Of a DNA stretch of 64,000 nucleotides, positions 1 through 64,000 are shown one piece after another. Position 1 is the first letter of the stretch. Every line of letters starts with the position of its first letter. The position numbers were made by a program, and so were the translations under genes. A model generated the notes under the pieces. It had not been told where the DNA came from. It did not search any database and saw only the letters and a program-made list of their open reading frames with translations. This DNA comes from Fusobacterium mortiferum ATCC 9817. GTDB taxonomy: Bacteria > Fusobacteriota > Fusobacteriia > Fusobacteriales > Fusobacteriaceae. The DNA lies in the NCBI RefSeq assembly GCF_000158195.2, contig NZ_GL987994.1, forward strand, positions 120,343-184,342. Reading direction: 5' to 3'.

Positions 1-2
1 AA

Positions 3-202
3 GGCTCAAAATACCTAAGGTTTGCTTTGTTTAATGCAGCCATCTATGTAAGCTATTGGGAACCAACATTTTCTCAATATTTGAAAAAGAAACGAGTAGA
101 AGGCAAACATTATTATGTAGCAATATCTCATGTAGTAAAAAATTAGTTAGAGTTATTTTTCACTTAGAAAAAACAAATGAAAGATACAGTACAGTAATCT
201 AA
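3..202 (+). pseudogene. IS110-family transposase, frameshifted 3' end
   Basis: The frame opening at base 3 reads GSKYLRFALFNAA and then an SYW..F..YL segment, which is the C-terminal part of IS110/IS116/IS902-type transposases. It stops at 144-146. In the next frame, from 143, translation continues as KLVRVIFHLEKTNERY up to a stop at 200-202, which is the usual end of this family. The break sits in a run of six A at 137-142; a seventh A would restore one frame. The 5' part lies outside the window. It is probably a dead or damaged insertion sequence copy, although a base-calling error in the A run cannot be excluded. No terminal inverted repeats are expected for IS110 elements and none are seen. 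Confidence 0.75.
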
Positions 203-346
203 TTGTTCATAAATTTTAATACTGTCAAAAGGTTCTAACTAAACCTTCATTTTGTGATGTAAATTTCTAAATTAACAAATTTAAATTAAATTTTTTTATT
301 TTTGATTTGACATTTAATAGTTAGTCTTAACAGTTATTTATTAATT

Positions 347-430
347 AAAAAAGCCATTCGGTTGTACCCGAATGGCTTATTAAACAAGGTCGGGTACAAA
401 TCAGTTAAACTCGAAAAAGATTTGTACCAC
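347..430 (-). promoter_or_regulatory. Mutually exclusive hairpins ending in an intrinsic terminator (attenuator-like)
   Basis: Read on the minus strand, three copies of a GTACAA/TTGTAC element make competing stems. Segment 1 (430-419) has GGTACAAATC, which pairs perfectly over 10 bp with GATTTGTACC of segment 2 (402-388). Segment 2 also has TTGTACCCGA, which pairs over 10 bp with TCGGGTACAA of segment 3 (371-362). Segment 3 overlaps the left arm and loop of a terminator, AAGCCATTCGG (378-368) with CCGAATGGCTT (361-351), followed by a T run. This is the 1:2 / 2:3 / 3:4 arrangement of a transcription attenuator. No minus-strand gene follows before the left edge; the IS110 remnant lies there instead. 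Segment 1 begins 19 nt past the leader stop codon, which is farther than in textbook ribosome-stalling attenuators. Confidence 0.72.
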
Positions 431-448
431 AAGCAGAAAATATACTAC

Positions 449-523
449 TTAAAGTCCAAACCTCGACATATTATTATTGTTATTATTAAATTGTGCAGTT
501 AAACCAAAAATGTGAAACTTCAT
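449..523 (-). CDS. 24-residue leader peptide with six consecutive Asn codons
   Basis: ATG at 523 is preceded by GGAGG at 534-530 with a 6-nt spacer, and by a good promoter at 586-558. The peptide has 24 residues; positions 13-18 are Asn-Asn-Asn-Asn-Asn-Asn (codons AAT AAT AAC AAT AAT AAT, bases 487-470), and the stop is TAA at 451-449. A run of one amino acid in a short, well-initiated ORF just upstream of competing hairpins is the hallmark of leader peptides of amino-acid operons. By analogy it would sense charged tRNA-Asn and control a gene such as an asparagine synthetase or asparaginyl-tRNA synthetase. The target is not in the window. Its control function is inference. Confidence 0.65.
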   Translation of the reverse strand: MKFHIFGLTAQFNNNNNNMSRFGL

Positions 524-557
524 AATCTGCCTCCATAACAATTAAATCTATGTGTTA

Positions 558-586
558 AGAATACACCTTTTTTAAAAAAAAGTCAA
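558..586 (-). promoter_or_regulatory. Sigma-70-type promoter of the Asn-rich leader
   Basis: TTGACT (586-581) and TATTCT (563-558) are separated by exactly 17 nt. The predicted start near 551 puts the leader-peptide ATG about 28 nt into the transcript and the terminator about 200 nt in. Confidence 0.7.
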
Positions 587-623
587 TATTTTTTTGAAAA
601 AATATTTTTAATTTTAATAAATA

Positions 624-667
624 AAAAAAGAAGTTATAAAATTATAGTATATAATCTCATAACTTCT
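624..667 (-). terminator. Terminator after metK
   Basis: On the minus strand GAAGTTAT..(667-) pairs with ATAACTTC (637-630), extended by AT pairs, and is followed by a run of seven T. It lies just downstream of the metK stop codon. Confidence 0.75.
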
Positions 668-677
668 TCAAATTTTA

Positions 678-1832
678 CTATTTATTTAATATAGCTTTTA
701 ATTCTTCAACTTTATTTGTTTTTTCCCAAGGAATATCTAAGTCAGTTCTTCCAATATGTCCAAATGCTGCTAAGTCTTGATATTTGAATTTTCCACTTCT
801 TAATTCTAATGATTTTTCTATTCCTCTTGGTGTTAAATCAAATACTTTTTTAACAGCTTCAGCAAGCTCTATCTCACTTACTTTTCCTGTTCCAAATGTA
901 TCTACTTTTACTGATGTAGGTTCTACTACTCCTATTGCATAAGATAATTGTACTTCACATTTATCTGCTAAATCTGCTGCTACTATGTTTTTAGCTACCC
1001 ATCTTGCTGCATAAGCTGCTGATCTGTCAACTTTTGAAGGGTCTTTTCCTGAGAATGCTCCTCCACCATGTCTGAAGTATCCACCATAAGTATCTACTAT
1101 GATTTTTCTTCCAGTAAGTCCTGTATCTCCGTGTGGTCCTCCTATAACGAATCTTCCAGTTGGATTGATATGATATTTTTTAACATCAGCTGGATTTAAA
1201 TTATATGCTTCAAGTACAGGTCTTATTACTTTCTCTTTAACATCAGCTTTTATTTGCTCTTGAGTTACATCAGGATTGTGTTGTACAGATAGTACTATTG
1301 TATCAACGTGGTCAATCTTTCCATTTTCATCATAAGCTAAAGTTACTTGAGCCTTAGCATCAGGTCTAGCCCATGCTAATTCTTTACTTCTAGTCATTTT
1401 AGTTAATCTTACAAGAATTTCTCTAGCTAAAACTAAAGCAAGTGGCATAAGTTCTGGAGTTTCTTTTACAGCTCCACCAAACATTATTCCTTGGTCTCCA
1501 GCTCCACCAACATCTACTCCCATAGCGATATCAGGTGATTGAGCATGTATGGCGTTTAAAACACCACAGTTAGAGTCAAATCCCATTCCTTCTCTATATC
1601 CAATTTCATCTATCTTTTTTCTAACTATATCTTGGATATCAATATAAGTAGAAGTAGTAATCTCCCCACCAACAATAACTTGTCCAGTAGTACAGAAAAC
1701 TTCACAAGCTACTCTTGAACTAGGGTCATCAGCAAGACAAGCATCTAATACAGCATCAGATATTTGGTCAGATACTTTATCAGGGTGTCCAGGTGATACG
1801 AATTCAGATGTAAAATAAGTTAAATTTTTCAT
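678..1832 (-). CDS. metK: S-adenosylmethionine synthetase
   Basis: MetK makes S-adenosylmethionine from methionine and ATP in the cytoplasm. The 384 residues match the usual family length. Visible signatures are the N-terminal [13 protein letters not shown] segment, the [11 protein letters not shown] loop in the central domain and the [19 protein letters not shown] region near residue 260. The ATG has AGGAGG 8-10 nt upstream. The gene stands alone behind its own SAM-I riboswitch, so it is expected to be switched off when SAM is plentiful. SAM is also used by BioB, BioA and BioC encoded in this window. Family assignment is certain. Confidence 0.98.
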
Positions 1833-1871
1833 TTTTTATTTTCCTCCTAAAAATTAAACAAAAATATTAAT

Positions 1872-2012
1872 AAAAAATCCCTTCACCTAGATAGATGAAG
1901 GGCTCATAAGTCAAGTCCAAGTTTCTCATCCATCTATCAGGAGTTAGCACCACACTTGTAAAAGCAGGTTGCTGAGATGTCATAGGGCCAGTCCCTCAAT
2001 CTCTCTTGATGG
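1872..2012 (-). promoter_or_regulatory. SAM-I (S-box) riboswitch with terminator, upstream of metK
   Basis: The minus strand carries the S-box core: ATCAAGAGAGATTGAGGGAC at the 5' end (about 2010-1991), CTGGCCC, GACATCTCAGCAACC, GGTGCTAACTCC and then GATGGATGAGAA. It is followed by a terminator, CCCTTCATC..GGTGAAGGG (about 1903-1879), and a T run. SAM binding would stabilise the aptamer and allow termination before metK. Promoter, aptamer, terminator, ribosome site and gene are all in the expected order. Confidence 0.96.
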
Positions 2013-2035
2013 TCTACATTTTAAATTTACAAAAT

Positions 2036-2064
2036 ATTATATCATTAAATACTAAAAAAGTCAA
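2036..2064 (-). promoter_or_regulatory. Promoter of the metK riboswitch transcript
   Basis: TTGACT (2064-2059), a 17-nt spacer and TATAAT (2041-2036). The -35 box lies 4 nt beyond the satP stop codon, so there is no room for a satP terminator before it. Confidence 0.8.
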
Positions 2065-2067
2065 TAA

Positions 2068-2739
2068 TTATTTATTAAATATCTCTACTGAGATAGGAGA
2101 TTTATCTAATTGTATATTATTTCTTTCACTATTTCTAAATATTCCTAATGGTTTTCCAAGTGGTAAAAATTCTCTTCCAAAAGTTTTATTCAATACATTT
2201 GCAGCAGAACCATAAAATGACATAAGAGCAATTAATAATTCTGATATAGCAGCTAACATATGAGTGTAATGATAAGCTATTCCAAAAGATGAAAGTGCTA
2301 ATCCTATAAATAAGAAATCTATTAAGATAAAAATAATAAGTAATGTCTTGTTAGTTTCAATAGACCCTATTGTCATATATAGTGTAAAAATTAAATAACC
2401 TAAAAATACGAATCCAAAAGCTTTTGGGTCAGCAGCAGCTTTCATTGTTTCACCAAATACTCCAAGTTGTATCATCCAACCCATAGCCATTCCAAACCAA
2501 AAGAAAGCATATCCACCAAAGGCAGTAGTACCAAATACATTCCCATGTTTTATATCGTTTAAACAGGCTATAAGTTGTACAAAAGCTCCTAAAAATATTG
2601 CCCAAGGAATAACAAGTGATACTCCACTTACAATTCCAAATTTATTAGCTGAAGCTACGAAAGTAACAATAGCAAGTCCTAAAAGTCCAAGTGCTGAAGG
2701 ATCTGCTACTTCAATTTTAACATGATTATTTTGACTCAT
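2068..2739 (-). CDS. satP: Acetate/succinate transporter, GPR1/FUN34/SatP family
   Basis: This is a 223-residue integral membrane protein with six hydrophobic segments. It carries the family's N-terminal signature ADPSALGLLGLA, close to the consensus NPAPLGL, and GNVFGTTAFGGYAFFWFG near residue 65-85. SatP-family proteins move acetate or related short acids with protons across the cytoplasmic membrane. It is the last gene of the glutamate-fermentation cluster, where acetate is a direct product of citramalate cleavage, so acetate export or exchange is the likely role. It has its own promoter in the gap after citF. The C-terminal tail of about 25 residues is polar. Substrate and direction are inference. 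Confidence 0.85.
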   Translation of the reverse strand: MSQNNHVKIEVADPSALGLLGLAIVTFVASANKFGIVSGVSLVIPWAIFLGAFVQLIACLNDIKHGNVFGTTAFGGYAFFWFGMAMGWMIQLGVFGETMKAAADPKAFGFVFLGYLIFTLYMTIGSIETNKTLLIIFILIDFLFIGLALSSFGIAYHYTHMLAAISELLIALMSFYGSAANVLNKTFGREFLPLGKPLGIFRNSERNNIQLDKSPISVEIFNK

Positions 2740-2778
2740 TTTTTTCTCCTTAATTTATATAATTATAACACAAGGAGT

Positions 2779-2807
2779 ATTTTAACTATTTTTAAAAAAT
2801 TTGTCAA
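2779..2807 (-). promoter_or_regulatory. Promoter of satP
   Basis: TTGACA (2807-2802), a 17-nt spacer and TAAAAT (2784-2779), in the 113-nt gap between citF and satP. No terminator hairpin is visible after citF, so satP may be transcribed both from here and by read-through. Confidence 0.65.
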
Positions 2808-2852
2808 TCAAAAACAACAAAATAATGAAAAAAAATTAAAAATAATGAAAAA

Positions 2853-4394
2853 TTATTTCTTGATTTGTCTTACTACATCTACAACTGATCCATCTCTATA
2901 TTGAACAATAGCGACAATTCTATCTTCAAATTCTATAGGCTTTTCTTTGCCAGTCATTGATTCTGCTATTTCTTTTAACTCTTCAATAGTTTTAATTGGT
3001 AAATTAGAGTTTTTAAATTTTTCAATTAAATCTTTTCTTAATGGATTGATAGCGATACCTCTTTCAGTAACAAGTACATCAACTGTTTCTCCTGGAGTAG
3101 TTACAGTAGTAATTCTATCTTTTACAACAGATATTCTAGCATTAACTAGTTGAGAAACAATAATACAAAGTTTAGAACCAGCAGCTGTATCACTGTGTCC
3201 TCCAGATCCCCCCATGATAATACCATCAGAACCAGTAGTAACATTTACATTGAAATTAGTATCCATTTCAGTAGCACCGAGAATAACTATATCAAGTTTA
3301 TTTACAACAGAACCTTTATTATTAGCATTAGCATACATAGAAGCAGACATTTTTATATGATTAGGATTTTCTTTAGCTGATTTAATAGCATTTAGATCAA
3401 AACATTGAACATCAAATAATGCTTTAAATAATCCCTCTTTATACATATCAACTATATATCCAGTAATTCCTCCAGCAGCAAAACTACCTACAATATTTTT
3501 AGATTTCATTAAGTTTTTAACTTCAGCAGCAACTGCAAGAGATATTCCTCCAGCTCCTGTTTGAAAACTCATACCATCTTTTAAATATCCAGATTGCTCT
3601 ATAAATTTAGCAGTTAAGTCTGCAACTTTTAAACCAATAGGATTTTTAGTTATTTGAGTAGTTCCAGAAACTATTCCTTTAGGATCTCCAATAGCATCTA
3701 TTACTAAAACATAGTCAATTAAAGTTTGATTGATTTCTATAGTAGGATTTGGAAATGGAACTAAATTATCAGTAATAGCTACTACTAATTTAGCATTTTC
3801 TACATCAGAATGAGCATATCCTAAAGCTCCACAAGCTGATTTTCCATCTACTCCATTAATATTTCCATATTCATCAGAAGTTGGAGCTGCAACAAAAGCA
3901 ATATCTACTTCAACTTCTCCTGTTTCCATTATTCTAGCTCTTCCACCATGAGTGTGCATAACTGCAGGTTTTTGTAATTTACCTTCAGATATAGCTTGAG
4001 CTACAGGTCCAGACATATATCCAGCATATATTTGAGTAACTATTCCTTTTTCCATATATTCTACTACAGGTTTATGACAAGGGAAAATAGAACTTGCAAC
4101 TAATGTGATATCTTTATATCCTCTTTTAGCAATTTCAGCCATTATTAAATTTAAAACATAGTCTCCATTTCTTAAGTGGTGATGAAAAGAAACAGTCATA
4201 CCATCTTTAAGTGGAAGCTTATCCATCAATATTGATAAATCAGTATATAATTTATTATCTTCAGGGGTTATAGTTTTAAAATTACAATTTTTCTTAACCA
4301 CTCCTGTTGTATTAGCAAGATACCCATTGTAATGAGTTACTTTTCCATATCCTTCTATAAAATCAGGAACCTCTCTTCCTAAAATATTTTTCAT
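2853..4394 (-). CDS. citF: Citrate/citramalate lyase alpha subunit (CoA transferase)
   Basis: CitF exchanges the acetyl group on the acyl carrier subunit for the incoming citrate or citramalate. The 513 residues match the family length. The protein has the two-domain CoA-transferase fold signatures, including GRARIMETGEVEVDIAFVAA near residue 150-170 and GATEMDTNFNVNV, GGSGGHSDTAAG near 370-400. It follows citE by 23 nt. The neighbours are the methylaspartate-pathway genes, and no citrate transporter or CitC/CitX/CitG is present, so the likely substrate is citramalate, which would give acetate and pyruvate. Sequence alone cannot separate citramalate lyase from citrate lyase. Confidence 0.92.
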   Translation of the reverse strand: MKNILGREVPDFIEGYGKVTHYNGYLANTTGVVKKNCNFKTITPEDNKLYTDLSILMDKLPLKDGMTVSFHHHLRNGDYVLNLIMAEIAKRGYKDITLVASSIFPCHKPVVEYMEKGIVTQIYAGYMSGPVAQAISEGKLQKPAVMHTHGGRARIMETGEVEVDIAFVAAPTSDEYGNINGVDGKSACGALGYAHSDVENAKLVVAITDNLVPFPNPTIEINQTLIDYVLVIDAIGDPKGIVSGTTQITKNPIGLKVADLTAKFIEQSGYLKDGMSFQTGAGGISLAVAAEVKNLMKSKNIVGSFAAGGITGYIVDMYKEGLFKALFDVQCFDLNAIKSAKENPNHIKMSASMYANANNKGSVVNKLDIVILGATEMDTNFNVNVTTGSDGIIMGGSGGHSDTAAGSKLCIIVSQLVNARISVVKDRITTVTTPGETVDVLVTERGIAINPLRKDLIEKFKNSNLPIKTIEELKEIAESMTGKEKPIEFEDRIVAIVQYRDGSVVDVVRQIKK

Positions 4395-4417
4395 TTAAAA
4401 ACACCTCACCTCAATAA

Positions 4418-5290
4418 TTAATCAATAAGTCCCATTAATTTAGCCATATCTAAAGTATGAATAGCTCTGTTGATAATAGGAAGGTCAACCATTTTACCAT
4501 CTAATGAGAAAACTCCAAGTCCTTGTTTAGCAGCTTCTTCTTTTGCAGCCATAACTCTTTGAGCATGAGTAATTTCAGCCTCAGAAGGTGCATATCCTTT
4601 GTGGATAGTATCTATTTGTCTAGGATTAATACTTAATTTTCCTGTAAATCCAAGCATCTTAGCTTTTAATGTATCAGCCATAAGTCCTTCATAATCGTTT
4701 GTGTCTGTAAATGGAGTATCTATAGCATCAACTTTGCAAGCCTTACAAGCATTTATAATTTTAGTTCTAGAATATAATAATTCATCAGAGTTTTTAGTTC
4801 TTTTAACTCCTAAATCCACTGCAAGATCTTCTCCACCAAGTAGAACAGAAATTACTCTAGGACTAGCTTTTATAGTTTCATATACTTTTTCAACTCCATA
4901 AGTAGTTTCAACTAGTGGATGGATTTTTATACTTCCATGTTCAAATCCTTCTTCTTCTTCTATTTTATTTAATCTTCTATCAAGTTCAGTTATATCTTCT
5001 GGACAAGCTTTTGGAAGTAGAATAGCGTCAGGTTTAAGCCTAGCTATAATGTCAATATCTTTATCAGCAAATGGAGTAGACAAAGGATTTACTCTAACTA
5101 CTACTTCTACTGTATCATATTTCATAGTTTTTAAAGCTTCACTTACTAAAATTCTAGCTGCATCTTTTTCTGTTAAAGCAACAGCATCTTCTAAGTCAAA
5201 TATAACAGCATCTGAACCAAATACAGGTGCTGTTTGTAACATACCTGGATTATTTCCAGGCATAAATAGCATAGTTCTTCTTAATTTCAC
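4418..5290 (-). CDS. citE: Citrate/citramalate lyase beta subunit
   Basis: CitE carries out the C-C cleavage of the acyl-S-ACP intermediate, releasing a keto acid (pyruvate if citramalate) and regenerating acetyl-ACP. It is a TIM-barrel protein of 290 residues, the normal length. Key family segments are LRRTMLFMPGNNPGML at the start, AVIFDLEDAV with the Asp/Glu metal site, and LLGGEDLAVDLG around residue 150-160. It lies between citD and citF with short spacers (30 and 23 nt) and its own ribosome sites, as expected for a stoichiometric three-subunit enzyme. Confidence 0.94.
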   Translation of the reverse strand: MKLRRTMLFMPGNNPGMLQTAPVFGSDAVIFDLEDAVALTEKDAARILVSEALKTMKYDTVEVVVRVNPLSTPFADKDIDIIARLKPDAILLPKACPEDITELDRRLNKIEEEEGFEHGSIKIHPLVETTYGVEKVYETIKASPRVISVLLGGEDLAVDLGVKRTKNSDELLYSRTKIINACKACKVDAIDTPFTDTNDYEGLMADTLKAKMLGFTGKLSINPRQIDTIHKGYAPSEAEITHAQRVMAAKEEAAKQGLGVFSLDGKMVDLPIINRAIHTLDMAKLMGLID

Positions 5291-5320
5291 AATAATACAC
5301 CTCTCATTAAAGTTATAAGA

Positions 5321-5581
5321 TTATAGTCCTCTAGCTACAGCAGCTTCAATTCTAGCTCTTATAGTATAGTCAAGAGCTCCTTTATCTTGTGCCTGTACAA
5401 GAACACTATCAATTTCTAATTCTAAAAGTTTAGCTTTTATAACTTCTTTGATATGTTCTCCAAATTGTTTTTCAACAGTACTTTCTAACTCAATTTCTAT
5501 TCCATCTTCAGAAGGAGTAAGCATTAAAAATATGTCATTAGATTCTAAAGTTCCGCATTTAGCAGCTTTTTTTAATGTCAT
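5321..5581 (-). CDS. citD: Citrate/citramalate lyase acyl carrier subunit
   Basis: This small 86-residue subunit carries the 2'-(5''-phosphoribosyl)-3'-dephospho-CoA group. The modified serine of the family is present at position 14 in CGTLESND, where the common motif is AGTLESSD. The rest matches the family, including IELESTVEKQFGEHI and the DKGALDYTIRARIEAAVARGL end. A perfect terminator-like hairpin separates it from the methylaspartase gene upstream, so the three lyase genes may be expressed at a different level from the mutase genes. The genes needed to make and attach the prosthetic group (citX, citG) are not in the window. Confidence 0.93.
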   Translation of the reverse strand: MTLKKAAKCGTLESNDIFLMLTPSEDGIEIELESTVEKQFGEHIKEVIKAKLLELEIDSVLVQAQDKGALDYTIRARIEAAVARGL

Positions 5582-5607
5582 TTAATTCACCTCATTATAA
5601 TTAAAGG

Positions 5608-5635
5608 AAAAAGGTAGTCATATAACTACCTTTTT
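5608..5635 (-). terminator. Internal terminator or attenuator between methylaspartase and citD
   Basis: A perfect 11-bp stem, AAAAAGGTAGT (minus 5635-5625) with ACTACCTTTTT (5618-5608), 6-nt loop, ending in five T. It lies in an otherwise continuous same-strand operon, so it may reduce read-through into citDEF rather than end transcription completely. Confidence 0.7.
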
Positions 5636-5664
5636 CTTAAGTTTATTATATTTTTAAAAGAAAA

Positions 5665-6912
5665 CTATTTGTTTTTTCTTCTGTTTACTAAAGCTTCTAC
5701 TCTTGCCATTTCATTAAATACAATCATAAATCCTTCGTCAACACCCATTCCTGGTTTAGCGAGAACTTGAAGAGCCCCACAAGCCATTCCTATGTTAGTT
5801 GTAACTTCAGCAGATCTGTTAGTTTCGTTACAAGTTCCTCCACAGTAAGATCCAATTCCTACTTTGTTACAATAAAGAATTGCGTCAGCTATGTTGTTAA
5901 CTCCTCCTAAGTCAGGAGTTTTTATTTGAACTACGTGTCCAGCTTTTTTATCAGCAAATAATTTAATATCTTCTAAAGTATTACACCACTCATCAGCAAC
6001 TAACTCAACTTCAATTCCTCTTCTATCTACCTCAGCAGTTAAAGCTGCAAGAGCTTCGATTTGTTTATCTCTATCCTCTACATCCATAGGACCTTCAATT
6101 CTTAATTTAAATGGTTTAGCAGCTTCTACTAATGTAGCTATATAATCAGCCATTTTTACAGTGTCACAGTTAAATGCAGCACCAATAGTTCCATATACAT
6201 CTATGTGGAATATCGGATAGTACTCTGGGTTAACTCTCTTAGCTAAGATTCTATCTCTCAACCATTTTACATAGTCAAGTAAGATTTCTCCATGTTCTCC
6301 TAATTTTTCTTTAACGTTATTAATTAAAGCATGAGGAAGAACGTCTGCACCTTTGATTATCATTTTATCAGCATTCATATATCTATCGTCACCAGATTGA
6401 GTGAATATAGGTCTTTTTGTGATTTCTAATCCAGTGTTGTAGTCTGCTTGAATAACTTCAGCCATAGTTACTTTTCTAGCTTTAGCAACTGCATCTAGTA
6501 AAGCTTGAGTGATTCCATATCTGATAGCTGTATGTAATCTTTTTCCTTCAACTTGCATAGAATCAAACTCTTCAGCTAGAGTTTTAAAGTTATTTAAATC
6601 TCTTCCAATTAATTTTGGTGCAATCTCTTTTTCGATAACTGGTATAAAATCTTTAGCTAGGAATAGAGGATCTCTTCCACCTGCACCAGAGTATTGAACT
6701 GCAGCACAATCTCCAAAAGCAACTTGTCCATCTTCAAGTATTAATTGAACAGATATAGATTCTCCAGATTGTCTAATAGTTTCAAATCCAGGAGTAACAG
6801 TTTCTCCTAAGTAGAACATCCCATCATGTCCAGCTCCAGCTTTGATAGCTCTTTGGTCATCAAAGTAAAATCCTGTTTTTCCAGCTGAGCAAACTACATC
6901 TATAATTTTCAT
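5665..6912 (-). CDS. mal: Methylaspartate ammonia-lyase
   Basis: The enzyme removes ammonia from (2S,3S)-3-methylaspartate to give mesaconate, the second step of glutamate fermentation. At 415 residues it has the size of the clostridial enzyme, a member of the enolase superfamily. The metal and catalytic barrel regions are visible: FHIDVYGT, RIEGPMDVED, ELVADEWCN and the late segment QIKTPDLGGVNNIADAI with the family Lys. An AGGAGG site precedes the ATG. It follows glmE after a 139-nt AT-rich gap with a weak hairpin at about 6989-7024; a weak internal promoter is possible there. Confidence 0.97.
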   Translation of the reverse strand: MKIIDVVCSAGKTGFYFDDQRAIKAGAGHDGMFYLGETVTPGFETIRQSGESISVQLILEDGQVAFGDCAAVQYSGAGGRDPLFLAKDFIPVIEKEIAPKLIGRDLNNFKTLAEEFDSMQVEGKRLHTAIRYGITQALLDAVAKARKVTMAEVIQADYNTGLEITKRPIFTQSGDDRYMNADKMIIKGADVLPHALINNVKEKLGEHGEILLDYVKWLRDRILAKRVNPEYYPIFHIDVYGTIGAAFNCDTVKMADYIATLVEAAKPFKLRIEGPMDVEDRDKQIEALAALTAEVDRRGIEVELVADEWCNTLEDIKLFADKKAGHVVQIKTPDLGGVNNIADAILYCNKVGIGSYCGGTCNETNRSAEVTTNIGMACGALQVLAKPGMGVDEGFMIVFNEMARVEALVNRRKNK

Positions 6913-7051
6913 AATATATTCCTCCTAAATTTTTTTAAAATGTTTTATTTTGTATTTATAATACTAAATTTAACTCAAAAATTTCAAAATTTCAATAATT
7001 ATATAAAAGTTATTTTATTGAAATAATAACTATTTATTTAATATATGAAAA

Positions 7052-8509
7052 CTATTTTTTCTCAGGTCTTCCTATTAAAGTTCCTTTTCCAACGGCAAAA
7101 ATATCATCTACTGTCATTTGGAAAGTAACAGGTCTTCCTTCGAATTTTCCTCTTTCTTCTAATTGAGCCATATTGTAATCAGCTAATTCTTTACTTAATG
7201 GAACATTTCCTAAAGCTAAGTATCTAACTTTTCCTACATTATCTCTAGCAGGCATCATTTTACCAGCGTTATAAATTGAAGGAGCGAATGGAACATCAAG
7301 AACACCTTGCTCAAATGCTTTAACTATACCAATAGCCCAATCTCCATTTCCTAATTCATAGACTTTATCTAAAATACACTTAGTTTCAGCTTTAATTATT
7401 TCTATCTCTTTTTCTAATTCTGGAGAAGTAGAAAGTTTTTGTCCTCTAAGCAAGTTAAGAACCATTTTTGTAGCTCTTATACCAGCAGCATTTGCCTCTT
7501 TTGTAGGTACTCCAATAGCTTCGTGAGGAGTTTTAACTATAACTTTTGTAGCACCAGCTAATGCAGCAGCAGAAGCACCATTAGATATTACTCCAAATGC
7601 TTTAGCTTCATCTTCTGGGAATCCTCCCATCCATTGATGGAATACAGTAGTTAATTGAATATCATTATAACCAAACTCTTTAAAATACTCTTCAGCTTGT
7701 GATTCAAGAGCTCTTATAGCAGCTACGTCTTGAATTAAGTTTCCACATTGTCCATATCCTAAAGTTATATTTTTAACTCCTTGTTCAGCAGCCATTAATC
7801 CTTCAAGAATTCCAACAGCGTTTGACATTGAAGGAGGTACTAATGTTCCTGTTAATGGACCAAATGGTTCTCTGTTGATAGATACTCCATGCTCTTCATA
7901 CCATCCTACTAATCTGTCTACATATTGCCAGTCAATGAGAGTTTTTTCTAGTGAAACTGATTTAGCATAAGGAACATTATAGCTGATTCCTCCACCTTCA
8001 TCAGAAGTAAATCCAGCAGCTAACATTATTTCAGAAAGTAATCTAGCATCTGGAGTTCCATGTCTTAATTGTAAAGGTAAATTAGTAGCTTCTACAACTC
8101 TTCTACATCCTGTAACTCCATGGTTTACACCAGGAAATCCGTTAAGAAGAGATCTTCCAGCTTTTTTAGATTCCTCTATTCCTTTTTCACAATTTTCGTA
8201 TTTATTTTGTCTAGTGTAAGAGTCGATAGTACTTGGTAATAAATCAGCTCCTCCTTCAGTATCTAAGAAGTTTAAAAGCTCAATATGCTCATCAATTAGA
8301 GCAACTCCTGCTCTAGGTTGTGCTAAAGTTATTCCAGCTTTTTTAGCATCTAACAATTTTTTAGAAAAGTTTTTAGATGCAGGTAATGATTTATGGTATT
8401 TAACAGCTTCTTCAAGGTCTACATCTTTACCAGTAGGCCATCCTTTTAAAACTTCTTCTCTCACTTGGAAGAATTCTTCTTCGGTCCATTTTTTAAATTT
8501 AAGTTTCAT
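7052..8509 (-). CDS. glmE: Glutamate mutase epsilon subunit
   Basis: This is the catalytic TIM-barrel subunit of adenosylcobalamin-dependent glutamate mutase, which interconverts L-glutamate and 3-methylaspartate. It has 485 residues, the family length. Conserved stretches include [31 protein letters not shown] and [18 protein letters not shown]. It works with the small cobalamin-binding subunit encoded by glmS, and glmL sits between the two, which is the usual gene order S-L-E. It starts at an ATG behind AGGAGGAT. Confidence 0.97.
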
Positions 8510-8546
8510 ATATATTAATCCTCCTTAATTATTCCTTAAAATAGTG

Positions 8547-9953
8547 TTAAGCTTCTACTAAATATTTTTTCATTATTCTTATAGCGGTATTTGGATATTC
8601 TTGAGCTAAAAGTCCCATTGAAGATAGTATGTAAGTTTTATCAACTAAAAATTTTGGAGCTATTGGTTTCAAATGGATAGGATCTTCCTCATTGAAATTT
8701 CCAGCTTTTAAAATATCTTTAGGATTTAAACTGTGAATAATAACTCCACCAGTACCAATAACATATGGAGTTTCAGTTAAATCTTTTCCGCTTTGATTAA
8801 ACATAGTTCCCATAGGAGTATATACACACTCTAGAACACCACAATGTCTAGTCATAGCTAATTCAGTAGCAGCTTTTGCCATAGCTTCATCAAATCTTAT
8901 TTCCTCTTCACTTTGAGGGACCATTTTAATATTATCATGTCTAAATTGACATTGAGCTTTTACATCAATTTGTTTTAGAGAATCATGTAAATAATTTCTA
9001 ATTTTTCTAGTTCCTGAAGCTTCTAAAAGAGCAATTGCAGAATATCTCATTCCTAAGTCTCCTTCAACAGTTCTTTTAGCATATGGTTCTTCAAGTCCTT
9101 TAATCATAATTGATGGTTTAGTAGGCTCACCTTTAGCTATAGAATGTATGTCAGTAGTAGCCCCTCCAATATCTACAACTATTAGATCTCCTAATCCTTC
9201 CTCTTCATCAGTTCCAGTTGCTAAAATTTCAGAAGCTTTTAAAACTGCTGCTGGTGTAGGCATTAAAATTCCTTTTATAAACTCTTCAGCTTTTTTCATA
9301 CCTTTTGCTTCTACTATTTTATTCATAAAAACTTTTCTAATTTCTTCTCTAGAGGGTTCAACATTTAATTTATTTATAAAAGGCATAACATTTTCAGTAA
9401 TATAACAATCTATTTCAGCTTCTTTTAAAATATTTTCTATTTCATCAGTAGCAGCTTTATTTCCAGCTACAACAACAGGAATCTTAACTTTAAATTCAGC
9501 TAGCATTTTAGCGTTGTGAATAATACACTCTTTATTTCCACCATCTGTTCCACCAGCCAATAAAATAATATCTAAAGCTGTATTTTTTATTTCTTCTAAT
9601 TCTCTACTATTAAGCTCATAAGCATAAGTTTTAATAACTCTTGCTCCTGCTCCTAAAGCAGCTTTTTTAGCAGCTTCAGCTGTAAGCTCTGGGACCAATC
9701 CTATAGCGACCATTTTTAATCCACCAGCTGCTGATGAACAAGCGGTTTTATTAACGAAATTAATTTCATCAAAATTAATTTTTTTATTAATTTCGATTTT
9801 TAATTTGTTGAAAGCTTTGTTAAAACCTATCATTATATCATCTTCAACAGTGGTGATATCTTTAGCAGTAGCTAAAATAACTTCATTATCTAAGTCAATA
9901 GCTGTCAATTTAGTATATGTACTTCCAAAATCTATTGCTAAATAAGCTTTCAT
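8547..9953 (-). CDS. glmL: GlmL/MutL, actin-like ATPase associated with glutamate mutase
   Basis: GlmL genes sit between the two glutamate mutase subunit genes. They belong to the actin/hexokinase/HSP70-like ATPase fold and are thought to be a chaperone or reactivase for the cobalamin enzyme. The phosphate-binding motif AIDFGSTYTKLTAID begins near residue 5, and a second nucleotide-binding motif LIVVDIGGATTDIHS is near residue 255. I chose ATG at 9953 (MKAYLAIDFGS), giving 468 residues; a GTG three codons upstream is possible, but the shorter form matches the motif spacing better. This is not the DNA mismatch repair MutL. Confidence 0.92.
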   Translation of the reverse strand: MKAYLAIDFGSTYTKLTAIDLDNEVILATAKDITTVEDDIMIGFNKAFNKLKIEINKKINFDEINFVNKTACSSAAGGLKMVAIGLVPELTAEAAKKAALGAGARVIKTYAYELNSRELEEIKNTALDIILLAGGTDGGNKECIIHNAKMLAEFKVKIPVVVAGNKAATDEIENILKEAEIDCYITENVMPFINKLNVEPSREEIRKVFMNKIVEAKGMKKAEEFIKGILMPTPAAVLKASEILATGTDEEEGLGDLIVVDIGGATTDIHSIAKGEPTKPSIMIKGLEEPYAKRTVEGDLGMRYSAIALLEASGTRKIRNYLHDSLKQIDVKAQCQFRHDNIKMVPQSEEEIRFDEAMAKAATELAMTRHCGVLECVYTPMGTMFNQSGKDLTETPYVIGTGGVIIHSLNPKDILKAGNFNEEDPIHLKPIAPKFLVDKTYILSSMGLLAQEYPNTAIRIMKKYLVEA

Positions 9954-9986
9954 AATTACCACTCTCTCTATTTATTTTAAATTAAA

Positions 9987-10406
9987 TTATGCAATTCCTA
10001 AATCTTTTTTCAAGTCTTCTGTTGTATCTTCAATAGGAGTTCCTGGTTTATAAACTCTATCAAATCCCATAGCTTTAAATCTTTTTTCTACATCTTCCCA
10101 TACTTGTTTTCCAACAACTATATTTCCACCTACATAAAGAAGAATGTTATTTAGTCCAGCTTCTTTGCATTTATCTCTCATACCTTGGCAATCTAATTCT
10201 CCATGTCCATAAAGAGAAGAAACTATTATTGCATCAGCATTTGTTTCAACAGCAGCATTAATAAAATCGGCTTGTGGAGAAAGAACTCCTACGTTGATTA
10301 CATCAAATCCATTTGCCTCTAAAACATGATGAATAATTTTATTTCCAACAGCATGACAATCTGAACCTATAACTCCAATTACAACTTTTTTTCCGTTTTT
10401 TTCCAT
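9987..10406 (-). CDS. glmS: Glutamate mutase sigma subunit (cobalamin-binding)
   Basis: The small subunit holds adenosylcobalamin. It has the DxHxxG motif GSDCHAVG, with Asp16 and the cobalt-ligating His18, followed by downstream SxL ([14 protein letters not shown]) and GG (YVGGNIVVG) motifs. I place the start at ATG 10406 because a strong AGGAGGAT site lies 6-8 nt upstream; the longer reading would start inside that ribosome site. Length is 139 residues, normal for the family. It is the first gene of the operon. The symbol glmS here means glutamate mutase, not glucosamine-6-phosphate synthase. Confidence 0.96.
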
Positions 10407-10452
10407 GAAAAATATCCTCCTCATAGTGTTTGATATTTAAACCTTTGATAAT

Positions 10453-10480
10453 AATATACAACATTTTTATAAAAAATCAA
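10453..10480 (-). promoter_or_regulatory. Promoter of the glutamate mutase operon
   Basis: TTGATT (10480-10475), a 16-nt spacer and TATATT (10458-10453), about 50 nt before the glmS start. I looked for a cobalamin riboswitch between promoter and gene; there is too little leader for one. Confidence 0.6.
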
Positions 10481-10695
10481 TACTTATTTAAAAAATGAAT
10501 ATTAAACATTTAAAAATTTAATTTTATATATTTAATTGAGAAATTATAAGTGTTTGAATGTATTTAAACTTGTAAAAAATAAAAAATAAAACACCATTTA
10601 CAAATCATCAGTAAAATTAATTTTAAAAATATATTTAATTTATAAAAAAGAAAAATAAAATAATCTAAAATAGTCAATTTTCTTAAGAGTAATAA
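10481..10695. other. AT-rich divergent intergenic stretch
   Basis: The gap between the glutamate mutase operon and the rimP operon totals about 400 nt. Beyond the two promoters and the leader hairpin listed separately I see only A/T-rich sequence without ORFs with ribosome sites, RNA genes or strong palindromes. Confidence 0.6.
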
Positions 10696-10724
10696 TTGAT
10701 TTTTTTAAAAAGATATGATATAAT
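10696..10724 (+). promoter_or_regulatory. Promoter of the rimP-nusA-infB operon
   Basis: TTGATT (10696-10701), 17-nt spacer and a perfect TATAAT (10719-10724). The predicted start is near 10731, leaving a 5' leader of about 90 nt. Confidence 0.8.
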
Positions 10725-10757
10725 AACTTGAATAAAGTAGTATGCTAGTTTTTTAGA

Positions 10758-10785
10758 AGGGAGTGGGTTTTTATGTCCACTCCCT
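10758..10785 (+). promoter_or_regulatory. GC-rich leader hairpin upstream of rimP
   Basis: Perfect 9-bp stem AGGGAGTGG (10758-10766) with CCACTCCCT (10777-10785) and a 10-nt U-rich loop, followed by CTTTAG. It begins about 27 nt into the predicted transcript. It resembles an attenuator or pause hairpin but lacks a long T run. In other bacteria the nusA operon is autoregulated through its leader, so a similar role is possible. Confidence 0.6.
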
Positions 10786-10823
10786 CTTTAGTAGTAAAAA
10801 ATTAGAAAAGAGGTGAAACTTAA

Positions 10824-11306
10824 GTGGAAAAACTAGATAACCAACAAAAAATAATAGAAAAAATAGAAAAGATAGTTACACCTGTTGTCAATGAAATGGG
10901 ATTATCTCTTGTGGATATTGAATACATGCAAGATGGTGGGTATTGGTATGTTAGAATTTATGTAGAAAATTTAAATGGAGAAATAACTTTAGAGGAGTGT
11001 GCTGCTATTAGTGGAAAAATCGATGAAGATGTAGATAAGCTGATAGAACAAAGATTTTTCTTAGAGGTATCTTCTCCTGGAATAGAGAGACCATTAAAGA
11101 AAATAGAGGATTTCATAAGATTTAAAGGTGAAAAAATAAAAGTTAGTTTGAAACATAAAATTAATGATAAGAAAAGTTTTGAAGGAATAATCACAGAGTG
11201 TAAAGATAATATAATCTTCTTAGAAATTGAAGAAGAAAATATTGTAGAAATTCCTTTTTCAGAAGTGAAAAAAGCAAATATTATTTATGAGTTTGATGAA
11301 ATTTAA
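10824..11306 (+). CDS. rimP: Ribosome maturation factor RimP
   Basis: RimP helps assemble the 30S subunit. The 160 residues include the N-terminal alpha/beta domain (IVTPVVNEMGLSLVDIEYMQDGGYWYVRIYVE) with the family's SSPGIERPLKK segment near residue 83-93, and the C-terminal Sm-like domain. The start is GTG at 10824 with AGAGGTG 7 nt upstream. It leads the classical rimP-nusA-rnpM-ylxQ-infB-rbfA order, which supports the assignment. Confidence 0.95.
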   Translation: MEKLDNQQKIIEKIEKIVTPVVNEMGLSLVDIEYMQDGGYWYVRIYVENLNGEITLEECAAISGKIDEDVDKLIEQRFFLEVSSPGIERPLKKIEDFIRFKGEKIKVSLKHKINDKKSFEGIITECKDNIIFLEIEEENIVEIPFSEVKKANIIYEFDEI

Positions 11307-11329
11307 TAAAAGTTTCAGGAGGGAAATCA

Positions 11330-12394
11330 ATGAAAAGTAAAGACGCTAAAATATTTTTAGAGGCTTTGGAAGAGTTAGAAAAAGAAAAAGGTATAAGCAA
11401 AGAGAGTCTTCTTTCAACAGTTGAGCAAGCTCTATTAGCAGCTTATAAAAAGAACTATGGAGAAGAGGAGGATGTAGAAGTAGAAATTGACAGAGAAACT
11501 GGAGATGTAAAAATCTATGAAGTAAAAACTGTTGTACCTACTGAAGATTTATATGATGCTGCTATTGAAATATCTTACGATGATGCTTTAGAAATCAAAA
11601 AGAGAGTAAAAATTGGAGAAGTTATTAGAATAGAAGTAAACTGCGAAGAGTTTAGAAGAAACGCTATTCAAAATGGGAAACAAATAGTTATTCAAAAAGT
11701 AAGAGAAGCTGAAAGAGAATATATTTATGATAGATTTAAAGTAAAAGAGCATGATATTATAAATGGAATTATTAGAAGAATAGATGAAAGAAAAAATGTA
11801 TTTATAGAGTTTGATGGAATTGAAGCTATTCTTCCACCAGTTGAACAATCTCCAGCAGACACTTATAGAGTAGGAGAGAGAATAAAAGTTTATTTAGCAG
11901 AGGTAGAAAAAACTAATAAATTCCCTAAAATTGTTATTTCAAGAAAGCATGAAGGATTGTTAAGAAAATTATTTGAATTAGAAATTCCAGAGATTACATC
12001 TGGACTTATAGAAATAAAAGCAGTTGCTAGAGAAGCAGGTTCTAGAGCTAAAGTTGCTGTATATTCTGCAGATCCTAATATAGATACTGTAGGAGCATGT
12101 ATTGGTCAAAAAGGATTAAGAATAAAAAATATAGTTAACGAGTTAAATGGAGAAAAGATTGATATTGTAGTTTGGAAAGAGTCTGTTGAAGAATTTGTTT
12201 CAGCAGTTTTAAGTCCTGCTAAAGTAGTAAGTGTAGAAGTAGTAGAGGAGGAAAATACAGCTAGAGTAATAGTTGACAACTCACAACTTTCACTTGCAAT
12301 AGGTAAAAATGGGCAAAATGCAAGACTTGCAGCAAAATTAACTGGAATGAGAGTGGATATAAAAACTGCAGACAGAGTAGAAGAAGGAGAATAG
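11330..12394 (+). CDS. nusA: Transcription factor NusA
   Basis: NusA binds RNA polymerase and modulates pausing, termination and antitermination. The 354-residue protein has the N-terminal polymerase-binding domain (to about residue 130), an S1 domain (about 135-200, with the INGIIRRIDERKNVFIEF start), and two KH domains, the first with GACIGQKGLRIKNIVNELNGEKIDIV and the second with SLAIGKNGQNARLAAKLTG. It lacks the extra acidic repeats found at the C-terminus of the E. coli protein, as in Firmicutes. It starts 23 nt after rimP behind a GGAGG site. Confidence 0.97.
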   Translation: MKSKDAKIFLEALEELEKEKGISKESLLSTVEQALLAAYKKNYGEEEDVEVEIDRETGDVKIYEVKTVVPTEDLYDAAIEISYDDALEIKKRVKIGEVIRIEVNCEEFRRNAIQNGKQIVIQKVREAEREYIYDRFKVKEHDIINGIIRRIDERKNVFIEFDGIEAILPPVEQSPADTYRVGERIKVYLAEVEKTNKFPKIVISRKHEGLLRKLFELEIPEITSGLIEIKAVAREAGSRAKVAVYSADPNIDTVGACIGQKGLRIKNIVNELNGEKIDIVVWKESVEEFVSAVLSPAKVVSVEVVEEENTARVIVDNSQLSLAIGKNGQNARLAAKLTGMRVDIKTADRVEEGE

Positions 12395-12396
12395 GA

Positions 12397-12927
12397 TTGG
12401 ATAGTAGTACTATTGTTCATGAAAGAACTTGTCTTATTTGCAGAGAAAAAAAGGAGAAAAAAGACCTTTTTAGACTTGTAAAACCAGGGGAAGATAGATA
12501 TTACTTTGATGAAAAGCAAAAAGCTCAAAGTAGAGGATACTATGTTTGTAAATCTCATGAATGTCTGAAGAGATTATCAAAACATAAAAAAATAAAAGTG
12601 AGTACAGATGATTTAATGAAAATGTTAAATCAATTAAATAAAGGTGAAAAGGACTATTTAAATATTTTGAAAGCAATGAAGAACTCACAGGCTTTATCTT
12701 TTGGAATGAATATGGTTTTAGAAGAGATTGAACATACGCATTTTTTAGTTCTTGCAGAAGATATAAGTGAAAAAAATGAGAGAAAACTTCTAGCAAAAGC
12801 AAAAGAATTAGATATAAAATATGTGTATTTTGGAAATAAAAATCAACTTGGTGAAATCTTTGGAAAAGAAGAAGTCAGTGTAATTGCTGTAAAAAGTAAG
12901 AAGATGGCCCGTGGACTCATAGATTAA
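12397..12927 (+). CDS. rnpM: RnpM (YlxR) fused to a YlxQ/L7Ae-like RNA-binding domain
   Basis: Residues 1 to about 75 are a YlxR/DUF448 domain (ERTCLICREKKEKKDLFRLVK, then a YFDEKQKAQSRGYYVC segment), now called RnpM, an RNase P modulator. Residues from about 80 to 176 match the separate YlxQ protein of Firmicutes, an L7Ae/L30e-type RNA-binding fold: FLVLAEDISEKNERKLL, the IKYVYFGNK segment, LGEIFGKEEVSVIAV. In Bacillus these are two adjacent genes between nusA and infB; here they are one reading frame. The start is TTG at 12397, 3 nt after the nusA stop, with AAGGAGA inside the nusA end. No frameshift is needed to join the domains. Confidence 0.88.
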   Translation: MDSSTIVHERTCLICREKKEKKDLFRLVKPGEDRYYFDEKQKAQSRGYYVCKSHECLKRLSKHKKIKVSTDDLMKMLNQLNKGEKDYLNILKAMKNSQALSFGMNMVLEEIEHTHFLVLAEDISEKNERKLLAKAKELDIKYVYFGNKNQLGEIFGKEEVSVIAVKSKKMARGLID

Positions 12928-12949
12928 CCTAAATTTAGGAGGTATCTTA

Positions 12950-15130
12950 ATGAAAAAGAGAGTACATGAGTTAGCAAAAGAGTATGGAATGAGTAGCAAA
13001 GATTTTTTAATTTTGCTAAAAGATGAGATAAAATTAGAGACAGCAGAAAGTTTAAAGAATTTGTCTGGGTTAAGTGTTGATGATGTAGAGAGGGTAAGAA
13101 AATATTTTGAAGAGATGACTGCCCCAAAAGAAAGTGTAGAAGAAAAAGGAGTAGCTTTGAATAAAAAACTTTTAGAAGAAGACGAAATTTTTGAAGAGGA
13201 AAGAGCTTCGAAAAAATCAAAGAAAAATAAGAAAAATAATAAAAAAGAGTCATTTGATGGAAATGATGAAGAAAGAGGAAAGAAAAATAAAAAGAAAAAA
13301 GGTAGAAGAACAGATTTTGTAATGAAAACTGTTGAGGCTGCTGGTTCTGAAACGATAGAAGAAGATGGAATGAAAATAATTAAGATCAGAGGAGAGATTA
13401 CTCTTGGCGATTTTGCTGAAAGATTAGGGGTAGCTAGTTCTGAGATAATTAAAAAACTTTTCTTAAAAGGACAAATGTTAACAATAAATAGTCCGTTATC
13501 AATTGAAACAGTAGAAGAGATAGCTATGGACTATGATGCTTTAGTAGAGCAAGAGGAAGAAGTAGAATTAGAATTTGGAGAAAAATTTGCTCTTGAAGTT
13601 GAAGATAGAGTAGAAGATTTACAAGAGAGACCACCTGTAATAACAATTATGGGACACGTTGACCATGGAAAAACATCTTTACTAGATGCTATTAGAGCAA
13701 GTAATGTAGTAGAAGGAGAAGCTGGAGGAATTACTCAAAAAATAGGAGCTTATCAAATAGTAAAAAATGGTAAGAAAATAACTTTCGTAGATACTCCAGG
13801 ACACGAAGCCTTTACAGATATGAGAGCAAGAGGAGCTCAAGTAACTGATATAGCTATATTAGTTGTAGCTGCGGATGATGGTGTAATGCCTCAAACAATA
13901 GAAGCATTATCACATGCTAAAGCAGCAAATGTACCAATAATTGTAGCTGTAAATAAGATAGATAAACCAGAAGCTAACCCAATGAGAGTAAAACAAGAGC
14001 TAATGGAGCATGGGCTTGTTTCAGTAGAATGGGGAGGAGATACTGAATTTGTAGAAGTATCTGCTAAGCAAAAATTACATTTAGATGATTTATTAGATAC
14101 AATACTTATTACTGCTGAAATATTAGAGTTAAAAGCAAATCCTAGGAAAAGAGCTAAAGGGGTCGTATTAGAATCAAGACTTGACCCTAAAGTAGGACCA
14201 ATAGCAGATATTTTAGTTCAAGAAGGAACTTTAAAAATTGGAGATGTTATTGTAGCTGGAGAAACTTATGGTAAAGTAAGAGCTCTATTAAATGATAAAG
14301 GTGAAAGAGTAGAGAAAGTAGAACTTTCTCAACCAGCAGAAATAATAGGATTTACACAAGTACCTCAAGCTGGAGATACTATGTATGTAATCCAAAATGA
14401 ACAACATGCAAAAAGAATTGTAGAAGAGGTTGCTAAAGAGAGAAAATTAGCTGAAACAAGTAAGAAGACTATAACTCTTGAATCTCTATCAGAACAATTT
14501 GATCATGAAAACTTAAAAGAGTTAAATCTTGTATTAAGAGCTGATTCTAGAGGTTCAGTAGATGCATTAAGAGAATCATTATTAAAATTATCTACAAGTG
14601 AAGTTGCAGTAAATATTATTCAAGCTGCTTCTGGAGCAATTACTGAAAGTGACGTAAAGCTAGCAGAAGTATCAAATGCAATTATCATAGGATTTAATGT
14701 AAGACCTACAACTAAAGCTATAAAAGAAGCTGAAGTTAATGGAGTAGAGATTAGAACATCTAATATAATTTATCATATTACTGAAGATATAGAGAAAGCA
14801 TTAACTGGTATGTTAGATCCAGAGTATAAAGAGATATATCTAGGAAGAATTGAGATTAAAAAAGTGTTTAAAGTTTCTAAGATTGGAAATGTAGCTGGAT
14901 GTATTGTTGTAGATGGAAAAGTTAGAAATGATTCAAATATCAGACTTCTTAGAAATGGTGTTGTAATGTATGAAGGAAAACTTGCATCACTTAAGAGATT
15001 TAAAGATGATGCCAAAGAAGTTGTAGTAGGACAAGAGTGTGGACTTGGAATTGAGAACTTCAATGATATCAAAGAAGGAGATATAGTAGAAGCTTTTGAA
15101 ATGCAAGAAGTAAAAAGAACTCTAAAATAA
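12950..15130 (+). CDS. infB: Translation initiation factor IF-2
   Basis: IF-2 is the GTPase that brings initiator tRNA to the 30S subunit. The 726-residue protein has an N-terminal IF2_N domain, a very Lys-rich linker (about residues 85-125), a second IF2_N-like segment, and the G domain with GHVDHGKT near residue 234, DTPGHEAF and NKIDKPEA. C-terminal domains 2-4 follow. Length resembles the shorter Firmicute forms rather than the long E. coli protein. It starts behind AGGAGG, 22 nt after rnpM. Confidence 0.98.
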   Translation: MKKRVHELAKEYGMSSKDFLILLKDEIKLETAESLKNLSGLSVDDVERVRKYFEEMTAPKESVEEKGVALNKKLLEEDEIFEEERASKKSKKNKKNNKKESFDGNDEERGKKNKKKKGRRTDFVMKTVEAAGSETIEEDGMKIIKIRGEITLGDFAERLGVASSEIIKKLFLKGQMLTINSPLSIETVEEIAMDYDALVEQEEEVELEFGEKFALEVEDRVEDLQERPPVITIMGHVDHGKTSLLDAIRASNVVEGEAGGITQKIGAYQIVKNGKKITFVDTPGHEAFTDMRARGAQVTDIAILVVAADDGVMPQTIEALSHAKAANVPIIVAVNKIDKPEANPMRVKQELMEHGLVSVEWGGDTEFVEVSAKQKLHLDDLLDTILITAEILELKANPRKRAKGVVLESRLDPKVGPIADILVQEGTLKIGDVIVAGETYGKVRALLNDKGERVEKVELSQPAEIIGFTQVPQAGDTMYVIQNEQHAKRIVEEVAKERKLAETSKKTITLESLSEQFDHENLKELNLVLRADSRGSVDALRESLLKLSTSEVAVNIIQAASGAITESDVKLAEVSNAIIIGFNVRPTTKAIKEAEVNGVEIRTSNIIYHITEDIEKALTGMLDPEYKEIYLGRIEIKKVFKVSKIGNVAGCIVVDGKVRNDSNIRLLRNGVVMYEGKLASLKRFKDDAKEVVVGQECGLGIENFNDIKEGDIVEAFEMQEVKRTLK

Positions 15131-15159
15131 TCTAAAAGATATGAAGGAGTGATTATTTT

Positions 15160-15522
15160 ATGAAAAGACAAAGATTAGCAGGAATAGAAAAAGAGATGAG
15201 TAGAGTAATATCTCAAGTTCTATTTGAAGAGATAAAAAACCCTAAAATAAGAGGATTAGTTTCTGTTACAAATATAAGAGTAACAGAAGATCTAAAATTT
15301 GCAGACGTATATTTTAGTATTATGTCTGGACAAATGAATGGAGAAAAAGCTGTTGATAAGGAAACAGTATTAGAAGGACTTAATCAGATAAAAGGGTATC
15401 TAAGAAAAAGAGTAGCTGAAGAAATAGAGATAAGATATATACCAGAAATAAGAGTAAAACTAGATGATTCTATTGAGCATGCAATAAAAATATCAAAACT
15501 TTTAAATGATTTAAAAGGATAG
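15160..15522 (+). CDS. rbfA: Ribosome-binding factor A
   Basis: RbfA is a KH-type cold-shock and 30S maturation factor. The 120 residues match the family; RLAGIEKEMSRVISQVLFEEIKNP at the start and RYIPEIRVKLDDSIEHAIKI at the end are characteristic. It lies 29 nt after infB in the conserved operon order. Confidence 0.96.
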   Translation: MKRQRLAGIEKEMSRVISQVLFEEIKNPKIRGLVSVTNIRVTEDLKFADVYFSIMSGQMNGEKAVDKETVLEGLNQIKGYLRKRVAEEIEIRYIPEIRVKLDDSIEHAIKISKLLNDLKG

Positions 15523-15526
15523 TGAT

Positions 15527-17248
15527 ATGATGCAATGGGAATATAGTTCACTACCTCAGTCTCTAATTGATACCAAGGCTATACAATGGAATAAAGACAA
15601 ACTACTAACTACCTTATTATTGAACAGAGGATTTTCAGATGAGAAGAGTGTCAATGAATTTATAAACCCTGAGATTTCTGATTTTAGAAATCCTTTTAAA
15701 TTTGAAAAAATGGCTAGTGTGGTAGATAAAATATTAGCAAAAAAAGAAAAAAATGAAAAAATCTTTATCTATGGAGATTACGATGTTGATGGTATCACTG
15801 CAGCAGTTTTTTTGGTTAAGGTATTTAGTGAAATAGGAATAGATGTAGATTACTATATCCCTAATAGAATGGAAGAAGGATATGGCTTAGACAAGAAAGC
15901 TATAGATTTCATGAAAAAAAGAAACTGTAAATTAGTAATCACAGTGGATACTGGAGTAAATTCCATCGAAGATGTAAAATATGCTGAAAGTTTAGGAATA
16001 GAAGTAATAGTAACTGACCATCATAAATCTACAAAAGATAAAGAAGATGAAGAGTTACTATTATTAAATCCCAAACTTAGTGATACATATGAGTTTAAAT
16101 ATTTATCTGGAGCAGGAGTTGCCTTAAAAGTAGCACAAGGTGTATATGAAAAATTAAATGCTGACATGGGTAAACTATATCAATATATGGATATAGTGAT
16201 GATAGGTACAGTTGCTGATGTAGTTCCTATGGTAGATGAAAATAGAATAATAATAAAAGAGGGGTTGAAAATTTTAAGTAAAACAAAGGTAAAAGGACTT
16301 ATGTATCTTTTAAAATACTTGAAATTTCAAAATAAAGAGATAAATACTACAGATGTTAGTTATTTCATCTCTCCTCTTATTAACTCCTTAGGGAGAATTG
16401 GTGTATCTAAAATGGGAGCTGACTTCTTTTTAAAAAATGATGAATTTGAGATATATAATATCATTGAAGAGATGAAAAAATCTAATAAAAAAAGAAGAGA
16501 GTTAGAAAAAGCTATATATGAAGAAGCGGACCATAAAATAAAAAAGATGGATAAGAAAAGCTTAAAATGTGCTTTTTTATATTCAAAAAAATGGCATCCT
16601 GGAGTAATTGGTGTAGTTTCTTCAAGACTCAGTGTAAAATATAATATGCCAATAGCTTTAGTAGCTTTGAGAGATAATATTGGGAAAGCATCTTGTAGAA
16701 GTGTTAAAGGAGTTAGTGTATTTAATATTTTTCATACTATGAAGGATAAGCTTGTTCGTTTTGGTGGGCATGATTTAGCTTCAGGTTTTATAGTTAAACA
16801 AGAAAATTTAAAAGAAGTAGAAAGAATATTTAAAGAAAATATTGATGAGATAAAAGTAGAACAAGAAGAAAAAATTTTAAAAATAGATATGGAACTTCCA
16901 ATTGAAAAGATAGATGAAAATTTATTTAAAGCAATGGAGAGTTTAGCACCATTTGGTTTAGATAATAATCATCCTCTTTTTATTGATAAGGATTTATCGT
17001 TTGATTATATAAAAAAATTTGGTGTAAATGAAAGACACTTTAATGGTATAATCAAAAAAAATGGAAAAAATTATCATATGGTTGCTTTTGATATGGGACA
17101 TAAAATAAATGAATTAGAAGCAAAAATTCAAAAGTTTGATATAGTGTATTATCCAGAAAAAGTAATATACAAAGGTGAAGAGATTATTCAAATAAGAATA
17201 AAAGATATAAAAATAAAAGATGATTTTTATGAAATTTTTACTAAATAG
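15527..17248 (+). CDS. recJ: Single-stranded-DNA exonuclease RecJ
   Basis: RecJ is a 5'-3' ssDNA exonuclease used in recombinational and mismatch repair. The 573 residues contain the DHH-family motifs in order: YGDYDVDGITAAVFL near residue 83, ITVDTGVNSIEDV near 148, VTDHHKS near 170, and the DHHA1 motif FGGHDLASGF near residue 418, followed by an OB-like domain. It begins 4 nt after rbfA, so it is co-transcribed with translation genes. Two adjacent ATG codons are possible starts. Confidence 0.95.
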   Translation: MMQWEYSSLPQSLIDTKAIQWNKDKLLTTLLLNRGFSDEKSVNEFINPEISDFRNPFKFEKMASVVDKILAKKEKNEKIFIYGDYDVDGITAAVFLVKVFSEIGIDVDYYIPNRMEEGYGLDKKAIDFMKKRNCKLVITVDTGVNSIEDVKYAESLGIEVIVTDHHKSTKDKEDEELLLLNPKLSDTYEFKYLSGAGVALKVAQGVYEKLNADMGKLYQYMDIVMIGTVADVVPMVDENRIIIKEGLKILSKTKVKGLMYLLKYLKFQNKEINTTDVSYFISPLINSLGRIGVSKMGADFFLKNDEFEIYNIIEEMKKSNKKRRELEKAIYEEADHKIKKMDKKSLKCAFLYSKKWHPGVIGVVSSRLSVKYNMPIALVALRDNIGKASCRSVKGVSVFNIFHTMKDKLVRFGGHDLASGFIVKQENLKEVERIFKENIDEIKVEQEEKILKIDMELPIEKIDENLFKAMESLAPFGLDNNHPLFIDKDLSFDYIKKFGVNERHFNGIIKKNGKNYHMVAFDMGHKINELEAKIQKFDIVYYPEKVIYKGEEIIQIRIKDIKIKDDFYEIFTK

Positions 17249-17263
17249 ATTTAAGGAGGAAAA

Positions 17264-18550
17264 ATGAAACACGAATTAAAAAAAGTTGCAAACTCTGCAG
17301 TTGAGATAAAAATTTGTCTTACTGCTGAAGAAGTAAAACCTGTAAAAGATGAGGTTTTAAAAGAATTAGCTAAGAAGGTAGAAGTACCAGGATTTAGAAA
17401 AGGGCATGTACCTGTAAGTACAGTAGAAGCTCAATTCAAAGATGCTGTAAAAGAAGAAGTAACTGATAAAGTGTTACACAAATATTACGAAGAAGTAATT
17501 AAAGCAGAAAATATCATGCCTATTAGCTATATCAATAATGTAAAAGCTAATTTAGGAGAAGAATTTGATGTTACATTTACTGTAGATGTATATCCAGAAG
17601 TAACATTAGGAGAGTACAAAGGATTAGAAGTTGAAAAAGAAACTTTTGAAATGACTCCAGAAAAATTAGATGCTGAAATTACAATGATGGTAAACAGCAA
17701 ATCTAAATTAGAAGAAACAGAAGCTGGATACAAAGCTCAAATGGGAGATACAGTAGATTTAGCTTTTGAAGGATTTGTTGATGGTGTAGCTTTCGAAGGT
17801 GGAAAAACTGATTCTCACGTTTTAAAATTAGGTTCTAAAATGTTTATAGATACTTTTGAAGAGCAATTAGTAGGATATGAAGCTGGACAAGAAGGAGAAG
17901 TAAATGTAACTTTCCCTGCTGAGTATCATGCAGCTAATTTAGCTGGAAAACCTGCTGTATTTAAAGTAAAAGTAAACAGCATTAAAAAATTAGTAACTCC
18001 TGAATTAAACGATGAGTTAGCAAAAGAGTTTGGATTCGAAAATGTTGAAGATATGAAAGCTAAAACAGAAGAAAGAATCAAAGCTAGAGAAGAAGATAGA
18101 GTAAAAAATCAGTACATTGGAAAATTATTAGATAAAGTTTCTTCAACAAGTACTGTAGAAGTACCTGTATCTATGATAGCTAATGAGGTAAGAGCTAGAA
18201 TAGCTGAAATGGAACAACAATTAGCTGCTCAAGGAATAGGATTTGACATGTATATGCAAATGACTGGAATGAACAGAGCTAAATTAGAAGCTCAAATAGC
18301 TCCAATGGCAGCTGCAAAAGTAAAAGCTGATTTAATACTTGAAGCAATAGCAAAAGCTGAAGGAATAGAAGTTTCTGAAGATGAAATAAAAGAAAAAATG
18401 ACTGAAATAGCTAAAATGTATGGAATGGATTTAGCTAAATTAGAAGAAGAGTTAAACAAGCACAAAAACTATGATAACTTCAAAATGACAGTTCAAGGTG
18501 AATGTTTAATGCAAAAAGCTATTGATGTAATAGTAAATAATGCAAAATAA
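17264..18550 (+). CDS. tig: Trigger factor
   Basis: Trigger factor is the ribosome-bound chaperone and peptidyl-prolyl isomerase. The ribosome-binding signature VPGFRKGHVP is at about residue 40, the FKBP-like domain follows at about 150-240 (GDTVDLAFEGFVDGVAFEGG), and a long helical C-terminal domain completes the 428 residues. It directly precedes clpP-clpX-lon, a common chaperone/protease grouping, with a perfect non-terminating hairpin between them. Confidence 0.97.
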   Translation: MKHELKKVANSAVEIKICLTAEEVKPVKDEVLKELAKKVEVPGFRKGHVPVSTVEAQFKDAVKEEVTDKVLHKYYEEVIKAENIMPISYINNVKANLGEEFDVTFTVDVYPEVTLGEYKGLEVEKETFEMTPEKLDAEITMMVNSKSKLEETEAGYKAQMGDTVDLAFEGFVDGVAFEGGKTDSHVLKLGSKMFIDTFEEQLVGYEAGQEGEVNVTFPAEYHAANLAGKPAVFKVKVNSIKKLVTPELNDELAKEFGFENVEDMKAKTEERIKAREEDRVKNQYIGKLLDKVSSTSTVEVPVSMIANEVRARIAEMEQQLAAQGIGFDMYMQMTGMNRAKLEAQIAPMAAAKVKADLILEAIAKAEGIEVSEDEIKEKMTEIAKMYGMDLAKLEEELNKHKNYDNFKMTVQGECLMQKAIDVIVNNAK

Positions 18551-18560
18551 TAATTATAAA

Positions 18561-18590
18561 GTATAGGAAGCAGACCTCTGCTTCCTATAC
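18561..18590 (+). promoter_or_regulatory. Perfect 13-bp hairpin between tig and clpP
   Basis: GTATAGGAAGCAG (18561-18573), tetraloop ACCT, CTGCTTCCTATAC (18578-18590). The stem is perfect and followed by CATTAAAA rather than a T run, so it does not look like an intrinsic terminator. It may be a processing or stability element, or a Rho-type or weak end of the tig transcript. Confidence 0.7.
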
Positions 18591-18673
18591 CATTAAAATA
18601 ATATTGTGTTTTTTAAATAAATAATTGAAAAGTATGAAGGGGATTTTTGAATTATTTATTTAAGGAGGTAGAT

Positions 18674-19249
18674 ATGTATAATCCAACTGTTATAGAAAAT
18701 AATGGTAGGTCAGAAAGAGCCTACGATATATATTCAAGATTATTAAAAGATAGAATAATATTTTTAGGTACAGAGATAGATGACAATGTTGCCAATGCAA
18801 TAGTAGCTCAACTTTTATTTTTAGAGGCAGAAGACCCAGAAAAAGATATAATAATGTACATAAATAGTCCTGGAGGAGTAGTAACTGCAGGAATGGCTAT
18901 ATATGATACTATGAATTATATCAAACCAGATGTACAAACAGTATGTATAGGACAAGCTGCTAGTATGGGAGCTCTTCTTTTATCAGCTGGAGCAAAGGGA
19001 AAAAGATTTGCTTTAGAGCACTCTAGAATAATGATACATCAACCATTAGGTGGAGCTAGAGGACAAGCTACTGATATAGAGATACAAGCTAAAGAGATTT
19101 TAAGAATGAAAGAGATGTTATCTCAAATTTTAGCGAATGTAAGTGGAAAATCTGTTGAAGAGATTTTAAGAGATACAGAGAGAGATAATTATATGTCAGC
19201 TCAAGAAGCTGTTGAATATGGTTTAATTGACCAAGTATTTAAAAAGTAG
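18674..19249 (+). CDS. clpP: ATP-dependent Clp protease proteolytic subunit
   Basis: ClpP forms the tetradecameric proteolytic barrel. I start it at ATG 18674 because TAAGGAGGTAGAT lies immediately upstream and the protein then begins [11 protein letters not shown], as in relatives; a TTG nine codons earlier is unlikely. The 191-residue protein has nucleophile Ser97 in GQAASMGA and His122 in IMIHQPLGG. It is followed 14 nt later by its partner clpX. Confidence 0.98.
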
Positions 19250-19263
19250 AAAGGAGAAAAGAG

Positions 19264-20502
19264 ATGAGTAAAAGAGCTAGATGTTCTTTCTGCGGAAGTA
19301 GTGAAAATGAGGTTTCAAAACTATTTAGTGGAATAGATGGAGCACTTATATGTGATAGATGTATAGAGAGTTGCTATGATATATTAGAGTTATCAAAGGA
19401 GCATATAAAATCTGCTTTACCTGCTGAATTATCAGAAGAAACTTTACTTACACCAAAAGAGATAAAAGAAAAATTAGATGAGTATGTAATAGGGCAAGAT
19501 GAAACTAAAAAAATTCTTGCAGTTGCTGTGTATAATCATTATAAAAGAATTTTGGATAATGCAGAGAGAACAGATGAGAATGCAGTAGAATTACAAAAAT
19601 CAAATGTTTTATTAATAGGGCCTACTGGGTCTGGAAAAACTCTTCTTGCTCAGACTTTAGCAAGAAGTTTAAAAGTTCCTTTTGCAATAGCTGATGCGAC
19701 AACATTAACTGAAGCTGGTTATGTAGGAGATGACGTAGAGAATGTACTAGTAAGACTTTTACAAGCAGCGGATTATGATGTTGAGGCAGCAGAGAAGGGA
19801 ATAATCTACATAGATGAGATAGATAAAATTGCTAGAAAATCAGAAAATGTTTCTATAACAAGAGATGTATCTGGTGAAGGAGTTCAACAAGCTTTATTAA
19901 AAATAATAGAGGGAACTAAATCACAAGTTCCTCCTCAAGGTGGAAGAAAGCACCCTAACCAAGAGCTTATAGAGATAGATACAAGCAATATCCTATTTAT
20001 AGTAGGTGGAGCATTTGAAGGACTTGAAAAAGTTATCAAATCTAGAACAAATAAAAAAGTAATAGGATTTGGAGCAGAGATATCTAAAGAGAAAGAGGAA
20101 AGAGTAGGAGAGGTATTTGCTAAAGTTTTACCAGAGGATTTAGTAAGACAAGGGATTATACCTGAGCTTGTAGGAAGATTACCTATAATAACTACACTTC
20201 AAGATTTAGATGAAGAAGCTTTAATTAAAATTTTAACAGAGCCAAAAAATGCAATTGTAAAACAATATAAAAAACTGTTTGATATAGAGGGAGTAGAGTT
20301 AGAATTTACTCCAGAAGCATTGAAAAAAATAGCTAAGCTTGCTTTAGAAAGAAGAATAGGTGCTAGAGGACTTAGAGCTATAATAGAGCAAACTATGTTA
20401 GAATTAATGTATGAAGTACCTTCTGATGAGAGTATTCACAAAGTAGTGATAGGAGAGGAAGCTGTTCTTGATTCAAGTAAAGCTATTATAGAAAAAGAAT
20501 AG
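19264..20502 (+). CDS. clpX: ATP-dependent Clp protease ATP-binding subunit ClpX
   Basis: ClpX unfolds substrates and feeds them to ClpP. The 412 residues begin with a C4 zinc-binding domain (CSFCGSS..., then ICDRCIESC). The AAA+ module has Walker [13 protein letters not shown] near residue 120, Walker B YIDEIDKI, the pore-2 region GGRKHPNQE, and the IGF tripeptide in KVIGFGAE that docks on ClpP. It is contiguous with clpP and lon. Confidence 0.98.
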
Positions 20503-20517
20503 ATGGAGGGACAACTA

Positions 20518-22824
20518 ATGAGTAAAACATTCTTTTTACCTACTAGGGATTTAATTATATTCCCAGGGATAGTAACCCCTCTTTATGTAGGTAGATTAAA
20601 AAGTATAAATACTTTAGAGGCAGCAGTTAGTACAAAGGGAAAGCTTGTATTAGGAATGCAAATAGATGCTTCTAAAGAGGAACCAAATTTAGAAAAGGAT
20701 ATACATAAAATTGGTGTTGTGGCAAATATTTTACAAATAGTAAAGATGCCAAATAATAATATTAAAGTTCTAGTAGAAGCTGAGGATAGAGTAGAGATAG
20801 AATCAGCAGAAGTAGAAGATGAGATGTATAAAGCTGAGTATAAAGTATTGAAATGTACAAACGGAAGTACTAAAGAAGCTGAAGCTGTATATAGAAAAGT
20901 TTTAGGAGTATTTGAAAAATATGTAGGACTTACTGGAAGAGTTTCTTCAGAGCTTTTAGTAAATCTTAAAGGGATAAAAAATGTTAACAATGCTTTAGAT
21001 GTTGTTTCAGCAAATCTTCCTTTAAAGAGTGATAAGAAGCAAGAGTTATTAGAAGTTTTAGATGTAACAGAGAGAGGATTAAAAATTCTTGAACTTTTAA
21101 CTACTGAAATGGAAATAGCTTCACTAGAGAAAAAAATAGATGATAAAGTAAAATCAAAAATGAACGAAGCTCAAAAAAATTATTTTATCAAAGAGAAGAT
21201 AAATGCTATGAAAGAAGAGCTTGGAGATTATTCTCAAGATGATGATATGCTTGAGCTTGTAGAGAAGATAAAAAAGACAAAACTTCCTAAAGAAGTAAGA
21301 GCAAAAATAGATAGTGAGATGAAAAAATTATCTAAGATGCCACCTTTTTCTGCTGAAGCAACTGTTTCAAGAAACTATATTGAAACTGTAATAGAGTTAC
21401 CTTGGGAAAAAACTACAAAGGATATAGTTGACTTGAAGAAAGCTAGTGAAGTTTTAGAAAGAGACCACTATGGATTAAAAGATGCTAAGAGCAAAGTTTT
21501 AGATTTCTTAGCTGTTAAGAAATTAAATCCAAATATGAAAGGAAGTATCCTTTGTCTTGCTGGACCTCCTGGAATAGGAAAAACATCTCTTGTAAAATCA
21601 ATAGCTGATGCTATGGGAAGAAAATTTGTAAGAGTATCACTTGGAGGAGTGAGAGACGAGGCTGAAATTAGAGGACATAGAAGAACTTATATAGGTTCTA
21701 TGCCAGGAAAACTAATAAAGGCTATGAAAGAAGCAGGAACTAAAAATCCAGTTATCTTACTTGATGAGATAGATAAGATGTCTAATGATTACAAAGGAGA
21801 CCCAGCTTCAGCTATGCTTGAGGTATTAGACCCAGAGCAAAACAGCCATTTTGAAGACCACTATGTAGATATGCCTTTTGATTTGTCAAAGGTATTCTTC
21901 GTGGCAACAGCAAATGATTTAAGAACTATATCTGCTCCTTTAAGAGATAGAATGGAGATAGTAAATATCTCTTCTTACACAGAGTTTGAAAAATTACATA
22001 TAGCTAAAAAATATTTAATAAAACAAGCTAAAGAGGAGAACGGACTTAAAGATATTGAACTTTCTCTATCTGACAATGTAATTTTAAAAATTATAGATGA
22101 GTACACTAGAGAAGCAGGAGTTAGAAATTTAAAAAGAGAGATAATAACTCTATGTAGAAAAGTAGCTAGAGAAGTTGTAGAAGAGAAAAAGAAAAAAATA
22201 GTTATCAAAACAAATACTCTTGAAAAATATCTAGGAAAACCTAAGTTTAGACCAGAGAAACAAAAAGAGAAAGCACCAAAACTTGGAGTAGTAAACGGAC
22301 TTGCTTGGACAGCAGTAGGAGGAGTTACTCTTGAGGTACAAGGAGTGGCTATTCCAGGAAAAGGAGAGATATCTTTAACAGGTTCTCTAGGAAATGTTAT
22401 GAAAGAGTCAGCACAAGTAGCTTATACTTTTGTAAAGGCTAATATAGATAAATATAAACCTCTTCAAGAGGATTTCTTTGAGAAAAAAGCTATACACTTA
22501 CACTTCCCAGAAGGGGCTACACCAAAAGATGGGCCATCTGCTGGTATAACTATAACTTCTGCAATAATATCTGTACTTACTGGTAGAAAAATAAGACAAG
22601 ATATAGCTATGACAGGAGAGATAAGTATTACAGGAGAAGTTTTAGCTATTGGTGGAGTAAAGGAAAAGGTTATAGGAGCTCACAGAGCTGGTATTAGAGA
22701 GGTAATATTACCAGAAGATAATAGAATTGATAAAGATGAAATTCCAGCAGAGATAGCAAAAGAGATGAAGATACATTTTGCTACTACTTACGAAGATGTA
22801 GAGAAGCTAGTTTTTGCTGAATAG
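20518..22824 (+). CDS. lon: ATP-dependent protease Lon
   Basis: Lon degrades misfolded and regulatory proteins. I start it at ATG 20518 because GGAGGG lies 7 nt upstream; the frame also has an ATG five codons earlier that overlaps that site. The 768 residues contain the N-terminal substrate-binding domain (FFLPTRDLIIFPG...), the AAA+ domain with GPPGIGKTSLVKS and LLDEIDKM, and the C-terminal protease domain with the catalytic Ser in PKDGPSAGIT and a Lys about 40 residues later. Confidence 0.98.
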   Translation: MSKTFFLPTRDLIIFPGIVTPLYVGRLKSINTLEAAVSTKGKLVLGMQIDASKEEPNLEKDIHKIGVVANILQIVKMPNNNIKVLVEAEDRVEIESAEVEDEMYKAEYKVLKCTNGSTKEAEAVYRKVLGVFEKYVGLTGRVSSELLVNLKGIKNVNNALDVVSANLPLKSDKKQELLEVLDVTERGLKILELLTTEMEIASLEKKIDDKVKSKMNEAQKNYFIKEKINAMKEELGDYSQDDDMLELVEKIKKTKLPKEVRAKIDSEMKKLSKMPPFSAEATVSRNYIETVIELPWEKTTKDIVDLKKASEVLERDHYGLKDAKSKVLDFLAVKKLNPNMKGSILCLAGPPGIGKTSLVKSIADAMGRKFVRVSLGGVRDEAEIRGHRRTYIGSMPGKLIKAMKEAGTKNPVILLDEIDKMSNDYKGDPASAMLEVLDPEQNSHFEDHYVDMPFDLSKVFFVATANDLRTISAPLRDRMEIVNISSYTEFEKLHIAKKYLIKQAKEENGLKDIELSLSDNVILKIIDEYTREAGVRNLKREIITLCRKVAREVVEEKKKKIVIKTNTLEKYLGKPKFRPEKQKEKAPKLGVVNGLAWTAVGGVTLEVQGVAIPGKGEISLTGSLGNVMKESAQVAYTFVKANIDKYKPLQEDFFEKKAIHLHFPEGATPKDGPSAGITITSAIISVLTGRKIRQDIAMTGEISITGEVLAIGGVKEKVIGAHRAGIREVILPEDNRIDKDEIPAEIAKEMKIHFATTYEDVEKLVFAE

Positions 22825-22839
22825 TGAGAGTGATAAATT

Positions 22840-23445
22840 ATGAAGATAAAACAAGCTGAATTTGTAAAATCTGCAGTATATGAGAAAGATTATCCAATGG
22901 AGTTAAAAAATATAGAATTCGCCTTTGTAGGACGTTCTAATGTTGGAAAATCTTCTCTTATAAATAGTATTACTGGAAGAAAAAAATTAGCAAAGACAAG
23001 TAAAACTCCAGGGAGAACACAGCTTATAAACTACTTTAAAGTAAATAATGAGTTTTATATAGTGGATTTACCAGGATATGGATTTGCTAAAGTACCCAAA
23101 GAGATGAAAGCTGAATGGGGAAAAACAATGGAAAGATATGTAGCAAGTGCAAGAAAAAAACTTGTATTTGTACTATTAGATATAAGAAGAATACCTAGTG
23201 AAGAGGATATGGAGATGCTTGTATGGTTAGATCATCATGACATACCATTCAAAATAATCTTTACTAAAATGGATAAGGTATCAAATAATGAGAAATTTAA
23301 ATGCTTAAAGGATATAAAAAAGAAAGTGGAATTTCACAATGATGATGTGTTTTTCCACTCATCACTTAATGATACAGGAAAAGAAGATATTTTAAACTAT
23401 ATAGAATCTCTTTTAATAAAAGAAGAGAAGATAGAGGAGGAGTAA
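22840..23445 (+). CDS. engB: Ribosome biogenesis GTPase EngB (YsxC/YihA)
   Basis: EngB is a small GTPase required for 50S assembly. The 201 residues have the G1 motif GRSNVGKSSLIN near residue 32, TPGRTQLINYF as switch I, DLPGYGFAKVP as G3, and the family's TKMDK G4 motif. The gene lies next to lon, a common neighbour, and its stop codon abuts the valS start. Confidence 0.97.
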   Translation: MKIKQAEFVKSAVYEKDYPMELKNIEFAFVGRSNVGKSSLINSITGRKKLAKTSKTPGRTQLINYFKVNNEFYIVDLPGYGFAKVPKEMKAEWGKTMERYVASARKKLVFVLLDIRRIPSEEDMEMLVWLDHHDIPFKIIFTKMDKVSNNEKFKCLKDIKKKVEFHNDDVFFHSSLNDTGKEDILNYIESLLIKEEKIEEE

Positions 23446-26106
23446 ATGGAAGAGTTAAATAAGACATATTCCCCTAGGGAAATAGAGTCTAAATGGTACA
23501 AGATATGGGAAGATTCTAAATATTTTGCTGGTAAAATGGAAGAAGGAAAAGAGAGCTATTCAATAGTTATACCTCCTCCAAATGTAACAGGAATACTTCA
23601 TATGGGACATATACTAGATAACTCTATACAAGATACATTAGTAAGATATAAGAGAATGTGTGGACTAAATACTCTTTGGGTACCTGGATGTGACCATGCT
23701 GGTATAGCTACTCAAAATAAAGTTGAGAGAATGTTAGCTGAGCAAGGAATAAAGAAAGAGGATTTAGGAAGAGAAAAATTCTTAGAAGAGACTTGGAAAT
23801 GGAAAGAAAAATATGGTGGAATAATAACTAACCAACTTAGAAAGATAGGAGCTTCTCTTGACTGGGATAGAGAGAGATTTACTATGGATGAAGGACTTTC
23901 TAAAGCTGTTAGAAAGATATTTGTTGACCTATACAATGATGGATTAATCTATCAAGGAGAGTATATGGTAAACTGGTGTCCTAGATGTGGAACAGCTCTA
24001 GCTGATGATGAGGTAGACCATGCTGAAAAAGATGGAAATCTATGGCACTTAAAATATCCAGTAAAAGATTCAGATGAGTATATTATAATAGCTACATCAA
24101 GACCAGAAACTATGCTTGCTGACGTAGCTGTAGCTGTACATCCTGAAGATGAAAGATATAAACACTTAGTTGGTAAAAAATTAATACTTCCATTAGTAGG
24201 AAGAGAGATTCCTGTAATAGCTGATGAATATGTTGAAATGGAATTTGGAACAGGAGCTTTAAAAATAACTCCAGCACATGACCCTAATGACTTTAACTTA
24301 GGTAAAAAATATGATTTACCTATTATAAATATGCTTACTCCAGAGGGAAATGTAGTAGACGATTATCCTAAATATGCTGGAATGGATAGATTTGAAGCTA
24401 GAAAAGCAATAGTTAAAGAGTTAGAAGAGAGTGGAGTACTTGTAAAAGTAGAAAGTTTAAAGCATAATGTAGGACATTGCTATAGATGTTCAACTGTTGT
24501 TGAGCCAAGAGTTTCTAAACAATGGTTTGTAAAAATGGAACCACTTGCTAAAAAAGCTCTTGAAGTGGTAAGAAATGGGGAAATAAAAATAATTCCTAAG
24601 AGAATGGAAAAAATTTATTTCAACTGGCTAGAAAATATAAGAGATTGGTGTATCTCTAGACAATTATGGTGGGGACATAGAATACCAGCTTGGTATGGAC
24701 CAGATAACCATATGTTTGTAGCTATGACAGAAGAGGAAGCATATGCTCAAGCAAAAGCTCACTATGGAAAAGATGTAGAGTTAGTACAAGAGGAAGATGT
24801 ACTAGATACTTGGTTTTCCTCTGCATTATGGCCTTTCTCAACTATGGGTTGGCCAGAAAAAACTAAAGAATTAGAAACTTTCTATCCAACTTCAACACTA
24901 GTTACAGGAGCAGATATCATATTCTTCTGGGTAGCTAGAATGATAATGTTTGGATTATATGAAATGAAAGAGATACCTTTTAAAAATGTATTCTTCCATG
25001 GAATCGTAAGAGATGAGCTAGGAAGAAAGATGTCAAAATCTCTTGGAAACTCTCCAGACCCATTAAATTTAATTGAAGAGTATGGAGCAGATGCTATAAG
25101 ATTCTCTATGCTTTATAACACTTCTCAAGGACAAGATGTTTATTTCTCTGAAAAACTTTTAGAAATGGGAAGAAACTTTGCTAACAAAATTTGGAACGTG
25201 GCTAGATTTGTTATCATGAACTTAGAAGGGTTTGATGTAAAATCTGTAAATAAAGATGAGTTAAAATTTGAACTTGTGGATGAGTGGATATTCTCAAGAT
25301 TAAATGAAACTACTAAAGAGGTACATGATTGTCTTGATAAATTCCTACTTGATGATGCCGCTAAAGCTGTATATGAATTTTTAAGAGGAGATTTCTGTGA
25401 CTGGTATGTAGAGCTTGCAAAAGTAAGATTATACAATAATGAAGAGTCTGGAAAAGAATCTAAAACAACAGCTCAATATGTATTATGGACAGTATTAGAA
25501 GCAGGATTAAAACTTTTACATCCATTTATGCCATTTATAACTGAAGAGATTTGGCAAAAGATAAAGGTAGAGGGAGAGACTATAATGTTATCTCAATTCC
25601 CAGTTGTGGATGAAGCTCAAATTAATCCAGAAGTAGTAAACTCTTTCAAATATATTCAAGGGGTAATCTCTTCTCTAAGAAATATTAAAGCTGAAATGGG
25701 AATATCTCCTGCTAAAGAAGTAAAAGTAGTTATAAAAACTTCTGATGAAAATGAGTTAAAAACTTTAGAAGATAACTATCTATTTATTACTAAGTTAGCT
25801 AAGATAGAAGAGATGACTTATGGTAAGGATGTAACTAAGCCAGAGCAAAGTGGATTTAGAGTAACTGGAAATTCAGAAGTATATATGATACTTACAGGGC
25901 TTTTAAATGTAGAAGCTGAGATTAAAAAGATAACTGAGCAAATAGAAAAAGTTCAAAAGGATTTAGATAAAGTAAATGCTAAATTGGCTGATGAAAGATT
26001 TACTTCTAAAGCTCCAGCTCATATCTTAGAAAGAGAAAAAAGAATTCAAAAAGAGTATCAAGATAAAATGGATAAATTAACTGAAAACTTAAAGAATTTT
26101 CAATAA
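23446..26106 (+). CDS. valS: Valyl-tRNA synthetase
   Basis: ValS charges tRNA-Val. The 886 residues match the family. The class I motifs are visible: PPPNVTGILHMGH (HIGH form) near residue 45 and KMSKSLGN near residue 528. The editing domain between them contains ATSRPETMLADVAVAV and the DWCISRQLWWGHRIPAWY segment. The last 70 residues form the ValS coiled-coil arm. It begins directly after the engB stop, behind GAGGAGG. Confidence 0.98.
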   Translation: MEELNKTYSPREIESKWYKIWEDSKYFAGKMEEGKESYSIVIPPPNVTGILHMGHILDNSIQDTLVRYKRMCGLNTLWVPGCDHAGIATQNKVERMLAEQGIKKEDLGREKFLEETWKWKEKYGGIITNQLRKIGASLDWDRERFTMDEGLSKAVRKIFVDLYNDGLIYQGEYMVNWCPRCGTALADDEVDHAEKDGNLWHLKYPVKDSDEYIIIATSRPETMLADVAVAVHPEDERYKHLVGKKLILPLVGREIPVIADEYVEMEFGTGALKITPAHDPNDFNLGKKYDLPIINMLTPEGNVVDDYPKYAGMDRFEARKAIVKELEESGVLVKVESLKHNVGHCYRCSTVVEPRVSKQWFVKMEPLAKKALEVVRNGEIKIIPKRMEKIYFNWLENIRDWCISRQLWWGHRIPAWYGPDNHMFVAMTEEEAYAQAKAHYGKDVELVQEEDVLDTWFSSALWPFSTMGWPEKTKELETFYPTSTLVTGADIIFFWVARMIMFGLYEMKEIPFKNVFFHGIVRDELGRKMSKSLGNSPDPLNLIEEYGADAIRFSMLYNTSQGQDVYFSEKLLEMGRNFANKIWNVARFVIMNLEGFDVKSVNKDELKFELVDEWIFSRLNETTKEVHDCLDKFLLDDAAKAVYEFLRGDFCDWYVELAKVRLYNNEESGKESKTTAQYVLWTVLEAGLKLLHPFMPFITEEIWQKIKVEGETIMLSQFPVVDEAQINPEVVNSFKYIQGVISSLRNIKAEMGISPAKEVKVVIKTSDENELKTLEDNYLFITKLAKIEEMTYGKDVTKPEQSGFRVTGNSEVYMILTGLLNVEAEIKKITEQIEKVQKDLDKVNAKLADERFTSKAPAHILEREKRIQKEYQDKMDKLTENLKNFQ

Positions 26107-26135
26107 TACATTTAGAATTTAGGGAGATGAAGTAG

Positions 26136-26450
26136 ATGAACTTAGAAGAAAAGATATTTAGAGCAGTGCTTGACTTTGAGGCTAAGGGAGATATTTACGA
26201 AGAGAAAGAAAAAGTTATACTTGGTTGTATGGCTAATGGTAGTGAAGTAGAGATGGTTAAGAAAAATCTTACTACTTTGGAGCTTATGGATATTTTAAAA
26301 GAGTATTCAAGAGAAGAGATAAACGAGGCTATAAGACGTTTAACAGAAAAGGACTTTGTAAAATCAAGAAAGGTAGCAGAAACTACTGGAACATATTTCT
26401 ATGAAATTTTAAATTCTCAATGTGATTTAGAAGAGTTTTTAGAAGGATAA
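26136..26450 (+). CDS. Small protein of unknown function downstream of valS
   Basis: This is a 104-residue acidic, mostly helical soluble protein with no signal peptide. I do not recognise a family. Residues 50-85 (LMDILKEYSREEINEAIRRL, then TEKDFVKSRKV) look like a helix-turn-helix or winged-helix segment, which is only a shape impression. It has a ribosome site (AGGGAGATGA), lies 30 nt after valS and ends just before a strong terminator, so it is the last gene of the long rimP-to-valS run. Confidence 0.75.
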   Translation: MNLEEKIFRAVLDFEAKGDIYEEKEKVILGCMANGSEVEMVKKNLTTLELMDILKEYSREEINEAIRRLTEKDFVKSRKVAETTGTYFYEILNSQCDLEEFLEG

Positions 26451-26462
26451 AAAGACAAAGAG

Positions 26463-26498
26463 GGCTGTTGCATTAGAATTTGCAACAGCCTAAATTTT
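26463..26498 (+). terminator. Terminator ending the valS transcript
   Basis: GGCTGTTGCA (26463-26472) pairs perfectly with TGCAACAGCC (26481-26490) around an 8-nt loop, followed by TAAATTTTT. Confidence 0.85.
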
Positions 26499-26519
26499 TG
26501 AAATAATATGGGAGGGTAT

Positions 26520-27302
26520 ATGATAAAAGCTGTATTTTTTGATGTAGATGGAACTTTAGTAAGTTTTAAAACTCATCAGGTGCCTCAATCTACATTAGAA
26601 GCTATAAAAGAGCTACAAGCTAAAGGAATAAAAGTATTTGTAGCTACAGGAAGACATCCATCAATATTAAGTGAAGGAAACAATGTACATGAGATAGATT
26701 TTGATGGTTTTGTAACTTTAAATGGGCAATATTGTTTTACTAAGGATAGAGAAATTATATATGAAAATAATATCTGTAAAGAGGATATAGTATCCTTATT
26801 AGAATTTATGAAGGAGAATAAATTTCCTTGTGCTTTTGTAGAGGATAAAGATACATATATAAATTATATAGATGATGTAGTAGAAAACCTTTTAAAAAGT
26901 GTAAATGTTCCATTACCTCCAGTAGAAAATATTGAAAGAGCTATAAATGGAAAGGTATTTCAATTAAATCCATATGTAAATGTAGAATTTCAAGAAAAAT
27001 TAATGAAAGTATTACCAAATTGTGAAGCTACTAGGTGGAGTCCAGCATTTATAGATGTAATACCAGCTGGTGGAGGAAAACATGTAGCTATTGAAAAAAT
27101 AATGGAGTATTATGGTTATAAAAAAGATGAGATAATGGCTTTTGGTGATGGTGGAAATGATAAGACAATGCTTATGACAGCAGGTATAGGTGTTGCTATG
27201 GGAAATGCCAATGAAGATGTAAAAGAGATAGCTAATTATGTAACTACTTCAGTAGATGAGAATGGAGTATTAAATGCTCTAAAATATTTTAATATAATAT
27301 AA
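26520..27302 (+). CDS. HAD-superfamily sugar-phosphate phosphatase, Cof type
   Basis: The 260-residue protein has the HAD motifs: nucleophile DVDGTLVSF at the N-terminus, the T of FVATGRHP, a C2-type cap, and the late motif MAFGDGGNDKTMLMTAG. These Cof/YidA-like enzymes remove phosphate from sugar phosphates or cofactors. I start at ATG 26520, behind GGGAGGG; the upstream ATG in frame overlaps the ribosome site. The substrate cannot be told from sequence. Confidence 0.92.
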   Translation: MIKAVFFDVDGTLVSFKTHQVPQSTLEAIKELQAKGIKVFVATGRHPSILSEGNNVHEIDFDGFVTLNGQYCFTKDREIIYENNICKEDIVSLLEFMKENKFPCAFVEDKDTYINYIDDVVENLLKSVNVPLPPVENIERAINGKVFQLNPYVNVEFQEKLMKVLPNCEATRWSPAFIDVIPAGGGKHVAIEKIMEYYGYKKDEIMAFGDGGNDKTMLMTAGIGVAMGNANEDVKEIANYVTTSVDENGVLNALKYFNII

Positions 27303-27437
27303 GAGATTAATAAAAAAAATAAAAAAATATTAGAAAAAGTAAAGAAATTATTATACTTTATAAGAAATTTATGATAGAATATGTGATATAATCTCATTGA
27401 TTATATATATAATTTTAAAGTTGGGGAGTTGGTAGCT

Positions 27438-28310
27438 TTGGATTTACATTACTTAAAAATATTTTATGAAGTAGCTAAGGAAAAAAGTTTTACAAAAGCT
27501 GCTAGTAAATTATATATAAACCAATCAGCAGTATCAATTCAGGTAAAAAAATTTGAAGAGATACTAAATGCCAAACTTTTTGATAGAAGTTCAAAAAAAA
27601 TAAAGCTTACTTACACTGGAGAAGCTCTATATAAAATGGCAGAGGATATTTTTGATAAAGTAAAAAGAGCAGAAAAAGAGATATCAAGAATCATAGATTT
27701 AGATAGAGCAAAAATTTCAATAGGAGCAACTTCTGTAATAGGAGAACCTCTTATTCCAAGATTGATGAAGGGATTTTCAAAAGCTCATGAAGAGATAGAG
27801 TATGAACTTACAATTGGAGATAAAGGTTGGTTATTAAAACTTTTAAAAGAGGGAGATTTAGATATCTTAATTATTGATGAAGAGCATATTAATGACCCTA
27901 ACTTAGAAGTAATAACTATTGAAAAAATGCCATATGTCTTAGTTAGTACAAAAGAGTATCATAGTATGGAAAGTGTGGCAAAAGATCCGCTTATAACTAG
28001 AAGAAATATTCCTAATAATAATGAGGCAATAGCTGCTATTGAGGATAAATATAGAGTTACTTTTAGTAGTAAGATAAATGTAAATGGAAGCCTAGAAGTA
28101 ATAAAAGGTATGGTTAGAGAAGAGATTGGAAATGTAATTTTACCTTATTATTCTGTTCATAAAGAGATTGAAAAGGGAGAGTTTAAGGTAATATATAAGG
28201 TTAATGATGTAAAAGATGGATATCAAGCTGTAATTACAAAAGATAAGAAGAGTTTAATTCAAATAATAAAATTTATTAACTTTATACAAGACTATAAAAT
28301 TCAATACTAG
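27438..28310 (+). CDS. LysR-family transcriptional regulator
   Basis: The N-terminal winged helix-turn-helix is clear: LHYLKIFYEVAKEKSFTKAA, then SKLYINQSAVSIQVKKFE and LFDRSSKKIKLT. The effector-binding domain makes up the rest of 290 residues. The start is most likely TTG at 27438, 9 nt after GGGGAG; a TTG three codons earlier is also in frame. It is followed 9 nt later by gmhA on the same strand, so it may be co-transcribed with it. Target and effector are unknown. Confidence 0.9.
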   Translation: MDLHYLKIFYEVAKEKSFTKAASKLYINQSAVSIQVKKFEEILNAKLFDRSSKKIKLTYTGEALYKMAEDIFDKVKRAEKEISRIIDLDRAKISIGATSVIGEPLIPRLMKGFSKAHEEIEYELTIGDKGWLLKLLKEGDLDILIIDEEHINDPNLEVITIEKMPYVLVSTKEYHSMESVAKDPLITRRNIPNNNEAIAAIEDKYRVTFSSKINVNGSLEVIKGMVREEIGNVILPYYSVHKEIEKGEFKVIYKVNDVKDGYQAVITKDKKSLIQIIKFINFIQDYKIQY

Positions 28311-28319
28311 GAGGTGTTT

Positions 28320-28895
28320 ATGAATTTATTGGAATCGTATAAAATAGAACTTGCTCTTTTAGAAAATTTTATAAAAGAGGAAGAGGAGAGAAGGGAAACA
28401 GAAAAAGTAGCAAAAGAGTTGGCTGATGTTTTTACAAAGGGAAATAAAGTTTTGATTTGTGGAAACGGTGGAAGTAATTGTGATGCTCTACATTTTGCTG
28501 AGGAGTTTACAGGAAGATTTAGAGGAGATAGAAAGGCATTACCTGCTATAGCTATTTCAGATTCATCACATATAACTTGTGTAGGAAATGACTATGGATT
28601 TGACTATATTTTTTCTAGAGGAGTAGAAGCCTATGGAAAAGAGGGAGATATGTTTTTTGGTATCTCTACAAGTGGAAACTCACCAAATGTTATAAAGGCA
28701 GTAGAAGCTGCTAAAAAACTTGGAATGAAAACTTGTGTTCTATTAGGTAAAGATGGTGGAAAACTTAAGGGAATGTGTGACTATGAGTTTATAATTCCAG
28801 GAAAGACTTCAGATAGAATTCAAGAGATACATATGATGATACTTCATATTATAATTGAAGGTGTAGAGAGAATAATGTTCCCAGAGAACTATTAA
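28320..28895 (+). CDS. gmhA: Sedoheptulose-7-phosphate isomerase
   Basis: GmhA makes D-glycero-manno-heptose 7-phosphate, the first step to the heptose of lipopolysaccharide, consistent with an outer-membraned Fusobacterium. The 191-residue protein is a SIS-domain isomerase with the family segments VLICGNGGSNCDALHFAEEF and GRFRGDRKALPAIAI, FGISTSGNSPNVIKAVEAA. Start at ATG 28320 behind AGGAGG. The other heptose genes are not in the window. Confidence 0.93.
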   Translation: MNLLESYKIELALLENFIKEEEERRETEKVAKELADVFTKGNKVLICGNGGSNCDALHFAEEFTGRFRGDRKALPAIAISDSSHITCVGNDYGFDYIFSRGVEAYGKEGDMFFGISTSGNSPNVIKAVEAAKKLGMKTCVLLGKDGGKLKGMCDYEFIIPGKTSDRIQEIHMMILHIIIEGVERIMFPENY

Positions 28896-28919
28896 AAATG
28901 GAGGCTTAGCCTCCATTTT
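28895..28919. terminator. Bidirectional terminator between gmhA and galE
   Basis: AAAATGGAGGC (28895-28905), 3-nt loop, GCCTCCATTTT (28909-28919); perfect 11-bp stem with T runs on both strands, between convergent genes. Confidence 0.85.
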
Positions 28920-28922
28920 ATA

Positions 28923-29900
28923 TTACTTATTTCTTAAATTCCATTCCCAAGCAGTTCTAATAATATCTTTTACGTCAGTATAAACTGGTTTCCAATTAAG
29001 TTCAGCTACAGCTTTTTTACTAGAAGCTATAACACAAGGAGGATCTCCAGCTCTTCTACCGGTTATTTCAGCTGGAATATCTATTTTAGTAACTTCTTTA
29101 GCAGCATTTAACATTTCAAGTACAGAAAAACCATTTCCATTTCCTAAGTTATAGATATTACTTTTATTTTCAGCTAATTTATTTAGTGAAAGTATATGAG
29201 CTCTTACTAAGTCTACTACATGAATATAATCTCTTATACCAGTTCCATCTTTAGTGTCAAAATCATTTCCATAGATAGATAATTTTGGAATATCTCCTTT
29301 GGCAGCTTTTAAAATAAGAGGGATAAGAGCAGTGATTCCTTCTCCTTTTTGTCCTATATTATGTTTTTCATGAGCTCCCCCTACATTGAAATACCTAAAA
29401 ATAGAATAATTTAATCCATAAGCTTTAGCACAATCCATAATTATTTTTTCAGACATAAGTTTACTCATACCATATGGATTAATTGGGAGAGTAGAGTGAG
29501 TTTCTTCTACAGGTTCAGGCTCTTTTACATCTCCATAAACAGCAGCAGTAGAAGAGAACACAATATTTTTAACTCCATGTTTTCTCATAGATTCAATAAG
29601 ACACATTACTGTATAAGTATTATTAAAATAATATTTATTTGGCTCAACTACACTTTCTGGAACCTTTATATAACCAGCAAAATGCATAACAGCATCTATT
29701 TTATTTTCATTAAATATTTTATCCATAATATTACTGTCTTGAACATTTCCTTGATAAAATTTGGCTCTTTTATCAACTAACTCTATAAATCCATTTTCTA
29801 ATGAATCAATTACTACAACGTTATATCCAGAATCTAAAAGTTCAGCTACAGCATGACTTCCTATATATCCAGCTCCACCAGTAACTAATATATTTTTCAT
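28923..29900 (-). CDS. galE: UDP-glucose 4-epimerase
   Basis: GalE interconverts UDP-glucose and UDP-galactose. It is an extended short-chain dehydrogenase of 325 residues, with the NAD-binding motif GGAGYIGSHA at the start, the TDGTGIRDYIHVVDL-type segment (here KDGTGIRDYIHVVDLVRAH) and the catalytic YGMSK near residue 152. No galK or galT lies nearby, so a role in surface polysaccharide is as likely as galactose use. Confidence 0.96.
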   Translation of the reverse strand: MKNILVTGGAGYIGSHAVAELLDSGYNVVVIDSLENGFIELVDKRAKFYQGNVQDSNIMDKIFNENKIDAVMHFAGYIKVPESVVEPNKYYFNNTYTVMCLIESMRKHGVKNIVFSSTAAVYGDVKEPEPVEETHSTLPINPYGMSKLMSEKIIMDCAKAYGLNYSIFRYFNVGGAHEKHNIGQKGEGITALIPLILKAAKGDIPKLSIYGNDFDTKDGTGIRDYIHVVDLVRAHILSLNKLAENKSNIYNLGNGNGFSVLEMLNAAKEVTKIDIPAEITGRRAGDPPCVIASSKKAVAELNWKPVYTDVKDIIRTAWEWNLRNK

Positions 29901-29946
29901 CTATTTACCTCCATAAATTTGATTATAATTATTATATCATAAAATA

Positions 29947-30609
29947 TCAATGTTTTTGAATATATCTTCTAGGAGATAGTATTTCTATTGAAATAGGAAT
30001 TTTTTTGTGGAAGAATTTTATAAAAACACCATTTAATAAAAACATAAAAAGAGTTCCAAAACCTATTCCAGTGAAATCAAATCCATTATAGATACCAAAA
30101 GCTAGTGCTAAAATAAGAGGAACACCTAAATATACAAGATTAGCTTTCTTCATATCAGGAATTAAAAATTCATTGACTGTTTGCAAAAATTGGTCAAAAG
30201 GATTCATTGCAATATTTAATCTTAGATATACAGATATGCCTGCTGAAAGAACAGTATCACCAATAAGAAAAATAATAATTCTAAGAAAAATATTTTCTAA
30301 AGTAAACCAATCAAAAAGGTTAAGGAAAAAATCTAAAAATCTTCCAAAAATATATGCTACAAAAAAAGAACCACAAAGTTTCAGAAAGTTAAATTTTTTA
30401 CTAATTATAATAATTGGAATATATATTAGAAAATTTAAAATAATAGTACAAACTCCAATCTGTAAATGAGAGGATTTTGCTATTCCCATACTAGCAGCAA
30501 TCCAAGGACCACTTCCCATATTACTTTTAATCAATAAAAAATTTCCAAATGAGTTGACTAAAATAGAAAAAATCCATAAAAAATATTTTTTTAAATAATT
30601 AAAATACAT
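29947..30609 (-). CDS. YczE/YitT-like integral membrane protein
   Basis: The 220 residues have about five hydrophobic segments, with the NSFGNFLLIKSNMGSGPW motif in the first helix and NIAMNPFDQFLQTV later, both typical of the YczE/YyaS/YitT group. No function is established for most of these proteins. It lies between galE and a small secreted protein on the same strand, with a promoter-sized gap on each side. Confidence 0.8.
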   Translation of the reverse strand: MYFNYLKKYFLWIFSILVNSFGNFLLIKSNMGSGPWIAASMGIAKSSHLQIGVCTIILNFLIYIPIIIISKKFNFLKLCGSFFVAYIFGRFLDFFLNLFDWFTLENIFLRIIIFLIGDTVLSAGISVYLRLNIAMNPFDQFLQTVNEFLIPDMKKANLVYLGVPLILALAFGIYNGFDFTGIGFGTLFMFLLNGVFIKFFHKKIPISIEILSPRRYIQKH

Positions 30610-30637
30610 ATCTCTCTCCCTAAGTATATAAAATATA

Positions 30638-30665
30638 AAAAAGAATGGACTAAGCCATTCCTTTT
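30638..30665. terminator. Terminator downstream of the small secreted protein
   Basis: On the minus strand AAAAGGAATGG, loop CTTAGT, CCATTCTTTTTT; one G-T pair. It also resembles a terminator when read on the plus strand. Confidence 0.7.
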
Positions 30666-30675
30666 AGAAAAACAA

Positions 30676-31047
30676 TTAATATTCTCCTTCATGTAGAAGC
30701 ATATCTTTTCCAATCTCTCTTTCTAGAACTAATGTTATTTCGATTTTATCAGAAGTATTAGTCATTTTTCTAATATCATCTGCTATTTGAGTAGCAATTT
30801 TATCATAAGATGCTTTATCAAACTTACTCCAACCACCATCTCCAGAGAAAGCTTCCACTTCCATATTAACATAAATTTTATTGTTAAAAGAACCTACATC
30901 GATATCATCAATATCTAATTTATTCTTACCATCAGTTAGTTCTACATATTTTAATTGAAGCTTATCCTCTACATAATCATAAGGATTGTTGTCTGCAAAA
31001 GATAGAGCAGAAATAATAAATAAGCTGATTATCAATAATTTTTTCAT
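30676..31047 (-). CDS. Small secreted protein of unknown function
   Basis: I start it at ATG 31047 because GGGGGGATAT lies just upstream; this gives 123 residues with a classic signal peptide (MKKLLIISLFIISALSFADN), cleaved probably after SFA. The mature part is acidic, about 105 residues, with predicted beta strands then a helix, and ends in a negatively charged tail. I do not recognise a family. A periplasmic or outer-membrane-facing location is likely. It stands alone, divergent from recA. Confidence 0.8.
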   Translation of the reverse strand: MKKLLIISLFIISALSFADNNPYDYVEDKLQLKYVELTDGKNKLDIDDIDVGSFNNKIYVNMEVEAFSGDGGWSKFDKASYDKIATQIADDIRKMTNTSDKIEITLVLEREIGKDMLLHEGEY

Positions 31048-31149
31048 AATATATCCCCCCATTTAGCAAAGTCTTAATTAATACAAGTATAATATATTTT
31101 TTTATAAAAGTCAATTATAACAACTTATCTATATTTATAGAAAAGTATA

Positions 31150-31178
31150 TTTACAAAATAACAATAAAGTGATATACT
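31150..31178 (+). promoter_or_regulatory. Promoter of recA
   Basis: TTTACA (31150-31155), 17-nt spacer, TATACT (31173-31178), about 40 nt before the recA ATG. I see no recognisable LexA box. Confidence 0.65.
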
Positions 31179-31220
31179 ATTTATAAATATAGATATATCA
31201 TAAATAAAGGAAGTGGTAAT

Positions 31221-32324
31221 ATGGCTGCAAAGAAAGAGGAAGTTTCAAAAGAAAAAGCATTAGAACAAGCTATTGGAAAAATATCTAAAGAGTTTGGAGA
31301 AGGTTCTATAATGAAATTAGGAAATAATCTAAATATGGAGATAGAGGTTATTCCTACTGGAAGTATTAATATAGATATGGCATTAGGAGTAGGTGGAGTT
31401 CCTAAGGGAAGAATAATAGAAGTATATGGAGCTGAAAGTTCAGGGAAAACTACAATAGCTCTTCATATAGCAGCTCAAGCACAAAAAAATAAGGGAGTAG
31501 TAGCTTATATAGATGCTGAGCATGCTCTTGATCCAGAATATGCAAAAGCTTTAGGTGTAGATGTAGATGAACTTTTAATTTCTCAGCCAGACTATGGAGA
31601 ACAGGCTCTTGAGATAGCTGACCTTTTAGTGCGTTCAGGAGCAGTTGATTTAATAGTAGTAGACTCAGTAGCAGCCTTAGTACCAAAAGCTGAAATAGAT
31701 GGGGAGATGTCTGATCAACAGATGGGATTACAAGCGAGGCTTATGTCAAAGGCTCTTAGAAAACTTACAGGAAGTTTAAATAAATCTAAAACTACAATGA
31801 TATTTATAAATCAGATTAGAGATAAAATAGGAGGCTTTGGTTTTGGACCTCAAACTACTACAACTGGAGGTAAAGCTTTGAAGTTTTATGCTTCTGTGAG
31901 AATGGAAGTAAAAAGAATAGGAAGTGTAAAACAGGGAGATGATGTAATAGGGAATGAAACAACAGTAAAGATAACTAAAAATAAAGTAGCACCTCCATTT
32001 AAAGAAGCTAGTTTTCAAATAATGTATGGAAAAGGAATTACAAGAGTTGGGGAGATTTTTGAGTTAGCTATAGATAATGATGTAGTTTCTAAATCTGGAA
32101 CTTGGTTTAGTTTTGGGGACATAAGATTAGGACAAGGAAAAGAGAATGTAAAAAATAGATTAGAAGTAGAAAAAGAACTTTTTGCTCAAATAGAGGAGAA
32201 AGTTTTAGAAATTTTAAAGAGTGGAAAGCAAGTAAAAAAAGCGAAGAAAGTAGAACTTGAGGATAACTTAGAAATTGAAAAAGAAAATTTTGAAGAGATA
32301 AAAGAAGATATAGTAGAAGAATAA
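31221..32324 (+). CDS. recA: Recombinase RecA
   Basis: RecA catalyses DNA strand exchange and SOS induction. The 367 residues contain Walker [10 protein letters not shown] near residue 75, [13 protein letters not shown] as Walker B, the L2 loop [22 protein letters not shown], and the usual acidic C-terminal tail. A short basic ORF follows within 20 nt. Confidence 0.99.
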
Positions 32325-32342
32325 AGATAGAAGGAAGATTTT

Positions 32343-32453
32343 ATGAAAAGAAAAAAGATAAAGTATGGAAAATATGTTCCTGATGAAAACTCTCTATGGA
32401 AAAGAATAAAAAATATATTGAGAAAATTTCAAAAATGTAATAAAATATTATAA
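32343..32453 (+). CDS. Predicted 36-residue basic peptide downstream of recA
   Basis: ATG at 32343 follows AGAAGGAAG by about 8 nt and 18 nt of spacer from the recA stop. The peptide begins MKRKKIKYGKYVPDENSLWK and ends in a Lys-rich helix, TAA at 32451-32453. Its charge and size suggest a nucleic-acid-associated or chance peptide; I recognise no family. In many bacteria recX follows recA, but this is far too short to be RecX. Coding status rests on the ribosome site, position and composition only. Confidence 0.45.
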   Translation: MKRKKIKYGKYVPDENSLWKRIKNILRKFQKCNKIL

Positions 32454-32505
32454 AGAAGAATAAAATTTGATTTTTTATTTCAAAATAATTTAGGGAGGGG
32501 ATCTA

Positions 32506-33651
32506 ATGGAAAGAATAGTTTTAAAAAATGCTAAAATAGTTTTACCAGATAGAATAATCAATGGAGTAATTGTATTAAATGATGGAAAAATAAAAAAAAT
32601 CTATGAAAGTACAATGATTAGTGAAAAAGATGGAATTGACCTTCAAGGAAAATATGTTGTACCTGGATTTATAGATGTACATATTCATGGAGCTGGTGGA
32701 GCAGATGCTATGGATAATACAGAAGAGGCTCTTAGAACTATTTCAAAATATATAGTAAAGCATGGAACAACTAATTTCTTAGCTACAACACTTACAAGTT
32801 CTAAAGAGACTTTAAAAGAGGTATTAGAAAAAATAGGAAAATTACAAAATGAAGATATAGAAGGAGCAACTATATTTGGAGCACATATGGAGGGGCCATA
32901 TTTTGATGTTCAATATAAGGGAGCTCAAAACGATAAATATATAACACCTGCTGGAGTTAAAGAGATAGAAGAGTATTTAAGTGTTAAACCTGGATTAGTA
33001 AAATTATTCTCTATGGCTGCTAAAGGTGAAGGAGCATTAGAATCTATAAAATATTTAAAAGAAAATGGAGTAGTAGTTTCAGTGGGACACTCTGGAATAT
33101 CTTTTGAAGAAGTACAAAGTGCTGTGAAAGCTGGAATAAGTCATGCAACTCATACATTCAATGGAATGAAAGGATTTACACATAGAGAACCAGGGGTAGC
33201 TGGAGCTGTAATGGTAAATGATAATATTAACGCAGAGATAATTTTTGATAAAATTCATGTTCATCCAGAAGCTGTAAGATTATTAATAAAAGCTAAAGGA
33301 GTAGATAAAGTAGTTTGTATAACAGATGCTATGTGTGCTACTGGATTACCTGCTGGAAACTATAAACTTGGAGAGTTAGATGTATATGTAAAAGATGGAC
33401 AAGCTAGACTTGTGAGCAATGACTCTCTTGCTGGAAGTGTACTTACTTTAGATAAGGCATTTAAGCATGTAATAGAGTTAGGATATAGTATTTTTGATGC
33501 TGTAAAAATGACAAGTACAAATGCAGCAAAAGAATTTGGATTGAATGCTGGTATTTTACAAGAGGGAAAAGATGCTGACATAGTAGTATTAAATCCAGAT
33601 TATTCAGTTGATATGACAATAGTAAAAGGAAATATAAAATATCAAGCATAA
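32506..33651 (+). CDS. nagA: N-acetylglucosamine-6-phosphate deacetylase
   Basis: NagA removes acetate from GlcNAc-6-phosphate, feeding amino sugars into glycolysis and cell-wall synthesis. The 381 residues show the amidohydrolase motifs VPGFIDVHIHGAGGADAMD near residue 52, GAHMEGPYF near 126, SVGHSGIS near 193, ATHTFNGM near 214 and CITDAMCATG near 275. It has a GGAGGGG ribosome site. No nagB is adjacent. The product of the glycosylasparaginase-PTS operon 8 kb away could enter here. Confidence 0.97.
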   Translation: MERIVLKNAKIVLPDRIINGVIVLNDGKIKKIYESTMISEKDGIDLQGKYVVPGFIDVHIHGAGGADAMDNTEEALRTISKYIVKHGTTNFLATTLTSSKETLKEVLEKIGKLQNEDIEGATIFGAHMEGPYFDVQYKGAQNDKYITPAGVKEIEEYLSVKPGLVKLFSMAAKGEGALESIKYLKENGVVVSVGHSGISFEEVQSAVKAGISHATHTFNGMKGFTHREPGVAGAVMVNDNINAEIIFDKIHVHPEAVRLLIKAKGVDKVVCITDAMCATGLPAGNYKLGELDVYVKDGQARLVSNDSLAGSVLTLDKAFKHVIELGYSIFDAVKMTSTNAAKEFGLNAGILQEGKDADIVVLNPDYSVDMTIVKGNIKYQA

Positions 33652-33656
33652 TAGTA

Positions 33657-33685
33657 TTGACAAAATAAAAAAAATGTAGTAGAAT
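33657..33685 (+). promoter_or_regulatory. Promoter upstream of tRNA-Leu
   Basis: Perfect TTGACA (33657-33662), 17-nt spacer, TAGAAT (33680-33685), starting 6 nt after the nagA stop. It is also the only clear promoter upstream of the biotin operon. Confidence 0.8.
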
Positions 33686-33707
33686 AATTTTGTTGTGAGA
33701 GCAACTT

Positions 33708-33796
33708 GCCTGGATGGCGGAACAGGTAGACGCACAGGACTTAAAATCCTGTGGTATTTAGTTACCGTGCCGGTTCGATTCCGGCTCTAGGCACCA
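33708..33796 (+). tRNA. tRNA-Leu (UAA)
   Basis: 89 nt with a 7-bp acceptor stem GCCTGGA/TCTAGGC (one G-U), a long variable arm, the TTCGATTCC T-loop region and encoded CCA (33794-33796). The anticodon loop CTTAAAA gives anticodon TAA, so it reads UUA/UUG. The long variable arm fits a class II leucine tRNA. It is a single tRNA between nagA and the biotin operon. Confidence 0.97.
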
Positions 33797-33807
33797 CTTT
33801 TGAGACT

Positions 33808-33838
33808 AAGCACATCTGAAAGGGTGTGCTTTTTTTTA
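33808..33838 (+). terminator. Terminator between tRNA-Leu and bioB
   Basis: AAGCACATC (33808-33816), 6-nt loop, GGTGTGCTT (33823-33831), followed by eight T. It ends 22 nt before the bioB ATG, so it may serve both as tRNA terminator and as a gate for the biotin genes. Confidence 0.85.
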
Positions 33839-33859
33839 TTAAAAAATCAAGGAGGTAAT

Positions 33860-34846
33860 ATGAAAGAGTTTATAAAAAAATTAAAAGATAAGGTTTTGAA
33901 TAGAGAGAAAATTGAATATGATGATGCAATAAAGCTATCTTCAATATCAATAGATGATAATGAAGTATTAGAGGAGTTATGTAATTCAGCTAATGAGATA
34001 AGAGAAAAATTTTGTGGAAATATTTTTGACTTATGTACAATAACTAATGCTAAGTCTGGAAAGTGTAGTGAAGATTGTAAATATTGTGCTCAGTCAGCTC
34101 ATTTTAAAACAGGAGCAGAGGTATATCCACTAATATCTAAAGAAAAAGCTTTAGATGAAGCTAAAAAAGTAGAAGTTGAGGGGGCTAATAGATACTCTTT
34201 AGTAACAAGTGGAAGAGGTCTTAATGGAGAGAGTGAAGAGAGTGACAGATTAGCAGAAATCTATAGTTATTTACAAAAAAATACAAATCTTTCTCTTTGT
34301 GCTTCTCATGGAATATCAGATAAGAAAGCTTTAGAAAAACTTTTTAAAGCTGGAGTAAAGACTTATCATCATAATTTAGAAAGTTCAAGAGAGTTTTATG
34401 GCACTATATGTACTACTCATACTTATGATGAGAGAATAAAAACTATAAAACTAGCTCAAGAAGTAGGATTACAAGTATGTAGTGGTGGAATATGGGGGCT
34501 TGGAGAAAGTGAAGAGGATAGAATAAAAATGGCTTTTGAGCTACAAAAGTTAGGAGTATTCTCTATACCTATTAATATTTTAATGCCAATACCTGGGACA
34601 CCTTTAGAAAATAATAAACCATTAGAGCCAAGAGAGATTCTAAAAATGATAGCTATATATAGATTTATTTTACCAGAGGCATATTTAAGATACGCTGGTG
34701 GAAGAATAAAGCTTGGAGAATTACAAGAAAAAGGAATAAAGTCTGGAATTAATTCTGCTCTTACAGGAAACTTTTTAACAACTACTGGAACTACTATAGA
34801 GAGCGATAAGGCTATGGTAAGGAGAAATGGATATGAAATTAAATAA
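33860..34846 (+). CDS. bioB: Biotin synthase
   Basis: BioB is the radical-SAM enzyme that inserts sulfur into dethiobiotin. I start it at ATG 33860, just after GGAGGT; upstream frame extension would run through the terminator. The 328 residues have the radical-SAM cluster Cys69-Cys73-Cys76 in KCSEDCKYCAQS, then the family's NHNLE-like segment (here YHHNLESS) and GGIWGLGES. It heads bioB-D-A-F-G-C, a complete biotin pathway with overlapping or nearly overlapping genes. Confidence 0.97.
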   Translation: MKEFIKKLKDKVLNREKIEYDDAIKLSSISIDDNEVLEELCNSANEIREKFCGNIFDLCTITNAKSGKCSEDCKYCAQSAHFKTGAEVYPLISKEKALDEAKKVEVEGANRYSLVTSGRGLNGESEESDRLAEIYSYLQKNTNLSLCASHGISDKKALEKLFKAGVKTYHHNLESSREFYGTICTTHTYDERIKTIKLAQEVGLQVCSGGIWGLGESEEDRIKMAFELQKLGVFSIPINILMPIPGTPLENNKPLEPREILKMIAIYRFILPEAYLRYAGGRIKLGELQEKGIKSGINSALTGNFLTTTGTTIESDKAMVRRNGYEIK

Positions 34847-35519
34847 GGGATTTTTTGTAATAGGAACAGATACAGGAATAGGAAAAACTTATGTGAGCTC
34901 ACTACTATACAAAGGAATAAAAGATAGAGATGGGGGATACTATAAGCCAGTACAGAGTGGTTGTACAAGAAAAAATGGAAAATTAGTAGCACCAGATGTA
35001 GATTTTGTATGTTCTATGGCAGAAGTAGAGTATGATGACAAGATGGTAACTTATACTTTAGAAGCAGAAGTATCTCCACATTTAGCTAGTGAATTAGAGA
35101 ACACAGAGATAGATATAGAAAATATAATGAAAGATTGGGAAAATTTAAAAGAAAGATATAAATATATGGTAGTAGAGGGAGCTGGAGGACTATATGTTCC
35201 TCTTATTAGAGATAAATTCTATATCTTTGATTTGATAAAAAAAATGGAATTACCTGTAATATTAGTATGTAGTAGTAGAGTAGGAGCTATTAATCACTCT
35301 ATGCTTACAATAGAGATGTTGAAAAAGCTAGAAATAGAGATACAAGGATTGGTTTTTAATAAGGTAACTAATGACTTTGAAAGAGATTATTTTGAAAAGG
35401 ATAATATAGATATAGTTTTAAAACTAAGTGGAATAAAAAATAGTCTAATTATAAGAGAGGGAGAAAGAACTATACCAGAGAAAGAGTTAGAAAAATTTTT
35501 AGGAATAGAGGTAAAATAG
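34833..35519 (+). CDS. bioD: Dethiobiotin synthetase
   Basis: BioD closes the ureido ring using CO2 and ATP. The 228 residues open with the P-loop GTDTGIGKTYVSS near residue 8, then KPVQSGC and VEGAGGLYVPL. It overlaps the end of bioB by 14 nt. ATG 34833 has AAGGAG 8 nt upstream; the ATG at 34827 is only 2 nt from it and less likely. Confidence 0.95.
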   Translation: MKLNKGFFVIGTDTGIGKTYVSSLLYKGIKDRDGGYYKPVQSGCTRKNGKLVAPDVDFVCSMAEVEYDDKMVTYTLEAEVSPHLASELENTEIDIENIMKDWENLKERYKYMVVEGAGGLYVPLIRDKFYIFDLIKKMELPVILVCSSRVGAINHSMLTIEMLKKLEIEIQGLVFNKVTNDFERDYFEKDNIDIVLKLSGIKNSLIIREGERTIPEKELEKFLGIEVK

Positions 35520-36890
35520 ATGAGTAAATTAAGTAGCTTACAAGAAAAAGATTTAAAATATATCTTTCACCCATGTTCACAGATGAAAGATTATGAGAAA
35601 TTACCACCAATGATTATAAAAAAAGCTGAAGGATTATATTTAGAAGATGAGTTTGGAAATAGATATATGGATTGTGTAGGAAGCTGGTGGGTAAATCTTT
35701 TTGGGCACTGTAATCCTAGAATCAATAGAGTAATAAAGGAGCAAATAGATAAATTAGAGCATGTACTATTTGTTAATTTTTCCCATGAAGCAGCGATAGA
35801 GTTAGCTGAAGAGTTAATAAAGGTAGTACCAAAAGGGATAGAAAAATTTCTTTTTGCTGATAATGGTTCATCTAGTATAGAGATGGCTTTGAAACTTAGT
35901 TTTCAATATCATCAACAAAGTGGAAATCCTAAAAGAACAAAATTTATATCTCTAAGTAATGCTTACCATGGAGAAACAGTAGGAGCACTAGGAGTAGGAG
36001 ATGTAGATATATTTACTAAAACATATAGACCTCTTATAAAAGAGGGATTAAAAGCTGATAAACCAGAGTGCTTTAGATGTCCATATGGAAAGAATTATTC
36101 TACTTGTGAAGCTCAGTGCTTTGAAAGAATGGAAAAATTAATAGAGGAAAATAGAGATGAGATAGCTGCTGTAATAATAGAGCCAGTAGTACAAGGAGCA
36201 GCAGGAATGAAAATCTATTCTCCCATATATATAAAAAAATTGAGAGAGATTACTAAAAAATATGGTATCCATTTAATAGCAGATGAGATAGCTGTTGGAT
36301 TTGGTAGAACAGGAAAGATGTTTGCTATGGAGCACGCTGGAGTGATTCCAGATATTATGTGTATGTCTAAGGGACTTACAGCTGGCTATTATCCAATGGC
36401 AATAATAGGAATCACTCAAGAGATATATGATAGCTTTTATGCTGACTATCTTGAAGGAAAATCTTTTCTACACTCTCACACATATTCTGGAAACCCAATA
36501 GGATGTAGAATAGCTCTAGAGGTATTGAGAATATTTAGAGAGGAAAATATCTTAGAGATGATAGAAGAAAAGGGAGAGTATCTTAGAAAAAAAGCTCAAG
36601 AGGTATTTGAAGGACATCCATACATAGGAGAGTATAGACAGATAGGAATGATAGGAGCTCTTGAGTTTGTAAAAGATAGAGATAGTAAAGAGCTCTTTCC
36701 AAGTGAAGAGAGAGCAGGTTATGAAATCTACAAGATAGCTTTAAAAAAAGGAGCACTACTTAGACCATTAGGAAATGTAATCTATTTTATGCCACCATAT
36801 ATAATTACAAAAGAAGAGATAGATAAGATGTTAGAGATTTGTAAAGAGTCTATAGATGAGTATATAGGCAGAAGAAATAAAGATAAATAA
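35520..36890 (+). CDS. bioA: Adenosylmethionine-8-amino-7-oxononanoate aminotransferase
   Basis: BioA is a PLP enzyme that uses SAM as amino donor to make 7,8-diaminopelargonate. The 456 residues have the class III aminotransferase features: YMDCVGSWWVNLFGHCNPRI near residue 48, ADEIAVGFGRTGKMFA with the PLP-binding Asp near 250, and the Schiff-base Lys in MSKGLTAGY near residue 282. It starts directly after the bioD stop codon, so translation is probably coupled. Confidence 0.96.
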   Translation: MSKLSSLQEKDLKYIFHPCSQMKDYEKLPPMIIKKAEGLYLEDEFGNRYMDCVGSWWVNLFGHCNPRINRVIKEQIDKLEHVLFVNFSHEAAIELAEELIKVVPKGIEKFLFADNGSSSIEMALKLSFQYHQQSGNPKRTKFISLSNAYHGETVGALGVGDVDIFTKTYRPLIKEGLKADKPECFRCPYGKNYSTCEAQCFERMEKLIEENRDEIAAVIIEPVVQGAAGMKIYSPIYIKKLREITKKYGIHLIADEIAVGFGRTGKMFAMEHAGVIPDIMCMSKGLTAGYYPMAIIGITQEIYDSFYADYLEGKSFLHSHTYSGNPIGCRIALEVLRIFREENILEMIEEKGEYLRKKAQEVFEGHPYIGEYRQIGMIGALEFVKDRDSKELFPSEERAGYEIYKIALKKGALLRPLGNVIYFMPPYIITKEEIDKMLEICKESIDEYIGRRNKDK

Positions 36891-36910
36891 AAAATTTTCA
36901 GGGGAGACTT

Positions 36911-38029
36911 ATGAAAAAAGAGAAAATATTAGAGGAATTAGAAAGATTACAGGAGATAAAAAATTATAGAGTATTGAGAGAGCAGGATGAAAAACTTTTA
37001 AATCTATCATCTAATGATTATTTAGGAATAGCCAATGATGTAACTCTTAAAGAGGAGTTTTATAAAGAGTATAGACCTAAACTTTCTTCAAGCTCATCAA
37101 GACTTATAGATGGTTCATATAGTGAGATAATGGAGCTTGAAAAAAGAGCAGAGGAGATATATGGTAAACCTTGTATAATGTTTAATTCTGGTTTTGATGC
37201 TAATTCATCTCTTATAGAAACTTTTTGTGATAAAAATACTTTAATACTTACAGATAGATTGAATCACGCCAGTATCTATGATGGAATAGTCAATAGTGGA
37301 GCTGAATTTTTAAGGTATAAGCATTTGGATATGTTGGGATTAGAGAAACTTTTACAAAAATATTCAGATAGATATGAAGATATTTTAGTTATCTCTGAAA
37401 GCGTTTATAGTATGGATGGAGATGTAGCTGATATTGAAAAATTAGTGGAATTAAAAAGAAAATATAATTTTTCTTTAATGTTAGATGAGGCTCATTCCTA
37501 TGGAGTTTATGGTTATGGTATAGCTTACAATTTAAATCTTGTCAGTGAGATAGATTTTTTGGTAATTCCCCTTGGAAAAGGTGGAGGTTCTGTGGGAGCT
37601 ATGGTAATTTGTGAGGGATATCTTAAAAACTATATAATAAACAAAAGCAGAAAGTTTATATTTTCAACTGCACTACCTCCAGTAAATAGTTCTTGGAATC
37701 TTTTTATTCTAGGTAAAATGGAAGAGTTTGATGAGAGAAGAGTGAAACTAGAACTTTTAAAAAATCATACTTTAAAATTATTAAAAGAAAGAGGAATAGA
37801 GACTACATCTACTACTCATATAATAAGTATAATTATAGGAGATAACGAAAGAATTGGAAAGATAGGCCAAAATATGAAAGAGAGAGGTTATCTTCTATAT
37901 CCGGTGAAGGAGCCAACAGTACCTAAGGGAACAGCAAGGTTTAGAATAGGATTAAATCCATATATTACTTATGAAGAGATAGAAAAATTTGTAGAGGAGT
38001 TAAAGTATGAGATTGATACTATTTTTTAA
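36911..38029 (+). CDS. bioF: 8-amino-7-oxononanoate synthase
   Basis: BioF condenses pimeloyl-ACP with alanine. The 372-residue alpha-oxoamine synthase has LSSNDYLGIA near residue 30, SSSSRLIDGSY, the DEAHSYGVYG segment and the PLP Lys in PLGKGGGSVGA near 222. The 3' end overlaps bioG by 23 nt. It carries a GGGGAG ribosome site. Confidence 0.95.
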   Translation: MKKEKILEELERLQEIKNYRVLREQDEKLLNLSSNDYLGIANDVTLKEEFYKEYRPKLSSSSSRLIDGSYSEIMELEKRAEEIYGKPCIMFNSGFDANSSLIETFCDKNTLILTDRLNHASIYDGIVNSGAEFLRYKHLDMLGLEKLLQKYSDRYEDILVISESVYSMDGDVADIEKLVELKRKYNFSLMLDEAHSYGVYGYGIAYNLNLVSEIDFLVIPLGKGGGSVGAMVICEGYLKNYIINKSRKFIFSTALPPVNSSWNLFILGKMEEFDERRVKLELLKNHTLKLLKERGIETTSTTHIISIIIGDNERIGKIGQNMKERGYLLYPVKEPTVPKGTARFRIGLNPYITYEEIEKFVEELKYEIDTIF

Positions 38030-38615
38030 TGGTTGGGGAATGGATAGCAGTGTAGTAGAGAAAGTGGAGTTGCCAAAAGATACAGAGATAAAAGTCATAA
38101 ATTTTCCATATAAATTAGATAATTTAGAGGAGTACTTTACTAAATATGAGGATGTATTTTTAGTAGGTTGGTCCTTTGGAAGTTATTATCTAACTAAATG
38201 GGTGCTAGTAAATAGAGGAATTAAAAATTTTTCAAAGGTTAAAAAGATAGTTGCTATCAATGGGAATGGAGAGATAATAGGTAAATTTGGAATAACACCA
38301 AAGATTTTTGAGTTTACTCTTTCCACATTAACTCCAGAGTCTTTAATCAAATTTTATAAAAATATGGAGATAAGTGAAGAGTTTCAAAATCCTAAAAAAG
38401 AGTTTAAAGAGATATTAGAGGAATTGGAATACTTTAAAAATGGTTATACAGCTCTTGAAAATATTTTTACTGAGATAATAATAGGAATAAGAGATAAAAT
38501 TGTTCCTGCCTCAAGGCAAAAAAAATATTGTGAAGAGAGTGGAATAAAATACAGAGAATTAGATATGGGGCACTATCCCTTTGAGTTTATAAAAGCTTGG
38601 AGTGAAGTAATATGA
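38007..38615 (+). CDS. bioG: Pimeloyl-ACP methyl ester esterase BioG
   Basis: BioG is one of the BioH replacements that cleave the methyl ester of pimeloyl-ACP and release it for BioF. The protein is an alpha/beta hydrolase of 202 residues. FFNGWGMDSSV near residue 6 and the nucleophile Ser56 in VGWSFGSYY are diagnostic of this group (formerly DUF452), and DMGHYPF near the C-terminus holds the likely catalytic His. It overlaps bioF and bioC, its usual partner. Confidence 0.9.
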   Translation: MRLILFFNGWGMDSSVVEKVELPKDTEIKVINFPYKLDNLEEYFTKYEDVFLVGWSFGSYYLTKWVLVNRGIKNFSKVKKIVAINGNGEIIGKFGITPKIFEFTLSTLTPESLIKFYKNMEISEEFQNPKKEFKEILEELEYFKNGYTALENIFTEIIIGIRDKIVPASRQKKYCEESGIKYRELDMGHYPFEFIKAWSEVI

Positions 38616-39274
38616 ATTTTGAAAAAAAGTTTGATACATATGATGAGAATGCTCATATTCAAAAATCAGTAGCAGATACTCTAGTGGAGTTTTTAGATGA
38701 GATGGGAGTATCTAAAGAGAGAGAAGTTTTTGAGATAGGATGTGGAACAGGGCTTTTTAGTAAGAGGTTTATAAAAAAGTTTTCTCCTAAGAAAATTATA
38801 TTAAATGATATATATGATGTTGAAAAATATTTAAAAAATGTAAGATATGATGAGTTTATATTGGGAGATATAGAGGAGATAGATATACCTAAGATAGATA
38901 CAACAGTTTCTAGCTCTGTTTTCCAATGGTTGAAAAATTTTTCAAAGAGTATAGAAAAAATAGCACACTCTACAAATGAGTTGGGATTTTCAATGTATAT
39001 AGATGGAAATTTAGAAGAGATAAAGGAGCATTTTGGAATATCTTTAAAGTACCTTACACTGGATAATGTTATTGAAATATTAACTAGCCTTTTTTCTAAA
39101 GTAAAATGGAAAGAGGAAACTATAGAGTTGGAGTTTTCTTCATCAATAGAAGCTCTAAGACATCTAAAAAATACAGGAGTTACAGGATTTGAAAAGAGCT
39201 CTATAAGTAAGGTTAGAAATTATGAGAGCAAGAGCTTAACATATAGAGTTGGATATTTTTATTGTAAAAAATAA
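38612..39274 (+). CDS. bioC: Malonyl-ACP O-methyltransferase
   Basis: BioC methylates malonyl-ACP so that it can enter fatty-acid elongation toward pimelate. The 220 residues carry the SAM-binding motif VFEIGCGTGLFSKRF near residue 41 and an acidic-loop ILNDIYDV, followed by the SSSVFQWLKN segment typical of BioC. It overlaps bioG by 4 nt and is last in the operon, which ends at a strong terminator. Confidence 0.93.
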   Translation: MNFEKKFDTYDENAHIQKSVADTLVEFLDEMGVSKEREVFEIGCGTGLFSKRFIKKFSPKKIILNDIYDVEKYLKNVRYDEFILGDIEEIDIPKIDTTVSSSVFQWLKNFSKSIEKIAHSTNELGFSMYIDGNLEEIKEHFGISLKYLTLDNVIEILTSLFSKVKWKEETIELEFSSSIEALRHLKNTGVTGFEKSSISKVRNYESKSLTYRVGYFYCKK

Positions 39275-39290
39275 AAGTTGCAGGTTATTA

Positions 39291-39340
39291 AAAATTCAAG
39301 AATGACTTTTACCTTTGATGAAAGACATTCTTGAATTTTT
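39291..39340. terminator. Bidirectional terminator after bioC
   Basis: AAAATTCAAGAATG (39291-39304) pairs with CATTCTTGAATTTT (39326-39339), followed by T runs on both strands, between convergent bioC and the Rep_3-like gene. Confidence 0.85.
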
Positions 39341-40459
39341 TTATTTATTTATAAAAAAATTAATCTCAGACTCAGAATCTTTGTTATATTGAACTTTGAT
39401 AGTAAGATTTTTATCTGTCAATAGTAAAGTACCTTGATCTTTTAAGGTATATAACTTTACTAAAAACATATAGGTAGATAATTGAGAAAGATTATTTTTA
39501 TGAAGGTAATGTAAAATTTCTGAGTGTAATTCAAATAAATTTTTAAAAGATTTCTTTAATGTATAATCTGGTTTTCTTTCAATAGATTTTTCAGTAAGTA
39601 GTTTTTTTAAATTTTCTTCAATGTTATCATTGAAATTTTTTAAAACATAATCAACTTTACTTTTAATAAACTCCTCTCCATATTCAGCAAGATTTTTTCT
39701 TAAAAGAGAGTAGATTTCAGAGAAGTTTTTTATATTGTTTCCAAGTTTTAGCATTAAATTATCAATAATTAAAGAGGTATCATTATTTTTTTTAAAATCA
39801 GGATATCCTTTTTTAATAATATTGATACCTAAAATCTTTGCACTTTTATGTTCACCATTTTTTATCTTTTGGTATTCAAGATCAAGTCCACCATTTTTTT
39901 TAATATCTTCTAAAATAGGTAGTAATAAATTTTTTTCAATATCATAAAATCTTTGGTAAGTTTCTCCTATTTCAAGAATCTCTCTCAATTTTTCTAATGG
40001 AATATATATAATCTCCTCTTTAGAGTTATAAATAAACTGATACAATCTATAGGAGAATTTTTCTTCTAAAAATAGTATGTTTCTAAGCCCTAATTTATCA
40101 AAAAAAGAACCATTCTTAAAAGAGCTTGTAATTTCATCTGAAAAAACTAGATATATGATATTATTATTGATATAGTAAGATTGAATAATACTTATACAAG
40201 TAAAATAATTAGTTTCCTTTGATGAAATTATAATATTTTTATTTATTAAATTGTTGAGAAATTTTATAACCTCTTCCTTATCATTTAAAGAGTAGATTTG
40301 AAAAAATTTTAATAGAGGAATATGGTTATATTTTTGTAAATTAATGTGGCGAAATAGTTCTTTATCTTTTTTCGTTAAATGTTTTGTAAAATCTATCTTA
40401 ATATCTCTTCCTAATAATTCAAAATTGAATAGCGAAATTTTATCATTTGTTTCAGCCAT
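39341..40459 (-). CDS. Rep_3-like replication-initiator family winged-helix protein
   Basis: The 372-residue protein resembles plasmid RepB/Rep_3 initiators. An N-terminal winged helix lies at about residues 30-130, then the better conserved second one with FSYRLYQFIYNSKEEI, IYIPLEKLREILEIGETYQR and FYDIEKNLLLPILEDI, followed by a beta hairpin rich in KSAKILGI. These are typical Rep_3 spacing and wording. It is Lys/Asn/Ile-rich like its surroundings. It is flanked by plain chromosomal genes, with no partition, mobilisation or integrase genes, so it may be a chromosomal relic or a repurposed DNA-binding regulator. The ribosome site GGAGGACAATT lies before the ATG. The exact function is not known. 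Confidence 0.6.
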   Translation of the reverse strand: MAETNDKISLFNFELLGRDIKIDFTKHLTKKDKELFRHINLQKYNHIPLLKFFQIYSLNDKEEVIKFLNNLINKNIIISSKETNYFTCISIIQSYYINNNIIYLVFSDEITSSFKNGSFFDKLGLRNILFLEEKFSYRLYQFIYNSKEEIIYIPLEKLREILEIGETYQRFYDIEKNLLLPILEDIKKNGGLDLEYQKIKNGEHKSAKILGINIIKKGYPDFKKNNDTSLIIDNLMLKLGNNIKNFSEIYSLLRKNLAEYGEEFIKSKVDYVLKNFNDNIEENLKKLLTEKSIERKPDYTLKKSFKNLFELHSEILHYLHKNNLSQLSTYMFLVKLYTLKDQGTLLLTDKNLTIKVQYNKDSESEINFFINK

Positions 40460-40514
40460 AATTGTCCTCCAAAAAATTTTTTAGAATTTTTGAATATTTT
40501 AAAAAAAAAAATAA

Positions 40515-40617
40515 AACGAAAATATAGTTATTTTTTTTCGTTATATATGGTAAGTTTACCATTTATTTAGTAAAAAATCAAGAATTTAAAAAATACAAAT
40601 AAAGTTTTTAACGAAAA
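40515..40617. repeat. Repeated AACGAAAA / TTTTCGTT motif upstream of the Rep_3-like gene
   Basis: AACGAAAA at 40515-40522, its inverse TTTTCGTT at 40535-40542, AACGAAAA again at 40610-40617, and another TTTTCGTT inside the gene at 40369-40376. The first two form a stem. These may be binding sites for the adjacent winged-helix protein. With only four copies in very AT-rich DNA, chance remains possible. Confidence 0.4.
40547..40562. promoter_or_regulatory. Palindrome in the divergent promoter region
   Basis: ATGGTAAGTTTACCAT is a perfect 7+7 inverted repeat with a 2-nt centre, about 75 nt upstream of the PTS operon -35 box and between divergent genes. It looks like an operator for a dimeric regulator; the protein is unknown. 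Confidence 0.5.
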
Positions 40618-40637
40618 AAGTTCAAAAAATGTTGAAT

Positions 40638-40666
40638 TTGACTTTTTATAATATATAATATATGAT
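40638..40666 (+). promoter_or_regulatory. Promoter of the glycosylasparaginase-PTS operon
   Basis: TTGACT (40638-40643), 17-nt spacer, TATGAT (40661-40666), about 35 nt before the first ATG. Confidence 0.7.
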
Positions 40667-40699
40667 AAAAATGTAAAAATAAATTTTCTGGAGGTAATG

Positions 40700-41014
40700 A
40701 TGAGTTTAACAATTGAAGAAATAGCTATGACAATAGTAGGAAATGCTGGAGAAGCAAGAAGTTTAGCTTTTGAAGCTCTAAAGGAAGCTAAAGAGGGAAA
40801 TTATGAAAAAGCTAAAAAGTATTTAGAACAATCTAAAGAGAGAAGCTTGGCAGCTCATGAAATGCAAACAGAATTAATATGTAATGAGGCAGATGGAAAC
40901 GGAATAGAGATGAATTTATTAATGGTACACGCTCAAGACCATCTAATGACTTCTATACTAGCAAGAGAATTAATAGAAGAGATGATTACTCTATACAAAA
41001 AATTAGATAAATAA
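40700..41014 (+). CDS. PTS lactose/cellobiose-class EIIA
   Basis: EIIA of the Lac/chitobiose PTS class accepts phosphate from HPr on a histidine and passes it to EIIB. The 104-residue protein, an all-helical trimer in the family, has the active-site region MVHAQDHLMT with His77 and nearby His81. I start it at the second of two adjacent ATGs (40700), 5 nt after GGAGG. Glycosylasparaginase follows 19 nt later, then EIIC and EIIB, so all four genes form one operon. Confidence 0.94.
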   Translation: MSLTIEEIAMTIVGNAGEARSLAFEALKEAKEGNYEKAKKYLEQSKERSLAAHEMQTELICNEADGNGIEMNLLMVHAQDHLMTSILARELIEEMITLYKKLDK

Positions 41015-41033
41015 CTTCTAGGAGGAATGATAA

Positions 41034-41996
41034 ATGAAAAGAGAATGGGGTATGATAGCTACTTGGAGGATGGCAGGAGATGCTATAAAACTAGGGGCTG
41101 AAATATTAAATGAAAAAGGAAAATGTCAAGATGCTGTAGAAAAAGCAATTATGCAAGTAGAGGATTATCCATTTTATAAATCAGTAGGTTATGGAGGACT
41201 TCCAAATGAAGATTGTGAAGTTGAGTTAGATGCAGCTTTTATGGATGGAAAAACTCTTTCTATTGGTGCTGTTGCTGGAATAAGAGATTATAAAAATCCT
41301 GTTTCTATTGCTAGGAAATTAAGTGAAGATAAATTTAATATATTTTTAGTGGGAGCAGGTGCAGAAGCTTATGCACATAAAAATGGTTTTGTTAGGCAAA
41401 ATATGTTAACAGAGAGAGCTAAAAAAACTTGGGAGAAAAGAAAAAAGGAGATCTATGAAAAAAATCTTTCTCCATATGATGGACATGATACTGTATGTAT
41501 GATAGCTCTAGATAAAGAGAGTGATATGGCAGCGGCAACTTCTACAAGTGGATTATTTATGAAGAAAAGAGGTAGAGTAGGAGATTCACCTGTTTCTGGA
41601 TCAGGTTTCTATGTAAATAATGATATTGGTGGAGCAGCAGCTACAGGACTTGGAGAAGATATTATGAAGGGATGTCTATCTTATGAAGTAGTACAAAGAA
41701 TGAAAAAAGGAGAGCATCCACAAGAGGCGGCTCAAGGAGCAGTAATGGATTTTACTGAAGAATTAAAAAAGAGAAGGGGTCATGCTGGGGCAATTTCTAT
41801 AATAGCACTAAATAATAAAGGTGAGTGGGGAATAGGAACAAATGTAGAATTTACTTTTGCAGCAGCTACTTCTGATGAAAAACCACAAGTCTACATTGCT
41901 AATCCAATTGAAGGAACTAGAAACGTAAAAATAGAGGCTATTTCTCAAGAGTATATGGAAGAGTATAAAAAAAGTATTCAAAAACCAATAGAATAA
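41034..41996 (+). CDS. N4-(beta-N-acetylglucosaminyl)-L-asparaginase (glycosylasparaginase)
   Basis: Glycosylasparaginases cleave the bond between Asn and GlcNAc, the core link of N-glycoproteins. They are Ntn hydrolases that autoprocess before a catalytic Thr. The 320-residue protein has that Thr at 153 in DGHDTVCMIALD, then RVGDSPVSGSGFYVNNDIGGAAATGLGEDIM, split here as GRVGDSPVSGSG and GGAAATGLGEDIM, which is the substrate-binding core. There is no signal peptide, so it works in the cytoplasm. It is embedded between EIIA and EIIC genes, so its substrate probably enters through that PTS, possibly phosphorylated on the sugar. The expected products are aspartate and GlcNAc (or GlcNAc-6-phosphate). 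Confidence 0.9.
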   Translation: MKREWGMIATWRMAGDAIKLGAEILNEKGKCQDAVEKAIMQVEDYPFYKSVGYGGLPNEDCEVELDAAFMDGKTLSIGAVAGIRDYKNPVSIARKLSEDKFNIFLVGAGAEAYAHKNGFVRQNMLTERAKKTWEKRKKEIYEKNLSPYDGHDTVCMIALDKESDMAAATSTSGLFMKKRGRVGDSPVSGSGFYVNNDIGGAAATGLGEDIMKGCLSYEVVQRMKKGEHPQEAAQGAVMDFTEELKKRRGHAGAISIIALNNKGEWGIGTNVEFTFAAATSDEKPQVYIANPIEGTRNVKIEAISQEYMEEYKKSIQKPIE

Positions 41997-42018
41997 TTAT
42001 ATAATATAGGGAGGACAA

Positions 42019-43305
42019 ATGAATAGATTAATCAGCATATTAGAAGAAAAATTAGTACCAGTTGCTGCTTGGATTGAGCAAAATAAATATATTAATGGAA
42101 TTAGAAGAGCATTTATAATGTTAATGCCACTTCTTATGATAGGGTCTTTATTTTTAATGATTCAAGCTTTTCCATTACCAGCTTATCAAAGAGGTATGGC
42201 AAGCTTACTTGGAGAAAATTGGAAAGATATATTTGATATCCCTGTAAATACTACATTCTCAATGTTGGCTGTATATATATCTTTTTTAGTAGCTCAACAA
42301 CTAGCTAAACAATTTGACTTAGATAGTATAGCAGTAGGACTTTTATCAATGGCATCATTTTTAATTCTTACTCCACTAGGAAAAACAGCAGAGTTTGGAA
42401 ATGTTATAACATTTGAGTGGTTAGGAAGTAAAGGAATGTTTATAGCTATGTTAATAGGTGTGGCAACAGTTATAATATTTAGATTTTTTATTCAAAAAAA
42501 TATCTTAGTAAAAATGCCTGAGGGAGTTCCACCTGAAGTAATTAGATCTTTTGAAGCTCTTATTCCAGGTGCTGTAATATTAACATTAGCATTACTTTTA
42601 AGAGTGGGAATGGAGCATACATCTTTTGGAACAATTCATGATTTTGTATATAAAGTTTTAGCTGTACCATTAAAATCACTGGGAACTTCTTATATAGGTT
42701 CAATGTTTACTGTTTTAGCTATATCAGTTTTATGGTCAGTAGGTATCAATAGTGGTTCTATGGTAAATGGAATAGTAAGACCTTTCTGGTTAGAGAATCA
42801 AGTGGAAAATATAGCTGCTATGCAAGCTGGTCAACCATTACCACATGTTATAACAGAACAATTCTTTGATATGATATGGATGGGAGGAGCTGGAGCTACT
42901 CTATCATTACTACTAGCTATAATTATTTTTGCTAAGAGTAAACATATAAGAGCAGTAGGAGAGATTGGAGCTGTACCAGGACTATTTAATATTAATGAAC
43001 CAGTATTATTTGGATTACCTATAATATTAAATCCTATAATGTTAATTCCTTTTAATATTATTCCATTAGTAATGGTAACTACTCAATATATAGCTATGAC
43101 AATAGGAATTGTTTCTAGACCAATTGGAATAGCTTTCCCATGGCCTACTCCAGCCGTGATTAGTGGATTTTTAACAGTAGGGGATATCTCTGGTTCTATT
43201 ATGCAAATAGTTAATCTGATAATAGGTGCAATGATATATCTGCCATTTTTAAGAATCTTAGATAAGGCAGCTAAGAAGGAAGAGGAAACAAATTCAGAGG
43301 AATAA
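42019..43305 (+). CDS. PTS lactose/cellobiose-class EIIC permease
   Basis: This 428-residue membrane protein with about ten hydrophobic segments is the sugar channel of a cellobiose/chitobiose-class PTS. Visible family features are RRAFIMLMPLLMIGSLFLMI near residue 28-48, NSGSMVNGIVRPFWLENQ near 245 and GLFNINEPVLFGLPIILNP near 320 with the conserved Glu of NEP. It follows the glycosylasparaginase gene by 22 nt. Family members carry beta-glucosides, chitobiose or lactose; here the neighbour suggests a glycosylated amino acid or its sugar part. Confidence 0.93.
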   Translation: MNRLISILEEKLVPVAAWIEQNKYINGIRRAFIMLMPLLMIGSLFLMIQAFPLPAYQRGMASLLGENWKDIFDIPVNTTFSMLAVYISFLVAQQLAKQFDLDSIAVGLLSMASFLILTPLGKTAEFGNVITFEWLGSKGMFIAMLIGVATVIIFRFFIQKNILVKMPEGVPPEVIRSFEALIPGAVILTLALLLRVGMEHTSFGTIHDFVYKVLAVPLKSLGTSYIGSMFTVLAISVLWSVGINSGSMVNGIVRPFWLENQVENIAAMQAGQPLPHVITEQFFDMIWMGGAGATLSLLLAIIIFAKSKHIRAVGEIGAVPGLFNINEPVLFGLPIILNPIMLIPFNIIPLVMVTTQYIAMTIGIVSRPIGIAFPWPTPAVISGFLTVGDISGSIMQIVNLIIGAMIYLPFLRILDKAAKKEEETNSEE

Positions 43306-43326
43306 TTTTAAGGAGAGTGTTTAATT

Positions 43327-43632
43327 ATGAAAAAAATATTATTACTTTGTGCAGCTGGGATGTCAACAAGTTTAATGGTTAAGAAGATGACAGAAGCAGC
43401 AGAGAAAAAAGGAATAGAAGTTGAAATAAAAGCTATTGGACTTGAAAAATTTCAAGAGAACTTAGATACTTACGATGTTTTTCTATTAGGACCTCAAGTA
43501 AAATATAAAAAAGCTGAGCTAGAGAAGATAGCAGCTACAGTTGGAAAAAAAGTAGAGGTAATCAATACTGTTGATTATGGAATGATGAGAGGAGATAAAG
43601 TTTTAGACTTTGCTCTTGGATTGATGGGATAA
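43327..43632 (+). CDS. PTS lactose/cellobiose-class EIIB
   Basis: This 101-residue soluble subunit has the phospho-accepting Cys8 in KKILLLCAAGMSTSLM, which receives phosphate from EIIA and gives it to the sugar during transport. Length and fold features match CelA/ChbB proteins. It is last in the operon, followed by a strong terminator. Confidence 0.95.
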   Translation: MKKILLLCAAGMSTSLMVKKMTEAAEKKGIEVEIKAIGLEKFQENLDTYDVFLLGPQVKYKKAELEKIAATVGKKVEVINTVDYGMMRGDKVLDFALGLMG

Positions 43633-43644
43633 TATATTAATTAT

Positions 43645-43688
43645 AAAGAGGTTGTTGTATAAAGTTTTGCAATAACCTCTTTCTTTTT
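43645..43688 (+). terminator. Terminator of the glycosylasparaginase-PTS operon
   Basis: AAAGAGGTTGTTG (43645-43657) pairs with CAATAACCTCTTT (one G-U), followed by CTTTTT. It closes the four-gene operon. Confidence 0.8.
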
Positions 43689-43701
43689 AGAGGGAGGTAT
43701 T

Positions 43702-45093
43702 ATGATAAAAGAATATATTGAGAATAACTTTGAGAAGATATTATCAGATATAGTAGAGATAATAAAGATAAAAACAGTTAAGGAAAAAGCTACAGGAGAT
43801 GCTCCTTTTGGAAAAAACTTAAAATATGGTTTAGAGAAGACTCTAGAGATAGCTAAAAAATTGGGATTCAGAGTTAAAAATTTAGATAACTATGTAGGTT
43901 ATGCAGAGATTGGAGAGGGAGATGAGTATATTGCTATATTAGGACACATAGATGTAGTTCCAGAGGGAGATATTTCTAAGTGGAGTGTTAATCCTTATGG
44001 TGGAGAGATAAGAGATAATCTATTGATAGCTAGAGGAGCTATTGATAATAAAGGACCTATTATTTCTTCTCTTTACTCTATAAAAGCTATATTAGAAGAG
44101 AACCCTGGTTTTAATAAAAGAGTTAGAATAATTTTTGGAACAAATGAGGAGAGTGGAGATGAGGATATAAAATACTATCTTGCTTGTGAAAAGGCTCCTA
44201 AATATGCTTTTACCCCAGATGGAAGATTTCCAGTAATTTTTTCTGAAAAGGGAATATATACTTTTTCCTTTAGAAAGATGATAAATTGGAATAAAACAGA
44301 AGTATTAGAGATAGAAGCTGGTACAAGATCAAATGTAGTTCCAGAGTTAGGAAGAATAGTATTTAAAAACTCGATTCTTCCAAGATTAGATAAGGGGTTA
44401 GAAAGTGTAGGCAAAATATCAAAATGTAGTTTTAATGTAAAAAATAATGGAGATAAAGTAGAAGTTTTTATTGATGGTAAAGCAGCTCATGCAAGTTCGC
44501 CAGAGAGAGGTATAAATTCTATCTTAGGAATGTATCTATTTTTAAATGAGATTTTAGAAGAAGATGATTCTTTGAAAAAATTTGCTAAATTTATGTCAAA
44601 TTATGTTGGAGAAACAACAGATGGAAAATTATTAGGAATTGAAAGTGAAAATAAAGAAACTGGAGATTTGACTATTAGTGCAGGAATAACTAAAAGAATA
44701 GATGATTTTATATCTGTAAAATTTAATATTAGATATCCAGTATCAACTACAGAGAAAATTTTAGATGAAACATTAGGTAAAAGGGCTAAAGAAAATAGAG
44801 TAATTTTCTTTAAGGAGAATCATAATCCAACACTATATTTTTCAAAAGATTCAGTATTAGTTAAAACTTTACAAGACACATATAGAGAGATAACAGGAAG
44901 AGATGAGGAACCAGCAGCTTTAGGTGGAGGAACTTATGCTAAACTTATGCCTAACACAGTAGCTTTTGGACCTAATTATAAAGAATTTAAAGGAAATCCA
45001 CATAGTTTTGATGAGTGTATGGATTTGAATATGTTAAAAATAGGAATAGAAATTTATGCTAAGGCTGTACTTAGATTGAGTGAGTATATTTAA
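43702..45093 (+). CDS. pepV: M20-family dipeptidase, PepV/Sapep type
   Basis: A cytoplasmic zinc peptidase of 463 residues that hydrolyses dipeptides or short peptides. Metal-binding and catalytic segments are clear: ILGHIDVVPEGD near residue 80, ARGAIDNKGP near 112, GTNEESGDED near 146, and a late HSFDECMD near 438. The lid domain lies between. It follows the PTS operon terminator by about 15 nt and precedes cutC by 11 nt. An amino-acid fermenting organism would use it to supply free amino acids. Confidence 0.9.
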   Translation: MIKEYIENNFEKILSDIVEIIKIKTVKEKATGDAPFGKNLKYGLEKTLEIAKKLGFRVKNLDNYVGYAEIGEGDEYIAILGHIDVVPEGDISKWSVNPYGGEIRDNLLIARGAIDNKGPIISSLYSIKAILEENPGFNKRVRIIFGTNEESGDEDIKYYLACEKAPKYAFTPDGRFPVIFSEKGIYTFSFRKMINWNKTEVLEIEAGTRSNVVPELGRIVFKNSILPRLDKGLESVGKISKCSFNVKNNGDKVEVFIDGKAAHASSPERGINSILGMYLFLNEILEEDDSLKKFAKFMSNYVGETTDGKLLGIESENKETGDLTISAGITKRIDDFISVKFNIRYPVSTTEKILDETLGKRAKENRVIFFKENHNPTLYFSKDSVLVKTLQDTYREITGRDEEPAALGGGTYAKLMPNTVAFGPNYKEFKGNPHSFDECMDLNMLKIGIEIYAKAVLRLSEYI

Positions 45094-45104
45094 AGGAGGC
45101 GTTT

Positions 45105-45713
45105 ATGATAAGGGAAAAATGTATAGGAAGTTTTTTAGAGGCTCTTGAAGCTCAAGAGTTAGGAGCAGAGAGAGTAGAGCTTTGTGATAATTTAACTGAA
45201 GGAGGAACTACTCCATCTTATGGAACAATAAAAATGGTAGTTGAAAAATTGAATATTCCAGCTTTTGTAATTATTAGACCAAGAGGAGGAGATTTTTACT
45301 ATACTCCTGAGGAGATAGAGATTATGAAAGAGGATATTAAGATTTGTAAAGAGTTAGGAGTAAAGGGAGTAGTAATAGGAGCACTAAATAGAGATAATAC
45401 TATCAATTATGATGCTATCAAAGATATGATAGATTTAGCTAAACCAATGTCTATAACTTTTCATAAAGCAATAGATGAGTTAGAAAATCCTGTGACAGAA
45501 GTAAAAAAATTAGCAAACTTAGGAGTGAATAGAATACTTACTTCTGGGACAAAGGAAACAGCATTAGAAGGGGAAAATATTTTGAGAGAGATGATAAAAG
45601 AAGCTGGAGAAGATATAATCATCATAGTAGCTGGAAAAGTTACTAAGGATAATTTAAATGAGATATCTAATCTTATTCCTGCTAAAGAGTATCACGGAAA
45701 GAAAATAGTTTAA
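45105..45713 (+). CDS. cutC: CutC family protein
   Basis: The 202-residue TIM-barrel protein matches CutC: MIREKCIGSFLEALEAQELG, RVELCDNLTEGGTTPSYG and FVIIRPRGGDFYYT are the hallmark segments. CutC was first linked to copper homeostasis in E. coli; a direct role in copper handling is not well established. It is co-directional with the M20 peptidase and 11 nt behind it, with a GGAGGCG site. Confidence 0.93.
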   Translation: MIREKCIGSFLEALEAQELGAERVELCDNLTEGGTTPSYGTIKMVVEKLNIPAFVIIRPRGGDFYYTPEEIEIMKEDIKICKELGVKGVVIGALNRDNTINYDAIKDMIDLAKPMSITFHKAIDELENPVTEVKKLANLGVNRILTSGTKETALEGENILREMIKEAGEDIIIIVAGKVTKDNLNEISNLIPAKEYHGKKIV

Positions 45714-45720
45714 ATAAAAA

Positions 45721-45766
45721 TAGAGGTTATTATAATTTTGAAGATTATATTAGCCTCTTTTTTTTA
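45721..45766 (+). terminator. Terminator after cutC
   Basis: AGAGGTTATTATAATTTT.. folds with ..ATTATATTAGCCTCT (with mismatches in the middle), followed by eight T. Confidence 0.7.
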
Positions 45767-45849
45767 CAAATATTTAACATATTTTTTATTTTAAATTAAC
45801 ATAGACAATTTAAAATAAAACTATATAATAAAGAAAGAAGGAAAGAAAA

Positions 45850-46641
45850 ATGGAAGATAAAGAGTTATATTTATTCGATTTAGATGGAACATTAATATTA
45901 GGAAATCAAGTTATTGATGGAGCAATAGAAGCAATTAATAAGATAAGAGAGCAAGGAAAAAAATTAGTAATTTTTACAAATAATTCATCTAGAACAAGAA
46001 TGCAATATGTAGAAAAATTAGCAAAATTAGGAATAGCTGTGACAGAAGAGGAGATAGTAACAGCAGGATATATAACAGGAAAATATCTATTAAAGAAAAA
46101 TAAAAGAGCAATATATGTATTGGGAACTGAAAAGTTTAAAGAGATGTTAAAAGAGATGGGACTTATTGTAGTTGAAACCCCTAAAAAGATTGATGGAAAA
46201 TACAATATAGATGCTGTAGTTTTAGGATTGGATAGTGAACTTAATTATGAAAAAATAAAAACAGTTTGTAAATTATTACAAGACCCAGAGATGACTTATA
46301 TAGGAGCTAACTCAGATATGGTTTATCCAGTAGAAGATGGAATTTTTTATCCAGATTGTGGAAGTATAGCAAAGATGATTTCCTATTCAACTAGAAGAGT
46401 ACCTAAATTCTTAGGAAAGCCTTATCACGAAATTTTTGATTATTGTTTAGAAAAAAACAGTGTTTCAAAAGATAAAGTTATAATAGTGGGAGATAGACTA
46501 TATACAGATATAGCTTGTGGACAAGAAAATGGTTGTGACACTGTATTAGTACTTACTGGAGAAGCTAAAAGAGAGGATTTAATAAATAGCGAGTATCAAC
46601 CAACTGCAGTTATAGATAGTATAAAAGAACTAAAAATATAA
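45850..46641 (+). CDS. HAD-superfamily phosphatase, NagD/HAD-IIA type
   Basis: The 263 residues show the nucleophile motif LFDLDGTLILGNQ at the start, FTNNSSRT as motif II, GKPYHEIFDYCLEK with the Lys of motif III and VGDRLYTDIACGQENG as motif IV. The C2B cap is typical of NagD/AraL/phosphoglycolate phosphatases. It may hydrolyse small sugar or glycol phosphates. It stands alone between two terminators with a possible weak promoter upstream. Confidence 0.9.
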   Translation: MEDKELYLFDLDGTLILGNQVIDGAIEAINKIREQGKKLVIFTNNSSRTRMQYVEKLAKLGIAVTEEEIVTAGYITGKYLLKKNKRAIYVLGTEKFKEMLKEMGLIVVETPKKIDGKYNIDAVVLGLDSELNYEKIKTVCKLLQDPEMTYIGANSDMVYPVEDGIFYPDCGSIAKMISYSTRRVPKFLGKPYHEIFDYCLEKNSVSKDKVIIVGDRLYTDIACGQENGCDTVLVLTGEAKREDLINSEYQPTAVIDSIKELKI

Positions 46642-46676
46642 TATTTGATATTATATTTTTGTTTATATATAATAAG

Positions 46677-46707
46677 AAAAGGGCTTGGAATAACCAAGCC
46701 CTTTTCT
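46677..46707. terminator. Terminator between the HAD phosphatase and hslU
   Basis: AAAAGGGCTTGG (46677-46688), 5-nt loop, CCAAGCCCTTTT (46694-46705); perfect 12-bp stem, usable from both strands. The remaining 170 nt before the hslU stop is AT-rich with no feature I can support. Confidence 0.85.
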
Positions 46708-46875
46708 CACTATATAAAACATCTTGGGGAAAGATTTTATGTAATTATAATACCATTTTATTGTGTCAATTGTGTGACATAGTTTCAGAAAAATAAAATT
46801 TTTTTATTTTTTTTATCTGAAATATGAATTTTATAAAATTACGAATGTTATTATATTACAATTTAAACAAATTTA

Positions 46876-48189
46876 CTACAATATAAATTTGTCTAAACTT
46901 TCCTCTTCGATTTCTTTTTTCAATACTTTTTTAACAAAGTTGATATCTATGCTGATTTTTTTCTTTTCTTTGTAAGGAGCCTCAAACATAATATCTCTTA
47001 GTAATTCTTCTACAACAGAAGCAAGTCTTCTAGCACCTATATTTTCTATTTTCTCATTTTGAATAGCAGTTATTTCAGCTATTTTTTCAATAGCTCCCTT
47101 TGTAAAGGTAAGTTCTACATTATCGACACTTAACATAGCTTTATATTGTTCTAATAGATTATACTCTACTTCAGTAAGAATTTTTACAAAATCCTCTTTT
47201 TCAAGATTTTGCAATTTTACTCTAATAGGAAATCTACCTTGTAACTCTGGCATAAGGTCAGATGGAGAACTTTGAGAGAAAGCTCCAGCAGCAATAAATA
47301 GTATGTGGTCTGTTCTTACAGGACCATATTTTGTCATTACAGTACTTCCCTCTACTATAGGTAGGATATCTCTCTGCACTCCTTGCCTAGAAACATCGCC
47401 CTTGCCACTTCCCTCTCTTTCAGTTATCTTATCTATCTCATCAATAAAGATAATTCCATTATTTTCTACATTTTCTACTACCTCTTGAGCGAGAGCTTCT
47501 AAATCTATTTTTTTCTCAACCTCTTCTTCTAAAAATAAATTTAGAGCATTTAGAACAGAAGTAGTCATCTTTTTTAATTTTCCAGGAAGAGTAGACATCA
47601 TCTGATCAACAAGTCCACCGATATCTTCACTACCAGATATTACTTCAATAATAGGAATATCATTATCTTTTTTAGGTCTATCTATTTCAATTTCAGTATG
47701 GTCATATTTTCCTTCAGCTAACTCTTTTTTTATAATTTCTTTATCTTCATCGTTTAAAGTGTCATAAGGTTTTAAAATTTTAGCTACTCTTTCAATAGCT
47801 GCATCAAGAGATGATAATTTTAATAGCCCATATTTTTCCTCTTTCATTTTTCTATATGTAAGAGCTACTAAATCTTTTATAATACTCTCTACATCTTTTC
47901 CTACATATCCAACCTCTGTATATTTTGTAGCTTCAACTTTTAAGAAAGGAGCATTGGCTATTTTAGCAATTCTTCTAGCTATCTCAGTTTTACCTACTCC
48001 AGTAGAACCTATCAGGATAATATTTTTTGGAGTAATCTCTTTTCTTAAATTTTCATCCTCTATCATTTTTCTTCTATCTCTGTTTCTTAAAGATATAGCT
48101 ACATTTTTTTTAGCTTCATCTTGTGAAATTATATACTTATTTAATTCTTCTACAATTTTTTTAGGTGTAAGTTCTTTATTTATCCCCAT
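46876..48189 (-). CDS. hslU: ATP-dependent protease ATPase subunit HslU (ClpY)
   Basis: HslU is the AAA+ unfoldase of the HslUV protease. The 437 residues contain the N-terminal TPKKIVEELNKYIISQDEAKKNVAISLRNR region, Walker A GSTGVGKTEIARR near residue 59, the GYVGKDVES pore loop, the intermediate domain, Walker B IIFIDEIDK near residue 246, GRFPIRVKL, and the C-terminal tail ending DKFIL that inserts into HslV. The peptidase gene hslV, usually directly upstream, is absent from both sides here. Confidence 0.96.
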   Translation of the reverse strand: MGINKELTPKKIVEELNKYIISQDEAKKNVAISLRNRDRRKMIEDENLRKEITPKNIILIGSTGVGKTEIARRIAKIANAPFLKVEATKYTEVGYVGKDVESIIKDLVALTYRKMKEEKYGLLKLSSLDAAIERVAKILKPYDTLNDEDKEIIKKELAEGKYDHTEIEIDRPKKDNDIPIIEVISGSEDIGGLVDQMMSTLPGKLKKMTTSVLNALNLFLEEEVEKKIDLEALAQEVVENVENNGIIFIDEIDKITEREGSGKGDVSRQGVQRDILPIVEGSTVMTKYGPVRTDHILFIAAGAFSQSSPSDLMPELQGRFPIRVKLQNLEKEDFVKILTEVEYNLLEQYKAMLSVDNVELTFTKGAIEKIAEITAIQNEKIENIGARRLASVVEELLRDIMFEAPYKEKKKISIDINFVKKVLKKEIEEESLDKFIL

Positions 48190-48218
48190 ATTCTTCTCCT
48201 TTTCTCTATTTTACTAGT

Positions 48219-48247
48219 ATTATATCACTTTCTAATGGGAGTGTAAA
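48219..48247 (-). promoter_or_regulatory. Promoter of hslU
   Basis: TTTACA (48247-48242), 17-nt spacer, TATAAT (48224-48219), 30 nt before the start codon. Confidence 0.7.
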
Positions 48248-48322
48248 GAAATGAGGAACATTAATTTTGAAATACTATTTTTATAAAATTTATGATATAC
48301 TAAAAAGAAAAGGGTGGAAAAG

Positions 48323-49045
48323 ATGTTAGATAAAAATTCTCTGATTCCTTTATATGTGCAACTAGAAAATTTATTACTAGAGATGATAGAGAGTGGAGAG
48401 TTAAAAGTTGGAGATATTATTCCTTCTGAAAATGAACTTTCTAAAAATTACTCTATAAGTAGAATGACAGCTAAAAAAGCGATAGATAATTTAACAATAA
48501 AAGGATTTCTAGAGAGAGTAAAAGGAAAAGGAACATTTGTTATAGGAAAAGAAAAAAAGATAGAGTTGCCTCTTAATAGATTGAGAGGATTTACTCAAAA
48601 GGTAAAAGAGATGGGATTGATTCCTAAAAATATTGTACCTATTTTAGAAAGAAGAAAGGCTGATAAAAAGTTAGCAAAACTTTTAGGTATAGATGAAAAT
48701 GAAGATGTATGGTATATGGAAAGAATCAGACAGATAGATGATACTCCGGCTGTATTTGAACAAAGTTATATAGCCATTTCTCTTCTTCCAAATCTCACTA
48801 GAAAGGATTTAATGAGCTCAAAATTTGAATATGTAAGAAGTCAAGGCTTAGAGATAAGTGACAGTGATAGAGAGATATCTGCAGAGATTCCAGATGATTA
48901 TGTAGCCTCTTCTTTACATCTTAAAAGAAATGAGCCTATTCTTTTAGCAGAGTGTATTACTTATTTAAAGGGTGGACAAGTATTAGAGTACTCTACAATT
49001 TTTTATAATCAAAAGAAATATAGGTTTAAACTTTATGCTGACTAA
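48323..49045 (+). CDS. GntR-family (HutC/TreR subgroup) regulator
   Basis: The 240-residue repressor-type protein has the N-terminal winged helix (IPLYVQLENLLLEMIESGELKVG, with PSENELSKNYSISRMTAKKAI) and a UTRA ligand-binding domain from about residue 85. I start at ATG 48323; a GTG three codons earlier is part of the ribosome site. It sits, convergent, next to the PTS/GH38/GH4 operon, whose promoter carries a TGTATATACA palindrome like TreR operators, so this protein is a candidate regulator. That link is inference. UTRA ligands are often sugar phosphates. Confidence 0.9.
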   Translation: MLDKNSLIPLYVQLENLLLEMIESGELKVGDIIPSENELSKNYSISRMTAKKAIDNLTIKGFLERVKGKGTFVIGKEKKIELPLNRLRGFTQKVKEMGLIPKNIVPILERRKADKKLAKLLGIDENEDVWYMERIRQIDDTPAVFEQSYIAISLLPNLTRKDLMSSKFEYVRSQGLEISDSDREISAEIPDDYVASSLHLKRNEPILLAECITYLKGGQVLEYSTIFYNQKKYRFKLYAD

Positions 49046-49098
49046 AAAAGTATAGAAAAACGAAGCTCTAAAATCAATTTTAAGACCTATTCAAAAGA

Positions 49099-49150
49099 AA
49101 AGAGGTATAAATACATAGGTAAAAAACATGTATCTATAACCTCTTTAAAT
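49099..49150. terminator. Terminator between the GntR gene and PTS EIICB
   Basis: AAAGAGGTATAAATACAT pairs with ATGTATCTATAACCTCTTT with a bulge and one mismatch, between convergent genes. The rest of the 244-nt gap has no recognisable feature. Confidence 0.6.
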
Positions 49151-49289
49151 CCTTCTATAACTTATCCAATCTAGATAGCCATTTTAGCTATTTAGGAACA
49201 GTTGTTTTTTATTAATTTCATTTTTATGAAATAGAATTAGAAACTTTTTTAAAAAAATGAAAATCCAACTTATATTTAACTTGAAAATT

Positions 49290-50909
49290 TTATTTTTTAG
49301 AAAATAGATAGTCATCTACTAAGTTTCTCATTTTAGTTACTCTACCACCATAAACAATATGTACATTGTGGTCATCTGGAATAATTATTCCGTTTGGTTT
49401 AGATTTTTTAATTAACTCTTGATTAACTTTACTTTTATCTTTAATTTCAACTCTTAATCTTGAGATACAGTTATCTACGTCAACTATATTATCTATTCCT
49501 CCTAGTCCAGCTACTATGTCAGCACCTAAACTATTTTCTTGAGAGTTTGTTTGTGATGAAGTAGTATTTTCTGATTTCTCTTCTACCTCTTCAAAGTCAC
49601 TAGCACTTTTACCAATAGTCATAACATTGAATTTATTGATAATGAAACTGTAGATAAAATAGTAAGTTACAGCGAACATAGGTCCTAAGAAAAGATAGAT
49701 ATACCATTTAGTACTTGTTCCTTGTAAAGTTCCAAATACAAACCAGTCAATTATTCCCCCTTGAATATTTCCAATAGCAGCTCCGAACATAGCTGGAATC
49801 ATAAATGCTAATCCAGCAAGTACAGAGTTTATTAACCATAGAGCTGGAGAGATAAATATATATGTAAATTCAATTGGTTCAGTGATACCTGTTAATATAA
49901 CCGCAGTAACTCCAGGTAAGAAGTATCTAATTACTTTCTCTCTATATTGAGGAAGAGCACATTTATATATGGCAAATACAGCAGCAGGCATTCCAAATAC
50001 CATATGTAATATCTTACCTTGAGCAAGATATTGTGTAGCGTGAGTAGAGAATGGTAGATGATTTTCAAGTTGAGCAAAGTAAATATTTAATGCTCCCACT
50101 TGAGTTTGTCCAGCAACTGTTTCCATTCCTCCTAGAGCTGTAAATCTAAATGCTTGATTTAAAATATGATGTAATCCAGTAGGATTGATGGCTTTTTCTA
50201 AGAATCCATATAGGAAAACCCCAAGGATATTTAAGTTGGCAATTATACTACCAAATTTCATTATGATATTATTGATAACAGGCCAAATAAATACTAATAC
50301 CATACCAATAAAAGGCATAATTAAAGCTGTGATAATAGGAACAAATCTTTTTCCACTATAGAAAGTAAGAGATGGATGTAACTCTACCTGTCTAAATTTA
50401 TTATGTAAGATAACTCCAAAAACTCCAGCAATAATACCACCAATAACATTCATATTATATACAAATATACCTAATACATTTGTAAAAAGTGAATTGTGTA
50501 GTGTAGCTTCTACCTCTGTCATTCCTTTAGTTTCTACTAAATATTTTATAGAAGTAGTAGTAGGATTATATCCTTGTAATCCTAATAGATAGTTCATACC
50601 AACTAAAAGAGCAACATACCCAACTACAGATGAATATACAGCAACCTCTTTATCTCTTTTAACCATTCCTAAAGGAATAGCCATAGCAAAAAGTAAAGGA
50701 AGTTGTCCGAAAGGAATACCAGCTAATTTTCTAATAAACCCTAGAAAATTTTGTATTCCACTTCCTTGAAGAAATGGAATAAATTTTATAATATTAGGAT
50801 TTTGAAGTGCTGCAGATAACCCTAAAAATATAGCCATAAAAGATAGTATTGAAATTGGAAAAAGTAAAGTTTTTCCAAAGCTTTGTAAATTCTTTTTTAA
50901 TTCTTGCAT
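49290..50909 (-). CDS. PTS glucose/maltose-class EIICB permease
   Basis: The 539-residue protein has an EIIC domain of about ten hydrophobic segments (to about residue 420), a Ser/Thr/Asn/Glu-rich linker, and an EIIB domain with the phospho-Cys in VDNCISRLRVEIKD. The EIIC motif TGITEPIEFTYIFISP is typical of the Glc superfamily, especially MalX/GlvC-like alpha-glucoside porters. There is no EIIA domain, so it must borrow a Crr-type EIIA from elsewhere. I start at ATG 50909, behind GGTGGGGG. It follows the GH38 gene by 19 nt, so uptake and hydrolysis are linked. Substrate is inferred only. Confidence 0.9.
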   Translation of the reverse strand: MQELKKNLQSFGKTLLFPISILSFMAIFLGLSAALQNPNIIKFIPFLQGSGIQNFLGFIRKLAGIPFGQLPLLFAMAIPLGMVKRDKEVAVYSSVVGYVALLVGMNYLLGLQGYNPTTTSIKYLVETKGMTEVEATLHNSLFTNVLGIFVYNMNVIGGIIAGVFGVILHNKFRQVELHPSLTFYSGKRFVPIITALIMPFIGMVLVFIWPVINNIIMKFGSIIANLNILGVFLYGFLEKAINPTGLHHILNQAFRFTALGGMETVAGQTQVGALNIYFAQLENHLPFSTHATQYLAQGKILHMVFGMPAAVFAIYKCALPQYREKVIRYFLPGVTAVILTGITEPIEFTYIFISPALWLINSVLAGLAFMIPAMFGAAIGNIQGGIIDWFVFGTLQGTSTKWYIYLFLGPMFAVTYYFIYSFIINKFNVMTIGKSASDFEEVEEKSENTTSSQTNSQENSLGADIVAGLGGIDNIVDVDNCISRLRVEIKDKSKVNQELIKKSKPNGIIIPDDHNVHIVYGGRVTKMRNLVDDYLFSKK

Positions 50910-50928
50910 AATAACCCCCACCAAAATA

Positions 50929-53490
50929 TTATTTTTCTATTAATAGATTTAAAATCTCTTGAGATTTTATAGAATAAGTTTCAAGTTTTTCAAGTTTTTC
51001 TTGGAACATACTGCTTAGATAAACTGTTCTATCAAATTTTAATGTTTCAATCTCTGAACTTGGATTGAAAATTCTAACAAAGATATATTTGTCATCTTCA
51101 CTCATATTGATAGCACTCACAACACAGTTTCCTAACTCTAAATTATATTTTTTATCAATTTTCTTTAGAGTACTAGGAGAGTTTAAGTTAAATCTATTGA
51201 ATTCTTTTAATTGATAAGCAAGTACTGGAGTTAAGAATTCTTTAGCTCTTTGACTATTATTTTTTTCTTTTCTTATAAAAGAGAAAGCTAAATTAAAATT
51301 AAACTCTATATCTTTAAGTTGATTATCTGGAGTAGGAATCTCTATTCCTGATGGTCTACCAGGTCTATTGATTAGCTCTCTTTTTCCTAGATGAGAGAAA
51401 GTTCTAAATAGAGTAATATAGATATTTCCATCTACAACCTCATACTCTTTTAATCCATAGGCAAAGAATGTTCCCTCTTTTTTCTCCTCTTTTAAAGATA
51501 CATATGAGTTAAATGTCTCTATTGAAACAGGTTTTTCAGCCCATTTATCCTCTTTCCAAATACTTAATTCTTTTTCAAAGAATACAGGTTTATTTACAAC
51601 ACATAGATGAGAGTCTGATTCTACTCTATCAGTTTTTATTTGAGTATTTAATACAGCTCTAAATCTTGTATCCTCTACAGAGTTTTTATGTTTGATTTTT
51701 ACATTTACTAACTCACTGGTATTTAAAGATATCTCAACTAAAAATTCAACAGTTGTATCTATTTTGTTGTTATCCCTTGAATTTTGATTTTTAGGTAGAT
51801 TAAATTCTAATGTATAGAAAAGTATCTCTTCATCTTTTCCTTTAAGAGCTTTGATATTTTTTATAGTAGAATTTTTACTATTAAATACAATATCAGTATA
51901 AGGTGGAGAGTAATCATAACTATCTCCTCCATCTCCACTAGTTTCTATATAGAAGACATCTTCTAAATATTCACCAGTAGTTTTATTGAAAAGATTTAAT
52001 TTATTATCTTTTATCTCTAACTTATATAAAGAGTTTTCTATTGAATTCTCTTTGGTTATTTTATTAAGAAGTGCATAATTTTCTCCCTCTTTATAAGTTA
52101 GATATTTTACTTCTAAACCATCAATACTATCTACTACAAAAGATACTCTACTCTTAAATACTTTTATATCTAAAAGTCTAGCAGCTACCTGTCTATCTAT
52201 TAGACCAGCGTCAGTGATCTCTTGCTCTAGTAATAGATAATCTACCTCTTTGTTATCTAAGAAAATTTTGAAATCACTTGTTCTAGTAATAAACTCAAGC
52301 TCTACTCTTTCTTTTTCTCTTTTATATGGTAGGCAGTTATACATTGTAATTATATTTTCATTACTATTTTTTCCAGCTAGAGAGATAAGTCTCATATATA
52401 ACTCTATTTGAGTATCTACTATCTCTTTAACTTGTAAAAGACGTTGCTTTATATCTTGGTTAACTGAATCTGAATTACATCCTCCAATGCTATCATGAGC
52501 ATGAGTCCCAAAAAGTGTTTTTAAACATTTTTCAAATATTTCATGAGGATAATCTATTTTTAATTCTGTTCCCATTATAGCTAATGGTTCAAGAATATTA
52601 TAGATTTTATACTCTAATTCAGTATTTAATAATTTTATATCCATTCTTGTAGAGTTGATAGTTCTATGTATTCTAGCATGTTTGCTATGAACTAATTCTC
52701 CTTCTACTAATTCTAAATTTTTATCTCTAAGTCCATCTACATATGACTCAAAATCTGTAATTTCAACACTGTCATTAGGATAAAGAGTTTTTAGTTTATT
52801 CATAATTTCATGGATATTTTTTTGAATAGGCATCTGGTCATGTCCATTCATTATAAGCCTTTGAGATGTAGCTGAATAGTTATCTAAAACTTTTAAAATT
52901 TTATCCATTCTAACTTTTAATTCATCAATATCAGACTCTAAATATTTAGCACCTTGATATCCAGTAGCAAGATTGATTCCAAATATTGTACTTCCATCTA
53001 TTCCTTTCCAAATGAAGTCAGATTTTTTAGCTTTTAATTCACTAAATCCTCTCCAGAAAAAAGAACTCTCTATTCCAAATTGTTTATAAATTTGTGGCAT
53101 TTGAGAAGAGTGTCCAAAAGTATCTGGAGCGTATCCAACTTTCATAACATCTCCATATTCTAAAGCTTTTTTCATTCCATAATAAAGGTTTCTTATAATT
53201 GATTCCCCATGTACTAGAAGTAAGTCTGTTTGCGTATACCAAGGACCAACTCTTAGAGCACCTCTTTTAACTAGATTTTCTACACGAGTTTTCCATTTAG
53301 GAGCAAATTCTATAAAGTCATCTAGCATAACACTTTGTCCATCTAAAATATAGATAATGTCTTCATTCTCTTCCAAAAACTCGATTACTTGGAACATATG
53401 GTTTCTAAGTAATACTTGAGTTTCATCTTTAGTAAAATACCATTCTCTATCCCAATGGGTATGCATAAGTATTTTTATCTCTCTATTCAT
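50929..53490 (-). CDS. GH38 alpha-mannosidase, MngB-like
   Basis: The 853-residue glycoside hydrolase has the GH38 zinc and catalytic residues: HTHWDREWY with His12 and Asp14, and GYAPDTFGHSSQMPQI with Asp123, the nucleophile and metal ligand. The DSIGGCNSDSVNQDI-type segment near residue 335 (THAHDSIGGCNSD) supplies the later zinc His. There is no signal peptide, so it acts in the cytoplasm. Members next to PTS genes, such as MngB, hydrolyse 6-phospho-mannosyl-glycerate to mannose-6-phosphate and glycerate. The glycerate operon next door supports such a role; free alpha-mannosides are the alternative. Confidence 0.9.
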   Translation of the reverse strand: MNREIKILMHTHWDREWYFTKDETQVLLRNHMFQVIEFLEENEDIIYILDGQSVMLDDFIEFAPKWKTRVENLVKRGALRVGPWYTQTDLLLVHGESIIRNLYYGMKKALEYGDVMKVGYAPDTFGHSSQMPQIYKQFGIESSFFWRGFSELKAKKSDFIWKGIDGSTIFGINLATGYQGAKYLESDIDELKVRMDKILKVLDNYSATSQRLIMNGHDQMPIQKNIHEIMNKLKTLYPNDSVEITDFESYVDGLRDKNLELVEGELVHSKHARIHRTINSTRMDIKLLNTELEYKIYNILEPLAIMGTELKIDYPHEIFEKCLKTLFGTHAHDSIGGCNSDSVNQDIKQRLLQVKEIVDTQIELYMRLISLAGKNSNENIITMYNCLPYKREKERVELEFITRTSDFKIFLDNKEVDYLLLEQEITDAGLIDRQVAARLLDIKVFKSRVSFVVDSIDGLEVKYLTYKEGENYALLNKITKENSIENSLYKLEIKDNKLNLFNKTTGEYLEDVFYIETSGDGGDSYDYSPPYTDIVFNSKNSTIKNIKALKGKDEEILFYTLEFNLPKNQNSRDNNKIDTTVEFLVEISLNTSELVNVKIKHKNSVEDTRFRAVLNTQIKTDRVESDSHLCVVNKPVFFEKELSIWKEDKWAEKPVSIETFNSYVSLKEEKKEGTFFAYGLKEYEVVDGNIYITLFRTFSHLGKRELINRPGRPSGIEIPTPDNQLKDIEFNFNLAFSFIRKEKNNSQRAKEFLTPVLAYQLKEFNRFNLNSPSTLKKIDKKYNLELGNCVVSAINMSEDDKYIFVRIFNPSSEIETLKFDRTVYLSSMFQEKLEKLETYSIKSQEILNLLIEK

Positions 53491-53588
53491 TTATCCTCCT
53501 GTTCTATTTTGATATTTTTCTATCGTTATATCTTCAAGAATATTATAATATAGATGATAAAAATACTTCAGTCCATTTTTTGGGATAA

Positions 53589-54305
53589 TTATCCAATTTG
53601 AAATCTATTTATTAACTCATTTATCATAATGATCATATGAAGCTGTTGTTCTCTAGCAATTACATTTAGTTTATCTATTGAGAGATTGTGAGTAAAAGAG
53701 GAAGATACAATTTCATCTAAAGAGCTATCTTTTTTAGTTATAGCTATAACAATTCTTCCTAATTCCTTCATATTTTTAGCTATATGTTTAACTCTAAGAG
53801 TTTCTCCAGAACTTGAGATTATAAAGATGATGAAATCATCAAAGGATTCCATCATCTTTTCTTCACTTATCATAATAGCTTGAAATCCTAAATATAAAAG
53901 TTGTCTTTGGAAATAAGCAGCAGTAATTTGTGATGCTCCTAACCCATATAAAAGAATTTTTCTATTGTTTTTTAAAATTTTTATAATATTGTCTATCTCT
54001 TCAAAATTTATATTATCTATATAGTAGATTGTATTGTGAATATAACTATTTTTTGAATTTTCCATAAGTTTTAAATCCTCTTCAATTGAGAATTTTAATT
54101 CACTAAAACCTCTAAATCCCAATTTTTTACAAACTCTATTGAGAGTAGCTTGAGAAGAGTAAGCTTCTTCACAAAGTTTTATAGCTGAATAATTTGGAAT
54201 CTCTTTAAAATTTTTCTCTATAAAATCCATCAGTTCCTCTTCACTTCTTGTAAGAGAAATTCTTATCTCTCTAGTTTGTAAAAGATTTATAACTTTATAA
54301 TTCAT
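53589..54305 (-). CDS. RpiR/MurR-family sugar-responsive regulator
   Basis: The 238-residue protein has an N-terminal HTH_6 domain (RSEEELMDFIEKNFKEIPNYSA, with CEEAYSSQATLNRVCKKLGFRGFSELK) and a C-terminal SIS domain that binds sugar phosphates (KILLYGLGASQITAAYFQRQL, then FIIFIISSSGETLRV). I start at ATG 54305 behind GAGGTGATT. It sits between the GH4 and GH38 genes on the same strand, as an internal regulator of the sugar-phosphate operon. Likely ligand: glucose- or mannose-phosphate sugars; not known. Confidence 0.9.
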   Translation of the reverse strand: MNYKVINLLQTREIRISLTRSEEELMDFIEKNFKEIPNYSAIKLCEEAYSSQATLNRVCKKLGFRGFSELKFSIEEDLKLMENSKNSYIHNTIYYIDNINFEEIDNIIKILKNNRKILLYGLGASQITAAYFQRQLLYLGFQAIMISEEKMMESFDDFIIFIISSSGETLRVKHIAKNMKELGRIVIAITKKDSSLDEIVSSSFTHNLSIDKLNVIAREQQLHMIIMINELINRFQIG

Positions 54306-54335
54306 ACTAATCACCTCTATATAGATAGTATCATA

Positions 54336-55661
54336 TTATTTAAGTACTGGCCAATAATCTTTATTAGCTTCTATTAAGGCATCTAAAATTTTTCTAGCTT
54401 TTTTAGCATCTACCACAGTTCTATTTAAAGTAAGTGCTTGTAAAGCTTTAGCATAAGAACCTTCAAACCAAGCCTCTACTGTCAATCTTTCGTAAGCAAA
54501 TTGTTGCTCAATAAGTCCTTTATAGAAAGTTCCTATCTTACCTACTCCAAAAGGTCTTGGTCCATTTATTCCAAGATTAGCTGCTACCTCTACCATTACA
54601 TCATCATCAAGATTAGAAATAAGTCCATTATTTTGTACTATAACTATATAGATTCTATTTTCATTGAAAGCTATTGATTCAGCTATTTCAACTATCATCT
54701 CTCCATGGGCATCGTTGTGAACTACATTAGAATTTCCCATACTTCCTCTTTTAACAATAGCTCTACACTCTTCAAATACTCTTTTTTCTCTTCCATTCAT
54801 TACCTCGTTTGCCCTTGTAAATTCTGGATTTAGTTTAGCTCTTTTATACTCTGGATAGTAATAATATTGAAGGTATGTATTAGGCATATAGTCTGGAAAA
54901 TCTACTAACATATCCCTTACCATAGCGTATGTATCTAGCCAAGATTGGTCTCTTTGCTCAGCATCTGCAGGTTTAAACCCAGATTGTAGCGTAATCTCTT
55001 TTAGTTTTGGAACTAAATCATTTCCCTCTTTATCATAGATATTAGTAAACCAACCGAAATGGTTAAGTCCAAAATAAACAGGTTCAAATTCATTAGGATT
55101 CATATTAAGTAATCTTCCATAAGACCTTAGAAGATTTACAGGTTGGTCACAGATATTTAAAATTTTCTTATCATTAGGAAAAGCTCTCTTTAAAGCATCA
55201 GCTACTATTGCAGCAGGGTTAGTATAGTTTAAAAACCAAGCTTCTGGAGCATATTTTCTTACATTGTTGATAAGATTAATCATATCTCCTATTGATCTCA
55301 TTCCATAGGCAAATCCTCCAGGACCACAAGTTTCTTGTCCAATAGCTCCTAAACTTAGAGGAATTTTTTCATCTTTTTCCCTCATAGGATATCCACCAGT
55401 TCTAATTTGACAGAATACAAAATCAGCTCCAGTAAAAGCTACTTCAGGAGATGTTGTGTATTCAAAATCTAAATTTGGATATTCTTCCTTAAATAAAACC
55501 TTTGCAAACTCTCCAATAACCGCTTGTCTTTCTGGATTATTATCAAATAGTACCACTCTTTTTAAAGGAAAAGTTTCTTTTCTTTTACAAAGTGCTTTTA
55601 ATAATCCTGGTGTCCAAGTACTACCTCCACCTGCAATTGCTACTACAAACTCTTTTTTCAT
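54336..55661 (-). CDS. GH4 6-phospho-alpha-glucosidase-like enzyme
   Basis: GH4 enzymes use NAD+ and a divalent metal in an unusual redox-elimination mechanism. The 441 residues match MalH/GlvA 6-phospho-alpha-glucosidases in length and in IAGGGSTWTPGLL, MREKDEKIPL, GQETCGPGGFAYGMRSI and GLNHFGWF with His201 as metal ligand. Cys171 and Asp172 (metal ligand and proposed acid) are present, but the motif CDMP of 6-phospho-alpha-glucosidases reads CDQP here. It is first in the minus-strand operon with a strong AGGAGG site. Natural substrates may be maltose-6-phosphate-like or a phosphoglucosyl-glycerate. Confidence 0.88.
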   Translation of the reverse strand: MKKEFVVAIAGGGSTWTPGLLKALCKRKETFPLKRVVLFDNNPERQAVIGEFAKVLFKEEYPNLDFEYTTSPEVAFTGADFVFCQIRTGGYPMREKDEKIPLSLGAIGQETCGPGGFAYGMRSIGDMINLINNVRKYAPEAWFLNYTNPAAIVADALKRAFPNDKKILNICDQPVNLLRSYGRLLNMNPNEFEPVYFGLNHFGWFTNIYDKEGNDLVPKLKEITLQSGFKPADAEQRDQSWLDTYAMVRDMLVDFPDYMPNTYLQYYYYPEYKRAKLNPEFTRANEVMNGREKRVFEECRAIVKRGSMGNSNVVHNDAHGEMIVEIAESIAFNENRIYIVIVQNNGLISNLDDDVMVEVAANLGINGPRPFGVGKIGTFYKGLIEQQFAYERLTVEAWFEGSYAKALQALTLNRTVVDAKKARKILDALIEANKDYWPVLK

Positions 55662-55692
55662 ATTAATCTCCTCCTAATATTAATTGTATAGT

Positions 55693-55702
55693 TGTATATA
55701 CA
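55693..55702. promoter_or_regulatory. TGTATATACA palindromic operator at the GH4 transcription start
   Basis: A perfect 10-bp palindrome, TGTATATACA, in the context TTGTATATACATG, lies 4 nt downstream of the minus-strand -10 box, over the predicted start. It resembles the TTGTATATACAA operators of TreR-type GntR regulators, and a GntR/HutC regulator is encoded at the end of this operon. A repressor bound here would block initiation. Confidence 0.6.
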
Positions 55703-55705
55703 TGT

Positions 55706-55734
55706 AGTATAAGATAAAAAAATTAATTTGTCAA
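55706..55734 (-). promoter_or_regulatory. Promoter of the GH4-RpiR-GH38-PTS operon
   Basis: TTGACA (55734-55729), 17-nt spacer, TATACT (55711-55706). Its -35 box overlaps, on the other strand, the -35 box of the divergent cdaR promoter. Confidence 0.8.
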
Positions 55735-55756
55735 GATAGAATAATTAGAATAAAAT
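55728..55756 (+). promoter_or_regulatory. Promoter of cdaR, overlapping the divergent promoter
   Basis: TTGTCA (55728-55733), 17-nt spacer, TAAAAT (55751-55756). The heptamer TTGTCAA at 55728-55734 serves as the -35 region in both directions, so the two promoters probably cannot be occupied at the same time. Confidence 0.6.
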
Positions 55757-55789
55757 ATAGTAATAAGAATCTAATTAGGAGAAAGAAAG

Positions 55790-56875
55790 ATGGAAATATC
55801 AAAAGAATTAGCTCAAAGCATTGTGGTTGAGATGAAAAAAATTATTGATAAAGATTTAAATTTTATAGATAGTAATGGGATAATAATAGCTAGTACAGAT
55901 GAAACCAGAATTGGAACTTATCATGCTGGGGGGAAACAAGTAATATTAAGAAAAGATATAATAAAAATTAATAGAGATGAAGAGTATATAGGTTCTAGAA
56001 AAGGAATAAATTTACCTTTAAATTTTAATGGGGAATTAATAGGAGTAATTGGAATTTCTGGTGAAACAAATGAAGTTGAAAAGTATGGTCAAATTATCAA
56101 GAGAATGTCAGAAATTTTAATTAAAGAAGCTTGGATTTTGAAAAGAAATGAAGAAGAAAGTGAAAAGGAAAGAATTTTTTTAGAAACCCTTCTTTTTCAA
56201 AATAGTTTTCTTTACAATCCGATTATTTTTTCAGAAACTTTAGAAGAAATTGAAAAGAAAAAAAATGGAGTTATAATTGTAGGAAAAATTATAAAAATTT
56301 ATGATTTAGAATCAATAAAAAAGATATACGATCCAATAAGAATAAAAGTAAAAAAATATAATGGATACTCTATGCTTAATCAGAATACTATTATAATTTT
56401 AGATTTTCATAAAGATAGAGAAAAAATTATAGAACTTTTATCTGAATTTAATAAAAAAGAATTTTTAAGTTTTGGGGTAGGAAAAATAAAGGAAAAAATA
56501 GGAGAGTTAAAAGATTCGTATAAAGAGGGAGTAGAGGCACTAGAATGGGGAATAAAATCTAAAAATGAAATAACTTTTTATGATGATCTTGATTTAGAGT
56601 TAATTATAAAAAATATAACAAAAAATTTGGCTCAAATATATAAAGAAAAAATTTTTAAAAAACTCACTAATAAGGAGATAGAAGAATATAAAATAATTTT
56701 TTTATTATATGAGAAGTATAATGGTTCTCTTAATAAAATAGCAAAAGAGCTTTTCATCCATGTTAATACTCTTCAATATAAATTAAATAAACTTTATGAA
56801 AAAACAGATTTGAACATGAGAAATTATAATGATTTTACTAAATTAAAAATAGCCTTTATGCTAAAAGTAGAATAA
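55790..56875 (+). CDS. CdaR-type sugar-diacid/glycerate regulator
   Basis: The 361-residue protein has an N-terminal diacid-recognition domain (LAQSIVVEMKKIIDKDLNFID, and ASTDETRIGTYHAG) and a C-terminal PucR-type helix-turn-helix (YEKYNGSLNKIAKELFIHVN, then TLQYKLNKLYEKT). CdaR proteins activate glucarate, galactarate and glycerate use. Its target is probably the GntP-glycerate kinase pair immediately downstream on the same strand. It also shares a promoter region with the divergent GH4/GH38 operon. Activation by glycerate is inference. Confidence 0.88.
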   Translation: MEISKELAQSIVVEMKKIIDKDLNFIDSNGIIIASTDETRIGTYHAGGKQVILRKDIIKINRDEEYIGSRKGINLPLNFNGELIGVIGISGETNEVEKYGQIIKRMSEILIKEAWILKRNEEESEKERIFLETLLFQNSFLYNPIIFSETLEEIEKKKNGVIIVGKIIKIYDLESIKKIYDPIRIKVKKYNGYSMLNQNTIIILDFHKDREKIIELLSEFNKKEFLSFGVGKIKEKIGELKDSYKEGVEALEWGIKSKNEITFYDDLDLELIIKNITKNLAQIYKEKIFKKLTNKEIEEYKIIFLLYEKYNGSLNKIAKELFIHVNTLQYKLNKLYEKTDLNMRNYNDFTKLKIAFMLKVE

Positions 56876-57014
56876 TGTTATATATAATAAAAAAAATAGT
56901 GAAATAGTTGCTGAAATATGTTATCTATAATATTGTTTTTTTATCTAAAAAACTATAAAATTAATTTACAGTGTACTAAAAATATAAAAAAATAAGTAAA
57001 ATAGGAGGGAAATT

Positions 57015-58271
57015 ATGATAACAGTATCAGCGTTAGGGGCAGTTGTTGGACTTATTGTGGCAATAGTTTTAATTATAAAGAAAATAAATCCAGCATATTC
57101 GTTAATTTTAGGTTCAATAATCGGGGGATTAGTAGGAGGAGCAAGTGTATCTCAAACAGTTTCCTTAATGATATCTGGGGCACAGGGAATGATACCAGCA
57201 ATATTGAGAATAATAACAGCAGGTGTTTTAGCAGGAGTTTTAATAGAAACTGGAGCTGCAAGTAAAATTGCAGAGACAATTATAGAAAAATTAGGAGAAT
57301 CGAAAGCTATAGTAGCGATAGTATTATCAACTATGATTCTTACAATGGTTGGAGTATTTATAGATGTATCTGTAATAACAGTAGCACCAATAGCAATGGC
57401 AATAGCTAAAAGAACAAACTTATCTAGAACAGGAGTTTTAGTAGCTATGATAGGTGGAGGAAAAGCAGGAAATATAATGTCTCCTAATCCAAATGCTATA
57501 GCAGCAGCTGATGCTTTTAAAATTCCATTGACTTCAGTTATGACTGCAGGGATTATTCCAGCAGTATTTGGAATAGTTGTGACTATAATTGTAGCAAAAA
57601 TTATTTCTAATAGAGGAAGTCAAATTTTAGATAATGATTTAGGAGATAAAAAATTAGAAAAAAGACCTAGTTTTATAGGTGCAATAATAGGACCAATAGT
57701 AGCAATATTTATTTTAGCTTTAAGACCTATAGCAGGAATTTCCATTGATCCATTAATAGCTTTACCTGTAGGAGGGGCAATAGGATGCTTAGCTATGGGA
57801 AAAATAAAGCATTTCAATGAGTATTGTGTATTTGGTTTAGGGAAAATGATAGGGGTAGCGATATTATTAATAGGAACAGGAACTCTTTCAGGAATAATAG
57901 CAAACTCTGCATTAAAAGAAGTATTAACTAATTTTTTATCAACAACTGGGGCTCCTGCTTATTTACTAGCACCATTTTCAGGGATTTTAATGTGTGCAGC
58001 TACAGCTTCAACAACTTCTGGAACAGCTGTTGCAAGTCAAGTATTTGGACCAACAATATTAAGTTTAGGTGTACAGCCAATAAATGCAGCAGCAATGATA
58101 CATTCAGGAGCAACTGTATTAGACCATCTGCCACATGGAAGTTTCTTTCATGCAACAGGAGGAAGTGTGAATATGGATATGAAAGAGAGATTAACGTTAA
58201 TACCATTTGAATCGTTAATAGGATTGATTTTAACATTTGTATCAACAATAATCTATGGAATGTTATTTTAA
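57015..58271 (+). CDS. GntP-family permease, probable glycerate:H+ symporter
   Basis: The 418-residue inner-membrane protein has about twelve hydrophobic segments and the GntP features: IIGGLVGGASVSQTVSLM near residue 35-50, VFIDVSVITVAPIA near 115, IGGGKAGNIMSPNPNA near 155, LDHLPHGSFFHAT near 372. GntP proteins take up gluconate or related acids with protons. It lies 14 nt before a glycerate kinase gene, so D-glycerate is the likely cargo. It has a strong AGGAGGG site, after a 139-nt gap with no clear operator. Confidence 0.9.
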   Translation: MITVSALGAVVGLIVAIVLIIKKINPAYSLILGSIIGGLVGGASVSQTVSLMISGAQGMIPAILRIITAGVLAGVLIETGAASKIAETIIEKLGESKAIVAIVLSTMILTMVGVFIDVSVITVAPIAMAIAKRTNLSRTGVLVAMIGGGKAGNIMSPNPNAIAAADAFKIPLTSVMTAGIIPAVFGIVVTIIVAKIISNRGSQILDNDLGDKKLEKRPSFIGAIIGPIVAIFILALRPIAGISIDPLIALPVGGAIGCLAMGKIKHFNEYCVFGLGKMIGVAILLIGTGTLSGIIANSALKEVLTNFLSTTGAPAYLLAPFSGILMCAATASTTSGTAVASQVFGPTILSLGVQPINAAAMIHSGATVLDHLPHGSFFHATGGSVNMDMKERLTLIPFESLIGLILTFVSTIIYGMLF

Positions 58272-58285
58272 AAAGGAGTTAGAAG

Positions 58286-59422
58286 ATGAAGATAGTATTA
58301 GCACCAGATTCATTTAAAGAGAGTATGACAGCAAAGGAAACTTGTATAGCAATAGAGAAAGGGTTTAAAAAAGTAATATCTAATTTAGAGTGTATCCATG
58401 TACCTATGGCTGATGGAGGAGAGGGTACAACTCAATCATTAGTAGATGCTACAAATGGAAAATTTTATACTGTTGAGGTAATGGGACCATTAGGAGAGAA
58501 AAGAGATGCAAGATTTGGAATACTTGGAGATGGAAAAACAGCGATACTTGAGATGGCAGCAGCCAGTGGATTAGAGCTTGTACCAAAAGAAAAAAGAGAT
58601 GCTACAATAACCACAACTTATGGAACAGGAGAGTTGATAAAGGCAGCTTTAAGTAAAAATGTAGAGACTATTCTTATAGGAATAGGAGGAAGTGCAACTA
58701 ATGATGGTGGTGCTGGAATGGTACAAGCATTGGGAGGAAAACTTTTAGATAAAGATGGAAATGAAATAGGTTTTGGTGGTGGAGAGCTATCAAAATTAGA
58801 TAGGATAGATATCTCTAATTTAGATAATAGGTTAAAAGATGTAAAAATAATAGTAGCTTGTGATGTACAAAATCCTCTTACTGGACCAACAGGAGCTTCT
58901 CATATTTTTGGAAAACAAAAGGGAGCTAATGAGGAACAAAGAGAGTTACTAGATAAAAATTTAAAACACTATGCAAAGATAATAAGAAGAGATATAGGAA
59001 AAGATGTAGAAAATATTCCAGGAGCTGGAGCAGCTGGTGGATTAGGAGCTGGGCTTATGGCATTTTTATCAGCAGAACTAAAAAAAGGTGTAGATATAGT
59101 TGTAGAATATAGTAAATTGGAAGAAAAACTTCAAGGAGCAGATTTAATTATTACAGGAGAGGGAAGTATAGATGGTCAGACTAGATTTGGAAAAACTCCA
59201 TATGGTGTAGCTAAAACGGCTCAAAAATATAATATTCCAGTAATTGCTTTTGCTGGAAATATAGGGAAGGATATAGATGTATTATATGATTATGGATTTA
59301 CAGCAATACTTCCAATTCTTCCTAGGGTAGAGAGCTTGGAGAATGCCATAGCTAATGGTAAAGAAAATATAGAGTATATGAGTGAAAGCTTAGGAAGAGT
59401 AATTAGTATTTATAAAAAATAG
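58286..59422 (+). CDS. garK: Glycerate kinase (GarK/GlxK family)
   Basis: The enzyme phosphorylates D-glycerate, usually to 2-phosphoglycerate, feeding lower glycolysis. The 378 residues match type 1 glycerate kinases: APDSFKESMTAKE at the start, VPMADGGEGT, IGIGGSATNDGGAGMVQALG near 132, and GADLIITGEGSIDGQT near 290. It is the last gene after cdaR and gntP. Glycerate could come from transport or from intracellular cleavage of mannosyl- or glucosyl-glycerate by the divergent operon. Confidence 0.95.
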   Translation: MKIVLAPDSFKESMTAKETCIAIEKGFKKVISNLECIHVPMADGGEGTTQSLVDATNGKFYTVEVMGPLGEKRDARFGILGDGKTAILEMAAASGLELVPKEKRDATITTTYGTGELIKAALSKNVETILIGIGGSATNDGGAGMVQALGGKLLDKDGNEIGFGGGELSKLDRIDISNLDNRLKDVKIIVACDVQNPLTGPTGASHIFGKQKGANEEQRELLDKNLKHYAKIIRRDIGKDVENIPGAGAAGGLGAGLMAFLSAELKKGVDIVVEYSKLEEKLQGADLIITGEGSIDGQTRFGKTPYGVAKTAQKYNIPVIAFAGNIGKDIDVLYDYGFTAILPILPRVESLENAIANGKENIEYMSESLGRVISIYKK

Positions 59423-59443
59423 AAAAGTATATATAAAATATAT

Positions 59444-59472
59444 TTTACTTGTAATAACATATGTTATATAAT
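59444..59472 (+). promoter_or_regulatory. Promoter of the lysA transcript with a palindrome in its spacer
   Basis: TTTACT (59444-59449), 17-nt spacer, TATAAT (59467-59472). The spacer contains ATAACATATGTTAT (59454-59467), a perfect 14-bp palindrome, a possible operator that would add a second control layer above the riboswitch. Confidence 0.65.
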
Positions 59473-59480
59473 AACGAAAA

Positions 59481-59648
59481 ATGGTAGAGGTGCAATTGAC
59501 AAGAGTAATATCTCAGAGTTTGACAAACTATGAAGAGATATGAAAGGGGAGATTGCCGAAATAAAAATCAAAGTCAAAGGATTTTTATTGGTAACTCAGA
59601 TAATATCTGTTTTACTGTCATTGATATTTCAATGGAGAGCTATCTAAA
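59481..59648 (+). promoter_or_regulatory. Lysine riboswitch (L-box) upstream of lysA
   Basis: The leader contains the L-box core in order: GGTAGAGGTGCAATTGACAA (the P1 and 5' core, from 59483), AAGAGTAATATCTC, AAGGGGAGATTGCCGAA, TTGGTAACTCAG, TTACTGTCA and TGGAGAGCTATC, whose last bases pair back with GGTAG to form P1. A terminator follows at 59716. Lysine binding would favour termination before lysA. The order promoter-aptamer-terminator-gene fits the class. Confidence 0.93.
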
Positions 59649-59715
59649 ACTATTAGTAAAATTATAGAATGTACTTAAGTTTATATTGTAAATTTTAAAA
59701 TTTATTAAAAAAGTT

Positions 59716-59790
59716 AAAAGATAGCAAGGAGTAAATAGTAGAAAATATTGAGAGATATTAAAACTATTTTACTTGGAGCTATCTTTTTTT
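59716..59790 (+). terminator. Lysine-riboswitch expression-platform terminator
   Basis: AAAAGATAGC (59716-59725) pairs with GCTATCTTTTTT (59778-59789), with inner pairing GTAAATAGT/ACTATTTTAC. The GATAGC arm can compete with the P1 strand of the aptamer (also CTATC), the usual switching logic. Confidence 0.8.
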
Positions 59791-59842
59791 ATTAAAAAAT
59801 TATTAAATAACAGAATGAAAATAGAACAAGTGGAGGAGAAAG

Positions 59843-61147
59843 ATGAGATTTTTTGGAACGATGAAAGATGAGCAGGGAGTATTATCAATAGGGGGAGTAA
59901 AGGTTACTGAGTTAGCTCAAAAATATGGGACACCACTTTATATAATGGACCAAGAGCTAATAGAAAGTAATATGAGAAAATATAAAGAAAACTTTAAAAG
60001 TGATAAATTTCAAACACAGATAGTCTATGCGTCAAAGGCATTTTTAGCAAAAGCTATGTGTCAATTAGTAGAGAAATATGATATGGATATAGATGCAGTA
60101 TCAGGAGGAGAGCTATATACAATAAAAGTAAGTGGACTTGATATGAAAAGAGTACATATGCATGGAAATAATAAGACTTTAGAAGAGTTAGAGATGTGTG
60201 TAGACTATGGGATAGGGAGTATAATCATAGATAATGAAACAGAGATAGAAAATTTATCATATGTGTGTGCTCAAAAAAATAAAAAAATAAAAGCTATGCT
60301 TAGAATAAATATTGGAATAGATGCTCATACTCATGAGTATATAAAAACATCTAAACATTCATCTAAATTTGGAGAATCAATTTTTGATGAGAAATTAGTA
60401 GGAATAGTAGAAAAAATTGTAAAAGATAAAAATATAGAGTTTTTAGGATTTCATTGTCATATTGGTTCTCAAATTTTTGATACAAAAGCATTCCATGAAG
60501 GAATAGAAACAATGGTAGTAGAAACAAAAAAGATAGCTGATACTTTAGGAATAAAAATTCCAGAGATAAATCTTGGTGGAGGTTTTGGAGTATACTATAC
60601 AGAAAATGATGTAGAAGTAGATATTGAGAAATTTATGAGAAGTATGATAGAACATATAGAGAAAAGTTTAGATGAGCATAAATTAGAGATAGAGAAGGTA
60701 TCTATTGAACCAGGAAGAAGTATAGTAGGAAATGCAGGAAGTACTCTTTATACAGTTGGGGGAATAAAACAAACTTATGGTGGAGTAAAATATATGTTTA
60801 TAGATGGAGGAATGACAGATAATATAAGACCTGCTCTTTATCAAGCTGAATATGAAGCAGTTATAGCTAATAGACTAGATGAAAAAGAGAGGGAAGTGGT
60901 AACTGTAGCTGGAAAATGTTGTGAGTCTGGAGATTTAATTATAAAAGGAAAGAGTTTACCAAAGGGAGAAAAGGGAGATTTACTATTAGTTTCTACTACA
61001 GGAGCTTATGGTTACTCTATGTCTAGCAACTATAATAAATTAGCAAGACCAGCAGTGGTATTTGTAAAAAATGGAAAAGCCTCTTTAGCTATTAGAAGAG
61101 AGAGTTTTGAAGACTTAATAAGAAATGATTTGGCTATAGAGCTATAG
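59843..61147 (+). CDS. lysA: Diaminopimelate decarboxylase
   Basis: LysA makes lysine from meso-diaminopimelate. The 434-residue PLP enzyme has the Lys Schiff base in VYASKAFLAKAMC near residue 63, the FHCHIGSQ segment near 208, GGGFGVYYTEND, EPGRSIVGNAG near 286 and CCESGD near residue 355 with the active-site Cys. It is the first gene of the riboswitch-controlled unit, with dapF following after a 159-nt gap that contains no convincing promoter or terminator. Confidence 0.97.
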   Translation: MRFFGTMKDEQGVLSIGGVKVTELAQKYGTPLYIMDQELIESNMRKYKENFKSDKFQTQIVYASKAFLAKAMCQLVEKYDMDIDAVSGGELYTIKVSGLDMKRVHMHGNNKTLEELEMCVDYGIGSIIIDNETEIENLSYVCAQKNKKIKAMLRINIGIDAHTHEYIKTSKHSSKFGESIFDEKLVGIVEKIVKDKNIEFLGFHCHIGSQIFDTKAFHEGIETMVVETKKIADTLGIKIPEINLGGGFGVYYTENDVEVDIEKFMRSMIEHIEKSLDEHKLEIEKVSIEPGRSIVGNAGSTLYTVGGIKQTYGGVKYMFIDGGMTDNIRPALYQAEYEAVIANRLDEKEREVVTVAGKCCESGDLIIKGKSLPKGEKGDLLLVSTTGAYGYSMSSNYNKLARPAVVFVKNGKASLAIRRESFEDLIRNDLAIEL

Positions 61148-61306
61148 TTCTTCAAAAATGAATAGTATTTTTAGTAAAACTCTTGAAAAAAATAGTTTTT
61201 TTCTGAAAAAGTATGAACAAAAAAATAAAGAATTTGAGAAATAGGAAAAACAGAGAAATTTTATTACAATATTAGAGGTATTTAAAATAGGTAAAGAGGA
61301 GGGAAT

Positions 61307-62143
61307 ATGAGATTTTCAAAATTACAAGCTGCAGGGAATGATTTTATCTTAGTCAATGGACTAGAGTATAGAGATTTAGATTTAAGTAGTACAGCGAAAA
61401 AAGTTTGTGATAGACATTTTGGAATAGGTGCAGATGGACTTATGACTTGTGAGGAGAGTAAAGTTGCAGATATAAAGATGAATTATTATAACTCTGATGG
61501 GTCAAGAGGAGAGATGTGTGGGAATGGAATAAGATGTTTTTCAAAATTTGTCTATGATAATGGAGTAGTGAGAAAAAAGAGTTTTTCAGTAGAAACTGAT
61601 GCTGGAATAAAATATATAGATCTTACTTTAGAGAGTGAAGAGGTAAAATATATATCAGTGGATATGGGAAGAGCAGATTTTAGAGCCACTTCTGTTCCTT
61701 GTACATTAGATAGTGAAATTATTTTAGAAAAAGAGATAGAGGTAGAAGGACAAAAGTTAAAAATTTCATCTGTTTTAATGGGAGTACCTCATACTGTGAT
61801 TTTAGTAGATGACTATGATAACTATGATATAGATAGATTAGGAAAAGCTATAGAGTATAGTATGGATATTTTTCCAAGAAAGACTAATGTAAATTTTATT
61901 CAAGTAGTAGATGATGAAAATATTATTATAAAGACTTGGGAGAGGGGAGCTTCAAGAACATTAGGTTGTGGAACAGGGTGCTGTTCATCTGCTGTTATAG
62001 CTCATAAACTTGGAAAAATCAAAGGAAATAGTGTAAAACTTACCACAGAGGGTGGAGAGGTTTTTGTAACTTTTGATAATGAATATAATGTAATAATGAA
62101 AGGTAGTGCAGAAACAATTTGCACTGGAGAGTTTTTAAAATAG
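61307..62143 (+). CDS. dapF: Diaminopimelate epimerase
   Basis: DapF converts LL- to meso-diaminopimelate. The 278 residues carry the two catalytic Cys in MCGNGIRC (Cys71) and LGCGTGCC (Cys221), plus the N-terminal KLQAAGNDFILV. Together with lysA this implies that meso-DAP is made, for cell-wall peptides, lysine, or both. The stop codon is followed at 7 nt by the DAACS symporter start, so the three genes probably form one transcript. Confidence 0.97.
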   Translation: MRFSKLQAAGNDFILVNGLEYRDLDLSSTAKKVCDRHFGIGADGLMTCEESKVADIKMNYYNSDGSRGEMCGNGIRCFSKFVYDNGVVRKKSFSVETDAGIKYIDLTLESEEVKYISVDMGRADFRATSVPCTLDSEIILEKEIEVEGQKLKISSVLMGVPHTVILVDDYDNYDIDRLGKAIEYSMDIFPRKTNVNFIQVVDDENIIIKTWERGASRTLGCGTGCCSSAVIAHKLGKIKGNSVKLTTEGGEVFVTFDNEYNVIMKGSAETICTGEFLK

Positions 62144-62154
62144 GAGGAAGAATT

Positions 62155-63384
62155 GTGAATAAAAAAAGTATCTGGGAGGCTTATAGATTTTCTATAATCT
62201 TAATAGGAGCTATAATAATTGGAAGTTTTATAGGGGTTCATTTTGGAGAGAAAGCTAAGGTTTTAAAACCATTAGGAGATTTATTTATAAATGGAATGTT
62301 TACAATAGTTGTACCATTAGTCTTTGTAACAATTAGTAGTTCAATATCTAGTATGAGTGATATGACTAGATTAAAAAGTATATTAAAAAACCTTATTTTA
62401 GTATTTGTTTCAACAGGTGCAGTAGCTGCAGTTATTATTTTAATAATAGTAAATATTTTTCCACCAGCTCAAGGAGTTAATTTAAGTCTTACAACTGCAG
62501 AGGCACTTCAACCATTTCAAACAGGGGATCAAATTGTAAAAGCTATTACAGTTACAGATTTTCCAGAGTTAATATCTAGAAAAAATATGTTACCACTTAT
62601 ACTTTTTTCTATAGTATTTGGACTTTGCGTAAATATGGTAGGAGAGAAGGGAAAAGTAATATCTAATGGATTAGATGCTTTAGCAGAGGTATTTTTAAAA
62701 ATGATAAATCTATTGATGTACTATGCACCAATAGGATTAGGGGCATATTTTGCTGCTCTTGTTGGAGAGTATGGAAAAGAGTTATTAGGGTCATACACAA
62801 GAGCTATGATAATCTACTATCCACTTTGTTTAGTATATTTTGTAGTGATGTTCCCAATATATGGATATATATCTGCTGGAAAAGATGGAGTGAGAGCTAT
62901 GAAAAATCTAATATCTCCAGCTATTACTTCAATAGCTACTCAAAGTAGTATAGCTACCCTTCCTGTAAACTTAGATGCTGCTAAAAAAATAGGTGTGCCT
63001 AAGGATATCAGAGAGATAGTTTTACCAATAGGAGCTACTGCTCATATGGATGGAACAGTTTTTAGTTCTATTTTAAAAATCTCTTTCCTATTTGGAATTT
63101 TTAATGTTCCTTTTGAGGGAATTGGAACTTATGCAAGTGCTTTACTTCTTTCTATATTAGGGGGAGTGGTAATGTCAGGTGTTCCTGGTGGAGGACTTAT
63201 AGGGGAGATGCTAATAGTTACTATGTATGGTTTCCCAGCAGAAGCTTTCCCAATAATTGCTACTATTGGTTATCTTGTAGACCCACCAGCAACTATGATA
63301 AATGCTACTGGAGATACAGTTGCTGCTATGCTTGTTACAAGAATAGTTGAAGGAAAAGATTGGATCAAGAGAAACTTAGGATAG
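62155..63384 (+). CDS. Dicarboxylate/amino acid:cation symporter (DAACS family)
   Basis: The 409-residue membrane protein belongs to the GltP/SstT-like family with eight helices and two re-entrant loops. Family signatures are present: SSSISSMSDM near residue 60 (hairpin 1 region), SIATQSSIATLPV near residue 262, PIGATAHMDGTVF near 300 and GVPGGGLIGEMLIV near 347. I choose GTG at 62155, 7 nt after AGGAGG; the longer ATG reading overlaps dapF and lacks such a site. It may import glutamate, aspartate or a related amino acid. Co-transcription with lysA-dapF suggests a link to the aspartate/lysine pathway; the substrate is not known. Confidence 0.88.
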   Translation: MNKKSIWEAYRFSIILIGAIIIGSFIGVHFGEKAKVLKPLGDLFINGMFTIVVPLVFVTISSSISSMSDMTRLKSILKNLILVFVSTGAVAAVIILIIVNIFPPAQGVNLSLTTAEALQPFQTGDQIVKAITVTDFPELISRKNMLPLILFSIVFGLCVNMVGEKGKVISNGLDALAEVFLKMINLLMYYAPIGLGAYFAALVGEYGKELLGSYTRAMIIYYPLCLVYFVVMFPIYGYISAGKDGVRAMKNLISPAITSIATQSSIATLPVNLDAAKKIGVPKDIREIVLPIGATAHMDGTVFSSILKISFLFGIFNVPFEGIGTYASALLLSILGGVVMSGVPGGGLIGEMLIVTMYGFPAEAFPIIATIGYLVDPPATMINATGDTVAAMLVTRIVEGKDWIKRNLG

Positions 63385-63408
63385 TGTAAAGGAAAGTTAT
63401 CCTTTACA
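63385..63408 (+). terminator. Probable terminator after the DAACS symporter
   Basis: TGTAAAGGA (63385-63393), 6-nt loop, TCCTTTACA (63400-63408), directly after the stop codon. The following T run is interrupted (TTATCTTTT), so it is a weaker case. Confidence 0.6.
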
Positions 63409-63473
63409 TTATCTTTTAATTGTGGTATATTTTTATTTAATAACTAAGTATTCATAAACATAGGGGGGATTTT

Positions 63474-64000
63474 ATGAATTTTATTTTTATATCACCAAAC
63501 TTTCCAAAAAGTTATTGGAATTTTTGTAGAGGATTAAAAAATAATGGAGTTAACACTCTAGGAATAGGAGATGCTGATTATGACTTTTTAAGTGATGAGT
63601 TAAAAGAATCATTAAATGAGTATTATAAAGTGTCTTCTTTAGAAAACTATGATGAAGTGTACAGAGCTTGTGCTTATTTTGCTTTTAAGTATGGAAAAAT
63701 TGATTGGTTAGAATCAAATAATGAATACTGGTTATTAAGAGATGCACAACTTCGTACAGATTTTAATATTACATCTGGTTTAAAAAATGATAAGATAGCT
63801 GGAATAAAATATAAGAGTAAAATGAAAGAGTTTTATGAAAAAGCTGGAGTTAAAACAGCTAGGTACCATATGGTTTCAACTTTTGAAGAGGGGAAAAAAT
63901 TTACTGATATGGTAGGATTTCCAGTTGTAGTAAAACCTAATAATGGAGTTGGAGCAGCAGCTACTTATAAATTAAGAGATGAAGGAGAGATGAAATTTTT
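63474..64000 (+). CDS. ATP-grasp family protein, N-terminal part (runs off the window)
   Basis: An ORF begins at ATG 63474, behind AGGGGGGAT, and stays open to the window edge (175 residues). It begins MNFIFISPNFPKSYWNFCRG and continues with a pre-ATP-grasp domain. After an alpha-helical region it has KSKMKEFYEKAGVKTARYHMV and FPVVVKPNNGVGAAATYKL, the start of an ATP-grasp nucleotide-binding fold as in carbamoyl-phosphate-synthetase-like or amino-acid ligases. Substrate cannot be told. It sits about 90 nt after the symporter and after the hairpin, so it is probably a separate transcript. Confidence 0.85.
   Translation, partial: MNFIFISPNFPKSYWNFCRGLKNNGVNTLGIGDADYDFLSDELKESLNEYYKVSSLENYDEVYRACAYFAFKYGKIDWLESNNEYWLLRDAQLRTDFNITSGLKNDKIAGIKYKSKMKEFYEKAGVKTARYHMVSTFEEGKKFTDMVGFPVVVKPNNGVGAAATYKLRDEGEMKF

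What the first reader, a model, noticed from the sequence alone, without database searches (positions are those of the whole stretch)
351..586. Asn-codon leader with competing hairpins and no gene behind it
A TTGACT-17-TATTCT promoter, a 24-codon leader with six tandem Asn codons and perfect 10-bp competing pairings leading to a terminator form a compact attenuator. Asparagine-responsive leader attenuation is not a commonplace class as far as I know. The geometry is not textbook: segment 1 begins 19 nt past the leader stop codon, outside a normal ribosome footprint, so either the mechanism differs or the RNA is a stand-alone small RNA of about 200 nt. Nothing on the minus strand follows before base 1.
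Basis: partly seen in the sequence, partly recalled or inferred. Interest (0 to 1): 0.8.

Follow-up and report, generated by a model that had tools for sequence, protein, structure and literature searches.

The report
Asparagine-sensing leader switch for asnA
This is an RNA switch that probably turns on the bacterium's asparagine-making gene (asnA) when ribosomes stall on a run of asparagine codons; a jumping gene has pushed asnA away from it here, and relatives across the Fusobacteria carry the same switch, some with the codons swapped to sense other amino acids.

Summary
Window 586-347 (minus) holds a promoter, a 24-codon leader ORF with six Asn codons, and mutually exclusive hairpins ending in a terminator. 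The 'missing' gene is asnA (aspartate-ammonia ligase). It follows the leader in every related genome. Here an IS110-family element lies between the terminator and the asnA Shine-Dalgarno, and the window starts at an assembly gap inside that element.

Asn-run leaders with a terminator precede asnA at 33 of 49 Fusobacteriaceae loci and one locus of another family. They are absent at 30 Leptotrichiaceae-like loci and 78 mainly Bacillota loci (9 of 20 of those scanned have a T-box).

The geometry is close to textbook. Stall at early Asn codons: 1:2 and 3:4 form, giving readthrough. Ribosome at stop: 2:3 and 4:5 form, giving termination. Terminator covariation is strong, 1:2 support is modest, and 2:3 is too conserved to test.

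A covariance model of this leader also finds Met (metG, metN), His (hisZ, transporter) and Tyr/Phe leaders in Fusobacteriota. No described Rfam family, and no Asn or Fusobacterium attenuator in the literature searched. No expression data.

The parts
558..586 (-). sigma-70-type promoter TTGACT-17-TATTCT
   Evidence: the same 17-nt spacing is visible in homologues of other genomes
530..534 (-). Shine-Dalgarno GGAGG of the leader ORF
449..523 (-). leader ORF MKFHIFGLTAQFNNNNNNMSRFGL*
   Evidence: homologues with other Asn run lengths
470..487 (-). six consecutive Asn codons AAT AAT AAC AAT AAT AAT (sensor)
445..464 (-). segment 1 (GAGGTTTG.ACT.TAAGTAG), overlapping the end of the leader ORF; pairs with 436-417
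   Evidence: fold (18 bp), (-17.5 kcal/mol), pair counts
417..436 (-). 3' partner of segment 1; contains segment 2 GGTACAAATC at 428-419
390..402 (-). segment 3 GATTTGTACCCGA; pairs with segment 2 (10 bp) or with segment 4 (10 bp)
362..378 (-). segment 4: 5' arm and loop of the terminator, AAGCCATTCGGGTACAA
347..361 (-). segment 5: 3' arm of the terminator and U tract
1..327 (+). right end of an IS110-family element (C-terminal transposase codons 3-146, then non-coding end) inserted between the terminator and asnA; the rest lies beyond the window behind a 100-N gap

Best explanation
A ribosome-mediated transcription attenuator that senses Asn-tRNA and controls asnA (aspartate-ammonia ligase). 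RNA polymerase starts near 551 and a ribosome begins the 24-codon leader. If charged tRNA-Asn is scarce, the ribosome stalls on the first Asn codons. The end of the leader ORF (segment 1) stays free and pairs with segment 2 in an 18-bp hairpin. Segment 3 then pairs with segment 4, the terminator's 5' arm, and transcription reads through into asnA. If Asn is plentiful, the ribosome runs to the stop codon and covers segment 1. Segments 2 and 3 pair, segment 4 is left for segment 5, and the terminator forms. The switch has five segments, so RNA with no ribosome on it should also favour readthrough, the reverse of the trp leader. In this genome an IS110-family element sits between terminator and asnA, so the coupling is probably weakened or lost here. 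Shown: sequence parts, gene association, conservation, alternative folds. Inferred: stalling, order of folding, effect on transcription.
For: Gene behind it: asnA follows the leader in all five other genomes with a close homologue, and it is full length in the window's own genome, TIGR00669 above cut-off. Breadth: 33 of 49 Fusobacteriaceae asnA loci, plus one in another family, have a Shine-Dalgarno-led Asn-run leader and a terminator. Controls: 0 of 30 loci in the sister family, 0 of 78 mainly Bacillota asnA loci, 0 of 11 asnS genes in Fusobacteriota. Covariation: terminator 98% of cells paired, 4 pairs and 13 cells changed on both sides, 0 of 500 shuffles reach its score; 3:4 92% paired against 22-51% for slid versions; 1:2 85% against 35-50%. 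Folding: P(3:4) before segment 5 is made averages 0.92 with a ribosome on the first Asn codon, 0.61 when the segment-1 core is barred from pairing, 0.47 with the ribosome at the stop; direction consistent in 13 of 13 loci. asnS is present, so free Asn charges the tRNA.
Against: No expression data. At equilibrium the finished RNA always prefers the terminator (P 1.00 from every start), so the switch must be kinetic. In the window's own sequence the stall/stop contrast is modest (0.90 against 0.75). Once segment 3 is made, 2:3 can outcompete 1:2 at equilibrium (0.80). Helix 2:3 is too conserved to covary, and the 1:2 shuffle control is weak (35 of 500 reach the score). The model fails for 4 of 5 loci of genus g14 and does not describe the long Asn-rich leaders of genera g2, g3 and g11. 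Six genomes of the same genus lack the leader.
Confidence: 0.9

Rival explanations
1. Classical trp-like four-segment attenuator, as the first reader drew it (428-419, 402-393, 371-362, 361-351), without a functional segment 1 in the leader ORF.
For: The two 10-bp pairings are the most perfect ones and are conserved. In the window's own fold the 2:3 hairpin and terminator dominate at equilibrium.
Against: Nothing would then tie ribosome position on the Asn codons to hairpin choice, because 428 lies about 20 nt past the stop. The GRTTTG/CARATC complementarity of segments 1 and 2 is kept across genera g1 and g5, with an AU/GC change on both sides in three sequences.
Confidence: 0.06
2. Stand-alone small RNA of about 200 nt ended by its own terminator.
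For: In this genome nothing but an IS element follows directly. Attenuated leaders do accumulate as short RNAs (general knowledge).
Against: asnA follows in all other genomes with a homologue. No described Rfam small-RNA family is reached: best 22.5 bits against a threshold of 50.
Confidence: 0.02
3. T-box or metabolite-binding riboswitch for asparagine.
For: asnA is T-box controlled in Bacillota (9 of 20 loci scanned).
Against: No T-box or riboswitch match in the leader or at the Fusobacteriota asnA loci scanned. The conserved feature is a translated Asn codon run.
Confidence: 0.02

Closest known systems
E. coli trp/his/thr/phe leader-peptide attenuators (ribosome-mediated attenuation)
   Same: Short translated leader with a run of the regulated amino acid's codons, mutually exclusive hairpins, intrinsic terminator, biosynthetic gene of that amino acid downstream.
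   Different: The amino acid is Asn. The switch has five segments instead of four, with segment 1 after the control codons. The model predicts readthrough without leader translation, whereas the trp leader terminates then (superattenuation, PMC1183508).
T-box leader of asnA in Bacillota (RF00230)
   Same: Controls the same gene in response to the charging of tRNA-Asn.
   Different: Senses tRNA by direct binding, without translation. No T-box match at the Fusobacteriota loci scanned.
His leader peptides before hisZ and hisS* in bacilli (PMC2965389)
   Same: Ribosome-mediated leaders outside Proteobacteria and Actinobacteria that take the place of T-boxes.
   Different: Different phylum and amino acid; whether they are homologous was not tested.
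uORFC-8-2 Cys-codon leader of cysS in Rhodobacterales (PMC8632094)
   Same: Predicted leader attenuator for an amino acid outside the classical list.
   Different: Two Cys codons, a synthetase gene, alphaproteobacteria.

Membership tests
ribosome-mediated (leader-peptide) transcription attenuator | short translatable ORF with a run of codons of the regulated amino acid | tested here: met
   Asn run unique to this leader apart from one long ORF
ribosome-mediated (leader-peptide) transcription attenuator | mutually exclusive terminator and antiterminator | tested here: met
   conserved in 14 sequences
ribosome-mediated (leader-peptide) transcription attenuator | structural gene for the same amino acid downstream | tested here: met
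   asnA in all homologues; displaced by an IS element in the window's own genome
ribosome-mediated (leader-peptide) transcription attenuator | ribosome position on control codons determines which hairpin forms | tested here: inconclusive
   in silico only: stall against stop gives mean P(3:4) 0.92 against 0.47, 13 of 13 loci; kinetic, not measured
ribosome-mediated (leader-peptide) transcription attenuator | readthrough rises on starvation for the amino acid | not testable with these tools
   needs RNA-seq or reporters
T-box (RF00230) | T-box covariance-model match upstream of the gene | tested here: not met
small regulatory RNA | no dependent downstream gene in homologues | tested here: not met
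   asnA follows
IS110 family (the inserted element) | DEDD transposase plus Transposase_20 domains | tested here: met
   PF01548 6.1e-43, PF02371 7.3e-20 on the intact copy

The most novel reading that the evidence does not exclude
Fusobacteriota carry a family of leader attenuators built on one shared RNA layout (codon run, GRTTTG segment at the leader end, CARATC partner, terminator) in which the control-codon cassette has been exchanged: Asn for asnA, Met for metG and metN, His for hisZ and a family-3 binding-protein transporter, Tyr/Phe for a Na/Ala-type symporter and DAHP synthase. The five-segment logic makes readthrough, not termination, the default without translation in the Asn members.
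Probability: 0.45. Interest if true: 0.7.

Novelty: new variant of a known kind. Interest (0 to 1): 0.55.

Why it matters
I know of no described asparagine-specific leader attenuator and found none. In 2010 leader-peptide systems were stated to be unknown outside Proteobacteria and Actinobacteria before the bacillar His case (PMC2965389). If right, Fusobacteriota, a phylum that includes oral and cancer-associated bacteria, control asparagine synthesis through the ribosome where Bacillota use T-boxes, which is a clear case of swapped sensing for the same gene. The related Met, His and Tyr/Phe leaders suggest that much of Fusobacterial amino-acid regulation is of this type. The five-segment design gives a sharp test: removing leader translation should switch asnA on, not off.

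Tried and rejected
Rfam at loose threshold: only sub-threshold chance matches. Looking for Asn leaders before asnS: none in 11 genomes. P(segment 3 bound upstream) as a switch measure: uninformative, because segment 3 also pairs with segment 1 through GACCTTG. Modelling of genus g14 and of the long Asn-rich leaders: inconclusive; for the latter more free RNA trivially gives more partners. Automatic terminator search misassigned G032, G020 and the G061 His locus, so they were left out of the folding counts. Literature searches for Asn or Fusobacterium attenuation found nothing direct; the Fusobacterium transcriptome paper tried by DOI is not held.

Full report
Observation. The 551-340 RNA folds 4.4 standard deviations below dinucleotide shuffles. 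The Asn run is not chance: in the 2.67-Mb genome, five consecutive AAY triplets occur only here and inside one long ORF.

What follows it. Five other genomes of the genus carry the leader at 82-93% identity, and in each the next gene is a 331-aa protein. The copy of the window's own genome is aspartate-ammonia ligase, AsnA (TIGR00669 equivalog, PF03590). In that genome asnA is intact at contig C8 118955-119950, 393 nt beyond window base 1. Between terminator and asnA lies an IS110-family element: its right end is window 1-327, and its left end abuts the asnA Shine-Dalgarno. A 100-N scaffold gap inside the element ends exactly where the window starts. An intact copy of about 1.58 kb elsewhere in the genome encodes a DEDD IS110 transposase. 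This explains 'no gene behind it'.

Distribution. PF03590 was sought in 98 Fusobacteriota genomes: 78 have asnA, 80 loci in all. Upstream scanning found a Shine-Dalgarno-led ORF with a run of Asn codons and a terminator at 33 of 49 loci in the window's family (counting the displaced one here) and at the one locus of another family, but at 0 of 30 loci in the sister family. A 34th locus, G056, keeps only the leader. Outside the phylum, 78 asnA loci, mainly Bacillota, have no comparable leader, while 9 of 20 scanned have a T-box in front of asnA. asnS, present in all 11 genomes tested, has no Asn leader.

Anatomy. GAGGTTTG.ACT.TAAGTAG (464-445), spanning the last leader codons and the stop, pairs with CTGCTTG.GGT.CAAATCTT (436-417) over 18 bp, -17.5 kcal/mol. 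The layout is: Asn codons; 1:2; 2:3; 3:4 antiterminator; 4:5 terminator. In a 14-sequence alignment (A1) the terminator has strong compensatory change. Helix 3:4 is kept with G-U and double changes. Helix 1:2 is kept at 85% against 35-50% for slid registers, with three pairs changed on both sides, but the shuffle control is weak. Helix 2:3 is too invariant to test, with a register shift in one subgroup.

Mechanism. Just before segment 5 is made, the modelled probability of 3:4 averages 0.92 with a ribosome on the first Asn codon, 0.61 if the segment-1 core may not pair, and 0.47 with the ribosome at the stop; all 13 loci go the same way. This is the opposite of what extra free RNA, which normally adds competitors, would be expected to do. 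Stalling at the last Asn codon would cover segment 1 (P(1:2) falls from 0.97 to 0.32), so the early codons of the run should matter. The completed RNA prefers the terminator from every start, so the choice must be made during transcription, as in known attenuators. Without a ribosome the model gives 3:4 in the Asn leaders of the two aligned genera (0.72-0.97) but hardly in the His transporter leaders (0.00-0.12): a predicted default-on against a default-off. This rests on folding alone.

A wider family. A covariance model of the Asn leaders, run on Fusobacteriota, finds the asnA leaders first. With weaker scores (E about 6e-4 to 1.4 per genome) it then finds other codon-run leaders before the fitting genes: MMMM before metG and metN; HHHHH before a family-3 substrate-binding protein (own genome, C5:191363) and HHH/HHHH before hisZ; YYYYY before a Na/Ala-type symporter; FWYFYYF before DAHP synthase. 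The codon-gene matches were not used in the search, so they are independent support. Common descent of the layout, as opposed to convergence on a terminator-like sequence, is not shown. A further aromatic-looking leader (FWFMYYF) precedes an iron-containing alcohol-dehydrogenase-like gene of unclear role (L243).

Comparison and novelty. It meets the sequence-level criteria of a ribosome-mediated attenuator; the functional ones need experiments. It is not a T-box and not a described Rfam family. In the open literature searched I found no Asn-specific or Fusobacterial leader attenuator; subscription papers and supplements were not readable, so prior description cannot be excluded. I rate it a new variant of a known kind.

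Noticed in passing
window 1-327; L031, L034, L035, L036: IS110-family element: all four copies in this genome are inserted immediately upstream of a Shine-Dalgarno sequence (AGGAG/GGGAG) followed by ATG, so its target appears to be ribosome-binding sites.
   Followed up: partly
L031/L035 element ends: Joining the two ends of the IS110 element (circular form) would create a TTGACA-17-TATAAT promoter (TTGACA in the right end, TATAAT just inside the left end).
   Followed up: no
L242 (G000:C5:191363-191474), L134, L231-L241, L244, L246-L249: Other codon-run leader attenuators in Fusobacteriota: Met (metG, metN), His (binding-protein transporter, hisZ), Tyr and Phe/Tyr/Trp leaders.
   Followed up: partly
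L243 (G017:C2:44265): Leader MSLRKVRAMFWFMYYFKTKVCI* before an iron-containing alcohol-dehydrogenase-like gene; why aromatic codons should control it is unclear.
   Followed up: no
L101 (G056): A leader MFKLITIFNNNNNT* sits directly before the asnA Shine-Dalgarno, apparently with the hairpins and terminator deleted.
   Followed up: no
L085/L094 (G034), L097/L100 (G031): Two genomes have two asnA copies, each with its own Asn leader and terminator.
   Followed up: no
L080, L081, L084, L087, L089, L073: Six genomes of the same genus have asnA without the Asn leader, and no T-box in the four scanned; how asnA is controlled there is open.
   Followed up: no
window 1927-2015 (-) and 59477-59650 (+): SAM riboswitch before metK, the gene just upstream of the Asn leader, and a lysine riboswitch near the other end of the window.
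   Followed up: no

Follow-up and report, generated by a model that had tools for sequence, protein, structure and literature searches.

A Rep_3-fold protein as a probable local regulator of neighbouring PTS operons in Fusobacteriota

The window, a stretch of 64,000 nucleotides from Fusobacterium mortiferum ATCC 9817 (contig NZ_GL987994.1), contains at positions 39341-40459, on the minus strand, a gene for a 372-aa protein with a Rep_3 fold (ORF list, Pfam, PHROGs and predicted structure). The gene is flanked by bioC-like and PTS IIA genes, which agrees with an original prediction that had placed it between biotin and PTS operons. Between the bioC-like gene and this gene, which we refer to as the regulator gene, lies a 20-bp hairpin (39290-39340; 95% complementary) with a T run, and this is likely the terminator of both.

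On the other side, the presumed target operon begins with the PTS IIA gene (40697-41014, plus strand; lactose/cellobiose family, PF02255, 120.3 bits), which is followed on the same strand by genes for a glycosylasparaginase-like hydrolase (41034-41996; PF01112; PDB 1p4k, a glycosylasparaginase, E 1.2e-56), a lactose/cellobiose-family PTS IIC (42019-43305; TIGR00410, 426 bits) and a IIB of that family (43327-43632; TIGR00853, 107.6 bits, just below the cut-off of 110). A PepV-like dipeptidase gene (43702-45093), which adjoins the operon in relatives too, and a CutC-like gene (45105-45713), found in some relatives, continue on the plus strand. The closest solved structures to the product of 41034-41996 are glycosylasparaginases, and the genes of 40697-45713 might serve to take up GlcNAc-Asn or other glycoasparagines. 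The F. mortiferum genome has only 16 PTS_EIIC genes.

The association of the two divergent units extends beyond this genome. In relatives the regulator gene is kept with the PTS operon and the biotin side is not conserved; the original prediction had seen the PTS neighbour, and had called for a check of the locus across species, but missed that the PTS link is the point of the locus. The glycosylasparaginase-like gene occurs in 17 of 61 Fusobacteriaceae genomes, and in 15 of the 17 a member of the regulator's family lies, by coordinates, within about 2.5 kb on the same contig. In genome G022 the two genes are on separate contigs, and in G011 the glycosylasparaginase-like gene has no regulator beside it, having a different upstream neighbour in a region where the contig ends. 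In G009 the coding sequence of the glycosylasparaginase-like enzyme is broken into two frames.

The intergenic region between the regulator and PTS genes (40460-40696; 237 bp) is as AT-rich as had been described, with 15.6% GC compared to 30.1% for the window. The motif AACGAAAA is present in five copies in the window, four of them at 40369-40617, where the expectation for the whole window is 0.84 and 0 of 100 shuffles reach five. Three copies are intergenic, and the region's three CG dinucleotides each fall within one of them. These three bear out the repeated sites of the original prediction, although the copy at 40369, which is in coding sequence, is left uncounted because AACGAAAA does not recur where the coding sequence begins in two related loci (L003 and L004). 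The intergenic copies form an exact dyad at 40515-40542, with arms AACGAAAA and TTTTCGTT 12 bp apart, and a single plus-strand AACGAAAA site at 40610-40617, with its ACGA core at 40611-40614. A run of 11 A residues, also noted previously, is present at 40501-40511, between the dyad and the regulator start codon. The pattern AACGAN{18,19}TCGTT is found once in the 2.67-Mb genome, at the window locus, and a control pattern read backwards is found nine times.

Both sites can be positioned with respect to predicted promoters. The putative regulator promoter (40553-40581, minus strand) consists of TTGATT (40576-40581) and TAAACT (40553-40558) separated by 17 bp, with a start near 40546, and orthologues look alike; the dyad would thus occupy +5 to +32 and is the predicted operator of this promoter. 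For the PTS operon, inspection suggests a promoter at 40638-40666 on the plus strand, with TTGACT (40638-40643) and TATGAT (40661-40666), again 17 bp apart, and a start near 40673. The core of the single site is then at about -62 to -59, and its position relative to the -35 box is alike in relatives. An RNA element at the locus was rejected, as Rfam gives no match within 39200-41100.

The 372-aa protein was originally taken for a plasmid-type Rep_3 protein, and this assignment holds. Pfam Rep3_C matches residues 155-202 with 34.6 bits (cut-off 21.1) and PHROGs places the protein in a replication-initiation family, while the Rep_3 N-terminal Pfam model is not listed at E<=1. A full-length AlphaFold2 model, based on an alignment of 17 genus relatives (mean pLDDT 81.5, pTM 0.66), has RepE of plasmid F as its top Foldseek matches (E 6.6e-7). 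In VIA-align it superposes with Z 12.4 over 198 residues on 2z9o_A, the RepE dimer on its operator, with Z 11.4 on Pi of R6K, and with Z 5.9 on RctB of Vibrio chromosome 2, which has a related domain arrangement. The fold comparison proposed with the original prediction therefore comes out in favour of RepE/Pi, with two tandem winged-helix domains of this type in residues 21-221 (39797-40399, minus strand; Z about 12). A PDB sequence match to 1npy was taken as chance. Within the recognition domain, Y168, R170 and D173 are invariant in all 54 family cluster representatives, and the motif Y.R.[YF]D of the second winged helix (WH2) is present at 133/133 family loci.

The window protein differs from RepE and Pi in having about 150 additional C-terminal residues with no solved-fold match. 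This domain (residues 222-372; 39344-39796, minus strand) is a candidate sensor or oligomerisation module. When modelled alone with 43 relatives it reaches a pLDDT of 90.3, and the model has four helices followed by a strand, two helices and three strands. No PDB match was found at E<=0.001 (the best has a Z of only 5.3), there is no significant match in the PDB or in BFVD, and no Pfam family recurs in this domain among the 43 members. The top rows, a Ragulator/roadblock-like fold and Cyt1Aa, were rejected as too weak to name a fold. Some members are shorter, at about 240-310 aa (L085, L086, L116, L117, L119-L121, L123-L126), with a large share of the central helices missing; the last 80 profile residues are still matched by several of these, so that the C-terminus looks modular. 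The family alignment contains no conserved His or Cys, with no His column exceeding a third of the rows, and a phosphorylation switch is therefore not supported.

Local regulators of PTS operons are known from several families, namely the BglG/LicT/MtlR proteins with PRD domains and the LacI, DeoR and GntR types. These likewise adjoin, and presumably control, one PTS operon, but the window protein has a different fold, no conserved His site, and no PRD or other such regulator domain in Pfam.

A chromosomal origin of replication, cryptic and accompanied by its initiator, could likewise combine a Rep_3 fold with an AT-rich, repeat-containing region and an A tract; a cryptic origin was one of three readings offered originally. 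We consider this extremely improbable. Unlike RepE and Pi, the family has no iteron array and is chromosomal, multi-copy and PTS-linked. Tandem iterons, defined as three ACGA/TCGT cores in the same orientation at 18-24 bp, are found in 0 of 127 loci, and a repeat search of the window region yields no iteron-like repeat family. The DnaA box was searched in its exact form only, and exact TTATNCACA is absent from the intergenic region (40460-40696). Moreover, one chromosome can carry several copies, each of them adjoining a PTS operon. The origin at which RctB acts has many sites (PMC5395669), and there is no such site array at the window locus.

A second reading, that the gene is a relic of an integrated plasmid without present function, bears on how the family is distributed. 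A single-protein search of the genus gives matches in 10 of 12 genomes, and an alignment search gives matches in 39 of 61 genomes of Fusobacteriaceae and, among the matches listed, in 58 of 98 genomes of the phylum, weak plasmid Reps being included in both counts. A named genome collection gave no match to the single-protein query, and all 17 loci retrieved from it by the alignment query belong to Fusobacteriota, in a scan limited to sequences that contain one short motif. F. mortiferum has a second family copy, and among the matches listed a genome can have up to 10, in separate places and beside different PTS operons. In three genomes of one genus (G087, G088 and G090, among loci L159-L211) there are 8-10 copies each among the matches listed, and those assigned by Pfam are beside sorbitol-, mannose-, fructose- and lactose-type PTS genes, the others being recognised by sequence start only. 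The frames are intact beside the same operon in eight genus genomes, with a ninth cut by a contig end, and the invariant residues and conserved sites described here likewise argue against loss of function. The fold family is indeed plasmid-borne and a few copies are broken (L079 and L197), but partition or mobilisation genes are not recognised beside the regulator gene, just as the original prediction had remarked of plasmid genes generally. Overall, a functionless relic seems hardly credible.

Nor is the window gene on a plasmid itself: its neighbours are biotin and PTS genes, and copies in related genomes (G007-G010) are on contigs of 3.3-4.0 Mb. A tblastn search with the window protein for a plasmid or phage origin returned no phage record and 15 plasmid records, all with less than 80% query coverage; no relative was found on a viral contig. 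The best plasmid record, a 664-kb Cetobacterium somerae plasmid, carries a family member (L212, 5593-6825; NZ_CP143320.1) that lies beside a mannose-type PTS operon and is publicly annotated as ‘replication initiation protein’, likely a mislabel; three other records that were examined are plasmid Reps. Plasmid Rep_3 proteins of Fusobacteriota (L132-L139) are related to the family by profile (E 9.3e-7 to 7.4e-23), and one of them (L132) has the motif Y.RFYD.E in common with it. Unlike the PTS-linked family, plasmid Reps have ParA-like neighbours (L133, L134) or are on small contigs. The phylogeny suggested along with the original prediction places the 54 family clusters on one side of the tree and 11 plasmid Reps on the other; the dividing branch has a support of only 14, so that the tree does not establish a single origin of the family.

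For the analysis of gene neighbours we used 133 family loci, of which 80 are from Fusobacteriaceae and 53 from Leptotrichiaceae; many of the sampled genomes are drafts. The Leptotrichiaceae set comprises the loci among the matches listed, minus G093:C1 (E 2.9e-11). Loci L132-L139, judged to be plasmid Reps by weak scores and neighbours (L139 has E 7.4e-23), were excluded before counting, as were a fragment (L018/L141), weak or partial matches (e.g., G015:C69, G015:C169, G043:C21, G034:C3 and G013:C10) and genome G062, which belongs to another bacterial family. Grouping at 60% identity gives 54 clusters (36 Fusobacteriaceae, 18 Leptotrichiaceae).

A divergent gene is in view in 31 of the 36 Fusobacteriaceae clusters, three others being at a contig edge and two (L127 and L131) divergent to nothing. 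By Pfam, the first divergent gene encodes a PTS subunit in 25 of the 31, and the types, derived per protein from Pfam family counts and gene lengths, are seven IIA-lac, eight IIB, five EIIC, three EIIA-man and two fructose-type. In the other six this gene codes for a GH1 protein (three clusters), an ABC binding protein (two) or an amidohydrolase belonging to an SFCGS/DUF4310-type gene cluster (one). In Leptotrichiaceae, where 17 of 18 clusters have a divergent gene in view (one is at a contig edge), it encodes a PTS subunit in 14. This makes 39 of 48 cluster representatives overall, the window locus included, and 42 of 48 if the first two divergent genes are considered (adding L123, L124 and L174, the last assigned partly from the sequence start of the neighbour). 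Of the six without a PTS gene in the first two, two have ABC transporters, two have SFCGS/DUF4310-type clusters, one has a GH1 gene and one a SelA-like gene. Nine loci (L024, L034-L036, L074, L140 and L163-L165) are beside SFCGS/DUF4310-type transport clusters that include a PRD-like protein. Across the phylum Fusobacteriota, the protein appears to be a gene switch located beside sugar-uptake genes.

The dyad, whose spacing amounts to about two helical turns, recurs upstream of family genes. Upstream of the 80 Fusobacteriaceae copies, counting ACGA...TCGT pairs within 4-60 bp, 40 of 54 pairs are 22 or 23 bp apart (23 at 22, 17 at 23), and there are three everted pairs. The Leptotrichiaceae set, retrieved later, has 44 of 57 pairs at 21-23 bp, along with 17 everted pairs, ten of them at 51 bp. 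Among the 50 cluster representatives with 300 bp of upstream sequence (four of the 54 are shorter and were excluded), 23 have the dyad at 21-23 bp and 27 do not, whereas 300 dinucleotide shuffles give 0.13 on average and at most 3. The dyad starts 8-12 bp past a -10-like box at 38 of 63 loci (15 of 24 clusters). In some representatives without a dyad or phased site there are instead direct repeats, spaced by about 52 bp. At six loci (L102, L104, L105 and L109-L111) two same-orientation TTTCGTCTATTTT-like sites at about this distance replace the dyad, and these may represent a second operator layout. The preference around the core is TTTTCGTY; since TCGT was the search criterion, only the flanking preference is informative.

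The single site on the PTS side is similarly constrained. Distances were measured from GTCAA, which is the PTS -35 box TTGAC on the opposite strand, and in both bacterial families TCGT is mostly 28/29 or 16/19 bp away. Given the usual placement of a -35 box, 28/29 bp corresponds to -59 to -62, and 16/19 bp is about one turn nearer, at about -50. Such a site is present at 27-30 or 15-20 bp in 29 of the 50 representatives (shuffle mean 0.15, maximum 2) and absent in the other 21. In the 133 upstream regions, which contain 129 GTCAA, there are 62 occurrences at 27-30 bp, 23 at 15-20 bp and 74 dyad counts. As a control, 202 other intergenic regions of the same loci were read on both strands (404 strand-regions, in which each dyad counts on both), and their 81 GTCAA give one occurrence at 27-30 bp, none at 15-20 bp and four dyad counts. 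The ranges of 21-23, 27-30 and 15-20 bp were chosen after inspection of the data, and only the dyad spacing was tested afterwards on the second family. The distance from the PTS-side to the regulator-side core is about 52, 73, 85, 94 or 116 bp in most of 29 clusters, and at a period of 10.5 bp the helical register of these clusters has R = 0.67, a value reached by 0 of 5000 uniform draws; because the clusters are related, this is suggestive rather than exact.

From their co-location we infer that the 372-aa protein binds both the dyad and the single site. Pairing by co-location would also permit the sites to be those of some other, unlinked transcription factor, with the Rep-like protein doing something else. 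This we judge quite unlikely, because the dyad pattern is nearly exclusive to upstream regions of the family (in the 12 genus genomes AACGAN{18,19}TCGTT occurs at 11 places, and by coordinates nine are directly upstream of family genes, the other two being G001:C3 and G006:C137) and because the sites accompany the family's genes next to different PTS types and in both bacterial families. Motif copies persist in relatives, at fixed spacings; their absence there would have counted against the original prediction. The best explanation as a whole, and probably the correct one, is that the Rep_3-fold DNA-binding protein is a local transcription factor for the PTS operon, which corresponds to the third of the original readings, an initiator-like regulator, and is supported by the PTS linkage and the conserved site spacings. 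That the regulator is dedicated to the neighbouring PTS operon is the firmest part of this reading, and we regard it as very probable.

Whether the effect on the PTS operon is positive or negative is a separate matter, and here activation appears the better choice, with reasonable though not strong confidence. Class I activators act from a position near -60, and binding of the regulator near -60 would recruit RNA polymerase to the PTS promoter. At its own promoter, a dimer on the dyad may repress the regulator gene, by analogy with RepE on F. According to PMC13028717, RepE has an inverted-repeat operator at its own promoter, where dimers repress at inverted repeats between the promoter and the gene, and the window dyad is similarly placed. 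The C-terminal domain could sense sugar, a sugar phosphate or PTS activity, and in the window the target would be the lactose/cellobiose-type PTS with the glycosylasparaginase-like enzyme, possibly for GlcNAc-Asn.

Since the dyad and the single site are in helical register, one bridging complex may set the switch, and a loop between the two sites is possible. A repression loop would also be consistent with the site near -60, and the protein might instead repress the PTS operon: a dimer or loop joining the dyad to the -60 site would keep both promoters closed until it is released by an inducer. The register of the sites over about 5 to 11 turns and the location of the dyad at the regulator's own start site are compatible with such an arrangement, and Rep proteins are described as blocking transcription via loops in PMC13028717. 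However, the PTS-side site is fixed upstream of the -35 box and not over the promoter, which is more usual for an activator, and we consider a repressor a distinctly less likely, if serious, possibility.

In the literature searched, where subscription papers are mostly outside coverage, we found no description of a Rep_3-type PTS regulator. An evolutionary account of the locus, for which we see roughly even chances, is that a plasmid initiator was domesticated early in Fusobacteriota and diversified into one-component PTS regulators, which form a large class specific to the phylum. The dimer/monomer and looping switch of the initiator would have been kept, so that a dimer on the dyad represses and a half-site contact at -60 activates, and a new C-terminal sensor would have been added; paralogues would share the TCGT core, each serving its own operon. 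If the regulator model is true, a class of genes annotated as ‘replication initiation protein’ would turn out to be sugar regulators, and a major group of these in Fusobacteriota, with 8-10 copies in some genomes (among the matches listed). Annotation and plasmid typing would be corrected, and the operon controlled by each copy would be predictable. The family would then offer a case of a replication initiator turned metabolic transcription factor, with candidate DNA sites already in hand.
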